DNA from: Pelovirga terrestris
Lineage (GTDB): Bacteria > Desulfobacterota > Desulfuromonadia > Desulfuromonadales > Geopsychrobacteraceae
Direction: 5' to 3'
DNA length: 64,000 bases
Assembly (NCBI RefSeq): GCF_014773365.1
Contig: NZ_JACWUN010000009.1
Coordinates: forward strand, 62,001 to 126,000
Part shown: positions 1 to 64,000 of the stretch, one piece after another
Position numbering within the stretch: position 1 is the stretch's first letter
Layout: each line of letters starts with the position of its first letter
The notes under the pieces: generated by a model
Told to the model about the DNA's origin: nothing
The model's database searches: none
What the model saw: only the letters and a program-made list of their open reading frames with translations
Program-made: the position numbers and the translations under genes

Positions 1-402
1 TTCCTGCCGGAATCCTATGTGCCCGATCCCAATCAGCGTTTGCAGCTCTATCAGCGCATGGCCGCAGCCGATGACGATGAGCAGCTGTTCGACCTGGTTG
101 ACGAACTGCGCGACCGCTTTGGTGAACTCCCGCTTGCTGCCGAAACCCTGATTGGCTCCATGCGCATCCGCGTTTTGCTCAAACGCTTGTGGATTGAGCT
201 GCTGGAATACGATGGTAAGCGCCTGTCGCTGCTATTTCACGCCGCCACTCCGGTTTCCCCCGAGCAGATTCGCCAACTGGTCACCGATCAGACGCAGCGC
301 TATCGTCTGGGAAGCGATTATCGCCTCATCATTGAGATTGGTCGCCACAGTCCGGGGGAACTGCTCATCCACACCCGCAAAGAGCTGCAGCAACTAATCT
401 GA
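1..402 (+). CDS. mfd: Transcription-repair coupling factor Mfd, C-terminal end (partial)
   Basis: The frame is open from the first base of the window and ends at 402, giving the last 133 residues. The segment contains a PNQRL-YQR-x-A pattern and an FGELP turn, typical of the C-terminal TRCF domain that follows the helicase motor of Mfd. Mfd releases stalled RNA polymerase and recruits UvrA, so its position about 4 kb upstream of uvrA fits DNA repair. The motor and UvrB-like regions lie outside the window. The assignment rests on the C-terminal domain alone. Confidence 0.85.
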   Translation, partial: FLPESYVPDPNQRLQLYQRMAAADDDEQLFDLVDELRDRFGELPLAAETLIGSMRIRVLLKRLWIELLEYDGKRLSLLFHAATPVSPEQIRQLVTDQTQRYRLGSDYRLIIEIGRHSPGELLIHTRKELQQLI

Positions 403-509
403 TTGCCGTACAGCGTGCAAACAGAAACGGATACAGGTGACAAAACAGCGTATTTTTAAAGGCAATCGTGCTAAATTATGACCCTTTCTTGCCCTAATGG
501 AGGACCATC

Positions 510-1475
510 CTGTCCATCACCGTCCGCTATCTGCTGCTGTTATTTCTCGTCGCCAATGTACTGGCCTGCCAGGAACAACCCACACCGACATCTGCGCAGC
601 AAACGTCACCATCCGCCTTACCCCTGATCACGGTTGGATCGCGCACGGTCACGCTTGAGCAGTTTAACCGTCAAGTACGGATGAACTATCCACATATTGA
701 TGATCTTCCGGTGCATGAGAGAATTCACCTGCAGCAACAGATAGTAACCCAGCTCATCGATCGCGAACTGATCCACGCTGAAGCTGCTCGCCTTGATGTC
801 CGCCTGTCCCCTGATGAATTCGATGCCGCCCTGACCGGAATCCGCGGGGTGCACAACCATGAAGAATTTGAACAGAATCTGCGTGACGCCGGCATCATCC
901 CGGAACTGTGGCGCGAATCCTTGCGTTTTCGTCTGCTGATAAGCAAGATAACCCAGACGATCGTCAGCCCGCGTATTGAGATTTCACAAGCTGACATGGA
1001 GTCCTATTATCACGACCATCGCGAAGACTATCAACGCCCGGAAGAGGTTCGCGTTCACCAGATGCTGCTGGAGAGCCGTGAAGCCGCCCTGGAAATAAAA
1101 AAACACTTGCAGGATGGCGCAGATTTCGCCACCCTTGCCAGGCAGCATTCCTTATCACCTGACAGTGCGGAGGGGGGTCTTTTGGGTTATTTTGCTGCGG
1201 GGGCACTGCCACCGGAATTTGATGCGGTAATTTTTTCTCTGCCCCTGCGTCAGGTCAGTGATCCGGTAGCAAGCCCTTACGGCTTTCATCTGTTGATGGT
1301 CGACCGCAAACGTAACGCCGGGCAACGCCCTTTTGCTGCAGTTACTGATGAAATCAGGGAGCGGCTTTACCAAGAGCAGGAAGAGGTGTTGCTGCAACAG
1401 TGGCTGAAGGAGTTGCGTGAAAATGCCGAGGTTATGATTGACTGGGAGAAGATTCTCCCGCGTTCATCCCGTTAA
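510..1475 (+). CDS. PpiC-type peptidyl-prolyl isomerase lipoprotein, CTG start
   Basis: A 321-residue SurA/PrsA-like foldase. The parvulin (PpiC) domain spans about residues 175-265 and shows the usual VHQMLL, FATLARQHS, GG-LGYF and PYGFHLL blocks. The first ATG in frame (681) would remove any export signal. The frame stays open back to a TAA at 495-497, and the only start codon near a ribosome site is CTG 510, six bases after GGAGG (499-503). That start yields a hydrophobic leader ending in VLAC, a lipobox with Cys20. I therefore infer an envelope-anchored chaperone. It is followed 27 bp later by a SurA-like gene, probably in the same operon. Confidence 0.8.
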   Translation: MSITVRYLLLLFLVANVLACQEQPTPTSAQQTSPSALPLITVGSRTVTLEQFNRQVRMNYPHIDDLPVHERIHLQQQIVTQLIDRELIHAEAARLDVRLSPDEFDAALTGIRGVHNHEEFEQNLRDAGIIPELWRESLRFRLLISKITQTIVSPRIEISQADMESYYHDHREDYQRPEEVRVHQMLLESREAALEIKKHLQDGADFATLARQHSLSPDSAEGGLLGYFAAGALPPEFDAVIFSLPLRQVSDPVASPYGFHLLMVDRKRNAGQRPFAAVTDEIRERLYQEQEEVLLQQWLKELRENAEVMIDWEKILPRSSR

Positions 1476-1502
1476 AGGGATAGTGTTTAAGGACGATAGA
1501 CG

Positions 1503-2453
1503 ATGAAAAGATTCACTTTTTGGTTCCTGCTCATGTGCCTGTCAGTGCCCATATCTCCGCTGGCGGCACAAACCATCGCCAGTGTCGCTGCTGTGGTTAA
1601 TAGCGACATCATTACCACTTATCAGCTTGATCGCGCCGTCGAGAGGCTGGTATCAAGCCAGAACCTGTCCCGTTTCCCCAGCGACCAGGAGCGCCAGCAA
1701 CTGCGGCGGGAGGTTCTTGATCAGTTGATTAATGATCGCCTGCTGCAACAACGGAGCAAGGAGCTCGGCCTGTCGGTCACTACCCAGGAGGTGGATGCGG
1801 CGGTTGACGACGTGATGACCAGCAATAATCTGAATCCAGCCACGCTGGAGACGGCTCTGGCAGCCGAAGGGATGTCTCTGGAGTCCTATCGCCGACAGAT
1901 CCATGACGAAATTCTACGCTATAAGCTGATGTCCCAGGAGGTCAATTACCGCGCCCGCGTTACCAGTGGCGAAGTCCGCCGTTATTTTGAGGAGAATATC
2001 GAGCAGTTTGATACTCAGACTCGGCTGTTTGTCAGCCGCATCAGTTTTGCCCTGCCTGCTGACCGCAGCAGTAGCGATGCCGCACGCATCGAGGAACAGG
2101 CCAACCAAAGTCGCCAACGGCTGCTTGGCGGCACACCCTTTGATACGGTTCTTGCTGAAGCGGGGCCCCTGGCAGATGGCGGCATTATGGGGGAACTGGT
2201 ATTGAGTGACCTTGCCGCTCCGCTGCAACAGGCGCTGCAACGTCTGGCCACTGGTGACATCAGTGTTCCGACGGAATTCAACCAGCAGCTCCACCTGTTT
2301 ATTGTTAATGATCGCCGATCAGGAGAGGAATTAGCCTTCGAGCGAGCCAAAGCCAGTATTGAAGAACGTCTCAGACGCGAGAAAACCGAGGCGCGCTTCA
2401 TCGAGTGGCAGGAAGAACTGCTCAACAACGCCTATATCGACCGTCGCCTGTAA
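1503..2453 (+). CDS. SurA-like periplasmic chaperone / peptidyl-prolyl isomerase
   Basis: A 316-residue protein with a Sec signal peptide (about residues 1-22, ending LAA-Q). A SurA N-terminal chaperone domain follows, beginning IASVAAVVNSDIITTYQLDR. Residues about 174-275 form a single parvulin-like domain whose conserved blocks are weak (GGIMGEL in place of GGDLGW), so isomerase activity is doubtful while chaperone function is likely. E. coli SurA has two parvulin domains; this shorter form has one. It would escort outer-membrane proteins through the periplasm. The tandem with the preceding PpiC lipoprotein suggests paralogues with divided roles. Confidence 0.8.
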   Translation: MKRFTFWFLLMCLSVPISPLAAQTIASVAAVVNSDIITTYQLDRAVERLVSSQNLSRFPSDQERQQLRREVLDQLINDRLLQQRSKELGLSVTTQEVDAAVDDVMTSNNLNPATLETALAAEGMSLESYRRQIHDEILRYKLMSQEVNYRARVTSGEVRRYFEENIEQFDTQTRLFVSRISFALPADRSSSDAARIEEQANQSRQRLLGGTPFDTVLAEAGPLADGGIMGELVLSDLAAPLQQALQRLATGDISVPTEFNQQLHLFIVNDRRSGEELAFERAKASIEERLRREKTEARFIEWQEELLNNAYIDRRL

Positions 2454-2477
2454 CCGCAACTAACCGGGTCACCCACC

Positions 2478-3317
2478 ATGCCGACATCTGCCATCATTTT
2501 TGCCGTGGAAGAAAATCGCCGCCAGCTCCTGGCGCAGCGCATCAATGATCTGCAGCTGTTCGATCAACTCTATTTTTCCGGCACGGCGGAAGAACTGAAG
2601 CGGCTGGTCAAAAACACCGCGGCTGATCTGATCTGTTGTGAACTTGACGTGTCAGAAGACACCTTGCCGCCCTGGGCTGATCTGGTCCGTAAAGGCTTCT
2701 GCCGGGTTCTGTGCTTTACCGATAAACAATCCCGGATACGCCTGCGGCTACCTACAGGGAGTGGTTATGTCGACAGTCAGATTGACCCTTCGAGCCTGAA
2801 AGAGGTCATTCGGTCTCAACTTGATGCCCCTCTGGAGAGCCCTCCACCACCTGCTACCGGCATCAATGAGCAGGTGGCGGCAGAACAGAAGGTTTACAGT
2901 CGCTTTTACTTTGACACCTTTTTAGGCAAAGAACTGTCACGCAGCCAGCTGACGGGACGACCGGTCAGCCTGCTGCTGCTTGAACCCCAGCTGACCCAGC
3001 GCCACCAGAAGGATCAACAACTGCTGGAGCCATTTCTGGTGCGCGTTACCCTGGCCATCAAGAACCAGATCAGATCATCCGATCTGCTCTGCCGTTACCA
3101 GCGACAGCGGCTTGCCATTCTATTGCCGGAAACCCCGAGTGAGCGGGCAGCAGACCTGCTTGAGCGGATTCTCATCGGGCTGCGCAACAGCTTTCCCGAG
3201 CAACGCATTCCCTGGACGAGCGTCATCGTCTGCCCCACGCCAACCGATCCGGAGAATCCCTACAGCCTGATGCAGCAGGCGATAACCCAACTTGAACGGT
3301 CCCAGCCCAGATTCTGA
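2478..3317 (+). CDS. Degenerate GGDEF-domain protein with receiver-like N-terminus
   Basis: 279 residues starting 24 bp after the surA-like gene. Residues 1-115 read like a receiver-type alpha/beta fold, but no clear phospho-acceptor site is seen. Residues about 145-275 follow the layout of a GGDEF domain. The catalytic signature is replaced by RYQRQRLAILLPET, where active cyclases have RYGGDEFAVLLP. Diguanylate cyclase activity is therefore unlikely. It may bind a nucleotide or act as a scaffold. No signal peptide or membrane helix is seen. Fold assignment is moderately sure; function is unknown. Confidence 0.6.
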   Translation: MPTSAIIFAVEENRRQLLAQRINDLQLFDQLYFSGTAEELKRLVKNTAADLICCELDVSEDTLPPWADLVRKGFCRVLCFTDKQSRIRLRLPTGSGYVDSQIDPSSLKEVIRSQLDAPLESPPPPATGINEQVAAEQKVYSRFYFDTFLGKELSRSQLTGRPVSLLLLEPQLTQRHQKDQQLLEPFLVRVTLAIKNQIRSSDLLCRYQRQRLAILLPETPSERAADLLERILIGLRNSFPEQRIPWTSVIVCPTPTDPENPYSLMQQAITQLERSQPRF

Positions 3318-3357
3318 TCCCGACAAAAAAGATCGCTAAGCTTTTCTGCCTTCCGCC

Positions 3358-3387
3358 TTGTTTCCTCCCTTGTGCTTCCGTTATATT
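3358..3387 (+). promoter_or_regulatory. Possible sigma-70 promoter for pdxA-uvrA
   Basis: TTGTTT (3358-3363) and TATATT (3382-3387) are separated by 18 bp and lie about 40 bp before the pdxA start, in the 107-bp gap after the GGDEF-like gene. This is a match by eye to the sigma-70 consensus and is only suggestive. Confidence 0.35.
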
Positions 3388-3424
3388 GATCTATTGCGCA
3401 AACACCTGAGTCAAGGAATACAAG

Positions 3425-4443
3425 ATGCGACCCCTGTTAATCACCATGGGCGATCCGACCGGAATCGGCCCGGAGTTAATTGTCAAGACCCTGCTTGCCG
3501 GTGACCTGGCATCCCTGCCGCTGCCGGTGCGGGTCATCGGTGATATCGCCGCCCTGCAACAGGCCGGGCAGATTTTCGGAATCGTAGCTAAAAAGACAGA
3601 AGAAGCAGGTCCAATAGTCTGTCTCGATTTCAACGGTCATCGCCTTGAAGTGGAAGCCTGCTCAAGTCTGTCGGCCGCTAATCTGAACTATGGTCAACCT
3701 GATCATGACTGCGGGCGTGCCATGGCAGCTTACATCGAGCAAGCTGCGCGCCAGTGCTTAAACGGCAGTGCCCATGCCATGGTCACTTGTCCGATCAACA
3801 AAAAAGCGATTAACGCCGCCGGTTTCAGCTTCCCCGGCCATACGGAATTTCTCGCCGATCGTTGTGGGGTAAAACAGGTAGTGATGATGCTCGCCGGTAG
3901 CAGCCTCAAGGTCTGCCTGGTGACCACCCATCTCCCTTTGACCGCGGTGGCACAACAACTTTCGGTGGAGACAATCCTCACCACCCTGCGCATTACCCAT
4001 CACGCATTACAGCATCAGTTTGCCCTGCCCCGGCCACGTCTTGCGGTTCTTGCCTTGAACCCCCATGCCGGTGAAGAAGGGCTCTTTGGTGATGAGGAAC
4101 AGCGCCTGATCACGCCGGCGATTAAAGCGGCCCGCGCCGACGGGATTGTCGCCGACGGCCCGCACAGTGCCGATACCCTGTTCCATTTTGCTGTCCATGA
4201 AAAAAGCGCCGATGCGGTTATCTGCATGTATCACGACCAGGGACTGATCCCTTTAAAACTGCTGCACTTTGACGATGCGGTTAACGTCACTCTGGGGTTG
4301 CCGATCATCCGCACCAGCGTCGATCACGGCACCGCCTACGACCGCGCCGGCAGCGGCAGCGCCAGTACCGCCAGTCTCTGTGCCGCCCTGCGCATGGCGG
4401 CAACGATGAGTCCTCAACCCTTTAACGGAACCGACAGCAAACC

Positions 4444-4447
<4 letters not shown>
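3425..4447 (+). CDS. pdxA: 4-hydroxythreonine-4-phosphate dehydrogenase PdxA
   Basis: A 340-residue enzyme of pyridoxal-phosphate synthesis (DXP-dependent route), oxidising 4-phosphohydroxy-L-threonine with NAD. Family blocks are all present: [10 protein letters not shown] at the N-terminus, the FPGHTEFLA histidine, [11 protein letters not shown] and the [16 protein letters not shown] stretch with metal-binding histidines. The length is normal. An SD (AAGGA) precedes ATG 3425. The stop overlaps the uvrA start by 4 nt (ATGA), so the two genes are translationally coupled. Confidence 0.95.
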
Positions 4448-7278
<2,831 letters not shown>

Positions 7279-7372
7279 CAGTTTCTTTCCCTTGGCATTC
7301 CTGCTGATCTCAACTATGATGGTAACTGGATTATTTAACCCTGGGCGGACAATAGCCCCTGTGGAGTGAAGC

Positions 7373-7717
7373 ATGAGCAGTAAGATCGGCAACAAAAAGT
7401 GCAGTCAATGTGGTGCCCTGTTAACCGGCGGGTACTGGTGTAAAGAGTGTAAAGCCGTTTTTAAATGCCCAATCCCCGGCTGTGAAGCACCCGTCAAACC
7501 GGGGGCGCAGGAGTGCGGACGTTGCGGGCTGTTCTTTGAAGATTATCTGTCCCAACGCAAAATGTACCGGCGTTGCCCCAAGTGCAAGAAAAAACAAGGA
7601 CTTTCCGAGCATCAATGCCGCTTCTGCCGCCACTGGTTCAATTGTCCCACCTGTGGTGACAAGGTTTCCACCAACACGGTCCTGACGTGTCCACGCTGCG
7701 GCACTTCCCTACGTTGA
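7373..7717 (+). CDS. Multi-zinc-ribbon protein, function unknown
   Basis: A 114-residue basic protein made almost entirely of CxxC knuckles: CSQC, CKEC, C-x4-C, CGRC, CPKC, CRFC, CPTC and CPRC, enough for about four zinc ribbons. There is no signal peptide and no enzymatic motif. It lies 95 bp after uvrA and is followed by a possible terminator. Such strings of ribbons usually mediate protein or nucleic-acid contacts. I do not recognise a named family. Confidence 0.7.
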   Translation: MSSKIGNKKCSQCGALLTGGYWCKECKAVFKCPIPGCEAPVKPGAQECGRCGLFFEDYLSQRKMYRRCPKCKKKQGLSEHQCRFCRHWFNCPTCGDKVSTNTVLTCPRCGTSLR

Positions 7718-7726
7718 TCTGTGGAT

Positions 7727-7752
7727 CCGGTAGCGCCTGCTGCCGGTTTCAT
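7727..7752 (+). terminator. Possible intrinsic terminator after the zinc-ribbon gene
   Basis: An 8-bp stem (CCGGTAGC with GCTGCCGG, one wobble) and a 4-nt loop are followed by TTTCATTTC. It sits just after the stop at 7717, but the T tract is weak. Confidence 0.4.
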
Positions 7753-7832
7753 TTCAAACAGCGTTCTGGACTTCTTTAGTAATAACTGCTAACGTTCTGT
7801 AACCATTACCCTCTTTCCCTGCCGGAGCGTCA

Positions 7833-9251
7833 ATGCTGACCTTGCTGGTGGCTATCCTTTGGGCTCTCTCCGTCATTTCTGCCGGACATGCGCTGCTCAC
7901 CAAGCGTGACCCGCGCGCCGCTCTTGGCTGGATTGTCACCTGTCTTGCTGTGCCTGGGGTAGGTGCCCTCTGTTACTGGCTCCTCGGCGTCAACCGTATC
8001 CGTGCGCGGGCCCGTGAGCTACAGGAACAAGGGGAAGGGATGCACTGGCTCCATGTCAATGTCCCCCCGGCAGACCAGGATGTGGCCTGCTACCCCAAGG
8101 ACGACACGAGTCGGGCCTTAATCACCCTTTCCGATGCGGTTACCCGTCGACCGCTGGTCAGTGGCAATCAGGTCGACATTCTCCACAACGGCGAACAGAC
8201 CTACCCGGCGATGCTGGAGGCGATCCGTAATGCTCGAGAATCTATCTATCTTTCCAGCTATATCTTCGTTCCTGACAGCCTGGGGATGCAATTTGTCCGG
8301 GAATTGATCACCGCGGCCAACCGCGGTGTCGATGTACGCATTCTCATCGATGCCTTTGGTGAACTCTATTCGCGTGGCAGGGTGCGACGCCATTTGCGCG
8401 GCACCAAGGTCAAGGTCATTACGTTTCTGCCGCCGCGTCTGTTGCACAGCTTCTATTTCAATCTGCGCAATCACCGTAAATTACTGGTTATTGACAACTG
8501 CCTCGGCTTTACCGGCGGCATCAATATCCGCGAGCGCCATCTGGTCGAAGCGGCGCAGGACTCCATCCGGGTTATCGACATCCATTTCCGTTTGCAGGGA
8601 CCGGTCTGTGAACAACTGCGCGATGCCTTTATGGAGGACTGGCATTATGCCACCAAGGAAAAACGTACACCGCGCGAGTGGCCCCGGCCTCAAACGGTGG
8701 GCAACGCCTGTTGTCGCGGGATCAGCGCCGGACCGAACGAACCCCACGAAAAACTCAACTGGATCATTATCGGTGCCCTGTCCTGCGCCAAATCTCATAT
8801 CCGTATTATGACTCCCTACTTTATCCCGTCCCGGGCGCAACTGGCCGCTATCAACGTCGCCGCCCTGCGCGGCGTGCGGGTGGAAATCATCCTGCCGGCC
8901 CAGAACAACCTCCCCTTTGTCGGCTGGGCCGCCAACGCCTACCTGTTTGAGGTCCTGGAGCATGATGCCCGGGTCTATTTCCATCCTCCCCCCTTCGTCC
9001 ACAGCAAGCTGTTGCTGATTGATGATAAATATGCCCTGATCGGCTCCGCTAACATCGACCCGCGTAGCCTGCGGCTGAATTTTGAGTTTAATGTTGAAGT
9101 GTTTGACCAGCATACGGTCGCCGAACTCTCTGACCACTTCGACCGCTCCCGCGATCGATCCCGCCAGGTGACCCTGCAGGAGGTGGACAGCCGCCCCCTG
9201 GTTGCACGTTTGCGTGATTCCTTCTTCAAACTTTTTTCCCCTTATCTATAG
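7833..9251 (+). CDS. cls: Cardiolipin synthase (phospholipase D family)
   Basis: 472 residues. Two N-terminal membrane helices (about residues 2-22 and 33-52) precede two PLD catalytic motifs: HRKLLVID near residue 213 and HSKLLLID near 390, each followed by a G-x2-N element (GGIN, GSAN). This is the usual bacterial Cls layout at normal length. The enzyme condenses two phosphatidylglycerol molecules into cardiolipin and glycerol at the inner membrane. The next gene starts 10 bp downstream. Whether it is ClsA-type or another PLD synthase cannot be settled by eye. Confidence 0.9.
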   Translation: MLTLLVAILWALSVISAGHALLTKRDPRAALGWIVTCLAVPGVGALCYWLLGVNRIRARARELQEQGEGMHWLHVNVPPADQDVACYPKDDTSRALITLSDAVTRRPLVSGNQVDILHNGEQTYPAMLEAIRNARESIYLSSYIFVPDSLGMQFVRELITAANRGVDVRILIDAFGELYSRGRVRRHLRGTKVKVITFLPPRLLHSFYFNLRNHRKLLVIDNCLGFTGGINIRERHLVEAAQDSIRVIDIHFRLQGPVCEQLRDAFMEDWHYATKEKRTPREWPRPQTVGNACCRGISAGPNEPHEKLNWIIIGALSCAKSHIRIMTPYFIPSRAQLAAINVAALRGVRVEIILPAQNNLPFVGWAANAYLFEVLEHDARVYFHPPPFVHSKLLLIDDKYALIGSANIDPRSLRLNFEFNVEVFDQHTVAELSDHFDRSRDRSRQVTLQEVDSRPLVARLRDSFFKLFSPYL

Positions 9252-9260
9252 GAGCTAACA

Positions 9261-9443
9261 ATGCCGATTATCACCCTTGATGGCCCGCCCTTGAGCCTGG
9301 ATAAAAAGCGCCTCCTGACCAATGAACTGACCAGCCTGGCGGCCAGGGCGTATGATCTGCCTGAATCAACGATTATCATCATGCTGCGCGAAAACACTCC
9401 GGATCAGGTTGCTGTCGGTGGCATCCTGATTGCTGATCGTTGA
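9261..9443 (+). CDS. 4-oxalocrotonate tautomerase family protein
   Basis: A 60-residue miniprotein starting Met-Pro-Ile-Ile. After Met removal, the N-terminal proline would be the catalytic base that defines the tautomerase superfamily. The size and the middle segment (ARAYDLPESTIIIMLRE) fit the 4-OT-like group. SD GGAG precedes ATG 9261, ten bases after cls, suggesting co-transcription. The true substrate is unknown, as such enzymes often lie away from catechol pathways. Confidence 0.8.
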   Translation: MPIITLDGPPLSLDKKRLLTNELTSLAARAYDLPESTIIIMLRENTPDQVAVGGILIADR

Positions 9444-9458
9444 CATCTGGGGGCCCTG

Positions 9459-9938
9459 ATGATTCCTTCTGCCAACAAGCGGCTTACCTTTAGCGCTCTG
9501 CTATTATTGCCGGCCATCAGTATGTGTTTGATGTCCTGCGCCGGCAACCAGTCTGGCAACCTTGGGGTTACGGCAGCCACACTGTCCTCCTGCCACGCTT
9601 CGCCCAACTGTGTCTGCAGCGATTGTGACTCGACCAAACACCAGATTGACCCTTTTATCCTGGCCGTGCCGGCGCTGCAAGCCTGGCAAGCAGTTCATGA
9701 GCAGATAACCGCGCTGTCACGCACCCGGATTATTTCGTTCAGCGACCATTATCTCCATGCCGAATGCCGCAGTGCCGTTTTTGGTTTTGTCGATGATCTG
9801 GAATTGCATCTGCGCCCGGAAGAAGGCATCATCGCCGTGCGCTCCGCGGCACGGCTGGGCTACTATGATTTCGGCGTCAATCGCAAACGCATCGAGACCC
9901 TGCGATCAGCCTTGCGCCAGGAAGGTGTCGTGCGTTGA
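9459..9938 (+). CDS. DUF1499 family lipoprotein
   Basis: 159 residues with a hydrophobic leader ending LMSC, a probable lipobox. The mature part carries the DUF1499 blocks: a CHASPNCVCS cysteine motif, FSDHYLHAECRS, FGFVDDLE and VRSAARLGYYDFGVNR near the C-terminus. The family has no established function. It lies 15 bp after the tautomerase gene and probably ends the cls transcript. Confidence 0.8.
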   Translation: MIPSANKRLTFSALLLLPAISMCLMSCAGNQSGNLGVTAATLSSCHASPNCVCSDCDSTKHQIDPFILAVPALQAWQAVHEQITALSRTRIISFSDHYLHAECRSAVFGFVDDLELHLRPEEGIIAVRSAARLGYYDFGVNRKRIETLRSALRQEGVVR

Positions 9939-9988
9939 CCGGTCGTTGACAAGGGGTCACTCGCCCCAATCGACTGCTTTCATCGTTG

Positions 9989-10031
9989 AAAAAAAAACGA
10001 ACAGCCCACAGGATATTTATCCCGTGGGCTG
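9989..10031 (-). terminator. Intrinsic terminator of the Cpx-like operon (minus strand)
   Basis: CAGCCCAC (10002-10009) pairs with GTGGGCTG (10024-10031). Read on the minus strand, the hairpin is followed by a T run at 9997-9989. It lies just beyond the 28-residue ORF and the kinase, and could also stop the plus-strand cls transcript. Confidence 0.75.
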
Positions 10032-10159
10032 TATGGTCAGGTCTTACTGGTATAGAAGATAACTGTCACGATCACCGGTTATTGGCCGTCTGTGGACTTC
10101 CCTTCGGCTGAATCGGTCTTTTTGCTTCCGTCACGCGGAAGCTGACAACTGTCAGACAT

Positions 10160-10246
10160 TCAGGTCTGAATTCCCAGATGTGGCAAAATCCAGCGGTTCA
10201 CAATAAACCAGACGGCAACAATACCGAGAATAAGTGTCCATTCCAT
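10160..10246 (-). CDS. 28-residue single-helix membrane protein
   Basis: A short minus-strand ORF encoding MEWTLILGIVAVWFIVNRWI followed by LPHLGIQT. A strong SD (AAGGAGTAAAGAG) lies immediately before its ATG at 10246. The product is one hydrophobic helix with a short polar tail, typical of membrane miniproteins that modulate sensor kinases or transporters. It starts 71 bp after the histidine-kinase stop and ends before the minus-strand terminator at 10031-9989, so it probably belongs to the same transcript. No family is recognised, and translation is inferred only from SD and composition. Confidence 0.6.
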   Translation of the reverse strand: MEWTLILGIVAVWFIVNRWILPHLGIQT

Positions 10247-10317
10247 CTCTTTACTCCTTTGTTTGCGGTTAGTCTGATTGTAGACGAAACTCCATAAAAA
10301 GTCAATTATGCATATAT

Positions 10318-11691
10318 CTATATGTTTTTTGGGACAAGGATTGTCACCAGTAGCCCCCCTTGCGGCTGATTCTCCGCCCGAATACTGCCGCCGTGCAGGG
10401 CTATGGCACTTTTAGCAATGGCCAGACCGATACCGGTGCCGCCGCTTTGACGATCACGAGCATCGGCAACCCGGTAAAATGGATCAAAGATCTTTTCCAG
10501 CGCGGCCGTGGGGACACCATGTCCCTGATCAGACACCCTGACCTCCCAGAAGCGTCCCTGCGACCCCAGGGAAACCCGAACCTCCCCAGCTTCAGCGGTA
10601 TATTTCACCGCATTACGGATAACATTCTCCAGTGCCTGCGCCAGCAGGTTTTCCGCCCCCTTTATCACTGCCGATTCTGAAGATTCCAGCACAACCCGGC
10701 ACTGACGCCCCGCTGCCTCAAAATCAGCGTCCTGCACCAGCTTCTCCAGCAATTCCTGTAAATCGAGGGGGGCAAAACCTTGTTCATTGATCCCGCTGGT
10801 CATGCGCGTTAACCCCAGTAGCTGGCCGATCATCTCATTCATCCGCTGTGCTTCAAGACCGATCCGATCCAGGGCCCTTGCTCCGGCATCGCTGCATGAT
10901 TGCTGACGCGCCAGTTCGAGGGCAACAGTCAGGCGGGCCAGAGGTGAGCGCAACTCATGGGACAGATCACGCAGCAACTGTTGTTGATTGGAGATCAGGA
11001 TTTGAATTTTGGCCGCCATATCATCGAAATCCCGAGCCAGCCCACCCAGCTCATTTTTTGTTTTGATCTGATCACCAATACGGGTGGCCAGATCACCGGC
11101 AGCAAAACGATGGGTGGCGTGGCGCAAACGACTGATCGGTGCTGCCAGGGAGCGTGCCAGAATAAAGCAGACCAGGGCGGTGATCGCAAGCAGCAACAAT
11201 AGCTGCACGCCGAGAAAGCCGCGGGTCATCAGCTGGAAGAAATCCCGCGGGGCTGGTCGCTCCGGCAAGGTGATAACAACGACATAGTCATTACCGCCGG
11301 CCCCCTTAACCGTGGCAGCAATGCCGTTACGGGCGCCCTGCATCGGCAGTACCACCTCACCACTGCGCAGCGCGCGCGATGCCATATGCTGCACCCGACG
11401 ATGAATTGTGCGCCGGCTTAACAGCTGGACCTGCTGATCGAATAGAATCAGCTCAATCCCTGATTCGCGCAACAAACGCTCGGTATACTGATCCGCGGCC
11501 GGAACCCCGGCGGTTTCGTAAGCACGGATCGCTTCGCGCCCATATTCGGTGATCGCGCGCCGGCTGAAACTCTGATGTGCCAACGGCGGGAACTCTTGAT
11601 CACGAAAATAGGTCAACACCACCACCGATGCGGTAACCAGCACAATAATCAGGAGAAAGTAGAGAAATATCTTTAAAAACAGGCTGCGCAT
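10318..11691 (-). CDS. CpxA-like sensor histidine kinase
   Basis: 457 residues: a first membrane helix (about 7-27), a periplasmic loop of about 130 residues, a second helix (about 160-180), HAMP (about 180-235), then HisKA with the phospho-acceptor H245 in LSHELRSPLARL. HATPase boxes are present (NAVKYT, DQGHGVP, GGTGIGLAIAK). The layout matches the CpxA type of envelope-stress kinase. Its ATG shares one base with the regulator stop (TGATG). CpxR-type boxes upstream of the operon support the Cpx assignment, but the periplasmic sensor is divergent, so the signal may differ. Confidence 0.85.
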   Translation of the reverse strand: MRSLFLKIFLYFLLIIVLVTASVVVLTYFRDQEFPPLAHQSFSRRAITEYGREAIRAYETAGVPAADQYTERLLRESGIELILFDQQVQLLSRRTIHRRVQHMASRALRSGEVVLPMQGARNGIAATVKGAGGNDYVVVITLPERPAPRDFFQLMTRGFLGVQLLLLLAITALVCFILARSLAAPISRLRHATHRFAAGDLATRIGDQIKTKNELGGLARDFDDMAAKIQILISNQQQLLRDLSHELRSPLARLTVALELARQQSCSDAGARALDRIGLEAQRMNEMIGQLLGLTRMTSGINEQGFAPLDLQELLEKLVQDADFEAAGRQCRVVLESSESAVIKGAENLLAQALENVIRNAVKYTAEAGEVRVSLGSQGRFWEVRVSDQGHGVPTAALEKIFDPFYRVADARDRQSGGTGIGLAIAKSAIALHGGSIRAENQPQGGLLVTILVPKNI

Positions 11692-12404
11692 CAGGAGTTA
11701 TCCTCCGGCAGGGAATAAAGATATCCGATTCCACGCACGGTACAGATCCGTTCGGTCTGCCCGTAACTGTGGCCAAGCTTTTTGCGCAGGGCGCTGACAT
11801 GGACATCGATACTGCGATCATAGGCCGAAAGTTGCCGGCCCAGAACCTGTTCGACCAGATCTTCACGGCTGATAATCTCGCCCGCATGGGCAAGCAGAGC
11901 TTCAAGCAGGCTGAATTCCACCGAGGTCAGTTCTACCCCCTGACCATTCTGTTTGACTGTCCGATTTGTGGCATTGAGCACCAGGTCACCGACCCGGTAT
12001 TCTGCCTGGGCTTTGGGCTTCACCTTGTGGCTCCCCGGTGAACCTTCAAGGCGGCGCTGGATCGCACGGATCCGCGCCACCAGTTCACGCGGATTGAAGG
12101 GTTTCGGGAGATAATCATCGGCTCCCAGCTCCAGCCCGACAATGCGGTCGACATCATCACCACGGGCAGTCAACATGATCACCGGGATACGACTGGTTTC
12201 GCGAATCGTACGCAGCACATCGAAACCATTAAGCCCCGGCAACATGACATCCAGCACCACCAGCTCGTAAGGATGGCTCGTTGCCGCCTCGGCTCCCAGA
12301 TCCCCGCGATGCACCGCATCAATCTGAAAACCTTCACCTCCCAGATAATCCTGCAGCAACTCACATAGTTCCATGTCATCATCAATGACCAGAATCCGTT
12401 CCAT
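11691..12404 (-). CDS. CpxR-like OmpR-family response regulator
   Basis: 237 residues: a receiver domain with acidic pocket DDD at 8-10, phospho-acceptor D52 (VVLDVMLPG) and conserved Lys near 102 (LPKPF), then an OmpR/PhoB winged helix ending with the RGIGYLY wing. It is the first gene of a minus-strand operon with the sensor kinase and has a clear SD (AGGAG). It is divergent from a Spy/CpxP-like gene, with two GTAAA-N5-GTAAA boxes between them, exactly the site type bound by E. coli CpxR. This suggests positive autoregulation plus control of the divergent chaperone. Confidence 0.88.
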   Translation of the reverse strand: MERILVIDDDMELCELLQDYLGGEGFQIDAVHRGDLGAEAATSHPYELVVLDVMLPGLNGFDVLRTIRETSRIPVIMLTARGDDVDRIVGLELGADDYLPKPFNPRELVARIRAIQRRLEGSPGSHKVKPKAQAEYRVGDLVLNATNRTVKQNGQGVELTSVEFSLLEALLAHAGEIISREDLVEQVLGRQLSAYDRSIDVHVSALRKKLGHSYGQTERICTVRGIGYLYSLPEDNS

Positions 12405-12480
12405 ACTCTCTCCTGTCCACGGTACCTGATAGTACTATTTTCTTATCAGCTAATCATACCTGCCAGCCATGATCAGTGCT

Positions 12481-12495
12481 GTAAAGAAATGTAAA
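12481..12495 (+). promoter_or_regulatory. CpxR-type box 1 (GTAAA-N5-GTAAA)
   Basis: A perfect direct repeat GTAAA, GAAAT spacer, GTAAA lies 77 bp upstream of the response-regulator start. The consensus is that of E. coli CpxR. Binding by the neighbouring regulator is inferred. Confidence 0.7.
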
Positions 12496-12516
12496 GCGAA
12501 AATAAGGATCAACAGC

Positions 12517-12531
12517 TTTACCTAACTTTAC
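12517..12531 (-). promoter_or_regulatory. CpxR-type box 2 (inverse orientation)
   Basis: TTTAC-CTAAC-TTTAC reads GTAAA-N5-GTAAA on the minus strand. It lies about 60 bp upstream of a TATAGT-like -10 (12575-12580) that could serve the Spy-like gene, which lacks a good -35 and so would need an activator. Confidence 0.7.
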
Positions 12532-12635
12532 CTAAACCTCACAGCTCTTAACCCACATTTACTCTTGTTTTGATTATAGTCCAGTCATCGACGCAAAACA
12601 TTTTCAATCAACCACAGATAACAAGGAGAAAAAAC

Positions 12636-13214
12636 ATGAAACGAACAATCTTATTCGGTCTGCTTATTGTTGGTCTGCTGCTGGCCGGAACCCATGTCTT
12701 TGGCTGGTCCGGTGGTCCGGGAATGCGCGGTGGCCAGGACTGTAGTCAGCGAGGAGCCCAGCGAATGAGCGACCAAGATTGGCAGCAGCGCCAGCAAGAG
12801 CAACAACAACGAATGGCGGTGATTCTCGACTTGAGCGAAGAGCAACAACAACAGCTGCAAACCCTACGGGAAGAGCGCCGGGAAAAGCAGCAGTCCCTGC
12901 GCACCGAAATGCAGGCCAGCCGTGAAAAACTGCATGAAGTCGCCCGAGCCAACGACGCAGATGAAGCGAGCATCCGTGCAGCAGTGCAGGAACACGCCGA
13001 ATTAAAGACCCGGAAGATGGTGGATGGCGCCAATCATCGCCGGCAGATGGCTGCCGTGTTGACTCCGGAGCAACAGCAGAAGTTTGAGCAGATGCGCGAA
13101 CTCAAGGGGGACAACTCCTGCGGCATGCGTGGGCAGTCCGGAAAGTGCGGCGCCGGTGATTGCACCCCCGGTGAAAAATCAGGACGCCGTGGTGGTCAAG
13201 GTCCACGCATTTAG
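12636..13214 (+). CDS. Spy/CpxP-like periplasmic stress chaperone
   Basis: 192 residues with a signal peptide (about 1-23). Start ATG 12636 is preceded by AAGGAG. The mature protein is helical and Gln/Glu/Arg-rich, with two LTxxQ-type motifs (LSEEQQQQL and LTPEQQQKF) that define the Spy/CpxP family. The C-terminal tail has four Cys in a Gly-rich stretch (CGM, KCG, DC), unusual for E. coli CpxP. It probably feeds back on the kinase or shields unfolded proteins. It is divergent from the CpxR-like gene with CpxR boxes between them. Confidence 0.8.
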   Translation: MKRTILFGLLIVGLLLAGTHVFGWSGGPGMRGGQDCSQRGAQRMSDQDWQQRQQEQQQRMAVILDLSEEQQQQLQTLREERREKQQSLRTEMQASREKLHEVARANDADEASIRAAVQEHAELKTRKMVDGANHRRQMAAVLTPEQQQKFEQMRELKGDNSCGMRGQSGKCGAGDCTPGEKSGRRGGQGPRI

Positions 13215-13248
13215 ACCATGATCTGCCATTTCAACTGAGAGCATAATG

Positions 13249-13287
13249 ACAGGCGATTTACCATGATGGTGATCGCCTGTTTTTCTT
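13249..13287 (+). terminator. Intrinsic terminator after the Spy-like gene
   Basis: ACAGGCGAT (13249-13257) pairs with ATCGCCTGT (13272-13280), followed by TTTTCTT. It lies 35 bp after the Spy-like stop. Confidence 0.85.
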
Positions 13288-13394
13288 GTCCCTGTGCACC
13301 CCGCACGCTATTCAACAGTTGCCAACACCTCGCTGTTTATGCTGTTATCTACCTTGTCTCTAACAAAAAAACCTATCCGTTAGAAAGAGTATCC

Positions 13395-14072
13395 ATGTAT
13401 CAACAACTGTCTCCCGTTGACATTCGTATCCTCGGTGCTCTGGTCGAAAAAGAACTGGCAACGCCGGAATATTATCCCTTAAGCCTCAACGCCCTGACCA
13501 ATGCCTGCAATCAGAAATCGAATCGCGATCCGGTCATGGTGCTGACCGAAGAAGAGGTCGTCCAGGGGCTCGATAATCTGCGGCGCCGGCAATTGATTTA
13601 TCGTTCTGCTGAAGGGGTGCGCACCCAGCGTTACTGTCATCATCTTGAGAAAATGTTGCATCTTGAGCGTAAGGAACTGGCGGTGCTGGCGATCCTGCTG
13701 TTGCGCGGACCCCAGACGATTGGTGAAATCCGTACCCGTTGTGAACGGATGGTTGCCTTTGCTGACCTCGCCGCAGTGGAGGCGGTGATGAACACCTTAA
13801 GTACCAGCGAGCCCCCCCTGGTCACGCAGCTGGCGCGTCAACCCGGTCGCAAGGAATGCCGTTACATTGACCGGTTGCGCGCAGAGACTTCAGAGGTAGC
13901 GTTGGCTGAAGGGACAATGTCGGAACAGCGGGAGGGAAACCTCTCAGGCAGTGAACGTCTCACCGACCTGGAGGAAAAGGTCTCCCTGCTGGAGCAGGAG
14001 ATTTCCCGTCTGCAGGAGGACATTGTCCGTATTCTCGACCAGTTTGACGAGTTCAAGTCACAGCTTGAATGA
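13395..14072 (+). CDS. yceH: UPF0502 / DUF480 protein YceH
   Basis: 225 residues. The start chosen is ATG 13395, because the protein there begins with the family N-terminus (SPVDIRILGALVEKELATPE), although the frame is open further upstream. Other family blocks are seen: YYPLSLNALTNACNQKSNRDP and LLLRGPQTIGEIRTR. The fold is two winged helices. The last 45 residues form a predicted coiled coil (LEEKVSLLEQEISRLQEDI). Function is not established. It converges on the uspA gene with only 8 bp between. Confidence 0.88.
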   Translation: MYQQLSPVDIRILGALVEKELATPEYYPLSLNALTNACNQKSNRDPVMVLTEEEVVQGLDNLRRRQLIYRSAEGVRTQRYCHHLEKMLHLERKELAVLAILLLRGPQTIGEIRTRCERMVAFADLAAVEAVMNTLSTSEPPLVTQLARQPGRKECRYIDRLRAETSEVALAEGTMSEQREGNLSGSERLTDLEEKVSLLEQEISRLQEDIVRILDQFDEFKSQLE

Positions 14073-14080
14073 TCGCAGGA

Positions 14081-14506
14081 TCAGAACAGCAACACCGGAC
14101 AACGCACATTGTGTAGCACGTAATTGGCAACGGAGCCGAACAGCACATCACGAATCTCGCCACGGCCACTACGGCGCCCCAGCACCAGCAGCTGAAAATC
14201 TTCGTTATTAGCGATCTGCGGAATCAGCCGCCGCGGCATCCCGAACTCCATCCGCAATTCCACCTCCAGCCCCGCACCGCGAAGCTTGTCGGCCAGTTTT
14301 CCCATCCGCTCGGTGGCCGCCTGCATGGCATTTTCGCGTACCATCTCAATCTGAAAATCGGGGATCATCCGGTAGGCCAGCTGATCGTTAATGACATGCA
14401 ACAGCACCAGACGGGCGCCAAATCTTTCGCGGTTGCTGAGGATATCATCAATGGTCTTGTGGGTGGTCGCAGAATCGTTGATCGGTATCAGTATCCTGGG
14501 ATTCAT
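14081..14506 (-). CDS. Universal stress protein (UspA family)
   Basis: 141 residues from ATG 14506, which has an AGGAG SD. The first strand reads RILIPINDS. The C-terminal nucleotide-binding loop has the G-x9-G-S pattern (GRGEIRDVLFGS) and ends VRCPVLLF, as in ATP-binding Usp proteins. It is the last gene of the minus-strand TRAP/rhodanese group, 57 bp after the rhodanese stop, so it may be co-transcribed. Confidence 0.88.
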   Translation of the reverse strand: MNPRILIPINDSATTHKTIDDILSNRERFGARLVLLHVINDQLAYRMIPDFQIEMVRENAMQAATERMGKLADKLRGAGLEVELRMEFGMPRRLIPQIANNEDFQLLVLGRRSGRGEIRDVLFGSVANYVLHNVRCPVLLF

Positions 14507-14562
14507 CAGTTTCTCCTCTACCGCTGTTATCATGTTATCTGCTTGTGCTGACATTTTTGATA

Positions 14563-15072
14563 TCAGTCCGAGTCTCGCTTACTCTCATGCTGAAACCTTT
14601 CCGGCGGCAGAAACTGCAGCAGCATGCGCGCATCATCGCCGCGCAGTTTTTCCGCCAGACTGAGCAAACCATCTTCCAGATAACGCACATGATATCCTTG
14701 TGTGCGCAGATACGCCATAGCGAGGATCGCCCGATCCTTGTGGGGACAGGCGGTGATGATCAACTTGTCCTTAGGCAGTTCATCCAGCCGCAACGGCAGT
14801 TCATTTAAAGGGATGTGCAGGGCAAAATTGAAATTCCATACCTGTTGTTCTTCGGCGAAACGGATATCCACCAGTACCACTTCGTCATCCATGAGGTGAT
14901 CGATCAAAAACAGGCTGTTGGCCTTCATCTCACGCCGCGCATCATCATCATAGCTGAGTAGATATTCCTCAAGACTTTGTGCCGCCGCCGGATGTTCTTT
15001 GGCTACGGCAGGCAGACAAATAAACAACACCATGGCGGCAATCAGCATAGTTTTGGTAGCGCTTCTGTTCAT
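14563..15072 (-). CDS. Exported rhodanese-like domain protein
   Basis: 169 residues with a signal peptide (about 1-24, ending AVAK). A single rhodanese domain has a VLVDIR strand and an active-site loop with cysteine (ITACPHKDRA). It could carry persulfide sulfur or act as a periplasmic sulfurtransferase. It follows dctM by 28 bp in the TRAP operon. The substrate is unknown. The loop is longer than in thiosulfate rhodaneses, so sulfur transfer is plausible but unproven. Confidence 0.75.
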   Translation of the reverse strand: MNRSATKTMLIAAMVLFICLPAVAKEHPAAAQSLEEYLLSYDDDARREMKANSLFLIDHLMDDEVVLVDIRFAEEQQVWNFNFALHIPLNELPLRLDELPKDKLIITACPHKDRAILAMAYLRTQGYHVRYLEDGLLSLAEKLRGDDARMLLQFLPPERFQHESKRDSD

Positions 15073-15100
15073 CAGGTATACCCCTGTGTTGTTGTCTTAA

Positions 15101-16387
15101 TCAACCGTACACCAGGCGCGGTAAAAACAGCACCAGATCAGGCCAGAAGGTCAGCAGCAGCAAAATCGCCAACTGAATCAGCAAAAAGGGCATGACCGCC
15201 TTCGAGACGTAGACCAGGTCGCGGTTGATTGTCGCACCGGAAATATACAGACTGACTCCCAGCGGCGGAGTACAATAGCCGATCCCCAGATTAAGGGTCA
15301 TCAGCAAACCGAAGTGCATGGTATCAATACCGAACTGACTCAGTAAGGGCAGAAAAATCGGGGTCAAGATCAAGGTGGCGGAAATAATATCCATGAACAT
15401 GCCAATAACCAGCAGCAGGATATTAACCGCCAGCAGAAACACCCAGGGCGAATCGATGCTGCTGACGACGGCATTGGCAATCTTGTTGGGAATCTGTTCA
15501 AAGGTAAGGTATTCGCCAAACACTGAGGCTCCGGCGACGATGATCAGCAGGGTGGCCGAGGTGACCGCCGACGATACCACGATCCGTTTGACGTCACGCA
15601 GTTTCAGATCACGATGGATGGCAATTTCGACAAAGAAGGCATAAAAACAAGCCACCACCGCAGCTTCATTGGCAGTAAAAAGACCGGAGTAAATGCCGCC
15701 GAAAATCAGCACCGGCAATAACAGTGCCCAGATACTTTCACGGATAACCTTGAGCGCCTCCCTGAACGTCGGACGTTCGAGGGTCGGCAGGCCCTGTTTT
15801 TTAGAAACAATATAGGCGTAGACACTCAGGGCCACCATAATCAACAGCCCGGGGATAAAACCGGTCAAAAACAGGGCCTCAAGGGGATCATTACTGACCA
15901 TAGCGTAGAGGATCATGGCAATAGAGGGGGGGATAATAACGCCAAGTATCGGCGCGGTGGTCATCACCCCGACCGAGAATTTTTCATCATAATTATTCTT
16001 GATCAACGCAGGGATCATAAAACCACCAATAGCCACCACCGTCGCGACGGTAGAGCCGGAGATAGCACCGAAAAATCCACAGGCAAGAATTCCTGCCATC
16101 GCCAGCCCGCCGGGCAAAAAACCAACCAGCACATTGGCGGTATTGATCAGTTTTTTGACAATGGTTCCGGTCGTCATGATGTTGCCGCAGAGAACAAAAA
16201 ACAAAACGACCACCAGGGCAAACTTGTCCATGCTGCGATACAACACCTCGATCACAATACGTGGATCGATATCGAGAAGGAATACCAGGCCGAAGGTACC
16301 GGTAAAAAACAGTGCCATAAACACCGGCACGGTAGCGGCCAGACAACCGAGCAACAGGGCGAGAATCAACAGATAGCTCATGTCCAT
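15101..16387 (-). CDS. TRAP transporter large permease (DctM family)
   Basis: A 428-residue polytopic protein of normal DctM length, with conserved stretches such as GILACGFFGAISGSTVATV, APILGVIIPPSIAMILY and LNLGIGYCTPPLGVSLY. It forms the sodium-driven channel with the DctQ subunit encoded immediately upstream (one base between stop and start). Substrate class cannot be read from the permease. Two DctP-type binding proteins upstream suggest an organic-acid system. Confidence 0.93.
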   Translation of the reverse strand: MDMSYLLILALLLGCLAATVPVFMALFFTGTFGLVFLLDIDPRIVIEVLYRSMDKFALVVVLFFVLCGNIMTTGTIVKKLINTANVLVGFLPGGLAMAGILACGFFGAISGSTVATVVAIGGFMIPALIKNNYDEKFSVGVMTTAPILGVIIPPSIAMILYAMVSNDPLEALFLTGFIPGLLIMVALSVYAYIVSKKQGLPTLERPTFREALKVIRESIWALLLPVLIFGGIYSGLFTANEAAVVACFYAFFVEIAIHRDLKLRDVKRIVVSSAVTSATLLIIVAGASVFGEYLTFEQIPNKIANAVVSSIDSPWVFLLAVNILLLVIGMFMDIISATLILTPIFLPLLSQFGIDTMHFGLLMTLNLGIGYCTPPLGVSLYISGATINRDLVYVSKAVMPFLLIQLAILLLLTFWPDLVLFLPRLVYG

Positions 16388-16388
16388 G

Positions 16389-16898
16389 TCATTGTTCCCC
16401 GGTCATATCCTGGATGCCGCGCCAGTCTTCAACCATCACGACCAACGTACGGAAAAACATCATCACCCCCATGATCGGCAGCACCGCGTAAAAATACCAT
16501 TCGGGAATCTGCAGGGTACTGGTCCGGGCAAAAGGGTCATGATACATCATAGCCGTCATGGTCCACCCCAGCTTGACCATCACCCCGGCAAAAAACAGCA
16601 CCGCAATATGCGAGATCAGGGTCAGGGGACGTTTGAGCACCGGAAAAATCTGCGGCAGTGCATCGATACGAATCAACGAGCGACTGCGGATCGCCGTTAC
16701 CGCACCGATATAAGTGGAAAAGAAGATGACCTTTCGCACCACTTCATCCGACCAGTAGATATTGATGTCCCCCCCGCTCTTGCGCAGGACAACATTGGCC
16801 ATGGCCGCCAGCAAGGCGGCACTGACCGCAATAAACAGCGACCATTCTTCGACAAACAGAAATGTTCGATCAATTTTTTTAAAGATTTTTTTCAGCAT
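16389..16898 (-). CDS. TRAP transporter small permease (DctQ family)
   Basis: A 169-residue, four-helix membrane protein with the DctQ pattern (NVVLRKSGGDINIYWSDEV, then two long helices). It sits between a DctP gene and dctM, in the usual P-Q-M order, and couples the binding protein to the large permease. The 164-bp gap to dctP1 has no other gene that I can support. Confidence 0.88.
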   Translation of the reverse strand: MLKKIFKKIDRTFLFVEEWSLFIAVSAALLAAMANVVLRKSGGDINIYWSDEVVRKVIFFSTYIGAVTAIRSRSLIRIDALPQIFPVLKRPLTLISHIAVLFFAGVMVKLGWTMTAMMYHDPFARTSTLQIPEWYFYAVLPIMGVMMFFRTLVVMVEDWRGIQDMTGEQ

Positions 16899-17062
16899 CG
16901 TCCGTGTCCGGCTCCGCTAACTCTTGCCATATCCGTTGGGAAAGGGGGGGTTCGGGGTGGAGATCGTCTCTACGCTTCTTGGTAAGGGCAAACGAAAGAC
17001 GGGACCAAAGAGGGATCCTCTCCGGCCCCGTCATGGTGTGGGGGATTATACAGAGATTATCT

Positions 17063-18094
17063 CTAACTGCCAAGCTTTGCCCGTACTAACGCCAGGTACT
17101 CAGCTCCGACCCGCTCACTCCAGCGTTGCAGAACCGGTTCAGACATTTTTTTCAACTGGTCCAGATCAGCTTCCGATAATTGATGAATCTGTACTCCCGC
17201 GGTCCTGGCGGCAGCAAGTTGCTCTTCGTGCTGACGGCGCGTGGCTTCCCGCGATTTGGCACTTTCTTCCGCCACAACCTCCAGGAAGAGGGTGCGCAAC
17301 TCCTCCGGTAGGCGATCCAGCCAGCGTTTATTGACCAGATGAACAAACAGCCCTTGAGCGTAGTTCAGCTCGGTGAAATGCTTGGCAACGGTAAACTTTT
17401 TCGTGATATTGCAGACAATGGCGGTGTGGTCAAGACCGGTGATGACCCCGGTCTGCAGGGCCTGGGGCACATCGGGCCAGGGCATTACGGTGAACCTCAA
17501 TCCCCAGGCGCGATAAGCATCGGTATTGACCGGTGCTTCGGCAATGCGGAAATTAACACTTTTGGCCGCCTCAAGGCTGTCTACCGGCACCGTGGTGGCC
17601 CAGCCGTAAGGGCCGTAATTGGTAATATCGGCGACATAAATACCCCCGGCCAGAGCGCTGTCAGCAAAGGGCTGCCAGATCTCCGGGTCCGCCCTGAAGG
17701 TGTCAAGTTTGTCGAAGGTATCAACAACATAGGGCAGATTGACAACACCCAGGGTGTCAGCCACATTGGCCGCCGCCACCGAGGAGCTCAGCATGCCGTG
17801 AACCGCACCGAGGCGCAGCTTGCTGATCACGTCACGCTCTCCCCCCAGTTGTGCCAGAGGGCGGTAGTCGACGTAGATCTGGCCATTGGTGCGCTCCCAG
17901 ACCGCATCGCGGATGCGGTAGCCGGCTGCAACCCCTTCAATTACCGGATGCGAGATGTTGGATAGAATGTAGGTATACTTTGCTCCACTGGGATCAAACG
18001 TGGGTTGCCAGCTTGCCAGAGGATCCTCATTTGCCGCCCCCTGAGTCACCAGCCCAACCAACAAGAGAACAGCCAAAAACATCATCTTTTTCAC
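17063..18094 (-). CDS. TRAP transporter substrate-binding protein (DctP family), copy 1
   Basis: 343 residues from GTG 18094, chosen because GGGAGG (18107-18102) lies seven bases upstream; the longer frame would begin on an unsupported TTG. There is a signal peptide (about 1-20). The core has the DctP segments LKLGAVHGMLSSSVAAA-like and WPDVPQALQTGVITGLDHT. It is clearly paralogous to the next upstream gene, with long identical stretches (for example NTDAYRAWGLRFTVMPWPDV versus a near-identical block). It heads the dctP-Q-M-rhodanese-usp run. Confidence 0.9.
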   Translation of the reverse strand: MKKMMFLAVLLLVGLVTQGAANEDPLASWQPTFDPSGAKYTYILSNISHPVIEGVAAGYRIRDAVWERTNGQIYVDYRPLAQLGGERDVISKLRLGAVHGMLSSSVAAANVADTLGVVNLPYVVDTFDKLDTFRADPEIWQPFADSALAGGIYVADITNYGPYGWATTVPVDSLEAAKSVNFRIAEAPVNTDAYRAWGLRFTVMPWPDVPQALQTGVITGLDHTAIVCNITKKFTVAKHFTELNYAQGLFVHLVNKRWLDRLPEELRTLFLEVVAEESAKSREATRRQHEEQLAAARTAGVQIHQLSEADLDQLKKMSEPVLQRWSERVGAEYLALVRAKLGS

Positions 18095-18223
18095 AGTAAA
18101 ACCTCCCAAAAGGAAATAAATATGATCAAACAGGGTTTGATCTACACAAACAAAAGTTAAATTCTAGTAAATTCAACGAGTTAGCAGATCAATGTATACC
18201 TGCTCCACCATTTTAAGGTCAAT

Positions 18224-18253
18224 AAAAAAAGCCGGGAGGCGGCGCCTCCCGGC
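18224..18253 (-). terminator. Intrinsic terminator after dctP copy 2
   Basis: A 10-bp perfect stem, GCCGGGAGGC / GCCTCCCGGC, with a 3-nt loop is followed on the minus strand by a run of T (18230-18224). It lies 30 bp beyond the dctP2 stop and separates it from dctP1. Confidence 0.9.
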
Positions 18254-18282
18254 TTTTCACTAGGTAAATTATTTCTGCGCTA

Positions 18283-19314
18283 TTAGTTGTTCAGGCGCTG
18301 CCGTACCTGTTGCAGAAAATCGGCACCGATACGATCCTCCCACTGTTTGATCACCGGTTCAACCTGACCTTTCATGGCCGCCAGATCCTGCTCCGGCAAG
18401 CGGTAGAAAGACACACCGGCAGCCCGGGCCTTGGCTATTTCCCGCTGATCCTGCTCCTGACCGGCGAGCCGGGCCCTGTGACTTTCCTCCGCGATAATAC
18501 GTAGCAGGGTCTCGCGCAGGTCTTCCGGCAAACGCTGCAGCCAGCGTTCGTTAATCAGGTGGATGTAAAGCCCCTGAGCATAGTCGATCTGGGTGTAGTG
18601 TTTGGCGGTATTAAAAAAGTTAGCGGTGCCGGTCACCGTCGGGGTATGGTCAAGGCCGGTAATGACCCCGGTCTGCAGAGCCTGGGGCACATCGGGCCAG
18701 GGCATGACGGTGAACTGCAAGCCCCAGGCACGGTACATGTCAATGTTTACCGGCGCCTGGGCAATACGAAAGATCACCCCCTGCGCCTCCTCGAGGCTGG
18801 TCACCGGGGTGCGGGTCGCCCAGCCGTAACCACCATAGGCGGTAAAGTCAGCAACGCGGATACCGGAGCGCAGCGCCTCCGCGCCATATTTTTCGAACAG
18901 CTCGGCATCGTTACGAAACTGCTGCAGTTGATCAAAGCTGCCAACCAGAAACGGTAAATTCACCAGTCCCAGACGCGGCGACACATTAGGCGCAGCTACC
19001 GAAGAACTCATCATGCCATGGATGGCACCCATGCGCAGCTTGCCGATCACATCCATCTCGCCGCCAAGCTGGGACATGGGGCGATAATCAACAAACAAAC
19101 GACCCTTTGTCTCTTCCCACACCCGGTCCCGAATACGGAAACCAACCCGGACCCCTTCGATCGCAGGATGGCCGACACAGGAGAGCAGATAGGTGTGTTC
19201 CGCGCCACGAGGATCAAATTTGGGCTGCCACTCGGCCATGGGATCGTTCCCCAGAATCAGACCGGGCAGCAACAAAAAAGCCACCAACAGAATTGCCGTC
19301 AATATTCGTTTCAT
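18283..19314 (-). CDS. TRAP transporter substrate-binding protein (DctP family), copy 2
   Basis: 343 residues with a signal peptide (about 1-22) and SD AAGGAG before ATG 19314. It is the same length as copy 1 and highly similar along its whole length (WQPKFDPRGAEHTY, GAIHGMMSSSVAAPN, VMPWPDVPQALQTGVITGLD). A strong terminator follows, so it is expressed as a separate transcript. The duplication suggests either a second ligand sharing one permease pair or a high-abundance receptor. Confidence 0.9.
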   Translation of the reverse strand: MKRILTAILLVAFLLLPGLILGNDPMAEWQPKFDPRGAEHTYLLSCVGHPAIEGVRVGFRIRDRVWEETKGRLFVDYRPMSQLGGEMDVIGKLRMGAIHGMMSSSVAAPNVSPRLGLVNLPFLVGSFDQLQQFRNDAELFEKYGAEALRSGIRVADFTAYGGYGWATRTPVTSLEEAQGVIFRIAQAPVNIDMYRAWGLQFTVMPWPDVPQALQTGVITGLDHTPTVTGTANFFNTAKHYTQIDYAQGLYIHLINERWLQRLPEDLRETLLRIIAEESHRARLAGQEQDQREIAKARAAGVSFYRLPEQDLAAMKGQVEPVIKQWEDRIGADFLQQVRQRLNN

Positions 19315-19552
19315 TGTCTCTCTCCTTGTCAGATATCAGCCCCACATTAATGGGGCAGTAAAACACAATCTCATCTTGGAAACAATCGGTTAGATCGCCC
19401 TGCCGGGGCCTTAAGTGTTCTTTTAAAGCGATCAGACCCCTCCATAACGGCAACAGCTGTGAACAACCGGCCAGCTGAAAAACAGCTGCATCCACACCAG
19501 TGCCTGTGTTAATGGTAGATTGACTGTTATCAATCGTGGAGACAAACATCTT

Positions 19553-21922
19553 ATGCCGCACGCTGACACACCTGAAAAGCCCGAACTCCTCGCGCCGGCC
19601 GGTAGCCTCGAAGCCTTTTTTGCCGCTGTTGATGCCGGCGCCGATGCGGTTTATACCGGACTGAAGGATTTTTCCGCCCGCGCCAAGGCCAAGAATTTCA
19701 GTCTTGCCGACATCGAACGCATGGCCGGCTATCTCCATGCCGATGGCAAGCGTCTCTACGTCACCCTCAACACCCTGATCCGCGAAAATGAATTATCCCA
19801 TCTGATTGACACCCTGTCAGCGCTGGAATCCTTTGCGGTCGATGCAGTCATTATTCAGGACCTCGCCATCTGGAAACTGGCCAGGGAACATTTTCCCGGT
19901 CTGGAAGTCCACGCGTCGACGCAGATGACAATCCACAATGTCGCCGGGGTCAAGATGCTTGAGCGCCTCGGCTTCAGCCGCGCGGTGCTGGCGCGGGAGC
20001 TGACCCTGGCAGAAATTGCCTATATCCGCAGCCAGACCCGCCTGGAGCTGGAGCATTTTATCCACGGTGCCCTGTGCTTTTCCTTCAGTGGTCAGTGCTA
20101 CTTCTCATCGTTTCTGGGTGGTAAAAGTGGTAACCGTGGCCGCTGTGCCCAACCCTGTCGGCGGAATTACCGCCATCATCAGCAACAGGGGTTTTTCTTT
20201 TCCCCCAACGACCTGTCAGCTATCGACCTGCTGCCGCAGCTCAGCCGTGCCGGAATCTGCAGCTTCAAGATCGAAGGACGGATGAAGAGCGCCGAATATG
20301 TTCACAAGGTGGTCGGCGCCTATCGGCGGGTCATGGATGCTGCTGAAACTGAGCGTAAAGAGGTGCTTGCCCAGGCCAAGCAACAACTTAAGGAGAGCTT
20401 TGGTCGCCAACCTACCCGCGGCTTTCTCTCCGGCAGTCAACCTGATGATATGGCCATCCCCTCACAAAAAGGTGCGACCGGGCGGTTTATCGGCAAAGTC
20501 CGCCAGGTTCAGGGCAATCGCTTGAGTTTTACCTCCTCACTGCCGTTACATTTAGGCGACCGTCTGCGCATTCAACCTGCCAACGACAAAAGTGGCAGTG
20601 CTTTTACTCTGCGTCAGCTGTTTAGTGGGAGCCGGCAGGTAAAGAAATCTCCCGACGGCAAACCGGTAACCGTTATCTCCCCCTTTGACCAACGCTTCGC
20701 CCCCGGGGACAGCGTCTTTATGGTTGCCAGTGCTGACGCCTTTACCTTGAGTGATAGTGCTGCCCGCCGCAAACTCGAACACCGTCGACCCAAAGGGGAA
20801 CTGGTTGACCTCGATATCAAGGTCACCCCGACCAGCATTGCCCTGGCTGCCACCATAAACAGCCGGCAGCTCGATTTTACTTATCCTGTCACCAGCTTTA
20901 CGGCCACCAGTCAACCCCTCGACATAGGGGTCCTTGAACAGGTGTTCGCAGCCGTTGCCGATGAACCTTTTTCCCTGGGGTCATTGACCTGTGGTGAGCT
21001 GCCGGCGGTTGTCATCCCCCCTAAACAGCTCAAGCAGATCCGCCGCACTTTTTATCGCGATCTGCGTCTGGCGCGCCAGCACCAGCTGCAGCAGCGCCGC
21101 CGCGATCAACGCGAGGCCGCCGTCGCTTCCCTGCTGCCGGCCGGCAGCAATAATTGCCAGGTGTCCGAATTTCGGGCACTGCTTGCCGATACCCGCGAAC
21201 ATCATTTGCTCAATAACGAGCGAATTAATACCCTGCTGCTCCCCATCAACCGTCACAGCCTGCAGCAAGTCGACAAACTACGCCGCCGTGCTGCGAACAT
21301 CATCTGGGATTTACCCTTTGTTCTGTTTGATCAGGACTGGCAGGAGCATCAAGCAGCTATCCGTACCCTGGTGCAGGCGGGTTTTCACCAGTTTCGTCTG
21401 AGCAATCTTGGTCATTTCCCTCTGTTTGACGGGCTCACCGGCCTCAAGCTTTACAGCAGCTATCGTCTGTTTGCCCTCAACAGTCAGGCGGTTGTCGCCT
21501 TAAGCAAGCTGAACATCGCCGATGTTGAGCTTTATATTGAGGACGACCGCCACAACCTGGCAGCGATTCTCTCCCGTCAACTGCCGGTGCCTGCCAGCCT
21601 GATGGTATACGGACGGGTTCCGCTGCTGACCTCGCGCATCCGCGTGCGCCAGCTGCACAGTGACGGCTCAATTCTGTCAGACCGTGATGATGCCTACCGG
21701 GTTCAACAGCGCCAGGGACTGACCTGGCTGTTCAGTGAAACCCCCTTTTCCTTTATCAGTAATATCAGAGAGCTCGAGCAGCTTGGCTGTTCCGGCTTTA
21801 TTGTCGACCTATCCCACTGTGGCGCCGGCAGTATCAACGGCAAACAGGTGCTGGAAGCCTTGGACCGTGGCAGCGACCCGGCACAGTGCAGCAAATTCAA
21901 CTTTGAAGCCGGCCTTGAGTGA
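19553..21922 (+). CDS. Peptidase U32 family protein with long C-terminal extension (RlhA-like)
   Basis: 789 residues from ATG 19553. The N-terminal U32 barrel begins ELLAPAGSLEAFFAAVDAGA and contains LYVTLNTLI and ALCFSFSGQCYFSSFLGGKS, leading to the CAQPCRR cysteine cluster that binds Fe-S in studied members. The C-terminal half corresponds to the DUF3656-type extension found in the group that includes E. coli RlhA, a 23S rRNA C2501 hydroxylase. RNA hydroxylation is therefore more likely than proteolysis. It stands alone, divergent from dctP2. Confidence 0.85.
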   Translation: MPHADTPEKPELLAPAGSLEAFFAAVDAGADAVYTGLKDFSARAKAKNFSLADIERMAGYLHADGKRLYVTLNTLIRENELSHLIDTLSALESFAVDAVIIQDLAIWKLAREHFPGLEVHASTQMTIHNVAGVKMLERLGFSRAVLARELTLAEIAYIRSQTRLELEHFIHGALCFSFSGQCYFSSFLGGKSGNRGRCAQPCRRNYRHHQQQGFFFSPNDLSAIDLLPQLSRAGICSFKIEGRMKSAEYVHKVVGAYRRVMDAAETERKEVLAQAKQQLKESFGRQPTRGFLSGSQPDDMAIPSQKGATGRFIGKVRQVQGNRLSFTSSLPLHLGDRLRIQPANDKSGSAFTLRQLFSGSRQVKKSPDGKPVTVISPFDQRFAPGDSVFMVASADAFTLSDSAARRKLEHRRPKGELVDLDIKVTPTSIALAATINSRQLDFTYPVTSFTATSQPLDIGVLEQVFAAVADEPFSLGSLTCGELPAVVIPPKQLKQIRRTFYRDLRLARQHQLQQRRRDQREAAVASLLPAGSNNCQVSEFRALLADTREHHLLNNERINTLLLPINRHSLQQVDKLRRRAANIIWDLPFVLFDQDWQEHQAAIRTLVQAGFHQFRLSNLGHFPLFDGLTGLKLYSSYRLFALNSQAVVALSKLNIADVELYIEDDRHNLAAILSRQLPVPASLMVYGRVPLLTSRIRVRQLHSDGSILSDRDDAYRVQQRQGLTWLFSETPFSFISNIRELEQLGCSGFIVDLSHCGAGSINGKQVLEALDRGSDPAQCSKFNFEAGLE

Positions 21923-22018
21923 CTACGGCGAGACCTGCGCAACGGACAGAACGCCATTGCCCTGACGGCTGAACCCGATTATAGTACCAGCCGATGAAGT
22001 TTCTTGATGGAGGAGATG

Positions 22019-22462
22019 ATGTTGCAGCGTCGTTCGATGATTCACGTTTCCCTGGCCGTAGTTGCCCTGATTATTATTGTTTACCCTTATTTCAGCAATA
22101 AGCCGGATCCGGAAAAGGTAGAGCAGGCCTCTGTGGCAGCAGTAGCCTTCCTTGACCTGCTCGATAACGGCAATTTTGAAGAAGCCTGGCGCCAAAGTGC
22201 CACCTTCATGCGCGAAAAAATTCCGCTGGAAACCTGGCTGGCACAACTCGATCAGGTTCGTAGCCAGGTTGGTGCCTTGCGCGAACGCACTCAGTCCGAT
22301 CTTAACTACACCAAAGAACAGATAGAAGGAATTCCTGAAGGGGAATACCTGTCTTTTTTCTACACCAGCCGGTTTGATCATCACGCCACGGCCCGCGAGC
22401 GGGTCACCCTCTACCATGAAGCCGCCACATCCTGGCGCGTAGCAGGTTATTTCATTGAGTGA
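22019..22462 (+). CDS. DUF4019-like membrane-anchored protein
   Basis: 147 residues from ATG 22019 (ATG 22016 is also possible), just after GGAGGAG. An N-terminal membrane helix (about 9-25) is followed by a small domain with FLDLLDNGNFEEAWRQSATF and LYHEAATSWRVAGYFIE, which fits the DUF4019 family of unknown function. It lies 97 bp after the U32 gene and 37 bp before a diguanylate cyclase. Confidence 0.65.
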   Translation: MLQRRSMIHVSLAVVALIIIVYPYFSNKPDPEKVEQASVAAVAFLDLLDNGNFEEAWRQSATFMREKIPLETWLAQLDQVRSQVGALRERTQSDLNYTKEQIEGIPEGEYLSFFYTSRFDHHATARERVTLYHEAATSWRVAGYFIE

Positions 22463-22499
22463 TCCCTAAAGATTGCCCATCAATGAAGCGAAGAAAACC

Positions 22500-23210
22500 A
22501 TGACCGCTGTTGATCCTTCAGCTACATCACCCGCACAACCATCCAACACAACCTGTCCCGTTGGTGTGCTCTGGTGCCCATTTCCAAAGGCATTGACGGA
22601 TCTGCAGCAGGAACTTGATCAGCTTATTCAGCAAGTACGTACCGACGCCCTGACCGGGGTCGCCAATTATCGGTCATTTATCGAGACCCTGGAACTGGAA
22701 ATCGAACGTTCCGGCCGCAACGAACGTCCAACCAGTCTGCTGATGATCGACCTCGATCACTTTAAAAAAGTCAATGATATCCACGGTCATGAAGTCGGCA
22801 ACCAGGCGCTGGTTCATGTTGCCAAAGTGATCTGCGGACAGATTCGCAAGCTCGACGTCGTCTGTCGTTACGGCGGTGAAGAATTTGCCGTTGTGCTGCC
22901 GGAAACCGATCTTCATGCCGCTATTCCCGTGGCCGAGCGCATCCGCCTGGTCCTTGCCGAAACCCCTCTGCAACAAGACGGGTTAAAGCTCGAACTAACC
23001 GCCAGCCTCGGACTTGCGACCTACCGGCCTTACTCGTTAAGCTCCGCCGCAGAACTGATCTCTCAGGCAGATCACTACCTCTATCAAGCCAAGCAAGGTG
23101 GTAGAAATCAACTCTGCCATACCGACGTGCCCCAACCGGAAAGTATCAGTAATGAAGAGAAGCAAAGCCTTCTGACGCTGTTCGGGCGCGACGCAAACAC
23201 AAAGGATTGA
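22500..23210 (+). CDS. Diguanylate cyclase (GGDEF)
   Basis: 236 residues from ATG 22500. A short N-terminal stretch with two Cys and a coiled-coil linker leads to a complete GGDEF domain: DALTGVANYRSF, DLDHFKKVND, and the active signature GGEEF in CRYGGEEFAVVLPET. An RxxD inhibitory site (RKLD) sits five residues before GGEEF, so product inhibition by c-di-GMP is expected. No sensor domain or membrane helix is visible; it is a minimal soluble cyclase. The dehydrogenase gene follows after 2 bp. Confidence 0.9.
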   Translation: MTAVDPSATSPAQPSNTTCPVGVLWCPFPKALTDLQQELDQLIQQVRTDALTGVANYRSFIETLELEIERSGRNERPTSLLMIDLDHFKKVNDIHGHEVGNQALVHVAKVICGQIRKLDVVCRYGGEEFAVVLPETDLHAAIPVAERIRLVLAETPLQQDGLKLELTASLGLATYRPYSLSSAAELISQADHYLYQAKQGGRNQLCHTDVPQPESISNEEKQSLLTLFGRDANTKD

Positions 23211-23212
23211 GT

Positions 23213-24169
23213 ATGAAAATTGTTGTTCTGGATGGCTATACTCTCAATAGTGGCGATCTCGACTGGGCGCCACTTAAAGCCCTGGGAACCTGCATCATTC
23301 ACCCGCGTACCTCCGCTGATCAGATTACTGAACGGGCACGGGATACCGCTATTATCCTGACCAACAAGGTGCCGATCAATGCCGATACCATAGCCGCCCT
23401 CCCCGATTTGCGTTACATCGGGGTTCTGGCCACCGGGGTCAACATCATCGATCTTGATGCGGCGAAAGAGCGGGGAGTTGTGGTCACCAACGCTCCCGGC
23501 TACAGTACCGAATCGGTCGCCCAGATGGTCTTTGCGCTACTGCTCGAAATGGTACAACAGGTTGGTCATCATGCCCGCATGGTGACAGAAGGAGCCTGGG
23601 TCAACTGCGAAGATTTCAGTTTTCGTACTCATCCGCTATGTGAACTGGCCGGCAAAACCATGGGGGTTGTCGGCTATGGTGAAGTCGGCCGGCGGGTGGC
23701 CACTATTGCCCGCGCTTTTGGCATGCAGGTGCTGGTGCAAACCGCTCATCCGGAAAAATATCAAAAAGAGCAAGGGGTCACCTTCGTCGATGTTGACCGC
23801 CTTTTTACCGACAGTGATGTCATCAGCCTGAACTGCCCGCTGACCCCGGAAACCGATCAACTGGTCAACACCGCGCATCTGGCCCGGGTCAAACAGGGTG
23901 CCCTGCTGATCAACACCGGTCGTGGCCAGCTGGTCAATGAAGCGGCCGTCGCTGAAGCCCTCGAAGACGGCTACCTTGGCGGCTATGCAACGGATGTCCT
24001 GTCCAGCGAACCGCCGCGCGCAGACAATCCGCTGCTGAGTGCTCCCCACTGTATTATCACCCCCCACATTGCCTGGGCCACCACCGAAGCGCGCAGTCGC
24101 CTGCTGGCAATGGCGGTCGACAATGTCGCCGCCTTTTTGCAGGGGGAACCCCGCAACCGGGTGGCCTGA
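23213..24169 (+). CDS. D-2-hydroxyacid dehydrogenase (glycerate dehydrogenase-like)
   Basis: 318 residues from ATG 23213 (SD AAAGGA). The NAD-binding loop is GVVGYGEVGRRVA, and the catalytic triad elements are NTGRG (Arg), SSEPP (Glu) and PHIAW (His). The overall match is to hydroxypyruvate reductase/glycerate dehydrogenase, which interconverts hydroxypyruvate and D-glycerate. It is sandwiched between the cyclase (2-bp gap) and a Cys-cluster gene (1-nt overlap). Substrate is uncertain within the family. Confidence 0.88.
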   Translation: MKIVVLDGYTLNSGDLDWAPLKALGTCIIHPRTSADQITERARDTAIILTNKVPINADTIAALPDLRYIGVLATGVNIIDLDAAKERGVVVTNAPGYSTESVAQMVFALLLEMVQQVGHHARMVTEGAWVNCEDFSFRTHPLCELAGKTMGVVGYGEVGRRVATIARAFGMQVLVQTAHPEKYQKEQGVTFVDVDRLFTDSDVISLNCPLTPETDQLVNTAHLARVKQGALLINTGRGQLVNEAAVAEALEDGYLGGYATDVLSSEPPRADNPLLSAPHCIITPHIAWATTEARSRLLAMAVDNVAAFLQGEPRNRVA

Positions 24170-24885
24170 TGGACGAAAGCAGGCTCCCGCCGCAGGTTGT
24201 CGCTGCGCGCCAACAGCTGGATGACGCCATTGCCGAACTGTGGCAGTCCTGGCGGGAACAAGAAAGGGATCTCTACTGCCGCGCAGGCTGTGGCAACTGC
24301 TGCACCCTGGCGGTTAACTGCAGCTATCCGGAAGCCGTGATGCTGGCAGCCGGTCTGTCCGTCGAACAACGCCAGCAGATCAATGAGCGTTTGCCGGTAG
24401 TCGCACAGCTATGTACAACAGCGGCTGATCTCAAAGAATTTCTCCACTCCTACCGTCAGCAGGGGGGCGGTTGCCCCCTGCTCGATCCACAGCAGAACTG
24501 TTCCAGCTATCACCAACGCCCCCTGTCGTGCCGGGCCCTGCTATCAACCCGCCCGCCTGCCTGGTGCGGGGTTGACTTCTCGGCCCTCCACCCCCACGAA
24601 AAGCAGGCGTTCTTAAGTAGCCTCGATCAAAACCTTGTCGCTTTTCCCAGTCATTATCTGGCGCGCCCGCTGGATCTGGCAGCGGAACTGGAAAAAAACC
24701 TGAGGAATGAATTCGCCCACGAGTATGGTGTGAATATCAGTGGGAATCTGATCTGGCTGCTCGGACTGGAGCTCAATTCACAGGTAGGTGAACGATTGGC
24801 GAAAAAGGAAGAGGGGCTGGTTGAATGGTTGCTGGAGCAGCAGGAGCGCTATCCGTATCTGTTGCAGGTAACGGCGACACTCTGA
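24169..24885 (+). CDS. YkgJ-type cysteine-cluster protein
   Basis: 238 residues starting on the last base of the dehydrogenase stop (TGATG). The N-terminal half carries the YkgJ/CxxCxxCC pattern: CRAGCGNCCTLAVNC, then CPLLDPQQNCSSYHQRPLSC and a final WC. These cysteines are proposed to chelate zinc or iron. The C-terminal half is alpha-helical with no motif that I recognise. The biochemical role is unknown. Confidence 0.8.
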   Translation: MDESRLPPQVVAARQQLDDAIAELWQSWREQERDLYCRAGCGNCCTLAVNCSYPEAVMLAAGLSVEQRQQINERLPVVAQLCTTAADLKEFLHSYRQQGGGCPLLDPQQNCSSYHQRPLSCRALLSTRPPAWCGVDFSALHPHEKQAFLSSLDQNLVAFPSHYLARPLDLAAELEKNLRNEFAHEYGVNISGNLIWLLGLELNSQVGERLAKKEEGLVEWLLEQQERYPYLLQVTATL

Positions 24886-25032
24886 GATCTGTGTGACGGG
24901 AATTTCATATCGGCGCTTCGCAAACCGCCAAGCACCATACAGAACGAACAATTGTGAGGATCGATGATGGGGAACTGGTACAGTTTATGCCACTTTTTGA
25001 ATTTCTTGTGATTCGTATTCAGGAAACATAAT

Positions 25033-25077
25033 AATATTGCTCCGGTGATTAAACTGTTTAATCACCGGAGCAATATT
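25033..25077. repeat. Perfect 45-bp palindrome (22-bp arms)
   Basis: AATATTGCTCCGGTGATTAAAC, written here as AATATTGCTCCGGTGATTAA plus AC, is followed by one T and its exact reverse complement. It lies between the convergent YkgJ gene and the RelE-like remnant, and supplies the last codons and stop of the latter. It may act as a bidirectional terminator, although a long T tract is missing on either side, or it may be the footprint of a mobile element. Confidence 0.85.
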
Positions 25078-25273
25078 TATGGGGTGTTATATCTATCACA
25101 TAGACTGAAACAACCTCTTTTTCAACTGTATAAATAATACGATATTGAAGATTCAGCCGTGATGATCGTTGTCCTTCACGGTCTCCTTTTAATTTTTCGT
25201 CGTGGAAACCGGGAAATTCTACCCGAAAGATGGTCCGGCAGTGTGCTGCTACAGGTTGCGACAAGCCTTTCAA
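25058..25273 (-). pseudogene. RelE/StbE-family toxin remnant
   Basis: The last 50 residues read PGFHDEKLKGDREGQRSSRL, then NLQYRIIYTVEKE and ITPHKY. These match the second half of RelE/StbE-type mRNA interferases (GFHDE-LKG, RS-RLN-YR-IY, PH-Y). The normal first 40 or so residues are missing, as the upstream sequence does not resemble the family and the only start is TTG. No antitoxin gene flanks it. The 3' end runs into a perfect palindrome. I infer a decayed toxin gene. Confidence 0.6.
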
Positions 25274-25461
25274 CCCTGCGCGACGAATCCTTGTCCAAGG
25301 GTGACCGACAACCTGTCAGGTGTCAATACGCACAACAGGCACGCACCGACCGGCGTAACCGGCGCACTGCTGATTCAGGTCCGAACTGTCAGCTTCTTAC
25401 ACAAAAATCACCCCATTCTGGTCGTTTCCTAATAATTCAACGCTAAAAGTTCCAAAAAATC

Positions 25462-25512
25462 GTAACTATTCAGCTCGATCCTTGCCACAGGATTCTCGAT
25501 CCGGTGCTGAAC
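25462..25512 (-). repeat. Dispersed palindromic repeat, copy A
   Basis: Read on the minus strand it gives TTCAGCACCGGATCGAGAAT, then CCTGTGGCAAGGATC and GAGCTGAATAGTTAC. The same ends recur at 49986-50122, 53906-53967 and, partly, 58086-58140. The ends TTCAGC and GCTGAA are mutually inverted. It is an intergenic REP-like element. Confidence 0.7.
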
Positions 25513-25564
25513 AGAGACCAAAAATCTTGTCAGAGAACAGGATATCAGTAAAGGAGAGCCGCTC

Positions 25565-25744
25565 ATGAACGTGAAAGAAATTAAAAAAATGGCAGCACAA
25601 AAAGGGGTCCAGCTGGGACGATTGAGAAAAACCGAGCTGATCCGGTCGATCCAGTCGGCGGAAAAGAACCCGGTGTGTTTCATGACTGATCAGGCAGATA
25701 GCTGCGGAGAAACCTCCTGCCTGTGGCGCACCGACTGTCGTTAG
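25565..25744 (+). CDS. SAP-domain-like Cys-rich miniprotein
   Basis: A 59-residue protein with SD AAAGGAG before ATG 25565. Residues 1-34 form a SAP/Rho-N-like helical hairpin (VKEIKKMAAQKGVQLGRLRK, then TELIRSIQ). The tail holds four cysteines in the pattern C-x8-C-x4-C-x5-C, ending CLWRTDC. The SAP motif suggests nucleic-acid binding, and the cysteines could bind zinc. I recall similar short proteins in Desulfuromonadales, but that is memory rather than a search. It probably shares a transcript with the DksA-like gene 65 bp downstream. Confidence 0.75.
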   Translation: MNVKEIKKMAAQKGVQLGRLRKTELIRSIQSAEKNPVCFMTDQADSCGETSCLWRTDCR

Positions 25745-25809
25745 ATAAACCGCCTGTTAACGGGAATAAAAATGAAAACATCGTAAATTCCACTGCCCGG
25801 AGCGAACCG

Positions 25810-26220
25810 ATGAGTATGCAACAGAATATCGCACTGCCATTGAGGAACCAGGATCATTATCTGGACGACGATCAGCTCGATTATTTTCTACGCATCTTAA
25901 CGGAGTGGCGAGAGCGTTTGCAGATTGAATACAGCGAATCTCGCCGGCGCATCCGTCTGCAGGATGAGCGGGTTGGCGACATTGTCGATCAAAGTATCAA
26001 GGAAAGCGGAACCGCCATGGAGATGATTAATTATCGTCGTAAACGTTCCCTTCTCGTCCAGGTCGAGGCCGCTTTGCAACGGATCAGTGCCGGTACGTAC
26101 GGCTATTGCTTGATGACCGAAGAAGAGATCGGAGTTGAACGGCTACGTTCTTATCCCATCGCGACCCTGTCGGTTGAGGCACAGGAACTGGTAGAACGGC
26201 GGCGCCATTGGAATCTGTAA
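25810..26220 (+). CDS. DksA/TraR-family regulator lacking the zinc finger
   Basis: 136 residues from ATG 25810. The helical hairpin and the GTYGYC ... RLRSYPIATLSVEAQE C-terminus are DksA-like. Only the first of the four zinc-binding cysteines remains; the others are Thr, Ser and Ala. This matches the zinc-independent DksA type. An acidic tip residue pair is not obvious in the coiled coil. It may modulate RNA polymerase with ppGpp. Its stop overlaps the next start by one base (TAATG), linking it to the phnW operon. Confidence 0.8.
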   Translation: MSMQQNIALPLRNQDHYLDDDQLDYFLRILTEWRERLQIEYSESRRRIRLQDERVGDIVDQSIKESGTAMEMINYRRKRSLLVQVEAALQRISAGTYGYCLMTEEEIGVERLRSYPIATLSVEAQELVERRRHWNL

Positions 26221-26648
26221 TGCTGAAAAATACCCACTGTTCATCCTCCGGCTTGCTCATTGATGAACCTGATGAGCAGGAGGTGAGCCCCTCACTGGTG
26301 CATCGCCTTGATCGCCGGAGAATTTTTGATCTTCTTGAGTTTGCCGAAAAATGCGGGGTCAAACTGACCTCCAGGACGATACCGCAGCTGTCGTTGGCAA
26401 CCGTTCTTGACGCCTATGACAACGAGTTTCAGCTGAGCTGGCTGTTATCCGCGCCGGTGAAGGTGATCCACCGCGGTCATCATCGTATCGCCTGTCCGGC
26501 CCCTGATGAACCGGAGCGCTCCCTGGCGCTGGTCTGTGCGGAAGCCCTGCTGCATGCCGGCAGCAGTAGAATCCGGGGCAAGGTCAAGGCGTTATTGCAG
26601 GCAACGAACATGTTCCATGGTGGAGAATCAGATGATTCAGCCGGTTAA
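26220..26648 (+). CDS. Conserved-looking protein of unknown function upstream of phnW
   Basis: 142 residues, starting on the last base of the DksA-like stop and ending 17 bases inside phnW, so it is translationally coupled on both sides. No family is recognised. The sequence is soluble and mixed alpha/beta, with an [20 protein letters not shown] helix and an [20 protein letters not shown] segment. Its place between a DksA-like regulator and phnW suggests a regulatory or accessory part in 2-aminoethylphosphonate use, but there is no direct evidence. Confidence 0.65.
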
Positions 26649-27753
26649 TCCCTACCTGCTCCTGACCCCGGGACCCCTCTCGACCACAGCGACGGTCAAA
26701 GAGGTGATGCTCCGCGACTGGTGCACCTGGGACCGCGACTATAACAACATTGTTCAGCAGATCCGCGCCGAACTGGTCGCCCTGGCGACACCGGCAACAG
26801 GATACACCGCTGTTCTGATGCAAGGCAGCGGAACCTTTTCGGTAGAGGCCACCCTGACCAGTGCGATTCCGGCTACGGGCAAACTGCTGGTGCTGGCCAA
26901 CGGTGCCTATGGTGATCGCATGGGGGAAATTGCCCGGCGCATCGGGCTGGCCGTACGCATCGAAAGTTTTGGCGAGATAAGCCCTGTCGATCCGGATCGG
27001 GTACGCCGGATTCTTACAGAAGATCCGGATATCAGTCATGTTGCCGTTGTCCATTGTGAAACAACCACCGGCATGCTCAACCCTGTAGCCGCCATCGGTG
27101 CCGTCGTAAAAGACTTTGATAAAACCTATATTGTCGATGCCATGAGCAGCTTTGGTGGCATAGCGATTGACATCAACGCCCTCAGGGCAGATTTTCTGAT
27201 CAGCAGTGCCAACAAATGTATCCAGGGAGTACCGGGATTCGGTTTTGTTGTAGCCCGTACGAAAGTTCTCAAAGGTTGTGAAGGCAACGCCCGCTCGTTG
27301 AGCCTGGATCTGTACGATCAGTGGCGCACCATGGAAGAAGGTGGCGGCAAGTGGCGTTTCACATCGCCAACCCATGTGGTACGAGCCTTTGCCCAGGCTC
27401 TGGAAGAGCTGCAGCAGGAAGGGCTTGATAACCGCTGTAAACGTTATCTTGCTAATCAGCGTTATCTGGTAGAAGGGATGCGCAAGCTCGGTTTTGCTAC
27501 CCTGCTACCCGATTTATTGCAATCCCCGATTATCACCTCATTTCATAGCCCCGCTGCTGCCGACTACTCATTTAATGCCTTTTATCAAGCCCTTAAGCAG
27601 CATGGATTTGTCATTTATCCCGGCAAAGTAACGGTCGCTGATACCTTTCGCATTGGTAATATTGGTGACGTTTATCCCGGTGACATTGATCAGCTCCTTG
27701 TTGCTGTAGAAAACAGTTACCCCCTGGCACGCAGGAATAGCGGACATGTTTAA
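26632..27753 (+). CDS. phnW: 2-aminoethylphosphonate-pyruvate transaminase
   Basis: 373 residues from ATG 26632 (SD GGAG). A class V PLP enzyme with the family start [20 protein letters not shown] and the PLP lysine K195 in [16 protein letters not shown]. It converts 2-aminoethylphosphonate and pyruvate into phosphonoacetaldehyde and alanine. It overlaps the start of phnX by 8 nt, forming the classical PhnW-PhnX hydrolytic route. The reverse (biosynthetic) role is unlikely given the adjacent phnX. Confidence 0.95.
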
Positions 27754-28555
27754 TAAAAACGTTGGCCTGGTGGTCTTTGATCTGGCGGGAACAACCGTTG
27801 ATTATGGCTGTATCGCCCCGGTGGCAGCTTTTGTTGAAGGGTTCCGGATGATGGAAGTTCCCATCACCCTGACCCAGGCCCGAGGACCCATGGGGATGGA
27901 GAAACGGGCGCATATTCGGGCGATCGTAGCTCAGCAGGAGGTCACCGTACGCTGGCAGCAGGTCCATGGCCGTGCCGTAACAGAAGATGATATTGATGCC
28001 ATGTATGAGGCCTTCACCCCGCAGCTGCTTGAGGTTTTGCCGCACCACTGCGAGCTGATTCCCGGCACCCTTGACGCTGTTGCCTGGCTCGATCGGCACG
28101 GCATTCCCTTTGCGACCACAACCGGATATTTCAAGGAAGCTGCCGAAATGGTTCTGGACAAAGCGGCAGTAGCCGGCTTTTCTCCTCACGCCTCAATCTA
28201 TGCTACCGACGTTCCTGCAGGCCGACCTGCCCCCTGGATGATCTATCGTTGTATGGAAACCCTGGATGTCTACCCCCCACAGCGAATAGTTAATATCGGC
28301 GACACAGTTGTGGATGTGGTTTCAGCTCGCAATGCCGGAGTCTGGAGTATCGGCGTGGCGGCCAGCGGCAATGAATTGGGGATGAGTCATGATGAAGTAC
28401 GCCGGCTGGAAGGCCCCCTGCTGTTGCAACGCTTACAGCAGGCGCGTCAGTCACTGCTGTCGGCCGGCGCCCATTATGTGATCGACACAGTAGCCGACCT
28501 GCCTGACCTGATCCCAAAAATTGAACAGCGATTAGCCGCCGGTGAACGTCCCTAG
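27746..28555 (+). CDS. phnX: Phosphonoacetaldehyde hydrolase (phosphonatase)
   Basis: A 269-residue HAD-family enzyme with nucleophile D12 (VVFDLAGTT), the Schiff-base lysine K53 ([12 protein letters not shown]) at the same number as in the well-studied Bacillus enzyme, and the IGDTVVDV acidic motif. It splits phosphonoacetaldehyde into acetaldehyde and phosphate. It overlaps phnW by 8 nt. Its stop codon lies within the left end of a MITE-like element. Confidence 0.95.
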
Positions 28556-28697
28556 TTTTCGTTTGGAAACGGTTCTTTTCCGCTGCGACAGCGTCAATCT
28601 GCATGCTTGTTTGTGCGGCGTACATTAGTACGCCTCCGCTCAAGCTCTTGATTTCCTTGCCACAACGAAAAATTCCTCGTTTCCATTCCGAAAACTA
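28553..28697. mobile_element. MITE-like element with imperfect terminal inverted repeats
   Basis: The left end TAGTTTTCGTTTGGAAACG (28553-28571) matches the reverse complement of the right end CGTTTCCATTCCGAAAACTA (28678-28697), apart from a few bases. Inside is a small perfect hairpin, GGCGTAC-ATTA-GTACGCC (28617-28634). It fills almost all of the space between convergent phnX and the 2-AEP permease gene and may serve both as terminator. No ORF with support. Only one copy is in the window, so mobility is inferred. Confidence 0.55.
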
Positions 28698-28715
28698 TTG
28701 GGTTCTGCCTGTAAG

Positions 28716-31031
28716 TTATTTTTGTCGCCATTGTCTGGTCTTGCCGGCAAACAACCAGCACACCCCTTCGGCACCAAGCCGCACCAGAATATTCACCGCG
28801 ACGATCAGCATACACATGGCTGCCGCCGCTGCCGTATCCCCCGCATCATCCATATTGACTACTGCTACCGAGGCCAGGGGCAGGTGGCTGTTGTAGAGAA
28901 AAATCACCGCCGACACCGTTGCCATGGCGCTGACAAAGTAGTAGGCGGCAATCTCAACGATGGCCGGGAAGCAGACTGGTACCGTCACCCTGAAAAAAGT
29001 GCGATAAAATGGTACCGCTAGCGATTCCGAAACAATCTCGAACTCCTTGTCCAGTTGACGCAGGGCGGTGGTCGCGGTCAAAAAGCTGACGGTATAAAAG
29101 TGGACAATGTTACTTAACACCAGGATTGCCATAGTGCCGTAGATAAAAGTAAAGGGATTAGCGATCTGCAGATCGATAAAAGGCAGGCTGAAGGTCGGCT
29201 TGTTGAAGAAAAACACATAGGCGATGCCGATGACCAGACCGGGCAAGGCCAAAGGAACGATCGACAGCAGATAGGCGCTTTGCCTTAACTTCTGGGCATC
29301 TCGCGTCTTTTCTATCAGATAAGCGCTGATAAAGGTAATAATCGTGCCGAACAGTGCCGTGTACCCGGCCATGCGTAAACTGGTCAAAAAAGCCTTAAAC
29401 CCCCCGCCGCCGACGCCCTCAAAACGATAATGACTCAAGGTCCACAACTCGGGGTAGATTTCGGGATGACTGAAACCATAGGGCCAGATTTTAACGAAAG
29501 AGCCTATCCCTGCGGTAAACAGGATGGCCAGAATCGCTGCGGCAATCAGTCCGCACAGCACGGTGTAGAGACGATCGCGCCAGGGCAGGGAACCCGGGGT
29601 AAGAGGCACACTGCGCGCGGTCAGAGCGGCGTGGGAGCGGCGTTGTACGATCCGGTCAGCAACAAAAGCCAGCAAGGTCGGTGCCAGCAGGATGAGGCTG
29701 ACGGTTGCGCCGAGGCCGAAATTCTGCTGGCCGACAACCTGTTTGTAAATATCCACGGCGAGAACATTAAAATGGCCGCCGACTATCTTGGGGGCACCGA
29801 AATCAGTAAAAGACAGGGTAAAACAGACAAAAATCGCACTGAGCAGGCCGTATTTGACCCCCGGCAGGGTGACCATGAAAAAGGTCCGGATACGCCCGGC
29901 ACCCAGTGACGATGAGGCTTCGTAGAGGCGGGCGTCGGTATGGGCCAGGGCAACGCTTAAAATCATCATCGCCGGTGGAAAAGTAAAAGCAATTTCTGCC
30001 AGAACAATACCGGTAAAGCCATAGAGATTGATATCCCAGGCCAGCCAGGAAACTTTACCAAAAAAACCGGTTGTGACCAGTCCCTGATTACCAAACAGAT
30101 AGACCAGTGACAGGCCGTATAACATGGTCGGTGCAAACAAGGGGAGCATGGCGATAACCCGGAACAACATTTTTCCCACCATCCTGGTGCGCGTCAGGCC
30201 ATAGGCGTAAATAAACGCCAGCACAACGGCTACCAGGGTGGTGGTAAAGGCGACCAGCAGACTGTTCCAGGTGGACTGGGCCAGATTGGTCTGGCCGCTA
30301 TGATGGTAAATCAGCTGTCCGGAAGCTGCAATCTGGGCGGCGAGCAACAGCATGACCGCTGCCGGCAGGTACCAGGTACGCAGTGTCGCAGGCTTTTCCC
30401 GCACGAAATCGATCAGCATCCGAACCAGCAGGAAGCCGGCAAGCAGTATGAGAAAAAAGGCTCCAACAAACTGTTTCTGGGTCAGGTCATGGATGCCGAA
30501 ATAATACATGAAGTTGGCAAGGCCGATGAACCGGGTTACGGTTCGTACCGCGTCCCCTAACGGGAAAGGATGGCTGTCGATCAGCCAGTACCCTCCGCTG
30601 TGGCGCTCGATCTTTACCGGCTTGATTGGCATCCGCTCGGTTTGCCCGGGGGGGATGGCACTGGTGATGACAACCTGTTCAAAGCGCGTGTCACTGATGC
30701 GCACCTGCAAATGATCATCGCTGACATCAACAGGATCAATGCGGCGGTTATTCAGGTACAGAACCCCCTGCCCCGCTTCTTCCATCAGCAGGATACTGTA
30801 ACCGGCAACCCTGATTTCGCCCCGAAAAGGATCCAGAGTTTTTTGTTCTTCGGTGGGTTCATCGATAGCCACCTGCACTTCCAGGGTTGTCGCTTTCTCG
30901 AACACTTCAGCAAGCGGCAGCAGCACTCCGACAGCCAGCCACAGGCAGGCCAGCAAAATCAGCAAGCGTCTGATCCAGCCCTGCAGACCGGGGCGTTGGC
31001 GCGGGGCAGGCTCGACAAACAGGGGCTTCAT
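28716..31031 (-). CDS. 2-aminoethylphosphonate-type ABC transporter permease, double-domain with N-terminal extra domain
   Basis: 771 residues from ATG 31031 (SD GCAGGAC); longer starts at 31061 or 31079 are possible. Two BPD permease domains lie in one chain, each with the usual helices and cytoplasmic EAA-type loop ([20 protein letters not shown] in the first, [20 protein letters not shown] in the second), as in FbpB-type iron and PhnU2-type permeases. Between the first helix and the next lies a roughly 110-residue soluble beta-like segment that I do not recognise. It follows the ATPase gene with 19 bp between. Confidence 0.85.
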
Positions 31032-31050
31032 GGCAAGTCCTGCCAGCTGA

Positions 31051-32205
31051 TCAGGCGGCATGGGACTGACCTGCACCAAGGCTTAAACTGTCGGAAAAGG
31101 CGAGCACGTGTTTGGGCGGTAGATAGATGTCCAGATCGTGACGGGCGTCGAGTTGCAGCTGATCGACGGCCTTGGGTTGCAGATCGATTTCGATCTGATG
31201 AGCAGAGGGGTGACCGGCCAGATGCAGTACGCGCACCATCACCCGTGAAACGGAACCGCGAAACTCGATCTGCTCAATTCGCGCCCGCAGAATGTTGCTG
31301 CTGCGGTCCTGATCATCGGCGATGCGCACATGCTCGGGGCGGATGGCCAGAGTGGTTATCTGCTCGGGGGCAGAAAAGCCCTCCGGCGGACGGGACTCCA
31401 GCGAATAATCGAGAAAACGTACCGTGGTTGTGTCCTGGTGGCGGCAATCGGGTAGAAAGTTCATGGTGCCGATAAATCCGGCGACAAAGGTATTGGCGGG
31501 CGCCCCGTAAAGCTGCTGAGGATCGGCGAACTGCATCAGCTGCCCCTGATCCATCACCACGATCCGATCCGCCATGGTCAGGGCTTCTTCCTGATCGTGG
31601 GTCACCATAATGGTGGTAACCCCGAGCTTTTCCTGGATACTGCGAATTTCTCCGCGCAGCCTGGCCCGCACGCGCGCATCCAACGCCGACAGGGGTTCAT
31701 CAAGCAGCAGCAGCGATGGGTTGGGCGCCAGCGCCCGGGCCAGGGCGACGCGCTGCTGCTGACCGCCGGAGAGCTGGGCCGGATATTTATCCGCCTGATC
31801 GCTCAAGCCGACCAGTTCCAGCATCTCTTGAGCGCGTTCCCGGCGGGCCGGAGCCGTCATCTGCCGTAGTCCGTACTGGACATTATTGATGATGTTGATA
31901 TTGGGAAACAGGGCGTAGGATTGAAAGACAATCCCCAGCTGGCGGTTGGCAACCGGCTCTCTGGAGACATCGTTGCCCTGAATCCAGACACTGCCGCTGT
32001 TCTGCTGTTCAAGCCCGGCAATAACCCTCAAGAGGGTTGTTTTGCCGCACCCGCTCGGACCCAGAATCGAAACAAATTCTCCGGGCTTTACACCGATGTT
32101 GACGTTATCAAGAGCGGTAAAGGCTCCAAACTTCTTGGTCAGATGGCGAACTTCAATAAAATAGTCAGTGCTGGTTAGCGATTTCTTCGGTGCTTTTTTA
32201 TTCAT
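31051..32205 (-). CDS. 2-aminoethylphosphonate-type ABC transporter ATP-binding protein
   Basis: 384 residues from ATG 32205 (GTG 32208 also possible). The nucleotide-binding domain is complete: Walker [25 protein letters not shown] signature, [12 protein letters not shown] Walker B and the TMVTHD-like switch [13 protein letters not shown]-terminal TOBE-like regulatory domain follows (about residues 245-384). The layout is that of spermidine/iron/phosphonate importers. It is encoded between the binding protein and the permease on the minus strand, next to phnWX. Confidence 0.9.
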
Positions 32206-32222
32206 CACTCACACTTTCAATG

Positions 32223-32269
32223 AAAAAAAAGCGGCGAAAGTCGGAAGGCACAGTTCCGGCTATCGCCGC
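32223..32269 (-). terminator. Intrinsic terminator/attenuator after the 2-AEP binding-protein gene
   Basis: GCGGCGA (32231-32237) and TCGCCGC (32263-32269) close a long imperfect hairpin, followed on the minus strand by eight T (32230-32223). Placed between the binding-protein and ATPase genes, it would leave the binding protein more abundant than the membrane parts. Confidence 0.8.
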
Positions 32270-32340
32270 CCATATCAAGGATAAAATTAGATGCAACGGC
32301 TGTTCGGTCAGCTGGGCATCTCCAGCCCGACGTTTAAACC

Positions 32341-33369
32341 TTAGCCACGTGGCTGGCTTTTACCATCATAGCGGCGGGTCCACTCATTGAGGATCCGCTG
32401 ACGATTTTTTGCGGCCCACTCAAGATCGTTGTTAATCAGCACCGACATGGGATCCGTCGGCCAGCCCTTGGGGGCCCCAACCCGAATGTCGGTAGCGACA
32501 ATCGGATAAACCCTGGCGTACATGGCCATGGCCTCGTCACTGATCGCCCAGTCAAGGAAGGTTTTGGCTTCCGGCTTGATCCGTGGCTTGCGGATCAGGG
32601 CGTTGGCTTCGACTTCGTAGCCGGATCCTTCAGTCGGAAAGGCCACCGTTACCGGCTCACCGGAGTCCCGCTGCTTGAAACCACGATAGGCAAAGGATAG
32701 GCCAATGGGAAATTCCCCCTTACCGGCCATCTTTGCCGGTGCCGAACCGGAATGGGTATACATGGCGATGTTCTGATGAAGTTTGTCCAGGTAGCGCCAG
32801 CCTTCCTCTTCACCCATCAGTTGGAGGATGGCCGAAACCGTCAGAAAGCCGGTTCCCGAAGAAGCCGGATTGGGCATCACCAGGGCGCCACGGTATTCCG
32901 GTTTGATCAGATCAGCATAGGACTGAGGCATAGTCAGCTTCTTAGCCGGCATCTCGATGGTGTTGCCGACAATACCGGTAACATAGGCCTTAATGCCGAC
33001 CCAGCGTGCTTCCTGATTGCGGGTGTCTTTCATCCCTTGACGAACCTTTTCGATCCCTTTGGGGCTGTAACCCGCCAGCATGCCCATCTCGTTAGCAACC
33101 AGCAGACTGGTAGCTGCGGTGCCCCAGACCACATCAGCCACCGGGTTATCTTTTTCCGCCAGCAGCTTGGCAGTGATAATACCGGTTGAATCGCGGATCA
33201 GGTTCAGTTTGATATTCGGATGTTTTTTCTCAAAAGCAGGGATGTACACCGCTAATTCGTCATCTTCGAGGGCGGTATAAACGGTAATTTCAGCAGCTGT
33301 AGCGGATAGCGCACCGGTCGCAAGCAACATCATGGTTGCAACCAGCAGGGTCAGGTACTTTCTGATCAT
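32341..33369 (-). CDS. 2-aminoethylphosphonate-type ABC transporter substrate-binding protein
   Basis: 342 residues from ATG 33369 (SD AAGGAG); the frame is open further upstream but only this start gives a signal peptide (about 1-26, ending TAA). The fold is of the ferric/phosphonate class ([41 protein letters not shown]). With phnWX adjacent it fits the PhnS2 group of 2-AEP binding proteins; an iron-binding role is less likely because the usual Tyr-Tyr pair is not evident. Confidence 0.85.
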
Positions 33370-33493
33370 GGGGGCTCCTTTTTCATCGGATGGAATGAAT
33401 TGATGGCAGTTAAAGCATTTAACAGCTGCTATCATCTTTGCCCTGGGTAAGGAGCGGATTACGATGCCGTTAGTTTTTGATAAGGCGTACCGC

Positions 33494-34534
33494 TCAGATC
33501 CGCTCGCGATGCAGATAATAGTCGACATGAGCTCCGGTGACGGTACTGCGACCGGTATAAATAAAGATGATGAACCAGATAATTTGCAAAAAAAGGATCG
33601 GCACCGGCTGCCAGAACTGTTGCAGCCCATCCAGCAACAATGGTGTCGTAGAAATTGATAATGAAAAAAGAAAAACACAGCCGACAGCGTAGGGAATCGC
33701 CAGCAGCCCCATGATCTGATAGGCCGAAAACCCTTGTTTGCCGCGATAATCGGCCCGCAGGAATTCTGAAAAAACCCTCCAGAGCTGTGTCACCAGCAGA
33801 ATCAGGATAAAGCTGAAGGCAAACAAACCATTAAGAAACAGCGCTACTCCGATTAATCCGGTGACAACATACAGAACGGCCGTGACCATCTGAATCGGAA
33901 TCAGGGGTTGCCCCGCCAGGCCATCGGCATAGCAGGCTTTTCTGGTTTCATCCTGAAAAACCAGACTCCAGCGCCCGAACAGACGTTGCATTCGGGGGCC
34001 ACAGTTCGCAAGCGGCTTACCGTAACAACAGCCGAAACTGATACAGGCAATTCGTCCCAGACCTTCACCCAGAGCATAGGCACAACCAACGGCAGCAAGA
34101 AAGGTCAGAACCGGCAACGAAGTGCCGTTGATCCGGGAAACCAGTTCAATAACCCACGGTGCAGCGACAATGCCGACAAATACCGCACCGCCAATCGTAA
34201 AGGTGTGTGATTTGCCTTCCACCAGGCGCGCAATCAGGCGCGAAGCGGGAACACAGATCAGCAGCAGCAGTGCGGCAATCACCAGCATCGACGTCAGGGG
34301 GATAGCGGCACTACCAAGGAGGACAAACAGTAACGCCAGGGCCGCCGCATAGGCATTGGCGGTCAGTAACCCGTACCAGGTCAGGTTGGTTCCCTCGTTG
34401 CTGCAATCTTTTCCTTTACGCACCGGCAGGGTTGCCAGCATCTGCCAGCCGCGACCGGGTAAAACCCGAAAGCCCCAGAAAAGCACCGGCATTGTCACCA
34501 GCGCCAGAATCAGAATAAACAGCTCATTTTCCAT
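33494..34534 (-). CDS. Lgt-like polytopic membrane protein
   Basis: 346 residues with about eight membrane helices. It shares the skeleton of prolipoprotein diacylglyceryl transferase: [19 protein letters not shown] aligns with the Lgt GRIGNF...YGRP region, and PIQMVTAV and [11 protein letters not shown] with the PIQLYE and EFFR-D-G blocks. The Cys-Cys and missing HDGG-type elements suggest a different substrate. It lies just upstream of the 2-AEP binding-protein gene on the same strand, so an envelope lipid role linked to phosphonates is a guess. Confidence 0.65.
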
Positions 34535-34566
34535 GGGTTGACTCCGTTTTCAAGAGGGATTTTCGG

Positions 34567-34595
34567 TGTAGGGGCGGGGTTTCCCCGCCCCTACA
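34567..34595. terminator. GC-rich hairpin between PSD-like and Lgt-like genes
   Basis: A 13-bp perfect stem, TGTAGGGGCGGGG with CCCCGCCCCTACA, and a TTT loop lie 10 bp beyond the PSD-like stop. No T tract follows on the minus strand, so termination is likely but not certain. Confidence 0.6.
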
Positions 34596-34604
34596 TTTCA
34601 ATGT

Positions 34605-35615
34605 TTAATCGGTTTCGGCGGGAAGAGCGAGCAAGGATCTGACCTGGATATCTGTTTCAACCAGCGGCTTTTTGAAGCCGGAAGTGAAGCGACTGCGAAC
34701 ATCGCTGCGTTGCTGATTACGGATCAGATCATCCGCAAAACGGACCCGGCCCGGTTGAAACAGCAGGATGTCAGTGCTGCTTCCCGGCCGATAGCGGCTT
34801 TTGGGAACCCCCTTGCGCAAAAACATCCCGATTTTAATCGGCTGTGGCGCATGATACTGATCTTCGCAGTAAAACTGTTCTATTTCACCGATCATCATCG
34901 CCACGACTTCAATCATGGCAACCAGACCGATACCGCTACCGTCCGGCACATCGGTATCAATGATCGTGACGACCCGGCGATTTTTGGAATAAGGGGTCAC
35001 CTCGGCAACAATGGCTCCGGGATTACAAGAGTGAAAGGTTCCTTCGATCTGGTAGAAATCAACGACCCGTCCGGCGACCGGGGTATGGTTGTAGTGATAT
35101 TTCTCCGGGGTCAGTCGAAACACGGTAAAATCGGCGAAGGCAAAAGATTCGCGCCATAAAGGACGATTTCCCAGCAGTTCCGGCAGGTCAAAAAAGTGCC
35201 CTTTGATTTCCAGGTAAGGATGGTTGGACAAACTTCCTACCAGCGCCTTGGCATCGGCCGGGGACAGAATGGCTTCTTTTTCTTTGGGGAGAGGACGATA
35301 GACCCAATAGCGAATCTGCCGTTCAAACACTTTGCGGGCGGTGTTCAGCCGCTCGGGGGGCTCCAGACATTCAATCATCACTCCCCCGGATGCCAGTAAC
35401 GCCCGGGTTTTCGTCGACAGTCGGCCATTGAGCATCCGGCTGTAATGCCACCAGCTTAACAAGGCTGAGGGGCGGGCGCTGATCAGGAGCTGAAACAGCT
35501 GCGGCGCCTTTTCCCTGATCGGATGATAAAGCCACTGAATCAGGGGATCGCCGATCAGCTGTTCATCGCAAATTCGCCCACTGTGACGCTCAATATACTG
35601 ATGCAGTTGCTGCAT
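34605..35615 (-). CDS. Phosphatidylserine decarboxylase-like protein
   Basis: 336 residues from ATG 35615 (GGAGG just before). Residues about 95-300 follow the PSD fold: FRLTPEKYHYNHTPVAGRVV, CNPGAIVAEVTPYSKNRRVV, and the self-cleavage region PGSSTDILLF near 278-281, where classical enzymes have LGST. The extra N-terminal domain of about 95 residues and the GSST motif resemble PSD relatives that act on soluble amino acids rather than on phosphatidylserine. The start overlaps the end of the 803-residue gene by 26 nt, so the pair is translationally coupled. Confidence 0.7.
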   Translation of the reverse strand: MQQLHQYIERHSGRICDEQLIGDPLIQWLYHPIREKAPQLFQLLISARPSALLSWWHYSRMLNGRLSTKTRALLASGGVMIECLEPPERLNTARKVFERQIRYWVYRPLPKEKEAILSPADAKALVGSLSNHPYLEIKGHFFDLPELLGNRPLWRESFAFADFTVFRLTPEKYHYNHTPVAGRVVDFYQIEGTFHSCNPGAIVAEVTPYSKNRRVVTIIDTDVPDGSGIGLVAMIEVVAMMIGEIEQFYCEDQYHAPQPIKIGMFLRKGVPKSRYRPGSSTDILLFQPGRVRFADDLIRNQQRSDVRSRFTSGFKKPLVETDIQVRSLLALPAETD

Positions 35616-38001
35616 ATACCTCCTCCGAATCGGTGGCATCCATATTCATGTGACGATCCCGGTCCTCCAGCAGTAACACCAGGGAGATCATTTGCTCTAT
35701 CGACTGAGGACCGGAACGGCCAGTGATAAGATCGTCAGCTGCCCGCCGGCAGAAATCGTCAGTGACCTGCTGGTTGAGCAGTCGGTTCAGCTGTGGTGTT
35801 AATCCTTCAACAGCAGAGGAAATTCCTGCCTGTTTCAGATCAGCCTGAATAAAATCCATGGCCTGGTGAATATGCTCATGCCTGAGGGTGGTTCGACAGT
35901 AGCGTTCTGCTTCCCGGTTGAACTCTTCCGCCGTCATCCGCAGGGCATCTTTCTGCTTGCCCCCACAAATACCTCCGATCAGTCGTCCGGCTGCCGAGGC
36001 TTTGTCCGGATCACGCAACCGTGTTTCAAGGTCGGTGAGTAAATCGGCAAAACCGAACATCTCGATCAGATCGGCGCCATCTTCCTGAATCAGGCGCAAC
36101 AGGCCCAGGCAGTATTCGTGATGGTAGATGCGCAAATAGCCGGGATAGCGGCGACTGGTTCGAATCTTCTCCGTCTGTCTGAGAATCTTCAGCAGCAGGC
36201 GATTGCGGGTTTTTTTGTGAACAAAAAAGGTCGGAATACCAACAGCCATACCGAAAAAGATCTGTCGACGCTCACTTTCAATGATCGGTGTATCCGGAAT
36301 ATGACGATGGCTGAGCTGATCACGGACCAGATATTTGAAGATAAGGGCTGTCACCAGTATCTGCAGGTTTGTCGCCCCGGCAAGGTCACGATCCAGATCC
36401 GGGAACAGGCTGTGGTGCCGCCCCTCAAAACCGCTGAATTTCATGGAAGCGTAATCACGCAGTTTGAAAAACTGGTACAGAGACATCTGCCGGTCAAAGA
36501 TCCCCATGGAGGAAAGATCGTCGAGCAGTTGTTGCTGGTTGCCGCATACGCCGCTGTAGGCCGGGCTCTGTTCCGTACTTAAAAAACAGATAGGGTAGTC
36601 CAGTAAGCGGAAATCGGGGACCAGATCACCCCGTAATGAACACAGTCGGCTTAATCCGCGATCCAGCCAGGTGGGGCCGAAAGGGGTCAGGGCGTGGCCG
36701 AAAATGGAGATATCGGCTTTCTTTTTCCAGCGTCGCCAGAGCATGCCCAGGTGGGTGTCATCCAGCTGATGGGGCAGAAATCCCAACACCTGTTCCGGGT
36801 GAAAATCACTGAACGCCAGGCGTCGGGGAGCGGCGCTGTAAGTGGTAGCAAACAGGGGCAGAAACATTTCCAGTGATTTGCAGACCAGATCACCAATCCA
36901 CTTCTCGTGTCCGCCGTTGAAGCCATGGTGTGAATCGCGAAGCGCCCGACTTAAACGGCGGCTGCCGATACTGAGATGAACCCCGTTGTTGGCCAGGCTG
37001 ATGTTGGACATGTTGGGCAACACCGTCAGATTGTTGAGGATGATTCCAGCCTCACGCAGCTTTGCCACGGCGTTGAGGCGACTGCGGCTCAACACCTGAT
37101 GGCAGAGTTCCATGTAATGGAATTTCTCTTCTCCCTGATTCCATCCCGACAGGCATGGGCTCATATAGAGATGGCGATAAAAGGTATCGGAAATCAAATC
37201 ATTGAGATGCTGCTGACGCAATGGTGGATGCGGTGAAAAATACACCATAACCTTCTGACCATCTTCCACCAGCCCGAACTGATGGTTGGCGTAGGCGACC
37301 AGTAATTGGGTCAGCAGGTAGCGCTTGGCGGTTTCCCGCGCTACCTGACGCCCCATTCCCCGGGACGGTGAAAGCTGTTCGACATGGAAAGAAAAAGTTT
37401 CCGGGGAGGTATTGTCACTTAAGAAATGGTCAAGAATCGACGCTCCGGTTTGCCGGATCCGGTCATGGGTGTGGCCCCGGCGACCGAGAAAATCTGCCAA
37501 CGCCAGCTTCAGCAGATAACTCACTGGAACCCTGAGACAATCTTCACCCTGTCGGCCGACCAGATGGAAGCGGTGCAGATCAGTGCGTGGTCCGGCGGCG
37601 GGGTTGCTCTTGTTGGCCAGAATATCCTGATTCCAGACCTGCAGAGCCTGGTCACACAAGCGCCGCCTGGAAAAACGCACCCAGCTGTTTTCCCAGATCC
37701 CCTCACGATTGTTTTCCAGGTACTCCTGCAGAAGGGTGATATTTTTGCGCGGGCTTTCCCCGCTTTGGGTGCGGCGCTGCAGATTGGCGTAAAATCGCGA
37801 GGCCGCTATTTCCAGGGGCAAATCGACCCGGTCCCGGTCACCGACCACCACCACCTGCAGCTCGGTTTCAGTACCGGCAGTAATATCCTCGGCTGAGAAC
37901 GGCAGGTCAGCAATCGGGCTGTTTTGATCAAGCCCCAGCGCACTGCGCCATGACACATCACTCGCACCGGCAAGGGCTATGGAAGAAGTTGTTCGCGACA
38001 A
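35590..38001 (-). CDS. Large protein of unknown function, coupled to a PSD-like gene
   Basis: About 803 residues. The start is uncertain: TTG 38001 has GAGAGG upstream, while TTG 38061 lacks a ribosome site. No signal peptide or clear membrane helices. I do not recognise a family. Conserved-looking patches include SGFEGRHHSLFPDLDRDL, PIIESERRQIFFGMAVGIPT and SRRYPGYLRIYHHEY, rich in Arg, His and acidic residues, which suggests an enzyme. Downstream coupling to a PSD-like decarboxylase and upstream proximity to an EAL-GGDEF protein suggest a regulated metabolic pair. Confidence 0.65.
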   Translation of the reverse strand: MSRTTSSIALAGASDVSWRSALGLDQNSPIADLPFSAEDITAGTETELQVVVVGDRDRVDLPLEIAASRFYANLQRRTQSGESPRKNITLLQEYLENNREGIWENSWVRFSRRRLCDQALQVWNQDILANKSNPAAGPRTDLHRFHLVGRQGEDCLRVPVSYLLKLALADFLGRRGHTHDRIRQTGASILDHFLSDNTSPETFSFHVEQLSPSRGMGRQVARETAKRYLLTQLLVAYANHQFGLVEDGQKVMVYFSPHPPLRQQHLNDLISDTFYRHLYMSPCLSGWNQGEEKFHYMELCHQVLSRSRLNAVAKLREAGIILNNLTVLPNMSNISLANNGVHLSIGSRRLSRALRDSHHGFNGGHEKWIGDLVCKSLEMFLPLFATTYSAAPRRLAFSDFHPEQVLGFLPHQLDDTHLGMLWRRWKKKADISIFGHALTPFGPTWLDRGLSRLCSLRGDLVPDFRLLDYPICFLSTEQSPAYSGVCGNQQQLLDDLSSMGIFDRQMSLYQFFKLRDYASMKFSGFEGRHHSLFPDLDRDLAGATNLQILVTALIFKYLVRDQLSHRHIPDTPIIESERRQIFFGMAVGIPTFFVHKKTRNRLLLKILRQTEKIRTSRRYPGYLRIYHHEYCLGLLRLIQEDGADLIEMFGFADLLTDLETRLRDPDKASAAGRLIGGICGGKQKDALRMTAEEFNREAERYCRTTLRHEHIHQAMDFIQADLKQAGISSAVEGLTPQLNRLLNQQVTDDFCRRAADDLITGRSGPQSIEQMISLVLLLEDRDRHMNMDATDSEEVYAATASVY

Positions 38002-38106
38002 GCGGCCTCTCGTCCAGGATGTTATGGTTGAACCGATTGATAGTCGAAGATAGGCAACCAATGTTGGTTCGGTATTATGTTTTGATGAGAATAAGGTAAA
38101 AGGTGG

Positions 38107-39951
38107 TCAATCATTGTCATCACTGCAGGGTTGGCTGCGCCGATTGATAAACAAAGAGTTTCCGGGTGTTTTTTTGGCCTGTTTTTTTGCTTCAGCAGCC
38201 TGGCAGGATATCTCGTGGTGGCTGGAAATTGAGCTGGTTCCGGGATAGTGGGTAGCGCCGATGGACAGGCTGATAAAGCTGTAGCGGACCATATTGCCCT
38301 GACGATCCAACGCCTCAATCCCGCCCTTCAATCGATGTTCAGCATCGTAAAGATCAAGGATCTCCCCAGCAAACCGCGCCAATATCCGCTCACAGCGATC
38401 CTGCCAGTTCTCACTACAGAAGATAATGATGAAATCATCCCCACCGATATGACCGATAAAGTCCTTTTGTGGATGGCAGCCATCCTTGAGGACCGTTGCC
38501 GTCAGGCGGATTGCCATGTCGCCACGGCTGTAGCCATAGACATCATTAAAGGGCTTGAAATTATCCAGGTCAAAGTAACACACGGTAAAGGCGCGACTCT
38601 CTGCCAGGTAATACTCGAGCTTTTTTTCAATCGGGACGTTCCCCGGCAACATGGTCAACGGGTTGGCGTAGTGTGCATTGCGAATCTGCATCTCGGTGAT
38701 CTGTTTGAGCAGGTCCACGAGCAGACCGACACCACGATAACGCCCCTTCTCCAGGATGATAAAAATGTTGTCCTGGGTTTCCGTGCCCTCATTGGTAATG
38801 GTCTGGCTGAGCTGTTCGACCGGGGTATGAATTTCAGTCCGCAAGATTTTAGTACTAATAATGTCGAGAGATGAGACAGGACTTTTACCAAACAGATCAC
38901 GACCATAGCGACTGGCCAAAATATCCCAGACCTGACGTCGTTGGAGGATGCCGATTGCAACATCACCATCAACCACCGGCAGGCTCATCGATTCCGGATA
39001 TTTTTCCATCAGATCTCCAACCTCATTCAGGGATATTCCTGATTGAATGGTCGGAACGATTTTGAGCAAACAGGAAACGGTTACGGTTCCCCATTCATAA
39101 TTGGTGGACAATTTATTTGGCTGTTGCAGCAAAATCTCCGCCGGCAGACTGAGCACCGGCGATGAGGTTGGACGGCCAAAGTAATAACCCTGTCCATAGG
39201 TCACTCCAATCGCCTGGACAGTATAATATTCCTCGATGGTTTCGACCCCTTCAGCAATGGTCTGGCAGCCGACCTGGGCAGCTATATCCTGCAGGCTTTG
39301 TATCAGATATTTTTTATGGGGGTCGCGGTTGATAGACTGAATGAAATATTTGTCAAATTTGACATAATCGGGTTTGAGCTCAGACCAGAGACGTAATCCG
39401 GCATAGGCCGTCCCCAGATCGTCCAGGGCAACCTGAAAACCGGTATTGCGATAGTACTCAAGGTTCTGCCGAACCACTTCAATATCAAAAATCGGAAAGT
39501 CTTCGGTTAATTCAATGACCAGTCGGCTGCTGTCAAGGCCATGTTTATTCAGTGATTGTTTGGTGAATCCCCGGGGGAAGTCCGGCTCCATCAGGGCTTT
39601 GGGGCTGATGTTCAGGAACAGTTTGCCGGGAAGTTGCAGTCGCGAAAAAAACTCGATATTGATATCACGACAGAGGATTTCCAGTTCAACCAGACGATTG
39701 AGTCTGATAGCAGTCTCAAACAATACGCCGGGAGGATGCAACGGTGAGTCGGACGGGCCCCGTATCAGGGACTCATAACCGATAATTTTTCCGGTCTGTA
39801 GATCAACGATGGGCTGAAAATGGGGGGTTAAATGACGATGACAAATAATGTCATCAAACATCTGTTTGAGTTCACTGCCTACCTGCGGGATTGATTGCGC
39901 CAGGTGTTGCTCCGCAATCCTGATATTGATCGGTGAAATCATGTCTTCCAT
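38107..39951 (-). CDS. EAL-CBS-GGDEF c-di-GMP signalling protein
   Basis: 614 residues, soluble. The EAL domain (about 25-275) keeps its catalytic set: ESLIRG, NISPKAL, IELTED, ALDDLGTAYAGL, VKFDKYF, AEGVET and QGYYFGRP. A CBS pair (about 290-420) is followed by a GGDEF domain (about 430-600) with GGDDF, a one-residue variant of the signature. Both phosphodiesterase and cyclase activity are possible. CBS domains usually bind adenine nucleotides, so energy state may tune it. It is the third gene in the minus-strand run that begins with the glycosidase-like gene. Confidence 0.85.
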   Translation of the reverse strand: MEDMISPINIRIAEQHLAQSIPQVGSELKQMFDDIICHRHLTPHFQPIVDLQTGKIIGYESLIRGPSDSPLHPPGVLFETAIRLNRLVELEILCRDINIEFFSRLQLPGKLFLNISPKALMEPDFPRGFTKQSLNKHGLDSSRLVIELTEDFPIFDIEVVRQNLEYYRNTGFQVALDDLGTAYAGLRLWSELKPDYVKFDKYFIQSINRDPHKKYLIQSLQDIAAQVGCQTIAEGVETIEEYYTVQAIGVTYGQGYYFGRPTSSPVLSLPAEILLQQPNKLSTNYEWGTVTVSCLLKIVPTIQSGISLNEVGDLMEKYPESMSLPVVDGDVAIGILQRRQVWDILASRYGRDLFGKSPVSSLDIISTKILRTEIHTPVEQLSQTITNEGTETQDNIFIILEKGRYRGVGLLVDLLKQITEMQIRNAHYANPLTMLPGNVPIEKKLEYYLAESRAFTVCYFDLDNFKPFNDVYGYSRGDMAIRLTATVLKDGCHPQKDFIGHIGGDDFIIIFCSENWQDRCERILARFAGEILDLYDAEHRLKGGIEALDRQGNMVRYSFISLSIGATHYPGTSSISSHHEISCQAAEAKKQAKKTPGNSLFINRRSQPCSDDND

Positions 39952-40043
39952 CCAATGTCATATGAGCGCCCCCTGGTGTTGTTGATGGGCTGATCGGCAT
40001 TGGAAGACTCGTCAAAGCTTGTTACGTTGGTATTGTAAGAGAG

Positions 40044-40412
40044 TTAGTAGTTGATGAGCAAACTTCCCCATACCCCGACCGCCAGCAATAAACTAAGCAA
40101 AACAGCCGCCGAGCCAAGATCTTTGGCCCGCCCCGAGAGTTCATGAAGTTCCGGCCCGATCCGGTCAATCGCAGCTTCAATCGCGCTGTTGAGCAACTCC
40201 ACCACCAGCACCAGGATCAGCACGGCGATAAGCAGCAGACGCTCCATGACGGAAAAGTCGAGCCACAAGGCGATGGGAAGCAACAACAGGGTAAGGATCA
40301 GTTCCTGGCGAAAAGCGGCTTCCTGACACCAGGCCGACCGTAACCCTTTGATGGAATATCCTCCAGCCAGCAGCAACCGTCGCAGCCCTTTGTTTTTGTT
40401 CATCGTCACCAT
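40044..40412 (-). CDS. dgkA: Diacylglycerol kinase (prokaryotic DgkA)
   Basis: 122 residues with three membrane helices and the DgkA signature ELLNSAIEAAIDRIG followed by SGRAKDLGSAAV. It phosphorylates diacylglycerol (or undecaprenol) to the phosphatidic form at the inner membrane. It starts 12 bp after the glycosidase-like gene and lies 92 bp before the EAL gene. Its presence next to a PSD-like gene supports a lipid theme for this block. Confidence 0.93.
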   Translation of the reverse strand: MVTMNKNKGLRRLLLAGGYSIKGLRSAWCQEAAFRQELILTLLLLPIALWLDFSVMERLLLIAVLILVLVVELLNSAIEAAIDRIGPELHELSGRAKDLGSAAVLLSLLLAVGVWGSLLINY

Positions 40413-40424
40413 GGCCTCTATCCA

Positions 40425-42194
40425 TCAGCGGAAAAACAGATCCAGCCCACCGGCCTGACGCTCAGCCAATTCCGGAATGCGTTGATGCTGGAAGCGCCGC
40501 AACAAGGGGAAAACCAGTCCCGTCAGGCGGATCAACAGGGCACGATCAATGATCCGATAGTCAGATTCAGATCGCATCAGCAGGGCGAACAGAGCTCCAG
40601 CGGTGATCCAACGAATGCGGAAGGGGGAATAATCACTCTCAACAATAAACCCTTGCGGATGTTTATTCCGGTAACGCTCAATCCGGGCGCTGATCTTGAT
40701 AATCCGTTTTTTGCCGGCGTTGCCCAGATAGAAACGCCGCAGTGAATAGAGCAGGCGCAGGGAGTCCCCCCCCAAGGTCAGATCCGCTTGCTCGACAGAT
40801 AGCTGCTTGATCAGCAGGCGCAAGCGCCGGATCAGCTCCCGCTCTTCACGATCATCATTGCGAATCTCGGCAGGGGAATCGAGATAGGCGCGAAACATCA
40901 GCCGCAGCGGCTGGTTGACCAGGATGGTATCCCAGAAAATCCACAACAGCGGTGGCACCCGCAAACGGCGAAACCAGATCTGGCGGCGGGCAAAGGGGGC
41001 AAAGTACCAGAGCCGGTCGACCAAGCGATCGAAGATCTCAACGATCTCGATCATGATTTCCGCATCCTGCTCGCTGAACTGCTCCCGGCAAAATTGCCGC
41101 ATGATCGATGCCGCGGCCCTGTTGGTGGTGAAGAGTTCGATGGCAGCGATGGTATTGAGTTCATTCCAGGGGGAGGAGTTGTCAAGAAAGGTTAAACGAT
41201 CAAAATGGGACCAGCCACCGGTCTGACACCAGACCAGAATCCCCCGTAACGTTGGACAGGTGCTGAGTTGCTCCCGGTACTCCTCGTATTGGCGCCCGAC
41301 ATAGGCGGGGAAAACCCCGAACCCTTCGTATTCGCGCCGGGCCTGCAGTTCGATGATCTGGGCGTGCCTGGACTCCGTAATCCGTTCATTCAAGGGGAGA
41401 TAGCGAAAAAAATCGGCAGCGCCATATTTTCGCGACACGACAAAGGCGTCAGAACGGATGTCGGCAAAGGCTGCTTTTTCGGTGGTTTCGTTCCAGGAGA
41501 TATCCCCGATTGGAAAGGCCCCCAGACTCCAGGTGCGAAAAATCAACAAGGTGTTGTGGGCTTCACAGACGGGCAGGCTCTCTTGCAACCAGCGGTTACA
41601 TTGTCGTGCTGAGGTAATCCACAATCGACTTTTGAACGGCGAGTCCACATCATGACCATCGGCCTCGCCGATGCGGGTGACAATTCCGGACACTTCCGCA
41701 AAGGTGGTAAACAACTGCTCCAGACAGTGGACGAATATCTGCCGGACCCGACCATCGCGGCCCGACCGGCTACCTGCTGCTGCTTCAATATACTGATTCC
41801 AGAACATCAGGTCGGTATTGATAAAGATGCGCAGACCCGCAGCGGCAGCGATGGCAAAGGCACGTTGCATCAGGGAACGCCAGGAATGGACGGTTTCTTT
41901 CAGCAGGGCGGAATAGCTGTCGAGGATCACCAGGTGGGCCAGGTCGTCGAAGGTGATGGCAGTAAAACCCAGCGCGCGGGCCTTGTCACAATAGCTGACC
42001 AGGGCGGCACAAATCAGGTCACGGTGATGCTGACTGATCTTGCCCTGGTTAATCAGGGCATCCAGGGGCGCCTTCGACCAGTTTTTGCGCTGGCCGTCGA
42101 CAAAGGGGACAAAAAAAGGGGCACTGCCGTCGATCAACAGCAAGTCTCTTGATGCGGATGGATTATTCGATTTGGGAGTTTCGGCTGTGATCAT
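40425..42194 (-). CDS. Probable TIM-barrel, glycosidase-like protein
   Basis: 589 residues from ATG 42194. No signal peptide. The middle (about 80-330) alternates short strands and helices, with FINTDLMFWNQYIE, KYGAADFFRYLPLN and an ELQARREYEGFGVFPAYVGR segment. The last resembles the substrate region of alpha-glucuronidase-type glycoside hydrolases, though I cannot confirm the catalytic acids. The C-terminal third is helical. It heads a short run with dgkA and the EAL gene. Function is uncertain. Confidence 0.55.
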   Translation of the reverse strand: MITAETPKSNNPSASRDLLLIDGSAPFFVPFVDGQRKNWSKAPLDALINQGKISQHHRDLICAALVSYCDKARALGFTAITFDDLAHLVILDSYSALLKETVHSWRSLMQRAFAIAAAAGLRIFINTDLMFWNQYIEAAAGSRSGRDGRVRQIFVHCLEQLFTTFAEVSGIVTRIGEADGHDVDSPFKSRLWITSARQCNRWLQESLPVCEAHNTLLIFRTWSLGAFPIGDISWNETTEKAAFADIRSDAFVVSRKYGAADFFRYLPLNERITESRHAQIIELQARREYEGFGVFPAYVGRQYEEYREQLSTCPTLRGILVWCQTGGWSHFDRLTFLDNSSPWNELNTIAAIELFTTNRAAASIMRQFCREQFSEQDAEIMIEIVEIFDRLVDRLWYFAPFARRQIWFRRLRVPPLLWIFWDTILVNQPLRLMFRAYLDSPAEIRNDDREERELIRRLRLLIKQLSVEQADLTLGGDSLRLLYSLRRFYLGNAGKKRIIKISARIERYRNKHPQGFIVESDYSPFRIRWITAGALFALLMRSESDYRIIDRALLIRLTGLVFPLLRRFQHQRIPELAERQAGGLDLFFR

Positions 42195-42197
42195 CAA

Positions 42198-42371
42198 TCA
42201 CGTCGCTTTTGCGTCTGTTGACAGGGCACGGATCGCTTGCTCGTGAGTTGTGATGGTACCGGCAACAATCCCCCGGTTAGCGGCACGCTCAACGCCACCA
42301 GCAAAATCAAGAGGTTGACCATCAAAATCCGTGACGCGACCGCCAGCCTCCTCGACGATCAAAACGCCGGC
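42198..42371 (-). pseudogene. Inositol-monophosphatase family gene, 3' fragment
   Basis: The minus-strand frame reads AGVLIVEEAGGRVTDFDGQP, then LDFAGGVERAANRGIVAGT and a helix to TGA at 42198. This is the C-terminal end of IMPase/CysQ-like phosphatases. The preceding WD-x-AA segment and the rest of the protein are missing; upstream sequence up to the HAD gene does not match. It is a 5'-truncated remnant, not long enough to function. Confidence 0.7.
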
Positions 42372-42411
42372 ATTCTTTGGTGTATATGAGATTCCTGTTT
42401 TTTCGAGTTGT

Positions 42412-43131
42412 TCAGCAATTGATCATTGTCGAAGATCGAAGGCGCAGACTGATAATCGGCCAGCCGTGTTGTGTTGCAATGCTCCTTAACCTCACGTCAG
42501 GGTCCACTGCAACCGGATGTGCAACCCGCTTCAGCAGGGGGAGATCATTACTGGAATCACTATAAAATGACGCCCTGTTGAGAAGTGCAGCCGATAATCC
42601 TGACTGCTTCAGCCATTGTTCGACTGCCGTAATTTTGCCTGCGCCAAAGCAGAGGGTCTTTCCCGGATATCCGCTAAAGGAGCCGTCTGTTTGCTGTGCT
42701 TCGGTAGCAATCAAATGCTTGATATTGACTAGCTTTGCCGCCGGTTCAGCCAAAAAATGGTGGGTCGCCGTCACGATGGCACAGATATGTCCCTGATGAT
42801 GATGCGCCCTGACCAGATCAGTGGCACCGGAAGCAATATGCGGCGCCAGTTTGTTTTCACTGAACAGCTCCCGCAACGTCAACAGTGTCCTTTGCGGAAT
42901 CCCACATAATGGCTGCAGCTGAAACCTCATGTAGGCTGAAAAATCAAGGCAACCATTGACATAATCTTGATACCAGCGTTGCTGCTCACGATTGATCCGC
43001 TCTTTATCAAGATATCCCTGCTCAGCGAGAAAACCAAGCCACAGGCTGTTGGTATCAGCCGCCAGCAGGGTGTGGTCAAGATCAAAAAGAACCAGTCGCG
43101 GTTCTCCATTTACCACGCTAGATAATGGCAT
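42412..43131 (-). CDS. HAD-IB family phosphatase (SerB-like)
   Basis: 239 residues with HAD motif I LVLFDLDHTLL, motif II IVTATHHF, a lysine in GAGKITAV and motif IV SDSSNDLPLL. The helical cap is of the IB type, as in phosphoserine phosphatase relatives. It overlaps the phosphonate permease gene by 14 nt, so it belongs to the phnD-C-E-E transcript and may dephosphorylate an imported or released phospho compound. The last residues (after WPIISLR) look like read-through into the junction with the IMPase remnant. Confidence 0.8.
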   Translation of the reverse strand: MPLSSVVNGEPRLVLFDLDHTLLAADTNSLWLGFLAEQGYLDKERINREQQRWYQDYVNGCLDFSAYMRFQLQPLCGIPQRTLLTLRELFSENKLAPHIASGATDLVRAHHHQGHICAIVTATHHFLAEPAAKLVNIKHLIATEAQQTDGSFSGYPGKTLCFGAGKITAVEQWLKQSGLSAALLNRASFYSDSSNDLPLLKRVAHPVAVDPDVRLRSIATQHGWPIISLRLRSSTMINC

Positions 43132-43936
43132 GCCGTACCCGTGCCGATATCCACTCGCTGACCACCACCGTGCCCAGGATAACGATAAAAATCAAGCTGA
43201 CCTGCGGCCAGGCCAGGGTATTGAGGGAATGGGACAGTTCCAGGCCGATGCCACCGGCACCGACCAGGCCGAGAACCGTGGATTCACGGATATTGATGTC
43301 CCAGCGGAAGACTGATATCCCGGCGAAAGCCGGCATAATCTGCGGGACGATGGCATAGTCGAGCACCTGTGACCCGGAGGCACCGGTGGCCAGGACCGCT
43401 TCAACCTGGGAGTGATCGATCTCCTCGATAGCCTCATACAAAAGTTTACCGATAAAACCGATAGAGCGCAGAGCAATGGCAATGATTCCAGCCAGCAGTC
43501 CGGGGCCAAGAATAGACACCAGCAGCAGCGCCCAGATCAGTGAATTGATGGAGCGTGACGAGACGATAACCAATATCGCCACAGGTCGTACATAGCGATC
43601 GCTCGGAGTGGTGTTGCGGGCCGCCAGAAAGGCAACCGGAACGGCCATGGTAATGCCCAGCAGGGTTCCCAGGGTGGCGATATTGAGGGTATCCCACAAG
43701 GGTTTCCACAGCCGTTCCATATACGACCAGCGTGGCGGGGTCATCCGATCGGTAATATCAATCACCTGGCGCGGGGCATCCTGGACAAACATCCACAGGG
43801 TGTTTTCATTCATCAAACGCCAGCAGAATATGAACAGGGACACCAGCAGCAGCCAGCCGAACCATGACAGCCATTGTTGGCGACTGGTGCGACGCTGCCA
43901 GATGTTGCTTCCATCCCTGTCACGTATCGGCATCAC
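43118..43936 (-). CDS. phnE: Phosphonate ABC transporter permease, second PhnE
   Basis: 272 residues with about six membrane helices and the PhnE loop: IEEIDHSQVEAVLATGASGS then PQIMPAFAGISVFRWDINIR and TVLGLVGAGGIGLEL. It overlaps the first PhnE gene by 4 nt and the HAD gene by 14 nt. Together with PhnC and PhnD it imports phosphonates, phosphite or organophosphates. Confidence 0.92.
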   Translation of the reverse strand: MMPIRDRDGSNIWQRRTSRQQWLSWFGWLLLVSLFIFCWRLMNENTLWMFVQDAPRQVIDITDRMTPPRWSYMERLWKPLWDTLNIATLGTLLGITMAVPVAFLAARNTTPSDRYVRPVAILVIVSSRSINSLIWALLLVSILGPGLLAGIIAIALRSIGFIGKLLYEAIEEIDHSQVEAVLATGASGSQVLDYAIVPQIMPAFAGISVFRWDINIRESTVLGLVGAGGIGLELSHSLNTLAWPQVSLIFIVILGTVVVSEWISARVRHAII

Positions 43937-44757
43937 TGCACCTTTTTGCGGATAAATCCGGAAAGATATTCCGCCAGCAGAACAAAGCCGATGATAATAA
44001 TCAGTATCGCTGCCGCGGATGAATATTCGTAACGATCAATGGCCGTATTCAGGGTTGCGCCAATGCCGCCGGCGCCGACAATGCCGATCACCGCTGATTC
44101 ACGAAAGTTGATGTCGAGCCGGTAGAGGGACAGTCCGATCAAGCGCGGCATCACCTGGGGCTGAATGCCGTAATTGATCAGTTGCAGCCAACCGGCACCG
44201 GTTGCCCGAATCGCTTCGGCCTGTGATTCGTCGATATCTTCTATATCCTCGGCCAGCAGTTTTGCTAAAAAGCCGATGGTGGCAAAGGCCAGGGTCAGAA
44301 ATCCGGCCAACGGACCAAAGCCAACCATCGCGACAAACAGGATGGCGATAATCACCTCCTGAAAACTGCGGGACAGAGCGATGACAGAACGACACACCAG
44401 ATAAACCGGTGTCGGGGCAAGATTGCGGGCGGCACCGACTCCGATAGGTACTGAAATCAGCACACCGATGACGGTCGACGTCAGGGTCATGGTCAGGCTT
44501 TCGACGATACCCTCCCAAATATCGCCCCCACGGGACAGAAAATCGGGCGTTAAAAACCCGGAAACAAAAGCCCAGCCGCGCGGCAGACCGTCCCAAAGCC
44601 GGATCCAGTTGACTTCGATGGAATTCAAGCCAAGAACAAGATAACCTACAACGCCCACCAGCAATCCGTAACGTAACCACTGATTGGCGATAAAGGGCGG
44701 CTTCTTCCATTGCATTGGGTACCTAATGGCAACGGCCGCTGAAGATGAAATATTCAT
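43933..44757 (-). CDS. phnE: Phosphonate ABC transporter permease, first PhnE
   Basis: 274 residues, polytopic, with the PhnE loop [20 protein letters not shown] and the block [20 protein letters not shown]. It is paralogous to the next permease; separate PhnE1 and PhnE2 subunits are common in this transporter type. It overlaps phnC by 4 nt. Confidence 0.92.
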
Positions 44758-45587
44758 CGGGCAACCGCCAGTTTTTTCTCGGGCAGGGGTTCTTCTTCCT
44801 CAGCTACGGGTGGTTCTTCGACCGGTTCTTTACGGATGGTGGCACTCCAGTCTTCGGCACCGTAAATATCCGTCAGCACCTCGGCAGTCAGACCGTCCGG
44901 TGCCCCGTCGTAAACCACCTGGCCCTGTCGTAACCCGATGATGCGCTGAACAAACAATTGCGCCAGGGCAACATCGTGGATGTTGATAATCGCCGCTAAT
45001 TGACGTTCCGCGCAGATCTCGGTGATCAGGCGCATAATCTGGCGCGAGGTTTTTGGATCGAGGCTCGCGGTCGGTTCATCAACCAATAATAAGTCCGGAT
45101 TCTGCAACAAGGCGCGGGCGATACCGACGCGCTGACGTTGACCACCGGACAGAGCATCGGCGCGCTTATCAACATGATCCAACAAGCCAACCCGGTCCAG
45201 CACGGCAAAGGCCTGTTGCACCGCCGGAGTCGGAAAACGCCGCAACAGGCTGCGCCAGAAGCTCACGTAGCCTAATTGCCCGGAGAGCACATTCTCCATC
45301 ACCGTCAGGCGCTCGACCAAGGCATATTCCTGAAAAATCATTCCCATGTGCCGTCGCGCTCGCCGTAACGCCGTCTGGCTCAGCGAGGTCAGGTTGAGCT
45401 CTTTGAGTTGCACGGTTCCTGCCGTTGGTTCAACCAGACGGTTGATGCAGCGGATCAGGGTCGACTTGCCCGCCCCCGAAGGACCAATCAGGCCAACAAC
45501 CTGACCCTGAGGGATGTCAAGAGTGACTTCCTGCAGAGCCAGATCTCCGGTTTTATAGCGTTTTGTCAGGCGCTTAAGGGTCAGCAT
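44754..45587 (-). CDS. phnC: Phosphonate ABC transporter ATP-binding protein
   Basis: 277 residues with Walker [10 protein letters not shown], signature [15 protein letters not shown] and Walker [13 protein letters not shown], giving a good PhnC match ([20 protein letters not shown]). The last 35 residues form a Pro/Glu-rich tail ([20 protein letters not shown]) that is not part of the ABC fold. It starts 3 bp after phnD ends and overlaps phnE by 4 nt. Confidence 0.93.
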
Positions 45588-45590
45588 CGA

Positions 45591-46565
45591 TTAACGGCAA
45601 TCATAGGTAACGCCCATGGCCTTATCGATGGTACGTACCACGGCCCAGTGCTCTTTGTAGCTGATAGGAATAAATTTGGCTTCACCTGAATTCTTGAATT
45701 CTTCTTTTAAGACGGATCCCTCCCAGGGGAAGCTGAAGAAGGCTTCCTGAATCTTTTTTTGCAGCTCCGGATGGAGATTGTACACCACCCCGTAGCCGGT
45801 AGTCGGGAAGGTCTGCGACTTGTAGATGGTCACGATCTGCTCAGGATTTACCACGTCCCGCGAAAACATACGATTCAGCACCGAGTTGGCAATGGCTGCC
45901 GCTGGATAGTCCTTATTGGCAACCCCGAGAATCGAATTGTCATGCTTGCCGGAAAACACCGGCTCATAATCCTGTTCAGCGATCAGACCATATTCCGCTG
46001 CGAGTAATGCCGAAGGGGCCTTGAACCCGGAATTGGAGGTCTGGGAAGTAAAGGCCATTTTGCCGCCCCTGATATCCTCGATTTTACTGATGCCGGAACC
46101 GGGATAAGTAATGATCTCCATCTCATAACCGAAACTATTGTCAGCCCGCGCCATCATAGTAAAGGGGCGAAAGCCGGCACAGTTGACCGCCAGGGGATTG
46201 GAGCCGGTGTTGAAGCCCGCGACATGAAGTCGGCCGGCACGCATAGCCTCAAGTTGGGCAGCGTTGGATTGAACCGGAAAGAATTGCACTTTTTTGCCGG
46301 TAACCTTTTCCATATGTTTGATGAAGCCATCCCATACTTTGGCATAAACAGCCGGATCTTCAACCGGCGTGTAAGCGAATACCAGCGTTGCCGGATCGAC
46401 CCACTGCTTTGGATCCGTGGGAATATCTGCTACCAGGTCGCCATCTCTATCGCTAAAGCGTGGATCCATTGCTGAAGCAGCACCGGCATTGAGGACTAAT
46501 AACAGGAATAGGGCAAAGAGCAGCAGGGTTAAGTTTGTAGCGTGTTTTCGCAGGTGTCTGGTCAT
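45591..46565 (-). CDS. phnD: Phosphonate ABC transporter periplasmic binding protein
   Basis: 324 residues with a signal peptide (about 1-32, ending ASA). The PhnD fold is shown by FAYTPVEDPAVYAKVWDGFI, AFTSQTSNSGFKAPSALLAA and YKSQTFPTTGYGVVYNL. It is first in the minus-strand phnD-C-E-E-HAD run and lies 266 bp from the divergent PHP-glycosyltransferase gene. A Pho box was not recognised in that gap. Confidence 0.9.
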   Translation of the reverse strand: MTRHLRKHATNLTLLLFALFLLLVLNAGAASAMDPRFSDRDGDLVADIPTDPKQWVDPATLVFAYTPVEDPAVYAKVWDGFIKHMEKVTGKKVQFFPVQSNAAQLEAMRAGRLHVAGFNTGSNPLAVNCAGFRPFTMMARADNSFGYEMEIITYPGSGISKIEDIRGGKMAFTSQTSNSGFKAPSALLAAEYGLIAEQDYEPVFSGKHDNSILGVANKDYPAAAIANSVLNRMFSRDVVNPEQIVTIYKSQTFPTTGYGVVYNLHPELQKKIQEAFFSFPWEGSVLKEEFKNSGEAKFIPISYKEHWAVVRTIDKAMGVTYDCR

Positions 46566-46831
46566 GGGGTGGTTGTCTCCTTTAAGAAGTCAGATTGGCT
46601 GTGAATGACTACGGCCCTTACGCATTCACCAAACGTGAAAGGCTTTGATCATGGATTTGTAGAGGTGGCGGATTAAGACAAAGCAAGATCCCGGTTAGAA
46701 ATTGATGAGTGATGCACTTTGCCGCGCTTTGGTTTGGTCTGCCTTAAATTGAATACAATTCTTATGGTTTTCTTATCTAAAGCTAACGCTAAGGCAGATA
46801 ATCGGGGAAAACCAAAAGGAGAGTAATCAGT

Positions 46832-49261
46832 ATGGCACTAGCCGATTTACACGTTCATTCGAAATATTCCAATCACCCGTCCGAGTGGTTTCTGCAGCGC
46901 CTTGGCGCTTCTGAATCCTATACCGAACCGGAAACAATCTACGCCCTTGCCCGCCAGCGCGGCATGGACTTTGTCACCATCACCGATCACAATCGGATCA
47001 AGGGCTCTCTTGAGCTGGTGGAGAAATATCCGGATCGCTGCTTTACCGGGGTGGAATCAACCGCCTACTTTCCCGAAGACGGCTGCAAGGTTCATATCCT
47101 GATCTATGGTCTTGATCGCGAACAATTTGCCCGCATCCAGAATCTGCGAAAAAATCTCTATGAATTGCGTGATTATCTCAAAGCAGAAGATCTGGCCTGT
47201 GTCGTCGCTCACGCCACCTACGCGGTCAATGATCGCTTGAGCCTGGAACATCTGGAAAAACTGTTGCTGTTGTTCAATCATTTTGAGGGACGTAATGGCA
47301 GTCGCAGTCCATTGCACAATGATTCGTTATCCATGGTTCTGTCGCAACTGACCGCTGATGATATCGAGCGTCTGGAACAAAAACACGGCATCGCTCCCTG
47401 GGGAGAAATGCCGTGGAAAAAGGGTCTGACCGGCGGTTCCGACGATCACGCCGGTTTTTTTATCGGCAAAACCAGCACCAGGGTGGTAGCGAAAACTCCG
47501 GCAGAATTTATTGACCAGATCAAGCAGGGTCGCTTGCTGCCGCAAGGACGGCAAAACAACTTTCAGGGACTGACCTTCGCTATATACAAGATCGCTTTCG
47601 ATTTTTCTCAGCACAAAAGTACCGCCTTTGCCCACTCGACCTTGAGCGATCTGACCCGCTACCTGTTCTCTGAGGAAAAGCTCAGCTTCAAGGATCGTCT
47701 GCGCTTAAACCGTATGCGGTCACAGAAGAATAATCATATCTACCAAAGCATTGTCCGGTTGATTGAAACCAGCCGTAACCTCGATCAGGACGACATCGAT
47801 ACCCGCCTGGAGCTGCTCTACGACTGCCTCAGCGATATTTCTGATCAGTATTTCCGCTCCCTGCTGGAATCCCTCACCACCAACCTGGAAGAGATGGATC
47901 TGATCCGCATCATCGCTGGTCTCTCCTCCAGTATTCCGGGGATTTTTCTCTCCGTCCCCTTTTTCTCGGCTTTCAAGCATATGTTCGGTGACCGCCGGCT
48001 GATCAACAGCCTGGTCACCAGCCTTGGCCATGTCAGCGAACCCAAGGCTAAAAAGATTCTGTGGATGACCGACACCTATACCGACCTCAACGGGGTCTCC
48101 ATGACCCTGCAGACCATCGGCCGCCTGGCGGATGAAACCGGGTACGGCATTCGAATCCTCTCGAGCCTGACCGCAGCGCAGCAGGAACAGAACCTGCCTG
48201 CAGCGAGCCTCGTGATTCCGCCGCTGCATTCTTTCAAGCTGCCTCATTACGAGGAGTTGACCATTAGTGTTCCGTCGGTGTTGCGTATGCTCAAGGCGAT
48301 CTACGAGGAAGACCCTGACGAAATCTATGTTTCGACACCGGGGCCGGTCGGTCTGCTTGGGGTGCTCATCGGTCGCATGCTGGGAACCCCGGTGAAAGGG
48401 ATCTACCATACCGACTTCACCATGGAGGCCGAGGCGATCATCGACCAGCCGGAGGTTGCGGCCCTGATTGAGAAGTACAGCCAGTGGTTCTTCAATCAGT
48501 TCGACACCCTGCTGGTACCGACGACGGAGTATATGGAGCTGCTGAAAAAGCGCGGCTATCGTCATCGCCACATGGAACTGTTCCGGCGTGGGTTGCGGAC
48601 TGAGCATTTCAAGCCCCAGCCGGTCACGATCGGCAAATCCTGTAACCATTCCCGGTTGCTCTATGTCGGGCGTATTTCCAAAGACAAAAATCTTGATTTT
48701 TTGATCGATGTCTATCGCCGTATTCGCCAACAGCATGCCGGCATTTCCCTGACCATTGTCGGTATTGGCCCTTACCTGGAAACCCTGCGGACTCATTGTT
48801 CCGATCTGCCCGACGTTACCTTTACCGGCAAGGTTCCTTACCCTGACCTGCCGGAGCTCTACAATCGTCACGATCTGTTCCTGTTCCCCAGCACCACCGA
48901 CACCTTCGGCATGGTGGTCCTCGAAGCCCAGGCCTGCGGTCTGCCGGCACTGGTCTCCAACATCGGCGGACCACGCGAGATCGTCCGCGACGGACAAACC
49001 GGTTATGTTCTCGATGTGTCATCAACCCAGGGCTGGGTAACGCGCCTGGAGGAGCTGCTGGCTGATCTGGCACATGGCGGTAACCTGTGTCGATTGTTGG
49101 GAAGAAACGCGCGGGAACGGGTCGAGTCGACCTATAGCTGGAATACCATCCTGGAGGATATGGTGCGCCCGGAGATTGAGTCTGTTCGCCCGTTGCGCCA
49201 CCGCCAGCCCTCACCGATTAAGAGGATGCTGAAGTTCGCGTCGAATATGATGGTGCACTGA
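46832..49261 (+). CDS. PHP-domain / glycosyltransferase family 4 fusion
   Basis: 809 residues. Residues about 1-260 are a PHP phosphoesterase domain with metal ligands in DLHVHS, TDHN and a late GGSDDHAGFF; residues about 405-800 are a GT-B glycosyltransferase with GRISKDKNLDFLIDVYRRI and the donor-binding EX7E-type block STTDTFGMVVLEAQACGLPA. No signal peptide or membrane helices. The fusion suggests that a phosphorylated lipid or sugar is processed and glycosylated by one chain. SD AAGGAGAG precedes ATG 46832. It is divergent from phnD, so shared regulation is possible. Confidence 0.85.
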   Translation: MALADLHVHSKYSNHPSEWFLQRLGASESYTEPETIYALARQRGMDFVTITDHNRIKGSLELVEKYPDRCFTGVESTAYFPEDGCKVHILIYGLDREQFARIQNLRKNLYELRDYLKAEDLACVVAHATYAVNDRLSLEHLEKLLLLFNHFEGRNGSRSPLHNDSLSMVLSQLTADDIERLEQKHGIAPWGEMPWKKGLTGGSDDHAGFFIGKTSTRVVAKTPAEFIDQIKQGRLLPQGRQNNFQGLTFAIYKIAFDFSQHKSTAFAHSTLSDLTRYLFSEEKLSFKDRLRLNRMRSQKNNHIYQSIVRLIETSRNLDQDDIDTRLELLYDCLSDISDQYFRSLLESLTTNLEEMDLIRIIAGLSSSIPGIFLSVPFFSAFKHMFGDRRLINSLVTSLGHVSEPKAKKILWMTDTYTDLNGVSMTLQTIGRLADETGYGIRILSSLTAAQQEQNLPAASLVIPPLHSFKLPHYEELTISVPSVLRMLKAIYEEDPDEIYVSTPGPVGLLGVLIGRMLGTPVKGIYHTDFTMEAEAIIDQPEVAALIEKYSQWFFNQFDTLLVPTTEYMELLKKRGYRHRHMELFRRGLRTEHFKPQPVTIGKSCNHSRLLYVGRISKDKNLDFLIDVYRRIRQQHAGISLTIVGIGPYLETLRTHCSDLPDVTFTGKVPYPDLPELYNRHDLFLFPSTTDTFGMVVLEAQACGLPALVSNIGGPREIVRDGQTGYVLDVSSTQGWVTRLEELLADLAHGGNLCRLLGRNARERVESTYSWNTILEDMVRPEIESVRPLRHRQPSPIKRMLKFASNMMVH

Positions 49262-49743
49262 CTTTGTTGAACTACATGCTTGCCAGTAGGTTGTAAACCC
49301 TTGCGCTCTCTTATCTTCTTGTCGCTGTTCTTCGACCTTTCAGGTTTGTATTCGCCCTTGCTCCTTGTGCGGTAGGAGCATATTTCTCTGCGAGGTGCCA
49401 TTTTATTCTGCCACATCGTCACTTTTTGTCACTGCTCGCAGGAGGATCTTAACTCCGCGGCGGGTAGAAACAAGATAGCCAACCAACTAGATAAAACCCG
49501 ATTATAAACTAAAATAAGTGATCTAATTCAGTTAGTTGGAGGTATTGTTAGGTTGATTGAAAACCATAAATAGTAAAAAATAAACTATCGATTTGGTCAG
49601 CAGAATAAAAAGATGCGTAACATGCTGTTTTAAAAGGTGAAAATGAAAATTTCTGCTTGACAGGTGGCGGGTGAAGGTCCACAATTTAACCATAAAACCT
49701 TTTATGGTAAAAAATCATCTATATAACGAAAGAGAGGCTGACA
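49262..49743. other. 482-bp non-coding stretch
   Basis: AT-rich compared with its neighbours. I see a weak GCTCCT/AGGAGC hairpin (49361-49380), separated CCAACTA and TTAGTTGG arms around 49485-49540, and a clear inverted repeat at 49689-49708. No ORF with a ribosome site was found. Confidence 0.6.
49689..49708. promoter_or_regulatory. Inverted repeat, possible operator
   Basis: ACCATAAAA-CC-TTTTATGGT, a perfect 9-bp inverted repeat, lies 35 bp before the zinc-ribbon miniprotein start. The spacing suits an operator near its promoter. The binding factor is unknown. Confidence 0.4.
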
Positions 49744-49956
49744 ATGCGTTGTCCAGTGTGTGGAAGTTACGATCAGAGTGTTTTATCAATGAAATCCAAG
49801 CAATTTGCCGAGGGGTTGGTGGAATGTTCGGGTTGCGGCAGCTCCTGGGCGATCAATCATGGTCATGCTGAAATGGTTGTTGATGCCCATCCCCAGAGTT
49901 TCCTGACGGGGCAGACTGAATGTGTCGAAGCTGACGATTATGTATGGGCCGCCTGA
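49744..49956 (+). CDS. Zinc-ribbon miniprotein
   Basis: 70 residues with SD AGAGAGG before ATG 49744. CPVC at 3-6 and CSGC at 28-31 form one zinc ribbon; an acidic tail follows (VEADDYVWAA). No export signal. It resembles small DNA- or protein-binding ribbon proteins, but I cannot name a family. An inverted repeat upstream may be its operator. Confidence 0.65.
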   Translation: MRCPVCGSYDQSVLSMKSKQFAEGLVECSGCGSSWAINHGHAEMVVDAHPQSFLTGQTECVEADDYVWAA

Positions 49957-49985
49957 GGTCTTAGTCTGCTAAAAATTTCGTGTCA

Positions 49986-50122
49986 GTTCAGCACCGGATC
50001 GGGAGTCCTATGTCAAGGGACGCTTTTCGTCATCCATGACCGCTTTTTGTCGCCGTCCATGGCGACAAAAACCCTTGCCACAGGACCCCCGACCCTGCGC
50101 AAGGATAGAGCTGAATAATTAC
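49986..50122 (+). repeat. Dispersed palindromic repeat, copy B (long form)
   Basis: Starts GTTCAGCACCGGATCGGGAG and ends GAGCTGAATAATTAC, matching copy A at both ends but carrying about 85 extra bases, including a strong hairpin. It lies between the two CxxC miniprotein genes. Confidence 0.7.
50044..50071. terminator. Symmetrical hairpin inside repeat B
   Basis: TTTTTGTCGCC / GGCGACAAAAA, a perfect 11-bp inverted repeat with a 6-nt loop. The A/T flanks mean it could terminate on both strands. Confidence 0.5.
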
Positions 50123-50142
50123 AAACTTTAAGGAGAGATATT

Positions 50143-50343
50143 ATGGAAGCACATAATTTAAGTGTAGCGGGACCCTGTCGTTGTGGTGGTCAGGTCAAAA
50201 TTTTCGGGCCCAGCGATTTTGCTCCACACAGCCATTGGGGACTTTACTGCTCGCATGATAACTGTGAGCATATGGTGAACGGCGAAACCCTGGAGGCCGC
50301 TATTCTCGAGTGGAACCACAGCCTGGAACCGGCCCACAGTTGA
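50143..50343 (+). CDS. Lar-like CxxC miniprotein
   Basis: 66 residues with SD AAGGAGAG. CRCGG near residue 13 and CSHDNCEHM near 36 make one zinc site, and the end (ETLEAAILEWNHSLE) has the WN motif typical of Lar restriction-alleviation proteins. Lar proteins modulate type I restriction, but no restriction genes are in the window, so function is open. It converges on the HhH gene. Confidence 0.6.
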   Translation: MEAHNLSVAGPCRCGGQVKIFGPSDFAPHSHWGLYCSHDNCEHMVNGETLEAAILEWNHSLEPAHS

Positions 50344-50412
50344 GCTGAAAAGAGAGTTAGCTGATCCGACCTGGGGGCGACTGCCCTCGCAGTGCGCCCG
50401 CGGGCGGCTCGG

Positions 50413-50811
50413 TTAGTTCTTTTTTGAAGTCTTTTTCTTTGACCCGGACGATTTCTTTTTGTCCTTGCTCTTTTTGGCTTGAGTGGAATTCTTTTTATCT
50501 TCTTTCGCAGATTTTTTCTTCAGATCCTTGTTCTTCTCCTTGCTCTTCTTTTTCTTCTTCTCGACTTTTTTGTCCTTGTCTTTTTTGCTGGAGTTACCAG
50601 GTGGCACAGGAGTGTCTGCTACCGCAGCTCCGATCAATAGCCGGGCGGCCTCGATCACCTGCCCGGCACGGATGGTATTGAATCCTTTGATGGCAGCCAG
50701 GTCGCCAATTCGTTTAGCGGCGAGATCTTCAGCGCTGTGGATACCATGATCAGCCAGCAAAACAGCAGTGGTCGGACCGATTCCAGGGACTTTTTCGATG
50801 GATGTTGGCAT
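50413..50811 (-). CDS. HhH protein with lysine-rich tail
   Basis: 132 residues from ATG 50811 (SD AAGGAG). Residues about 5-65 form a helix-hairpin-helix unit (VPGIGPTTAVLLADHGIHSA ... IKGFNTIRAGQVIEAARLL) that typically binds DNA without sequence preference. From about residue 75 on the chain is almost only Lys, Ser, Glu and Asp, like histone H1 tails and bacterial AlgP-type proteins. Such tails bind DNA or polyphosphate. It is the last gene of the CHAD-ParA-CYTH-RHH operon, 22 bp after the RHH gene. Confidence 0.75.
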   Translation of the reverse strand: MPTSIEKVPGIGPTTAVLLADHGIHSAEDLAAKRIGDLAAIKGFNTIRAGQVIEAARLLIGAAVADTPVPPGNSSKKDKDKKVEKKKKKSKEKNKDLKKKSAKEDKKNSTQAKKSKDKKKSSGSKKKTSKKN

Positions 50812-50833
50812 GTGAATTCTCCTTGATGGTGGG

Positions 50834-51004
50834 TCAGCTCTGTTGGTGCTCCACAACAAACCTGCGGATAAAACGCCTGATTTCACGGGCTGCGCTGGTG
50901 TCCAGTTCCTCACATAAGGCAACAAACTGGTCCCGTTCGGTAGCGTTGATACGGATCAGCAGTTGACTGTCTTTTTTGCCGCCCTTTTTCTGTTTGTTGC
51001 TCAT
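50834..51004 (-). CDS. Ribbon-helix-helix miniprotein
   Basis: 56 residues. A basic tail (SNKQKKGGKKDSQ) leads to a ribbon strand LLIRINATERDQF and two helices (VALCEELDTSAAREIRRFIR), matching Arc/ParG-type ribbon-helix-helix proteins. Its ATG overlaps the CYTH stop by 4 nt (ATGA). RHH proteins with basic tails often partner ParA ATPases or repress their operon. A palindrome at 53812-53826, upstream of the first gene, could be its site. Confidence 0.75.
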   Translation of the reverse strand: MSNKQKKGGKKDSQLLIRINATERDQFVALCEELDTSAAREIRRFIRRFVVEHQQS

Positions 51005-51513
51005 TTTTCCTCGTCGGTCTGTTGGCCGGTACCTTGACCAATATCCGCCGGTAAACCGGCGGTCGCCAACATGGCATTGCTAAAGGCACGATCCCGGGTG
51101 ACCTCACGGCCGACAAAGTCCGGCGGAACAAATTCGCGACTGTCGGCAACCGTCGCAAATTCAACTTCAAGCAGTATCAGCGGTTCCAGCGCACCGCGAA
51201 ACAGATCCATTTCCAGACAATAGCCTGACTGATCCAAGATATAGCGGGTTTTTTCAACCCGTTTTCCTGCGGTCAGGGGCCAGAGCATGGCGAACAAATC
51301 GCTGTTGATTTCTTTTTCCTGTTCCTGCCGATCCAGACCACTGCCCCGCTTCAAGGTCATGGTGCAGCACCCGGCGCGGTTGCGGATGCGCAGTTCCTGT
51401 TGTGTTTCAAGAAGCAGATAACCCTGATCGATGTTTTCACCCTGGTGGTCATCCAGAAGATCCGCCGGCAGGGAAGCAACCAGAAACTTGCGTTCAATCT
51501 CCCTGTTCGTCAT
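51001..51513 (-). CDS. CYTH-domain triphosphate tunnel metalloenzyme
   Basis: 170 residues. The ExExK signature EIERK is at residues 5-9, followed by a beta-strand series (QELRIRNRAGCCTMTLKRG, CLEMDLF, LILLEVEF) of the tunnel fold. Members hydrolyse inorganic triphosphate or longer polyphosphate, or make cAMP. Its start is directly adjacent to the ParA stop and its end overlaps the RHH start. With the CHAD gene in the same operon, polyphosphate is the likely theme. Confidence 0.88.
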   Translation of the reverse strand: MTNREIERKFLVASLPADLLDDHQGENIDQGYLLLETQQELRIRNRAGCCTMTLKRGSGLDRQEQEKEINSDLFAMLWPLTAGKRVEKTRYILDQSGYCLEMDLFRGALEPLILLEVEFATVADSREFVPPDFVGREVTRDRAFSNAMLATAGLPADIGQGTGQQTDEEK

Positions 51514-52269
51514 CTATCCAATACCTTCTAGCTGGAGTTCGACCTCTTCCCATAACGCCAGATAAGCCCTGTTCGCCTGGCGCCCGCGGGCAAAGAGGTC
51601 GAGGGGTGCGCGATGGACCCCCATTCTTTCAACATCGGTTGAATAGGGGATGGCATGGCGCAGAATACGCTTGTACCGCTGGCGCATGCCCAGGGCCGTA
51701 TCACGATGCAGCTGCTTGCGCGCATCGACCATGGAGAAAAACGGCAGAAGCTTTTTGCGGTCATAGTCCTTGTCTTTAAAAAATCGCACCAGCTGATCAT
51801 AAGTGCGTTCCGATAAGGGGGTAGGAATCACCGGCACCAGAATCAGATCGGCGGCGACAAAGATATTCTCGGCCAGGCGACTGACGGATGGTGGACAGTC
51901 GAGCAGGATCAGATCGTAATCCTGACTGATTTTTTTCAGCAGGCGCCGCAACACCGTTTCTCTGGAATCCGTCTGTTTTAACAGAATATCGAGATTGCGC
52001 AGGGATCGTTGGGCCGGAATAAGATCCAGGTTGGAATAGTCACTTTCCCTGATCTGCCCCATAAGGGCATCCGTTTGTTCTAATGTCTGTTTTTTCCACT
52101 TGCTGCCCGCTTCCGGGCGCACCCGGAAATAAAAGGAAGAGGCCCCCTGGGGATCAAGGTCGATCAACAGGGTTCGCTGCCCTGATTGTGCTGCTCGGTA
52201 GGCCAGATTGACAGCGGCGGCGGTTTTTCCGACCCCGCCCTTGAAGCTGTAACAGGCAACTATTTTCAT
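51514..52269 (-). CDS. ParA/McdA-like ATPase
   Basis: 251 residues with the deviant Walker A KGGVGKT, signature lysine K10 and P-loop K15, LLIDLDPQGASSFYF, and LILLDCPPSV. This is the ParA/MinD family used to place plasmids, chromosomes and protein cargoes along the nucleoid or membrane. There is no amphipathic MinD tail, so nucleoid binding is more likely. No parB gene is nearby; the partner is probably a protein of this operon. It overlaps the CHAD gene by 4 nt. Confidence 0.9.
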   Translation of the reverse strand: MKIVACYSFKGGVGKTAAAVNLAYRAAQSGQRTLLIDLDPQGASSFYFRVRPEAGSKWKKQTLEQTDALMGQIRESDYSNLDLIPAQRSLRNLDILLKQTDSRETVLRRLLKKISQDYDLILLDCPPSVSRLAENIFVAADLILVPVIPTPLSERTYDQLVRFFKDKDYDRKKLLPFFSMVDARKQLHRDTALGMRQRYKRILRHAIPYSTDVERMGVHRAPLDLFARGRQANRAYLALWEEVELQLEGIG

Positions 52270-53780
52270 GATCCACCATCCTGTGCCGCTGCATCTGTAA
52301 ATAGTTCTTGAAACTGTTCGGCGATCTCGGTGCCGGAAAAAGCCGCTATCATGTCAACCACCTGCCCCCGCTCATGTTGTCGTTTGCTGTAAAGTACGGC
52401 GATCAGTCCGTTGATAGCATCCCGCTCGGCGGTCTTTATTCCAGCACCGCTCAGCAAAGACTCAAGGAATAAGCATTGAGAGGAATAATCATTAAAACGT
52501 CCGAGATTGTCCTGTAACTTTTTCAGCGCCTTGATCAATCGTCGCAGCTGATCGTAAGAAAAGAGTTCAGCAAACAGTTCAAGCAGATATCTCAACTTTT
52601 TGGCTTCGATGCGTACTTCATGAACCTGCTCGTCGGGGGTTTCAGCGTCAATGCGGGCACCATATCGTTGTATCTTCTGATATTGTGACAAAATCTTGCG
52701 GCTGACCTGTTTCTTTATCGCCATACCTGAATGCCGGGCAGAGAGATCCGGTGGTTCTTTTAGCTGCAGCTTAAGTAGCTGAGCATGTTCAAGGTAATCT
52801 TCCTTTTTGAGGGTTACCGTGACCTTGCGCCAGACCTGTTGGCGACGGCGCTTCAACCGTTTAAACAGGTCATCAAGCCCAGGTTGGAAATGGGTCGGCA
52901 GCATCGCCCGGTAGTTATCCTGATCAAGCAGAAAAACATCGAGGTCACGCAGTCGGTTGGTGGCTTGAGCGATCTTTTTCAACTCGCTACGCAGCGTCTG
53001 GTAACGTTTTGGCGGAAGTGCTTTTTTAAACAGGCTGAGCAATGAGCGCGCCTTGCGTAAATTGACCCGATACTGATGGGTAAATTCGGTATCGATGTCG
53101 GCGATCAGCCCTTCTTCCTGTTGCCGTGCCAGGCGTAGCAGTTCAGCGACCATTCCCATAACCGCTTCTGTTGTTGGTTGATCCGGATTAAGATGAAACG
53201 CCGGTTTCGTTGCAGGAGGGTCCGGGTTCAGGCCGCAGCGTTTAAGTAGAAATTTGAGGGTTATTGCTGACTGGCAGGCTGTGGCTACTGAATTGAGGTC
53301 ATTTACAATAGCTTGCGCCTCCTGATCATAGCCACGCAATGACTGTATTTTCAGAAAAAAGGAGGTCGTTGGTGTTGCGTCAACAAGATGATAAAGGGTG
53401 GCGCGGGCAACAATTTTGTCATCGTTATTCAGAAAAGCCGAAGACTGCTCCTGCCATTGACTGCTAAATTGAGGCAGCAGCGCGCGTACGCAGACCAGGG
53501 GGTTCAATGCCTCGAAAAGGGGGTCATTTAGCTGTGTGATAAAGGATGGCCACCGCTTGGCATGAACAGCGACACGAAGTTGATCATCGCGATCATAGAG
53601 CTCCAGGCGCTTGCCGGCGACATGCAGCAGCACTTGGTCGGACATCCAGATCGACCAGTCGACGGTATCCAGGACACAAAGTTGGCGCTGCTCAAGTCTT
53701 TCTGCGCATACCTTCATTCTGGTTAATTGTGCCAACTCAGAAAGAGAGAGCGATTTTTTAAGCTCAAGATAATAATTCAC
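52266..53780 (-). CDS. CHAD-domain protein with degenerate CYTH-like N-terminus
   Basis: 504 residues from GTG 53780. Residues about 1-190 look like a decayed CYTH half (LCVLDTVDWSIW), as in CYTH-CHAD fusions. Residues about 215-495 are a CHAD helical bundle with the basic and histidine positions of the family (HQYRVNLRKARSLLSLFKKA, HEVRIEAKKLRYLLELFAEL). CHAD domains bind polyphosphate and target proteins to its granules. It heads a minus-strand operon with ParA, CYTH, RHH and HhH-Lys genes, all within about 25 bp of one another or overlapping. Confidence 0.88.
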   Translation of the reverse strand: MNYYLELKKSLSLSELAQLTRMKVCAERLEQRQLCVLDTVDWSIWMSDQVLLHVAGKRLELYDRDDQLRVAVHAKRWPSFITQLNDPLFEALNPLVCVRALLPQFSSQWQEQSSAFLNNDDKIVARATLYHLVDATPTTSFFLKIQSLRGYDQEAQAIVNDLNSVATACQSAITLKFLLKRCGLNPDPPATKPAFHLNPDQPTTEAVMGMVAELLRLARQQEEGLIADIDTEFTHQYRVNLRKARSLLSLFKKALPPKRYQTLRSELKKIAQATNRLRDLDVFLLDQDNYRAMLPTHFQPGLDDLFKRLKRRRQQVWRKVTVTLKKEDYLEHAQLLKLQLKEPPDLSARHSGMAIKKQVSRKILSQYQKIQRYGARIDAETPDEQVHEVRIEAKKLRYLLELFAELFSYDQLRRLIKALKKLQDNLGRFNDYSSQCLFLESLLSGAGIKTAERDAINGLIAVLYSKRQHERGQVVDMIAAFSGTEIAEQFQELFTDAAAQDGGS

Positions 53781-53811
53781 AATTGGCTACCTGTAAAAAC
53801 AGCGAAAACGT

Positions 53812-53826
53812 ATATACATTGTATAT
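53812..53826. promoter_or_regulatory. Palindrome upstream of the CHAD-ParA operon, candidate operator
   Basis: ATATAC-ATT-GTATAT is a perfect 6-bp inverted repeat about 32 bp before the GTG start. RHH proteins bind short palindromes, and one is encoded in the operon, so autorepression is a reasonable inference. Confidence 0.4.
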
Positions 53827-53905
53827 CATGAGATTGCGCTCCTCAATAACAAACAGACATGTCGCTGAAATTCCTGATACCATCCTGAAAAAACTGGTGC
53901 AACAA

Positions 53906-53967
53906 TTCAGCACCATCCTTGCCACAGGATCCAAAGGCCCTGCGCGAGGACAGGGCTGAATAGTTAC
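53906..53967 (+). repeat. Dispersed palindromic repeat, copy C
   Basis: TTCAGCACCATCCTTGCCAC at the left and GGGCTGAATAGTTAC at the right match copies A and B. Same orientation as B. It bounds the phnDCE cassette on one side. Confidence 0.7.
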
Positions 53968-54165
53968 GTTTTTTCATTATTTTTTTCGCGTTTGTTAAAG
54001 CGGGGCCAGGTCGTATCAAGGGCTAACAGTGATTCTACAACCAACAATGCTCAAAAGTCGTTAGTTGCCGGAGCGAGGGCATTTTTCATAAGGTGCGATG
54101 TTATTGCACGAAGTCTCAGCGTTTGAGGTTTCCTAAAAGCAGCATCTTAAGAGTTTCCTCAGTAA

Positions 54166-56085
54166 TTACCGGCGCACCCGTGAGAGCTTAAGCATTCGCG
54201 AGATGCGGTCGATGGTGATGGTGAGGGCGACCATCATCAGCAGATAGGTGCCGGCTTTTTCAAAACGGAACCACTCGAAATTGAAGGTGAAGAAAAATCC
54301 GAGCCCGCCGACACCGACGATGCCGAGGACAACGGCGGCGCGCACGTTGCTTTCAAACTGAAAGAAGGTATAAGTCATCCAGTCCCGCCATGAAATCGGG
54401 GCCGCCACCGAGCCGAAGCAGGCCATACGCGACCCCATGAACGACTGCTCGAAACGGCGATAGGGAATATTGTCGACCGTCTCGCTGAAGACTCGAACCA
54501 GTACTCCCATGCTGTGAATGGATATGGCGATTGTTCCCGCCACTAGGCCTGGTCCAAAAAAGGCGATGAAGAGAAAGGCCCACATCACCTCTGGAACTCC
54601 CCGCGCGATCAGACCGACGATGCGGGCTGCCGTCATGTGGATAAAGCGCAGGAGGCGGATCAACGGGTGGGACGTTTCACCGGTGAACTGATCCGGTTCC
54701 AGTTGAAACGCCAGTGTATGAGGATAAGTCAAAAGGATCGCTCCCAGCATGCCGAGCAGCGTACCGACGACGGCGATGGCTAACGGGACGGTGGACGATT
54801 TTATCACCCGCCAGACGAACCACTTCTGAAGTTCCCCTTCCCAGGCAACCCACGCGGCAGGCCGGTAAAATTCGAGGGGTCCATAATTGTCAAAGAGGGA
54901 GACGGCTTTGCCGCCCGCGCGAAACTGAGCCGCTGCCTCCGTATCCCCACGGCCCAAGACGGCAAGATCGAGGTCGGGATGCAGCAGCCGTTGGAAAAAA
55001 CGCAAATTCCCCCAGGAATCCCCCGAAACGAGCTCTGCAGCGGGTTTGAGATAATTTCTAGACTCGCCACCGGGTGCGGCATTATTCCCCCATCCCATGA
55101 ACCAGAAGGACCAGGTGAAGGCGATCAAGATGACGGCGGCGCTCACATAAGCGCGGGAGAGAGTGGCAAAGGTGCTCCGGCTTTTGACGGCCTGGGGATG
55201 ATTTGGATCATTTCGAAGTTGACGGCGGATGGAATTTGAGACGAGATCGACGGTCAGCGTCAGAAAAAGGGTGAAAAGAATCAGCGTACTGACCTTGTCC
55301 CAGGCTCCGAAGCGCACCTGATACCAGATCTCGGCGCCGAGGCCGCCACCGCCGACAGCACCGATAACGGCGGCGTTGCGGATGGCACACTCGGCGCGCA
55401 TCAGGGTGAAGCTCAGAACGCTGCGGGCGGCCAGTGGGCGAATGCCGTAGAGGAAGGTCTTCAGGCGACCGGCGCCGAGGACACGGACCTGCTCGTACTC
55501 ACGCTCGTCGATACTGTCCCACAGCTCGCTGTAAACCTTTGCGAGAATCCCGGTGATATTGAGTGCCAACGCCAGAGCGCCGGTCAGAGGGCCGAGACCA
55601 ATGAGGGCAACGAGAATGATCGCCCAGATGAAGTCGGGGACGGCGCGCAGAACGTCCTGAAGGAGTCGGCAGGCGGAACAGAGGACCGCCGAAGGTGAAC
55701 GAAGAGGGAAATTGCGCCGCCAACTGACGGCGTTCTCCTCTCCGACACACACAGAACGTGCAGAGCCTATGGCGAGGAGAAAACCGAGCACCACGGCGAT
55801 GGCCGTGCCGAGGATCGCCGCTGACAGGGTTTGTAGCGTCAACTCCCAGGAGTGTTTCAAAAACTCGCCGCTGAGCTCTGGAGAAGAGAAGGCGCCCAAC
55901 CACAGGGTCATTCGTCCGAGCGCCTGAGCGCGCTTCTGCGCTTCGGTCAGAGAAGTGACATCCCAATCTGCGGCGAAAAAGGAGGCCGCAACCAGCAACA
56001 GGATCGCCAGCAGAGCGACGAAATGCCCCCAGGGACGTTTCTGCGAATAATGGGTGAGAGCGGATGCCGGCGAAATGTCCGTCAT
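54166..56085 (-). CDS. phnE: Fused double PhnE-type permease
   Basis: 639 residues holding two PhnE permease units in one chain. The first (about 60-295) has DSIDEREYEQVRVLGAGRLK and GAVGGGGLGAEI; the second (about 420-635) has VDNIPYRRFEQSFMGSRMAC and GIVGVGGLGFFF. Between them is a soluble stretch of about 90 residues after another helix. It forms the membrane part of a third phosphonate-type importer, replacing separate PhnE1 and PhnE2. Its start overlaps the phnC stop by 4 nt. Confidence 0.88.
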   Translation of the reverse strand: MTDISPASALTHYSQKRPWGHFVALLAILLLVAASFFAADWDVTSLTEAQKRAQALGRMTLWLGAFSSPELSGEFLKHSWELTLQTLSAAILGTAIAVVLGFLLAIGSARSVCVGEENAVSWRRNFPLRSPSAVLCSACRLLQDVLRAVPDFIWAIILVALIGLGPLTGALALALNITGILAKVYSELWDSIDEREYEQVRVLGAGRLKTFLYGIRPLAARSVLSFTLMRAECAIRNAAVIGAVGGGGLGAEIWYQVRFGAWDKVSTLILFTLFLTLTVDLVSNSIRRQLRNDPNHPQAVKSRSTFATLSRAYVSAAVILIAFTWSFWFMGWGNNAAPGGESRNYLKPAAELVSGDSWGNLRFFQRLLHPDLDLAVLGRGDTEAAAQFRAGGKAVSLFDNYGPLEFYRPAAWVAWEGELQKWFVWRVIKSSTVPLAIAVVGTLLGMLGAILLTYPHTLAFQLEPDQFTGETSHPLIRLLRFIHMTAARIVGLIARGVPEVMWAFLFIAFFGPGLVAGTIAISIHSMGVLVRVFSETVDNIPYRRFEQSFMGSRMACFGSVAAPISWRDWMTYTFFQFESNVRAAVVLGIVGVGGLGFFFTFNFEWFRFEKAGTYLLMMVALTITIDRISRMLKLSRVRR

Positions 56086-56924
56086 ACCTTGGCCGACAAA
56101 ACCACGTCATCGAGATGCATCGCTCGATATTCGGCCCCGTACAGTTCGAGAAGGAGTTCGCGGTTGATTTCCGAAGGAGCGCCCTGCCAGAAGAGGCGCC
56201 CTTCTCGCAGGGCGATGACCCGCTCGAAATGTCCCTCGAGCAGCTCCAGGGTGTGGAGGTTGACCAGCAGGGTCGTTCCCATGCGTGAGGCGATATCCGA
56301 AAGCAGGGCGATAATCTCACGCCCGAGACGGATATCCAGCTGGCTGACCGGCTCGTCGGCGAGCATCACTCTTGGCTGTTGCACCATCAGCCGTGCAATG
56401 GCTACGCGCTGCTGCTGGCCGCCCGAGAGCTCTCCCGGCATCGACCAGAGCTTCTCGCTCAGTTCGACTTCACCCAGTGCCTTTCGGGCACCGGCGAGAT
56501 CCTGTGGCCAGAGAAGAGACAGGATCGCCCGCGGCAGACTCCAGTGACCGAGATGCCCCATGAGCACGTTGTGGACAACACGCAGGTGCGGAATAAGGTT
56601 ATCGTTCTGATAGAGAATCCCGATTTCGCGCCGCAGTCCCCTCAAAGCGTTGCCGCGAAGATGACCGGTATCGTGCCCCAGTGCGGTGATTCGCCCCTCA
56701 CTCGGTTTGAGGACCGCACACAAAAGACGGAACAGGGTCGTCTTTCCGGCTCCGGACGGACCGATCACTGCGACCCGCTCACCCTCCCTGATCGAGAGAG
56801 AGATATTCTTCAGGACCTGCGTAGGTCCGAAACTCTTACCGACATTTTCGGCAACGAAGACCGTCTGCGCGGCACTCTGCGCGCTACCTACACACGACGC
56901 AGCCGTTTCAATAACTGCTTCCAT
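56082..56924 (-). CDS. phnC: Phosphonate-type ABC transporter ATP-binding protein
   Basis: 280 residues with Walker A GPSGAGKTT, signature [15 protein letters not shown] and Walker B VMLADEPVSQLD. The PhnC-like block REIGILYQNDNLIPHLRVVH is present. Overlaps the fused permease gene by 4 nt. It lies 82 bp after the binding-protein gene. The base composition is visibly more GC-rich than the CHAD operon. Confidence 0.9.
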   Translation of the reverse strand: MEAVIETAASCVGSAQSAAQTVFVAENVGKSFGPTQVLKNISLSIREGERVAVIGPSGAGKTTLFRLLCAVLKPSEGRITALGHDTGHLRGNALRGLRREIGILYQNDNLIPHLRVVHNVLMGHLGHWSLPRAILSLLWPQDLAGARKALGEVELSEKLWSMPGELSGGQQQRVAIARLMVQQPRVMLADEPVSQLDIRLGREIIALLSDIASRMGTTLLVNLHTLELLEGHFERVIALREGRLFWQGAPSEINRELLLELYGAEYRAMHLDDVVLSAKV

Positions 56925-57006
56925 AAATCCTTAACAAGTTCATTGGACAGGAATGTAGGGAATAATGTAAATCCATGGATCCCTGTTGGGACAAATCCTG
57001 GCTATT

Positions 57007-57927
57007 TCACCCGCCGATGTCGACGCCTGATTCGAGCATCGCCCGGTATCCCGCCCATTCATCCAGATCAGCCTCGATGAACTTGCCAGCTTTGAGGTAG
57101 CCGAGGATCTTCCTGCCTTCCTCGGTGTCAGTCGAAAGGCTCAGCAATGCGGCGCGAAGCTCAGCGAGAAGTTTTTCCCCCAGGTCGGTACGGGCCGCAA
57201 GGCAGTAGTTGGTGAAAGCAGGGGACTTGTAGATGATCGGCGCATTTGTCTTGAGCTTGTCACTTGCCTTGTCCCATGAAGCGAAGTTCATGGCGCCGAG
57301 GGTGAAGCTCCCCGCGGCAACCTGTTGCATGACTACATCGTGGCTACCACTGTAAGCGACTGTCCTGAAGACGTTTTCGGGAGACAGACCACTCTGTTCT
57401 GTGAAGAAGTTGCGGGGCATGAGATGGCCGGAGGTGCTGCTCTTGCTACCGAAGGTGAAACTCCACTCCTTCCCTTTCGCGGCTTCGGCGAGTTCCTTCA
57501 AATCATCGACGGGGGAGATTCCTGCTGCGCCGTGGGCGATGAAATAGCTGACGAATCCCTTGTCGATATCGCGGGCACCGACTACGACAAGATCGTCATT
57601 CATCTGCATGTGAGCCTGAGCCGTCGTCACCGCGCCAAGCCATGCAAGATGTGCCCTGCCTGTCGCCAGGGCGGTAACGCTGGCGGCATAGTTTTCCACG
57701 TGCATGTACTCGGTTGGAATCCCCACAGCATCGCCGAGGTGTTTGGCTAAGGCACCGAAGTGCTCGCGCATGCGGTCGGCGTCGCCGTCGTCGGGAATGG
57801 CAGTGATGATGAGCTTTTGTGGCCGCTGATTCTCCACGGCCTTTGCGGTGGGTTCGGTACCGGGCTCACAGGCCGTCAGGGCAAAGACGCTCGCCGTCAA
57901 TAAAAATAGTGAAACTATATATTTCAT
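57007..57927 (-). CDS. phnD: Phosphonate-type binding lipoprotein (PhnD family)
   Basis: 306 residues from ATG 57927, which has AAGGAG upstream; the frame is open further but without an export signal. The leader ends LTAC, a lipobox. The PhnD/phosphite-binding fold is shown by LGAVTTAQAHMQMND, FGSKSSTSGHLMP and YSGSHDVVMQQVAAG. With the C-P lyase operon beside it, this importer probably feeds C-P lyase; phosphite is an alternative ligand. Confidence 0.88.
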   Translation of the reverse strand: MKYIVSLFLLTASVFALTACEPGTEPTAKAVENQRPQKLIITAIPDDGDADRMREHFGALAKHLGDAVGIPTEYMHVENYAASVTALATGRAHLAWLGAVTTAQAHMQMNDDLVVVGARDIDKGFVSYFIAHGAAGISPVDDLKELAEAAKGKEWSFTFGSKSSTSGHLMPRNFFTEQSGLSPENVFRTVAYSGSHDVVMQQVAAGSFTLGAMNFASWDKASDKLKTNAPIIYKSPAFTNYCLAARTDLGEKLLAELRAALLSLSTDTEEGRKILGYLKAGKFIEADLDEWAGYRAMLESGVDIGG

Positions 57928-58224
57928 GTCGATCTCCTTGGGTGGATAGTCGTTATCAGCCACAATGATGGTGCGAAGGCTCATAATGCGGGTGTCAATT
58001 ATCCGAAAGGAGGCGGCGAAAAGCAAACAGGAACTATTAATTAATTCACTTGAGTAGATCGGTTTATTCAATATGTGTGGCAAGTGGTTATGGCTGACGA
58101 ACAGCGTCCCTTGACATAGGATTCCCGACCCGGTGCTGACCAGATACCTTCAATTTTATAAAGAATGTGATTTCAGATAGTTACCCTGAAGCTACTCAGA
58201 AATTACAAAAAAGATAGCAGGTAG
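57928..58224. other. 297-bp non-coding stretch upstream of phnD
   Basis: Contains the presumed promoter of the phnD-phnC-phnE transcript and, at 58086-58140, repeat copy D. No ORF or recognised Pho box. Confidence 0.5.
58086..58140 (-). repeat. Dispersed palindromic repeat, copy D (partial, inverted)
   Basis: Read on the minus strand it gives TCAGCACCGGGTCGGGAATC, CTATGTCAAGGGACGC and a GGTTATGG-like end, matching the left half of copy B with few changes. It is inverted relative to copy C, so the two enclose the phnDCE cassette. Confidence 0.65.
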
Positions 58225-58380
58225 AGGATCGAGACCCACTTGCGCCTGTTGACCGAAGAGAGCGGAGAGCGCAGCGTTCTCCAGTGGCATCGTCACGCAA
58301 AAGCCAGGGACGCGATCTACGAAAATTTTGAGCGCATGGGGCTCCAACCTCTATTCGAAACATCCAATTACGCGGACACA
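58225..58380 (+). pseudogene. Possible class V aminotransferase C-terminal remnant
   Basis: An open plus-strand stretch reads THLRLLTEESGERSVLQWHR, HAKARDAIYENFERMGLQPL and FETSNYADTP. It resembles the part of AGXT/PhnW-like class V aminotransferases that carries R-RHA-x-A and GL-x-PL before an ADT-TP strand. It begins after TAG 58222 and runs into the opposite-strand phnP end, with no ribosome site or PLP region. The match is by eye and weak; it may be spurious. Confidence 0.35.
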
Positions 58381-59189
58381 CCCATGTCCCGTCTGATTGC
58401 TGAAAGCACAAGGCCGTCATGGCCAACGTGAATGTGACTGGGAAATTCCTCTTTACCTTCCATCAGCCACAGATCAAGCTCGTGACTTATGTGGGTGATG
58501 ATCACTCGGTTGGCACCAATGGCATCCGCGCTTTCTAACGCGGTGCAAACATCATTATGGTTGCGCGGTGGCTCTTCTTGCGGCGGGTGGCAGCAGTCTA
58601 GAACGATGCCGTCGGGGTGCCACCCCTGGAGAAAATCCCGGGTCGCGGGCGGCAGTCCCACCGTGTCTGTGAGGTAGGCAAGCTTTGTCGAACCTGTTTG
58701 TAGACAGTAACCGTAGGTCATTTTAGAATGACGCAGAGGCACCGCGGTGACGGTCAGGGCGCCGATGGTCAGCGGCACAAATGGTTCAGGGTGATGAAAA
58801 TCGAGTATTCCTGGATGTTTGTAGAGATCGGCGCAGCCCTCGGGGTCGGGCGGCGACCAGACGGGTACAGCTTCAACCTGGCCCCAGCGCAGAGGGAAAA
58901 GACCCTGGACATGATCGACATGGAAATGAGTGAGCAGAATCGCGTTTAAGCTTCCCGCTTCAAAGCGTGCCACGAGATCGACCAGCCCGGCGTCGATCAG
59001 AAGTCGCGTACCGCCTCCTTCGACCAGGGCGGTCGCCGGTCGCCGGATGAAACGCGGATCGCGCCTTGCCCGTTCACAGGCGGCGCAGCGGCAGCCATAA
59101 AGCGGCACGCCGCCGGCGTTGCCGCTACCCAGCAGGGTCAGACGCAATCCGGTATCATCGTTTCGTTGTGGATGGTCGGTGGCAGTCAT
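58368..59189 (-). CDS. phnP: Cyclic phosphodiesterase PhnP
   Basis: 273 residues from ATG 59189, which overlaps the phnN stop by 4 nt. A metallo-beta-lactamase fold with HFHVDH, a second-site histidine in PLRHSKMTYGY, and DCCHPP; the N-terminal CRCAACERARRDP zinc site is typical of PhnP. It hydrolyses 5-phosphoribosyl 1,2-cyclic phosphate left by C-P lyase into ribose 1,5-bisphosphate. It is the last gene of the C-P lyase operon. Confidence 0.93.
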   Translation of the reverse strand: MTATDHPQRNDDTGLRLTLLGSGNAGGVPLYGCRCAACERARRDPRFIRRPATALVEGGGTRLLIDAGLVDLVARFEAGSLNAILLTHFHVDHVQGLFPLRWGQVEAVPVWSPPDPEGCADLYKHPGILDFHHPEPFVPLTIGALTVTAVPLRHSKMTYGYCLQTGSTKLAYLTDTVGLPPATRDFLQGWHPDGIVLDCCHPPQEEPPRNHNDVCTALESADAIGANRVIITHISHELDLWLMEGKEEFPSHIHVGHDGLVLSAIRRDMGVSA

Positions 59190-59779
59190 GTGCAAATGGC
59201 CGCCTGGTTCTTTGTCCGGCGGGATCGCTGCCCAGCGTAGTGCAGGATGATGCCGATAAGCGTATTTCCGCCCTCCGCCAGCAAGCCGTTATTGTTGATG
59301 GCAAGGCAGTCCCTGGCGCTCGCGGCCAGACGTTGATGGCGCTGCAAGCGCCCGGCGATCTGTTGCGCTGTTTCCCGGCCACGCTCGTGCAGCCGGGTTC
59401 GCAACACCTCCGGCGACACCTCGATGCACAGTGGTATCAGGTTGGGGTAGCGCTTTTGCGCCCGGGGCAGATAGGCGCGTGAGCCGTTGACAACGACGGT
59501 GGCACCGCCGGCCAGCCACAGGTCGATTTCCCTGCCGATGCCGTAATCATGGTTGTGGCTGTGCCAGTGCAGGGCGAACAGTCCAGCGGCGACGCGCGCG
59601 TGGAATTCCGCAGGGCTCAGGGCTACATGGTTTTCAGCGCCGGCGTCGGCCGAGCGGGTGATGTAGCGGTGGGCGAAAAGGATGGCTGAATGGCCAGTCA
59701 GTTTCTCTCGGGCGTAACCCATCAGGCTGTCCTTGCCGCTGCCCGAGGCGCCCATGAGGTAAAGCAGTTGTCCCTCCAT
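59186..59779 (-). CDS. phnN: Ribose 1,5-bisphosphate phosphokinase PhnN
   Basis: 197 residues with a P-loop MGASGSGKDSL at the N-terminus and the guanylate-kinase-like VVNGSRAYLP segment. It phosphorylates ribose 1,5-bisphosphate to PRPP, returning C-P lyase products to nucleotide metabolism. It lies 3 bp after phnM and overlaps phnP by 4 nt. SD AGGAG precedes ATG 59779. Confidence 0.92.
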   Translation of the reverse strand: MEGQLLYLMGASGSGKDSLMGYAREKLTGHSAILFAHRYITRSADAGAENHVALSPAEFHARVAAGLFALHWHSHNHDYGIGREIDLWLAGGATVVVNGSRAYLPRAQKRYPNLIPLCIEVSPEVLRTRLHERGRETAQQIAGRLQRHQRLAASARDCLAINNNGLLAEGGNTLIGIILHYAGQRSRRTKNQAAICT

Positions 59780-59782
59780 TAC

Positions 59783-60946
59783 TCAATCTCCTTGTGGTTG
59801 ATGCGGGAACCCGGAAAATACCGAAACCCCCTTGACCCAGACGGTTTCGGCCTGCGGCAACGCACCGAACATCCGCACCGCCACCAGATCAGCGCGTTTG
59901 CCGACGCTGATTTCGCCCCGATCGTCAAGCCCGACAGCCTGTGCGGGATTGCGGGTGACCATGGCTACGGCACGACTCAGGCAGATATCGGCCAACTCCG
60001 GCAGGCGCATGATGGACGGCAGCAATGCCGCGGGGGAATAATCGCCGCACAGACAATCAGCGACCTCGGCGCGCACGGCATCGAGGGCGCGCATGTTGCC
60101 TGACTGGGAGCGCCCACGCAGGATATTGGGCGCTCCGAACAGGGTCGATAGGCCCTTGCGGCGGGCGGCGCGGGCGGTTTCAAGGTTGACGGGAAACTCA
60201 GAAATGGCCGCCCCCAGAGCGTGCACGGCGGCCACCTTGGCGGCGCTGTCGTCGTCGTGGCTGGCGATGGACACGCCCTGCCGTCGGGCTTGCTCGGCCA
60301 GGGAGTGCATACGCGTTATGGCGCCCCGCGCCCCTTCAAGCTTACGCTCCAGAATCGCGTCGATACTCTGCGCGTCGGCCTTGTAGGTGCGCGCCAGATA
60401 GTTGCGATAAGCTTCCACCTCGCGAAATTGGCCCTGCCCCGGGCTGTGATCCATGAAGGACAACAACTGCACATCACCGGCGTGCATGAGATCGCCAAGC
60501 AGCGCGGGTGCGTCGCTATCGGTCACCTCATAGCGGGCATGGATGCGGTTATCCACCAGGGCGCCGGGTTGCCAGGCGTGAACGGCGCGGGCGATCTCGG
60601 CGGCAAAAGTATTGTTGCGCACTCCCAGTTCCTGATGGGCGAAGGACAGGGCGTGAAAAACCGTGGTAATGCCGGCGGCGGCGTTGCGTCGGTCCGCCTG
60701 GGCACAGGCAAAGTCAAGGGGGAAATGGACGCCCGGGCGCGGTTCGATCTCTTTCTCCAGCGCATCGCAATGCAGATCAAGGAGCCCGGGCAGCAGGGTT
60801 TTCCCCCGCAGATCGATAATTTCGGCGGTTCCGGCAGATTCAGGGTCAAGGGCACTGATCAGACCATCCTCAAGCAGAACGGCGACACCGGCGCGCACTT
60901 CTTGCGGCAGAACCACCCGAGCGTTGGTCAACAGGGTTTTTTTCAT
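59783..60946 (-). CDS. phnM: Alpha-D-ribose 1-methylphosphonate 5-triphosphate diphosphatase PhnM
   Basis: 387 residues of the amidohydrolase superfamily. Motifs seen: LLPGLLDLHCDALEKEIEPR, MDHSPGQGQF, and ASHDDDS with metal ligands, then a late ISVGKRADLVAV strand. It removes pyrophosphate from the ribosyl phosphonate triphosphate formed by PhnGHI, giving the PhnJ substrate. SD AAGGAC. It lies 13 bp after phnL. Confidence 0.94.
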   Translation of the reverse strand: MKKTLLTNARVVLPQEVRAGVAVLLEDGLISALDPESAGTAEIIDLRGKTLLPGLLDLHCDALEKEIEPRPGVHFPLDFACAQADRRNAAAGITTVFHALSFAHQELGVRNNTFAAEIARAVHAWQPGALVDNRIHARYEVTDSDAPALLGDLMHAGDVQLLSFMDHSPGQGQFREVEAYRNYLARTYKADAQSIDAILERKLEGARGAITRMHSLAEQARRQGVSIASHDDDSAAKVAAVHALGAAISEFPVNLETARAARRKGLSTLFGAPNILRGRSQSGNMRALDAVRAEVADCLCGDYSPAALLPSIMRLPELADICLSRAVAMVTRNPAQAVGLDDRGEISVGKRADLVAVRMFGALPQAETVWVKGVSVFSGFPHQPQGD

Positions 60947-60959
60947 CTTATCGTCCTTT

Positions 60960-61667
60960 TTATTCGTGGCACAGGGTTTTTTGCGGGATCAGCTCCACCA
61001 CCCGATCGGCCAGGCGGCGCACCAGTTCGGGATGGTGAAAGACCGCCAGCATGCCGACACCTTTAGCCTTGATGGTGGTGAGTAGATCGATGACCCGCTC
61101 GCTGGTATCGGGATCGAGGCTGGCGGTGGGCTCGTCGAGGAGCAGCAGACGGGGCTGAGAAATCAGGCCGCGCGCCAGGTTGATCCGCTGTTTCTCGCCG
61201 CCGGAGAAGGTTGCCGGAGGCACCTGCCAGAGCCGTTCCGGCACGTTGAGCAAGCGCAACAGATCTGCTGCGGCGTCTCGCGCCGTCTCTCTGTTCTCGC
61301 CACGCAGCAGGAGCGGCTCGCTGACGACATCCAACGCTGGTTTGCGCGGCAGACAGTGGAGAAACTGGGTCACGAAGCCGATGTCGCGTAGCCGCAACTC
61401 CAGAACGCGGTGGTCCGACGCCTGCGCCAGATCGGTGGTGTGCCCCGCTTCATTCTGATAAAGGATGCGTCCGGCGCCCGGCAGATAGGTGCGGTAGATA
61501 CATTTAAGTACCGAGGATTTGCCGCACCCGGTCGGCCCCACTATGGCCGTCAGTTCCTTGGGAAAAACCTGCAGATCAACCTCGGCGCAGGACGGAATCG
61601 CGGCCTGTTGTTCGTGCAGAAAAAATTGTTTGCTGAGTTTCTCAACGGTTAAAATGGCACTATTCAC
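60960..61667 (-). CDS. phnL: C-P lyase ABC-type ATPase PhnL
   Basis: 235 residues from GTG 61667, selected because AAGGAG (61679-61674) lies upstream and the start follows the phnK stop; an upstream TTG would overlap phnK. Walker A GPTGCGKSS, signature FSGGEKQRINLARGL, Walker [13 protein letters not shown]. PhnL joins PhnK on the core complex rather than in a membrane transporter. The FVTQFLHCLPRKPALDVV block fits the family. Confidence 0.92.
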   Translation of the reverse strand: MNSAILTVEKLSKQFFLHEQQAAIPSCAEVDLQVFPKELTAIVGPTGCGKSSVLKCIYRTYLPGAGRILYQNEAGHTTDLAQASDHRVLELRLRDIGFVTQFLHCLPRKPALDVVSEPLLLRGENRETARDAAADLLRLLNVPERLWQVPPATFSGGEKQRINLARGLISQPRLLLLDEPTASLDPDTSERVIDLLTTIKAKGVGMLAVFHHPELVRRLADRVVELIPQKTLCHE

Positions 61668-61677
61668 CAAAGGCTCC

Positions 61678-62508
61678 TTAAAGGGCAGACGCAACAAGCT
61701 GCTGGGTATAGGCGTGCTGGGGGTCTTCGAGAATCTGATCGGTGAGGCCCGCTTCGATGATCCGCCCGTTTTTCATGACAATGGTGCGATCGGCCAGCAG
61801 GCGGATGACGCCGAGATCGTGGGTCACCGCGATCATCGCCGTGCCTAGTTCCTGCTGAATCTCCAGAATCAGATCGAGAATGCGCGCCTGCACCGACAGG
61901 TCAAGGCCGGTCGTCACTTCATCCAGAAACAGCACCGGCGGGCTGGTGGAAAGCGCCTTGGCGATCTGGACCCGCTGCTGCATGCCGCCGGAAAATTTCT
62001 TCGGCGATTCGTCCATGCGCTCCGAACCGACCTCGGTGCGGGTCAACAGATCGCGGGCTCGCTCGCGAATCTGCCCGTAATGGGTCAAATCACTCATCAG
62101 CAGCCGTTCGGCAATATTGCCGCCGGCGGAAAAATTGAAATTCAGGCCCAGATGGGGATTCTGGTAGACGATGCCGAAGCGGTGATTGCGCAGTCGACGC
62201 TGCTGGGCCGCGTTGAGGCTGAACAGGTTCCACTGATGGCCGTTGTCGTAAAAGATCGCTTCCCCCAGGGAGGGGTCCTCGTCGAAAAACAGCATCTTGA
62301 CGATGGTCGATTTGCCGCTGCCCGATTCGCCCATGATGCCGAGGATCTCTCCGGCGTGCAGATCGAAGCTGATGGCGGCGTTGGCCACCACCGATTGGCA
62401 ATGGGGACAGATGTTGCTGCCGACATCGGGGCCGGTGCTCGCCACGCAGCGCGGGCAGCCATTGCCGTGAATCTTGCCGAGATTGCTGACCTGGAGGACT
62501 TTTCTCAT
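61678..62508 (-). CDS. phnK: C-P lyase ABC-type ATPase PhnK with N-terminal zinc-ribbon insert
   Basis: 276 residues; ABC parts are GESGSGKST (about 59-67), FSGGMQQRVQIAKAL and LFLDEVTTGLDLS. Between the first strand and the Walker A is a CPRC (18-21) and CPHC (34-37) pair, predicted to bind zinc, which is absent from E. coli PhnK. Many non-enteric PhnK proteins have this insert as I remember, so it is a subfamily trait rather than a novelty. It overlaps phnJ by 4 nt. Confidence 0.93.
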   Translation of the reverse strand: MRKVLQVSNLGKIHGNGCPRCVASTGPDVGSNICPHCQSVVANAAISFDLHAGEILGIMGESGSGKSTIVKMLFFDEDPSLGEAIFYDNGHQWNLFSLNAAQQRRLRNHRFGIVYQNPHLGLNFNFSAGGNIAERLLMSDLTHYGQIRERARDLLTRTEVGSERMDESPKKFSGGMQQRVQIAKALSTSPPVLFLDEVTTGLDLSVQARILDLILEIQQELGTAMIAVTHDLGVIRLLADRTIVMKNGRIIEAGLTDQILEDPQHAYTQQLVASAL

Positions 62509-63410
62509 GATGTGACCTCGCAGCTAACGCCGTTGCCGGCAGCGACGCGCTGGTTGCAGTAATCCGAATCGGAGCACTGAAAGGTGGCCGTACCGTTCGC
62601 GCTGCTGAATTCATCGAGAAATGAATCGCTGGCACCGCAGCGCTGACAGGCGCGCCGCTGCCCCTGCGCGTCGTTGAAGTCTTCGGCGCGAAAGGGAATA
62701 TCATCAAACACCAGGGGTTCGGCGCGGGTATGGGGGGGCACGGCGTAGATCTTTTTTTCCCGCCCGGCACCGAACAGGATCAACGCCGGTGAGTGGTCAA
62801 GCTTGGCGATGTCGAAACGCGGAATTGGGCTGGGGTCAAGCACGTAATGCCCGTTGATGCGCGTCGGATAGCGGTGGGAGATGGTGATTTCGGCAAAACG
62901 CACAATATCCTCGTAGAGCTTGGTCAGCAGGCGCGAATAATCGCCTTCACCGTGCATGATCTTGCGTTTGGCTTCCGACGCTTCCACCACCACCAGCGGG
63001 TCGGGATAGGGCACCTGCAGCACCAGCACCTGGGCACTGTTCAGGGGCTGTTCGGGAATGCGGTGGCGCGACTGAATCAGGGTTGCTTCACCGGTGTGCT
63101 CGGTGGTGTCGACGCCGGGGCAGGTCAGCTCGATGAACTGGCGCAGATTGACGGCATTGACCGAATCATCGGCGCCCTGATCGATCACCTTGAGGCACTC
63201 GCCGCGCCCTATCAGGCTCAAGGTCAGTTGCAGGCCGCCGGTACCGAAGCCACGCCCCATGGGCATCTCTCGCGAGGCGTAAGGGGTCTGATAGCCGGGG
63301 ATGCAGATGGCCTTGAGAATGGCGCGCCGCACTTCGCGCTTGGCGTATTCATCGAGAAAACCGAAGCTGTAGCCCGCTTCGTCGCGGGGAAGTTCATAGG
63401 AAGGATTCAT
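62505..63410 (-). CDS. phnJ: C-P lyase core radical enzyme PhnJ
   Basis: 301 residues. The four key cysteines are C255, C258, C279 and C285 (CQRC-x20-C-x5-C), matching the Fe-S cluster cysteines and the thiyl-radical cysteine of PhnJ. The N-terminal FGFLDEYAKREVRRAILKAI and GGLQLTLSLIG stretches fit. It cleaves the carbon-phosphorus bond using S-adenosylmethionine, releasing the alkane. It overlaps phnI and phnK by 4 nt each. Confidence 0.95.
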   Translation of the reverse strand: MNPSYELPRDEAGYSFGFLDEYAKREVRRAILKAICIPGYQTPYASREMPMGRGFGTGGLQLTLSLIGRGECLKVIDQGADDSVNAVNLRQFIELTCPGVDTTEHTGEATLIQSRHRIPEQPLNSAQVLVLQVPYPDPLVVVEASEAKRKIMHGEGDYSRLLTKLYEDIVRFAEITISHRYPTRINGHYVLDPSPIPRFDIAKLDHSPALILFGAGREKKIYAVPPHTRAEPLVFDDIPFRAEDFNDAQGQRRACQRCGASDSFLDEFSSANGTATFQCSDSDYCNQRVAAGNGVSCEVTS

Positions 63411-64000
63411 TCGGGTTGTCCTTTTTTTTGTGCGCTTTTTTTCTGTTCGGCTTTGATCTGGGTCGTGCGCAAGCGATCCATATCCGACTGGAAGGTGACG
63501 TAGTGGGGCATCTTGTAGTGATTGGCAAAACCCATGGAGTCAACACCGTCGACATGCAGCACGACGAATTCGGGGTCTTCTGAGGGGTTGCTCGGGCCAT
63601 CCTTCATCCCTTTTTGCAGGGCGCGATCAAGGACCGCCATGGAGATGGCCTTGGTTTCGTTGTGACCGAAACAGGCACCGTACCCCAGGGTGAAGACCGG
63701 CACGGCGCCGGCTTCGTCACTTTCGTACATGGCGACCACCTCGCACTCCGTCATCAGCACCTCACCGGCTTCTACCGGCTCACCGGTGACGGGATGGGGC
63801 AGCAGCACCGGCAGGTAGCCAACGCGTAGCTCAGCAATGGTCGGGTGCACGTCGCCGTAGCCGCGCATGTTGGAATAGGCCAGGGCCAGCAGCGATCCGG
63901 TCTCCGCCCGGGCCATGCTGGCCAGCACCGCCGAACGCGGGATGGGAAAAACCAGAGGCTCGCGGGTGATGTCGAAGGGTTCGCCCTGCCCTGGGGGCGA
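63407..64000 (-). CDS. phnI: C-P lyase core protein PhnI (partial, N-terminus outside)
   Basis: The frame is open through to the window end, giving 197 residues of the C-terminal half. Segments GEPFDITREPLVFPIPRSA, SNMRGYGDVHPTIAELRVGY and CFGHNETKAISMAVLDRALQ are PhnI-type. PhnI is the nucleosidase core subunit that, with PhnG, PhnH and PhnL, joins phosphonate to the ribose of ATP. It is first in the part of the operon seen here; phnG and phnH are expected beyond 64000. Confidence 0.92.
   Translation of the reverse strand, partial: SPPGQGEPFDITREPLVFPIPRSAVLASMARAETGSLLALAYSNMRGYGDVHPTIAELRVGYLPVLLPHPVTGEPVEAGEVLMTECEVVAMYESDEAGAVPVFTLGYGACFGHNETKAISMAVLDRALQKGMKDGPSNPSEDPEFVVLHVDGVDSMGFANHYKMPHYVTFQSDMDRLRTTQIKAEQKKSAQKKGQPE

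Follow-up and report, generated by a model that had tools for sequence, protein, structure and literature searches.

Within the window, a stretch of 64,000 nucleotides from Pelovirga terrestris, we found five minus-strand genes in the order CHAD, ParA, CYTH, RHH and HhH/Lys, and all five open reading frames were confirmed. The first gene (52266-53780) starts with GTG and encodes a 504-residue protein with a degenerate TTM/CYTH-like domain at approximately residues 1-200 and a CHAD domain at residues 211-435 (TTM-CHAD protein). It overlaps by 4 nt the gene for a 251-residue ParA-type ATPase with the deviant Walker A motif KGGVGKT (51514-52269), which adjoins with zero gap the gene for a 170-residue predicted CYTH/TTM enzyme (51001-51513). 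After another 4-nt overlap comes RHH-1 (50834-51004), encoding 56 residues that resemble a ribbon-helix-helix (RHH) protein with a Lys-rich N-terminal tail, and after a 22-nt gap a gene with its ATG at 50811 (50413-50811), whose 132-residue product joins an HhH domain to a Lys-rich tail. The palindrome TATACAWTGTATA (53813-53825, no strand assigned) precedes the CHAD start by 43 nt and is a candidate RHH-1 operator. The ORF check bore out the five-gene arrangement and spacings given in a preliminary description of this DNA, and each of its CHAD, ParA-type, CYTH and HhH identities has a Pfam match; the degenerate TTM domain and the promoter palindrome were absent from it.

The CHAD domain matches Pfam at 1.3e-52, and six residues that contact polyphosphate (polyP) in a solved CHAD, named in an excerpt of PMC6537752, are unchanged in 40/40 aligned CHADs. 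Judged from its sequence, the protein would belong with the CHAD polyP-binding proteins, which combine the CHAD fold with these conserved contact residues, and their conservation supports the earlier suggestion that it is a polyP granule adaptor. The same excerpt reports no apparent phenotype on depletion of CHAD proteins in Ralstonia. We found the degenerate TTM domain in 103/106 ParA-adjacent CHADs but in 2/11 of the ParA-less CHADs examined (a count that excludes G030, which has a frame-broken parA). Three short ParA-adjacent CHAD frames without the TTM domain lie at a contig end or at most 60 bases from one. In the ParA-less count, CHAD of L205 occupies residues 17-251 of its frame without a TTM match. 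The degenerate TTM domain marks ParA-linked CHADs and is a candidate ParA contact.

The ParA-type ATPase matches Pfam AAA_31 at 3e-40 and, at 251 residues, has no room for an N-terminal HTH. Residues K10, K15, D39 and D124 are invariant in the 21 ParA sequences aligned (21/21), so that the protein shares with ParA/MinD positioning ATPases a deviant Walker A carrying the signature lysine, together with their catalytic Asp residues. Its closest solved relatives are 8ray ('ParA family protein'; profile E 1.6e-36) and Soj, while McdA is matched weakly (E 2e-13). When we built a tree without L095, L121 and L122, merging rows at least 85% identical to a kept row (124 to 105), it separated the ParA set, at an SH-aLRT of 100%, from 10 Soj rows. 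Plain Soj/ParA chromosome partition was rejected because the Pelovirga ParA falls outside the Soj rows. We propose that this ATPase is a nucleoid-bound positioner.

The CHAD gene lies immediately upstream of parA in 107/127 loci, an arrangement in keeping with ParA/MinD ATPases, whose genes sit beside cargo-linked genes; the two genes overlap in 84 of these loci, by 4 nt in 69. L122, a copy of L032, is in this adjacency count but out of the tree and of the PPK1/CYTH neighbourhood and palindrome counts; the named loci comprise the best-scoring 80 of 486, which biases them towards the Pelovirga ParA. The adjacency spans Pseudomonadota, Thermodesulfobacteriota, Chloroflexota, Verrucomicrobiota and Kiritimatiellota, and its frequency contradicts a chance neighbourhood of CHAD and ParA. 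TTM-CHAD and ParA are an old pair and the core of the operon. The preliminary description had looked to a conserved neighbourhood of all five families and would have been refuted by a gene order confined to close relatives. That refutation fails for the core pair, as the CHAD-ParA order crosses phyla, but the full five-gene set is local, with RHH-1 in 18/127 and HhH/Lys in 19/127 ParA loci (L122 and the decayed L095 are counted; the fragments at L033 and a weak match on the opposite strand at L103 are not).

An adjacent CHAD is missing in 20/127 loci, only two of which (L100 and L105) end within 200 bases upstream. For ParA without an adjacent CHAD, we found CHAD elsewhere in 11 of the 14 genomes examined and no CHAD match in the other 3/14. 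At some loci in Methylococcales, parA adjoins a glycogen-phosphorylase-like gene; the idea of a glycogen granule as cargo there was set aside, as the three such genomes that have no adjacent CHAD (L157, L165 and L182) carry CHAD elsewhere in a frame of 515-526 residues.

The pair is also linked to polyP genes. PPK1, PPX, SixA and CYTH recur near it, and within the order CHAD is present in 27/27 ParA genomes and 12/109 others (Fisher 1.7e-19) and PPK1 in 26/27 and 27/109 (Fisher 3.5e-12), the species in both comparisons not being independent. The ParA cut-off behind these counts, E 1e-45, was the analyst's choice. When we excluded G004 and G115, whose CHADs are apparently cut by contig ends, an open CHAD frame of at least 480 residues was found in 25/25 ParA genomes and 4/12 others (Fisher test). 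Twelve of the 39 CHAD genomes in the order have no intact ParA of the module type (one, G030, has the frame-broken copy), so CHAD can act without such a ParA. PPK1 lies at most 8 kb away in 23/126 loci, directly upstream on the same strand in 15 of these; within 8 kb it was not found in 103/126 loci, partly because of contig ends, and the sister genome G003 (99% complete) has the operon and no PPK1 match.

The CYTH protein matches its Pfam family just over the cut-off (3.8e-5; 24.0 vs 23.2 bits), and its closest solved relative is the tripolyphosphatase NeuTTM. Alignment to 3typ shows the ExExK motif together with the Tyr/Lys dyad that has been suggested for NeuTTM (dyad numbering shifted by one), and ExExK is found in 40/41 syntenic CYTHs. 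The gene is syntenic with that of NeuTTM, a characterised tripolyphosphatase encoded in an N. europaea CHAD-ParA-CYTH operon (PMC3440374). For the HhH/Lys protein, which has a Pfam HHH_5 match of 5.7e-12, we propose a role as a DNA/polyP tether of the AlgP kind.

The identity of RHH-1 is weak by profile because its RHH_9 match (7.5e-4, 19.8 bits) is under the cut-off of 23.4. AlphaFold2 gave a low-confidence tail and two helices (mean pLDDT 73.8), a predicted structure that fits an RHH monomer. A Foldseek search of the model against the PDB found no match better than E 3.2, and the RHH profile none there better than E 0.25. A second family, RHH-2, occurs in 23/127 ParA loci, one locus having both families, and its tail is also Lys-rich but often has acidic residues as well. 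Whole or as fragments, RHH of either family is present in 41/127 loci and was found in none of the other 86/127. Two Nitrosomonas loci, L164 and L176, and the sister locus L033 retain only RHH fragments, with their CHAD and ParA frames still open.

Each RHH family is paired with its own promoter palindrome, RHH-1 with TATACAWTGTATA and RHH-2 with TGACGTCA. The RHH-2 loci without a TGACGTCA site are L145, where RHH-2 is intact, and L176, where it is decayed; the decayed L164 retains its site. Exact matching found a single copy of TATACAWTGTATA in the 3.1-Mb genome, where degenerate repeats may exist. A sigma-70-like site overlapping the palindrome was discarded as evidence, as 4 such sites were found and 3.2 expected. 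Because RHH type and palindrome co-vary and most loci have no RHH, RHH looks like an autoregulator of the operon rather than a constant ParA partner; of the two roles proposed earlier, ParA partner or repressor, the repressor is thus the more likely. RHH-1 may possibly double as a ParA partner, and the CHAD protein is more likely than RHH to be that partner.

Taken together, these data make it probable that the operon is a ParA-type system acting on polyP granules coated with CHAD, which it would space or partition over the nucleoid. The CHAD protein would coat or grip polyP, as shown for homologous CHADs, and its degenerate TTM domain would contact nucleoid-bound ParA-ATP and stimulate hydrolysis. 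By analogy with McdA and ParA, the granules would track ParA gradients, be spaced and be divided between daughters. CYTH would clear tripolyphosphate remaining from polyP turnover, the activity shown for its syntenic homologue NeuTTM, HhH/Lys may be an extra passive DNA-polyP tether in some lineages, and RHH may repress the operon via the promoter palindrome. More broadly, we lean towards a widespread ParA class that moves a polymer granule and not DNA or a protein body, with TTM-CHAD as a repurposed pseudo-enzyme joining polyP to ParA and exchangeable RHHs with their own operators setting dose. In the literature searched, we found neither a description of a ParA class moving a polymer granule nor a localisation or deletion study of a module member, nor a test of a granule-positioning role for one.

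BcsQ-type ATPases are thought to serve cellulose synthesis. BcsQ was rejected as the identity of ParA and survives in a rival that we consider unlikely, namely that ParA is an ATP-dependent scaffold gathering CHAD, PPK1 and CYTH at one site and controlling where and when polyP is made, with no granule movement or spacing. Pfam CBP_BcsQ passes its cut-off on ParA (51.8 vs 21.3 bits), and in many lineages the cluster also holds PPK1, CYTH and SixA; however, the two NCBIfam BcsQ models fall well short of their cut-offs (84.6 vs 157.85 bits and 29.3 vs 399 bits), AAA_31 scores far above CBP_BcsQ in Pfam, and the nearest solved relatives are 8ray and Soj.

The RHH tails bear on two other rivals. 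Proteins that partner ParA-family ATPases carry a disordered N-terminus with positive charge (PMC10241942); RHH, where present, has such an N-terminus, and the CHAD protein does not. There is a slim chance that RHH combines autorepression with activation of ParA as an adaptor, the dual role reported for ParG and omega, and that its Lys-rich tail bridges ParA and polyP, but most loci have neither RHH family and RHH is fragmented in the three loci named above while CHAD and ParA stay open. It is very improbable that ParA and RHH are a ParF/ParG-like (type Ib) DNA partition pair with the promoter palindrome as centromere and CHAD as passenger. That reading would account for a small ParA without HTH, a basic-tailed RHH and a palindrome upstream; yet adjacent CHAD is far more frequent than RHH, the genome has one exact copy of the site, and the PPK1 association is left unexplained.

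ParA-kind ATPases space plasmids and carboxysomes on the chromosome. The CHAD-ParA pair, present in many bacteria of several phyla, suggests ATP-driven placing and sharing of phosphate storage granules, and the module supplies candidates for an ATPase, an adaptor, an enzyme and a regulator in polyP granule placement and inheritance. Positioning of polyP granules by ParA, if true, would be the first ATP-driven system of its kind and a new cargo for the ParA family. Excerpts of a 2025 review (PMC13052382) give AlgP as the polyP entry in a table of positioning proteins, with ATP dependence 'Unknown', and state that energy expenditure on PHB/polyP granule localization remains to be seen. AlgP of P. 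aeruginosa is Lys-rich, like the HhH/Lys protein, and is linked to DNA and polyP granule spacing (PMC9239181). In contrast to AlgP, the Lys-rich tail here comes after an HhH domain and, read from sequence, has no KPAA-repeat histone H1-like C-terminus, and the Pelovirga operon includes ParA, whereas an excerpt of PMC9239181 describes no ATPase alongside AlgP.

The same ppk/parA/CHAD association is already published as a folD-ppk-parA-CHAD cluster of Acidithiobacillus (PMC10892726, PMC6416229), in papers whose excerpts treat copper and cAMP, not positioning. The CHAD phosins CtCHAD, YgiF and PptA share the CHAD domain with polyP-contact residues, and YgiF also the order TTM then CHAD, but the Pelovirga protein has lost the ExExK motif of its TTM domain and its gene is coupled to ParA. 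Plasmid partition by ParF/ParG and delta/omega likewise combines a small ParA, an RHH protein and an upstream palindrome; here, RHH is inconstant, one exact site stands in place of a centromere repeat array (degenerate repeats may exist), and CHAD is nearly constant. In McdAB carboxysome positioning, as here, a ParA-family ATPase gene lies beside a cargo-linked gene and the cargo is a cellular body; the ParA profile matches solved McdA weakly, and in Pelovirga the cargo is predicted to be polyP and the adaptor TTM-CHAD.

We found that the five genes for CHAD, ParA, CYTH, RHH and HhH/Lys proteins (50413–53780, minus strand), which belong to contig C47 in a genome of 3.1 Mb, are present exactly as the preliminary description had them, as seen by gene calls and Pfam. 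The CHAD protein exceeds a CHAD domain in length, and its AlphaFold2 model (alignment of 40 orthologues) has a mean pLDDT of 94.7; Foldseek matched this model best to CtCHAD and more weakly to YgiF and other TTM enzymes. The ExExK motif is lost from its N-terminal domain (E6 in 6/40 and K8 in 8/40 orthologues). With the CtCHAD numbering transferred to the window's protein by hand from a pairwise alignment, the equivalents of H253, R256, R260, R296, R418 and Y419 are invariant in all 40 aligned CHAD proteins. CtCHAD mutants at these residues are described as binding less polyphosphate (polyP; PMC6537752), and by analogy with such characterised homologues the operon's CHAD protein would bind polyP.

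When we compared the window with locus L032 of the same-genus genome G003, ParA, CYTH and HhH were 98–99% identical and CHAD just 78%, and the gene upstream of CHAD differed; a recombination event close to where CHAD meets ParA, or rapid evolution of CHAD, could account for this pattern. At L033 (G002:C134), CHAD and ParA are open and CYTH, RHH and HhH are in fragments, possibly through assembly error. L095 (G071:C2) is a decayed second ParA-RHH-HhH region, with an intact copy, L094, elsewhere in the same genome.

ParA relatives were sought in 41 genomes, 136 genomes of the order, 395 drawn from the phylum and one further scan. At E 1e-45, ParA matches were present in 27/136 genomes of the order; 21 of the 395 phylum genomes had a match. 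The window, 46 regions from the genome sets and the best 80 of 486 loci from the further scan make up a 127-locus set, in which L122 duplicates L032. In this set, best 80 of 486 included, CHAD is directly upstream of parA in 107/127 loci across several phyla, so the conserved neighbourhood previously proposed holds for the core pair. The two genes overlap in 84 of these 107 loci, by 4 nt in 69 of the 84. Among the 20 loci lacking an adjacent CHAD, L100 and L105 stop less than 200 bases upstream of parA, L095 is the second copy in decay described above, and inspection by eye suggests a CHAD remnant in L177. In a check of 14 such loci (L119, L120 and L121 left out), CHAD was found elsewhere in 11 of the 14 genomes, nine times as an open frame of 504 to 526 aa. 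In a 115-row tree made by a quick method under one model, with Soj (chromosomal ParA-type) as sole outgroup, the split between 105 ParA rows and 10 Soj rows had full SH-aLRT support; the CHAD label required 7 changes as compared to a shuffled mean of 22. Adjacent CHAD occurs there in Pseudomonadota, Thermodesulfobacteriota, Verrucomicrobiota (one isolate), Kiritimatiellota (including the isolate Pontiella) and Chloroflexota, the last represented by metagenome bins only, so that binning error is possible.

CHAD also occurs in the same order without this ParA, often beside PPK1 and CYTH. By profile search, the N-terminal TTM-like domain is present in 103/106 ParA-adjacent CHADs (63/66 outside the profile-building set), in contrast to 2/11 CHADs without ParA (L203 and L204); the three ParA-adjacent CHADs without a match have short frames that lie at the end of a contig or no more than 60 bases from it. 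Because the TTM-like domain tracks ParA, it is a candidate ParA contact, with the ParA-less side of the comparison drawn from one order.

CHAD is found in 27/27 genomes of the order with this ParA versus 12/109 without it, and PPK1 in 26/27 versus 27/109; Fisher tests on these counts take no account of relatedness. The sole exception is G003 (99% complete), which has the operon and gave no match when its genome was searched for PPK1. Several lineages share the gene order PPK1-CHAD-ParA-CYTH-SixA with PPX divergent; PPK1 lies within 8 kb in 23/126 loci and PPX in 14/126, and CYTH lies within 2.6 kb in 41/126, always on the same strand. The window's genome carries PPK1 and a PPX close to each other on contig C4, outside the window. 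A gene read as PPK2-like (L103:7400–8890) is close to PPK1-CHAD-ParA, and at L205:2416–4008 a single frame adjoining PPK1 encodes CHAD (aa 17–251) followed by a SixA-like part. In the CHAD-ParA-CYTH operon of N. europaea, the CYTH product corresponds to PDB 2fbl, without a mismatch over the aligned stretch; we take 2fbl/3typ to be NeuTTM. PMC3440374 describes the N. europaea enzyme NeuTTM as a specific tripolyphosphatase, and from this characterised homologue the operon's CYTH would be expected to have tripolyphosphatase activity.

RHH-1, the family to which the window's RHH belongs, is present in 18 loci, counting L122 and the decayed L095, with fragments in sister locus L033; a second family, RHH-2, directly adjoins the start of CHAD in 23 loci, of which L164 and L176 have fragments only. 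Upstream of CHAD, the core TACANTGTA is found in 12/16 RHH-1 loci (L122 and L095 set aside) and in L033, as compared to 0/22 loci with RHH-2 alone and 0/87 others. Among RHH-1 loci it is missing from L035, L088, L160 and L185; L160 has both RHH-1 and RHH-2 and carries the RHH-2 site. That site, TGACGTCA, is in the promoter region of 20/21 whole-RHH-2 loci, 1/2 fragment loci and 0/103 others (RHH-2 loci without it: L145 and L176). These co-occurrences are not independent events, given the relatedness of loci within each family. A search of the window's whole genome found TATACAWTGTATA at a single position. Because RHH type matches palindrome, RHH would most simply be an autoregulator of the operon; it may have a second role as ParA activator.

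Upstream on the same strand, at 54166–58083, are putative genes for an ABC transporter of the phosphonate/phosphite type (PhnE-, PhnC- and PhnD-like); L032 has a different gene at this place. On the opposite strand, a gene with a PHP domain plus a GT4 glycosyltransferase (46832–49261) has counterparts no more than 6.5 kb from parA in 10 loci. A gene read as radical-SAM-like recurs in 8 loci, and one read as glycogen-phosphorylase-like lies downstream of parA in L157, L165, L173, L180 and L182. Two small plus-strand Cys-rich ORFs (49744–49956 and 50143–50343) lie downstream of the operon, with similar ORFs likewise placed in L032.

Beyond the genes and their observed association, we infer that the ParA-CHAD module positions polyP granules, with HhH/Lys as a putative tether and RHH as a putative repressor of the operon. 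Among the top-ranked papers of literature searches whose scope left out preprints and most subscription papers, we found none proposing a ParA for polyP granules. In one review (PMC13052382), AlgP is the sole polyP entry of a table, with ATP dependence given as unknown. Cargos have been assigned to Halothiobacillus ParA/MinD ATPases in a paper that nowhere uses the word polyphosphate (PMC10241942), and in Acidithiobacillus a conserved folD-ppk-parA-CHAD cluster has been discussed for copper and cAMP (PMC10892726, PMC6416229).
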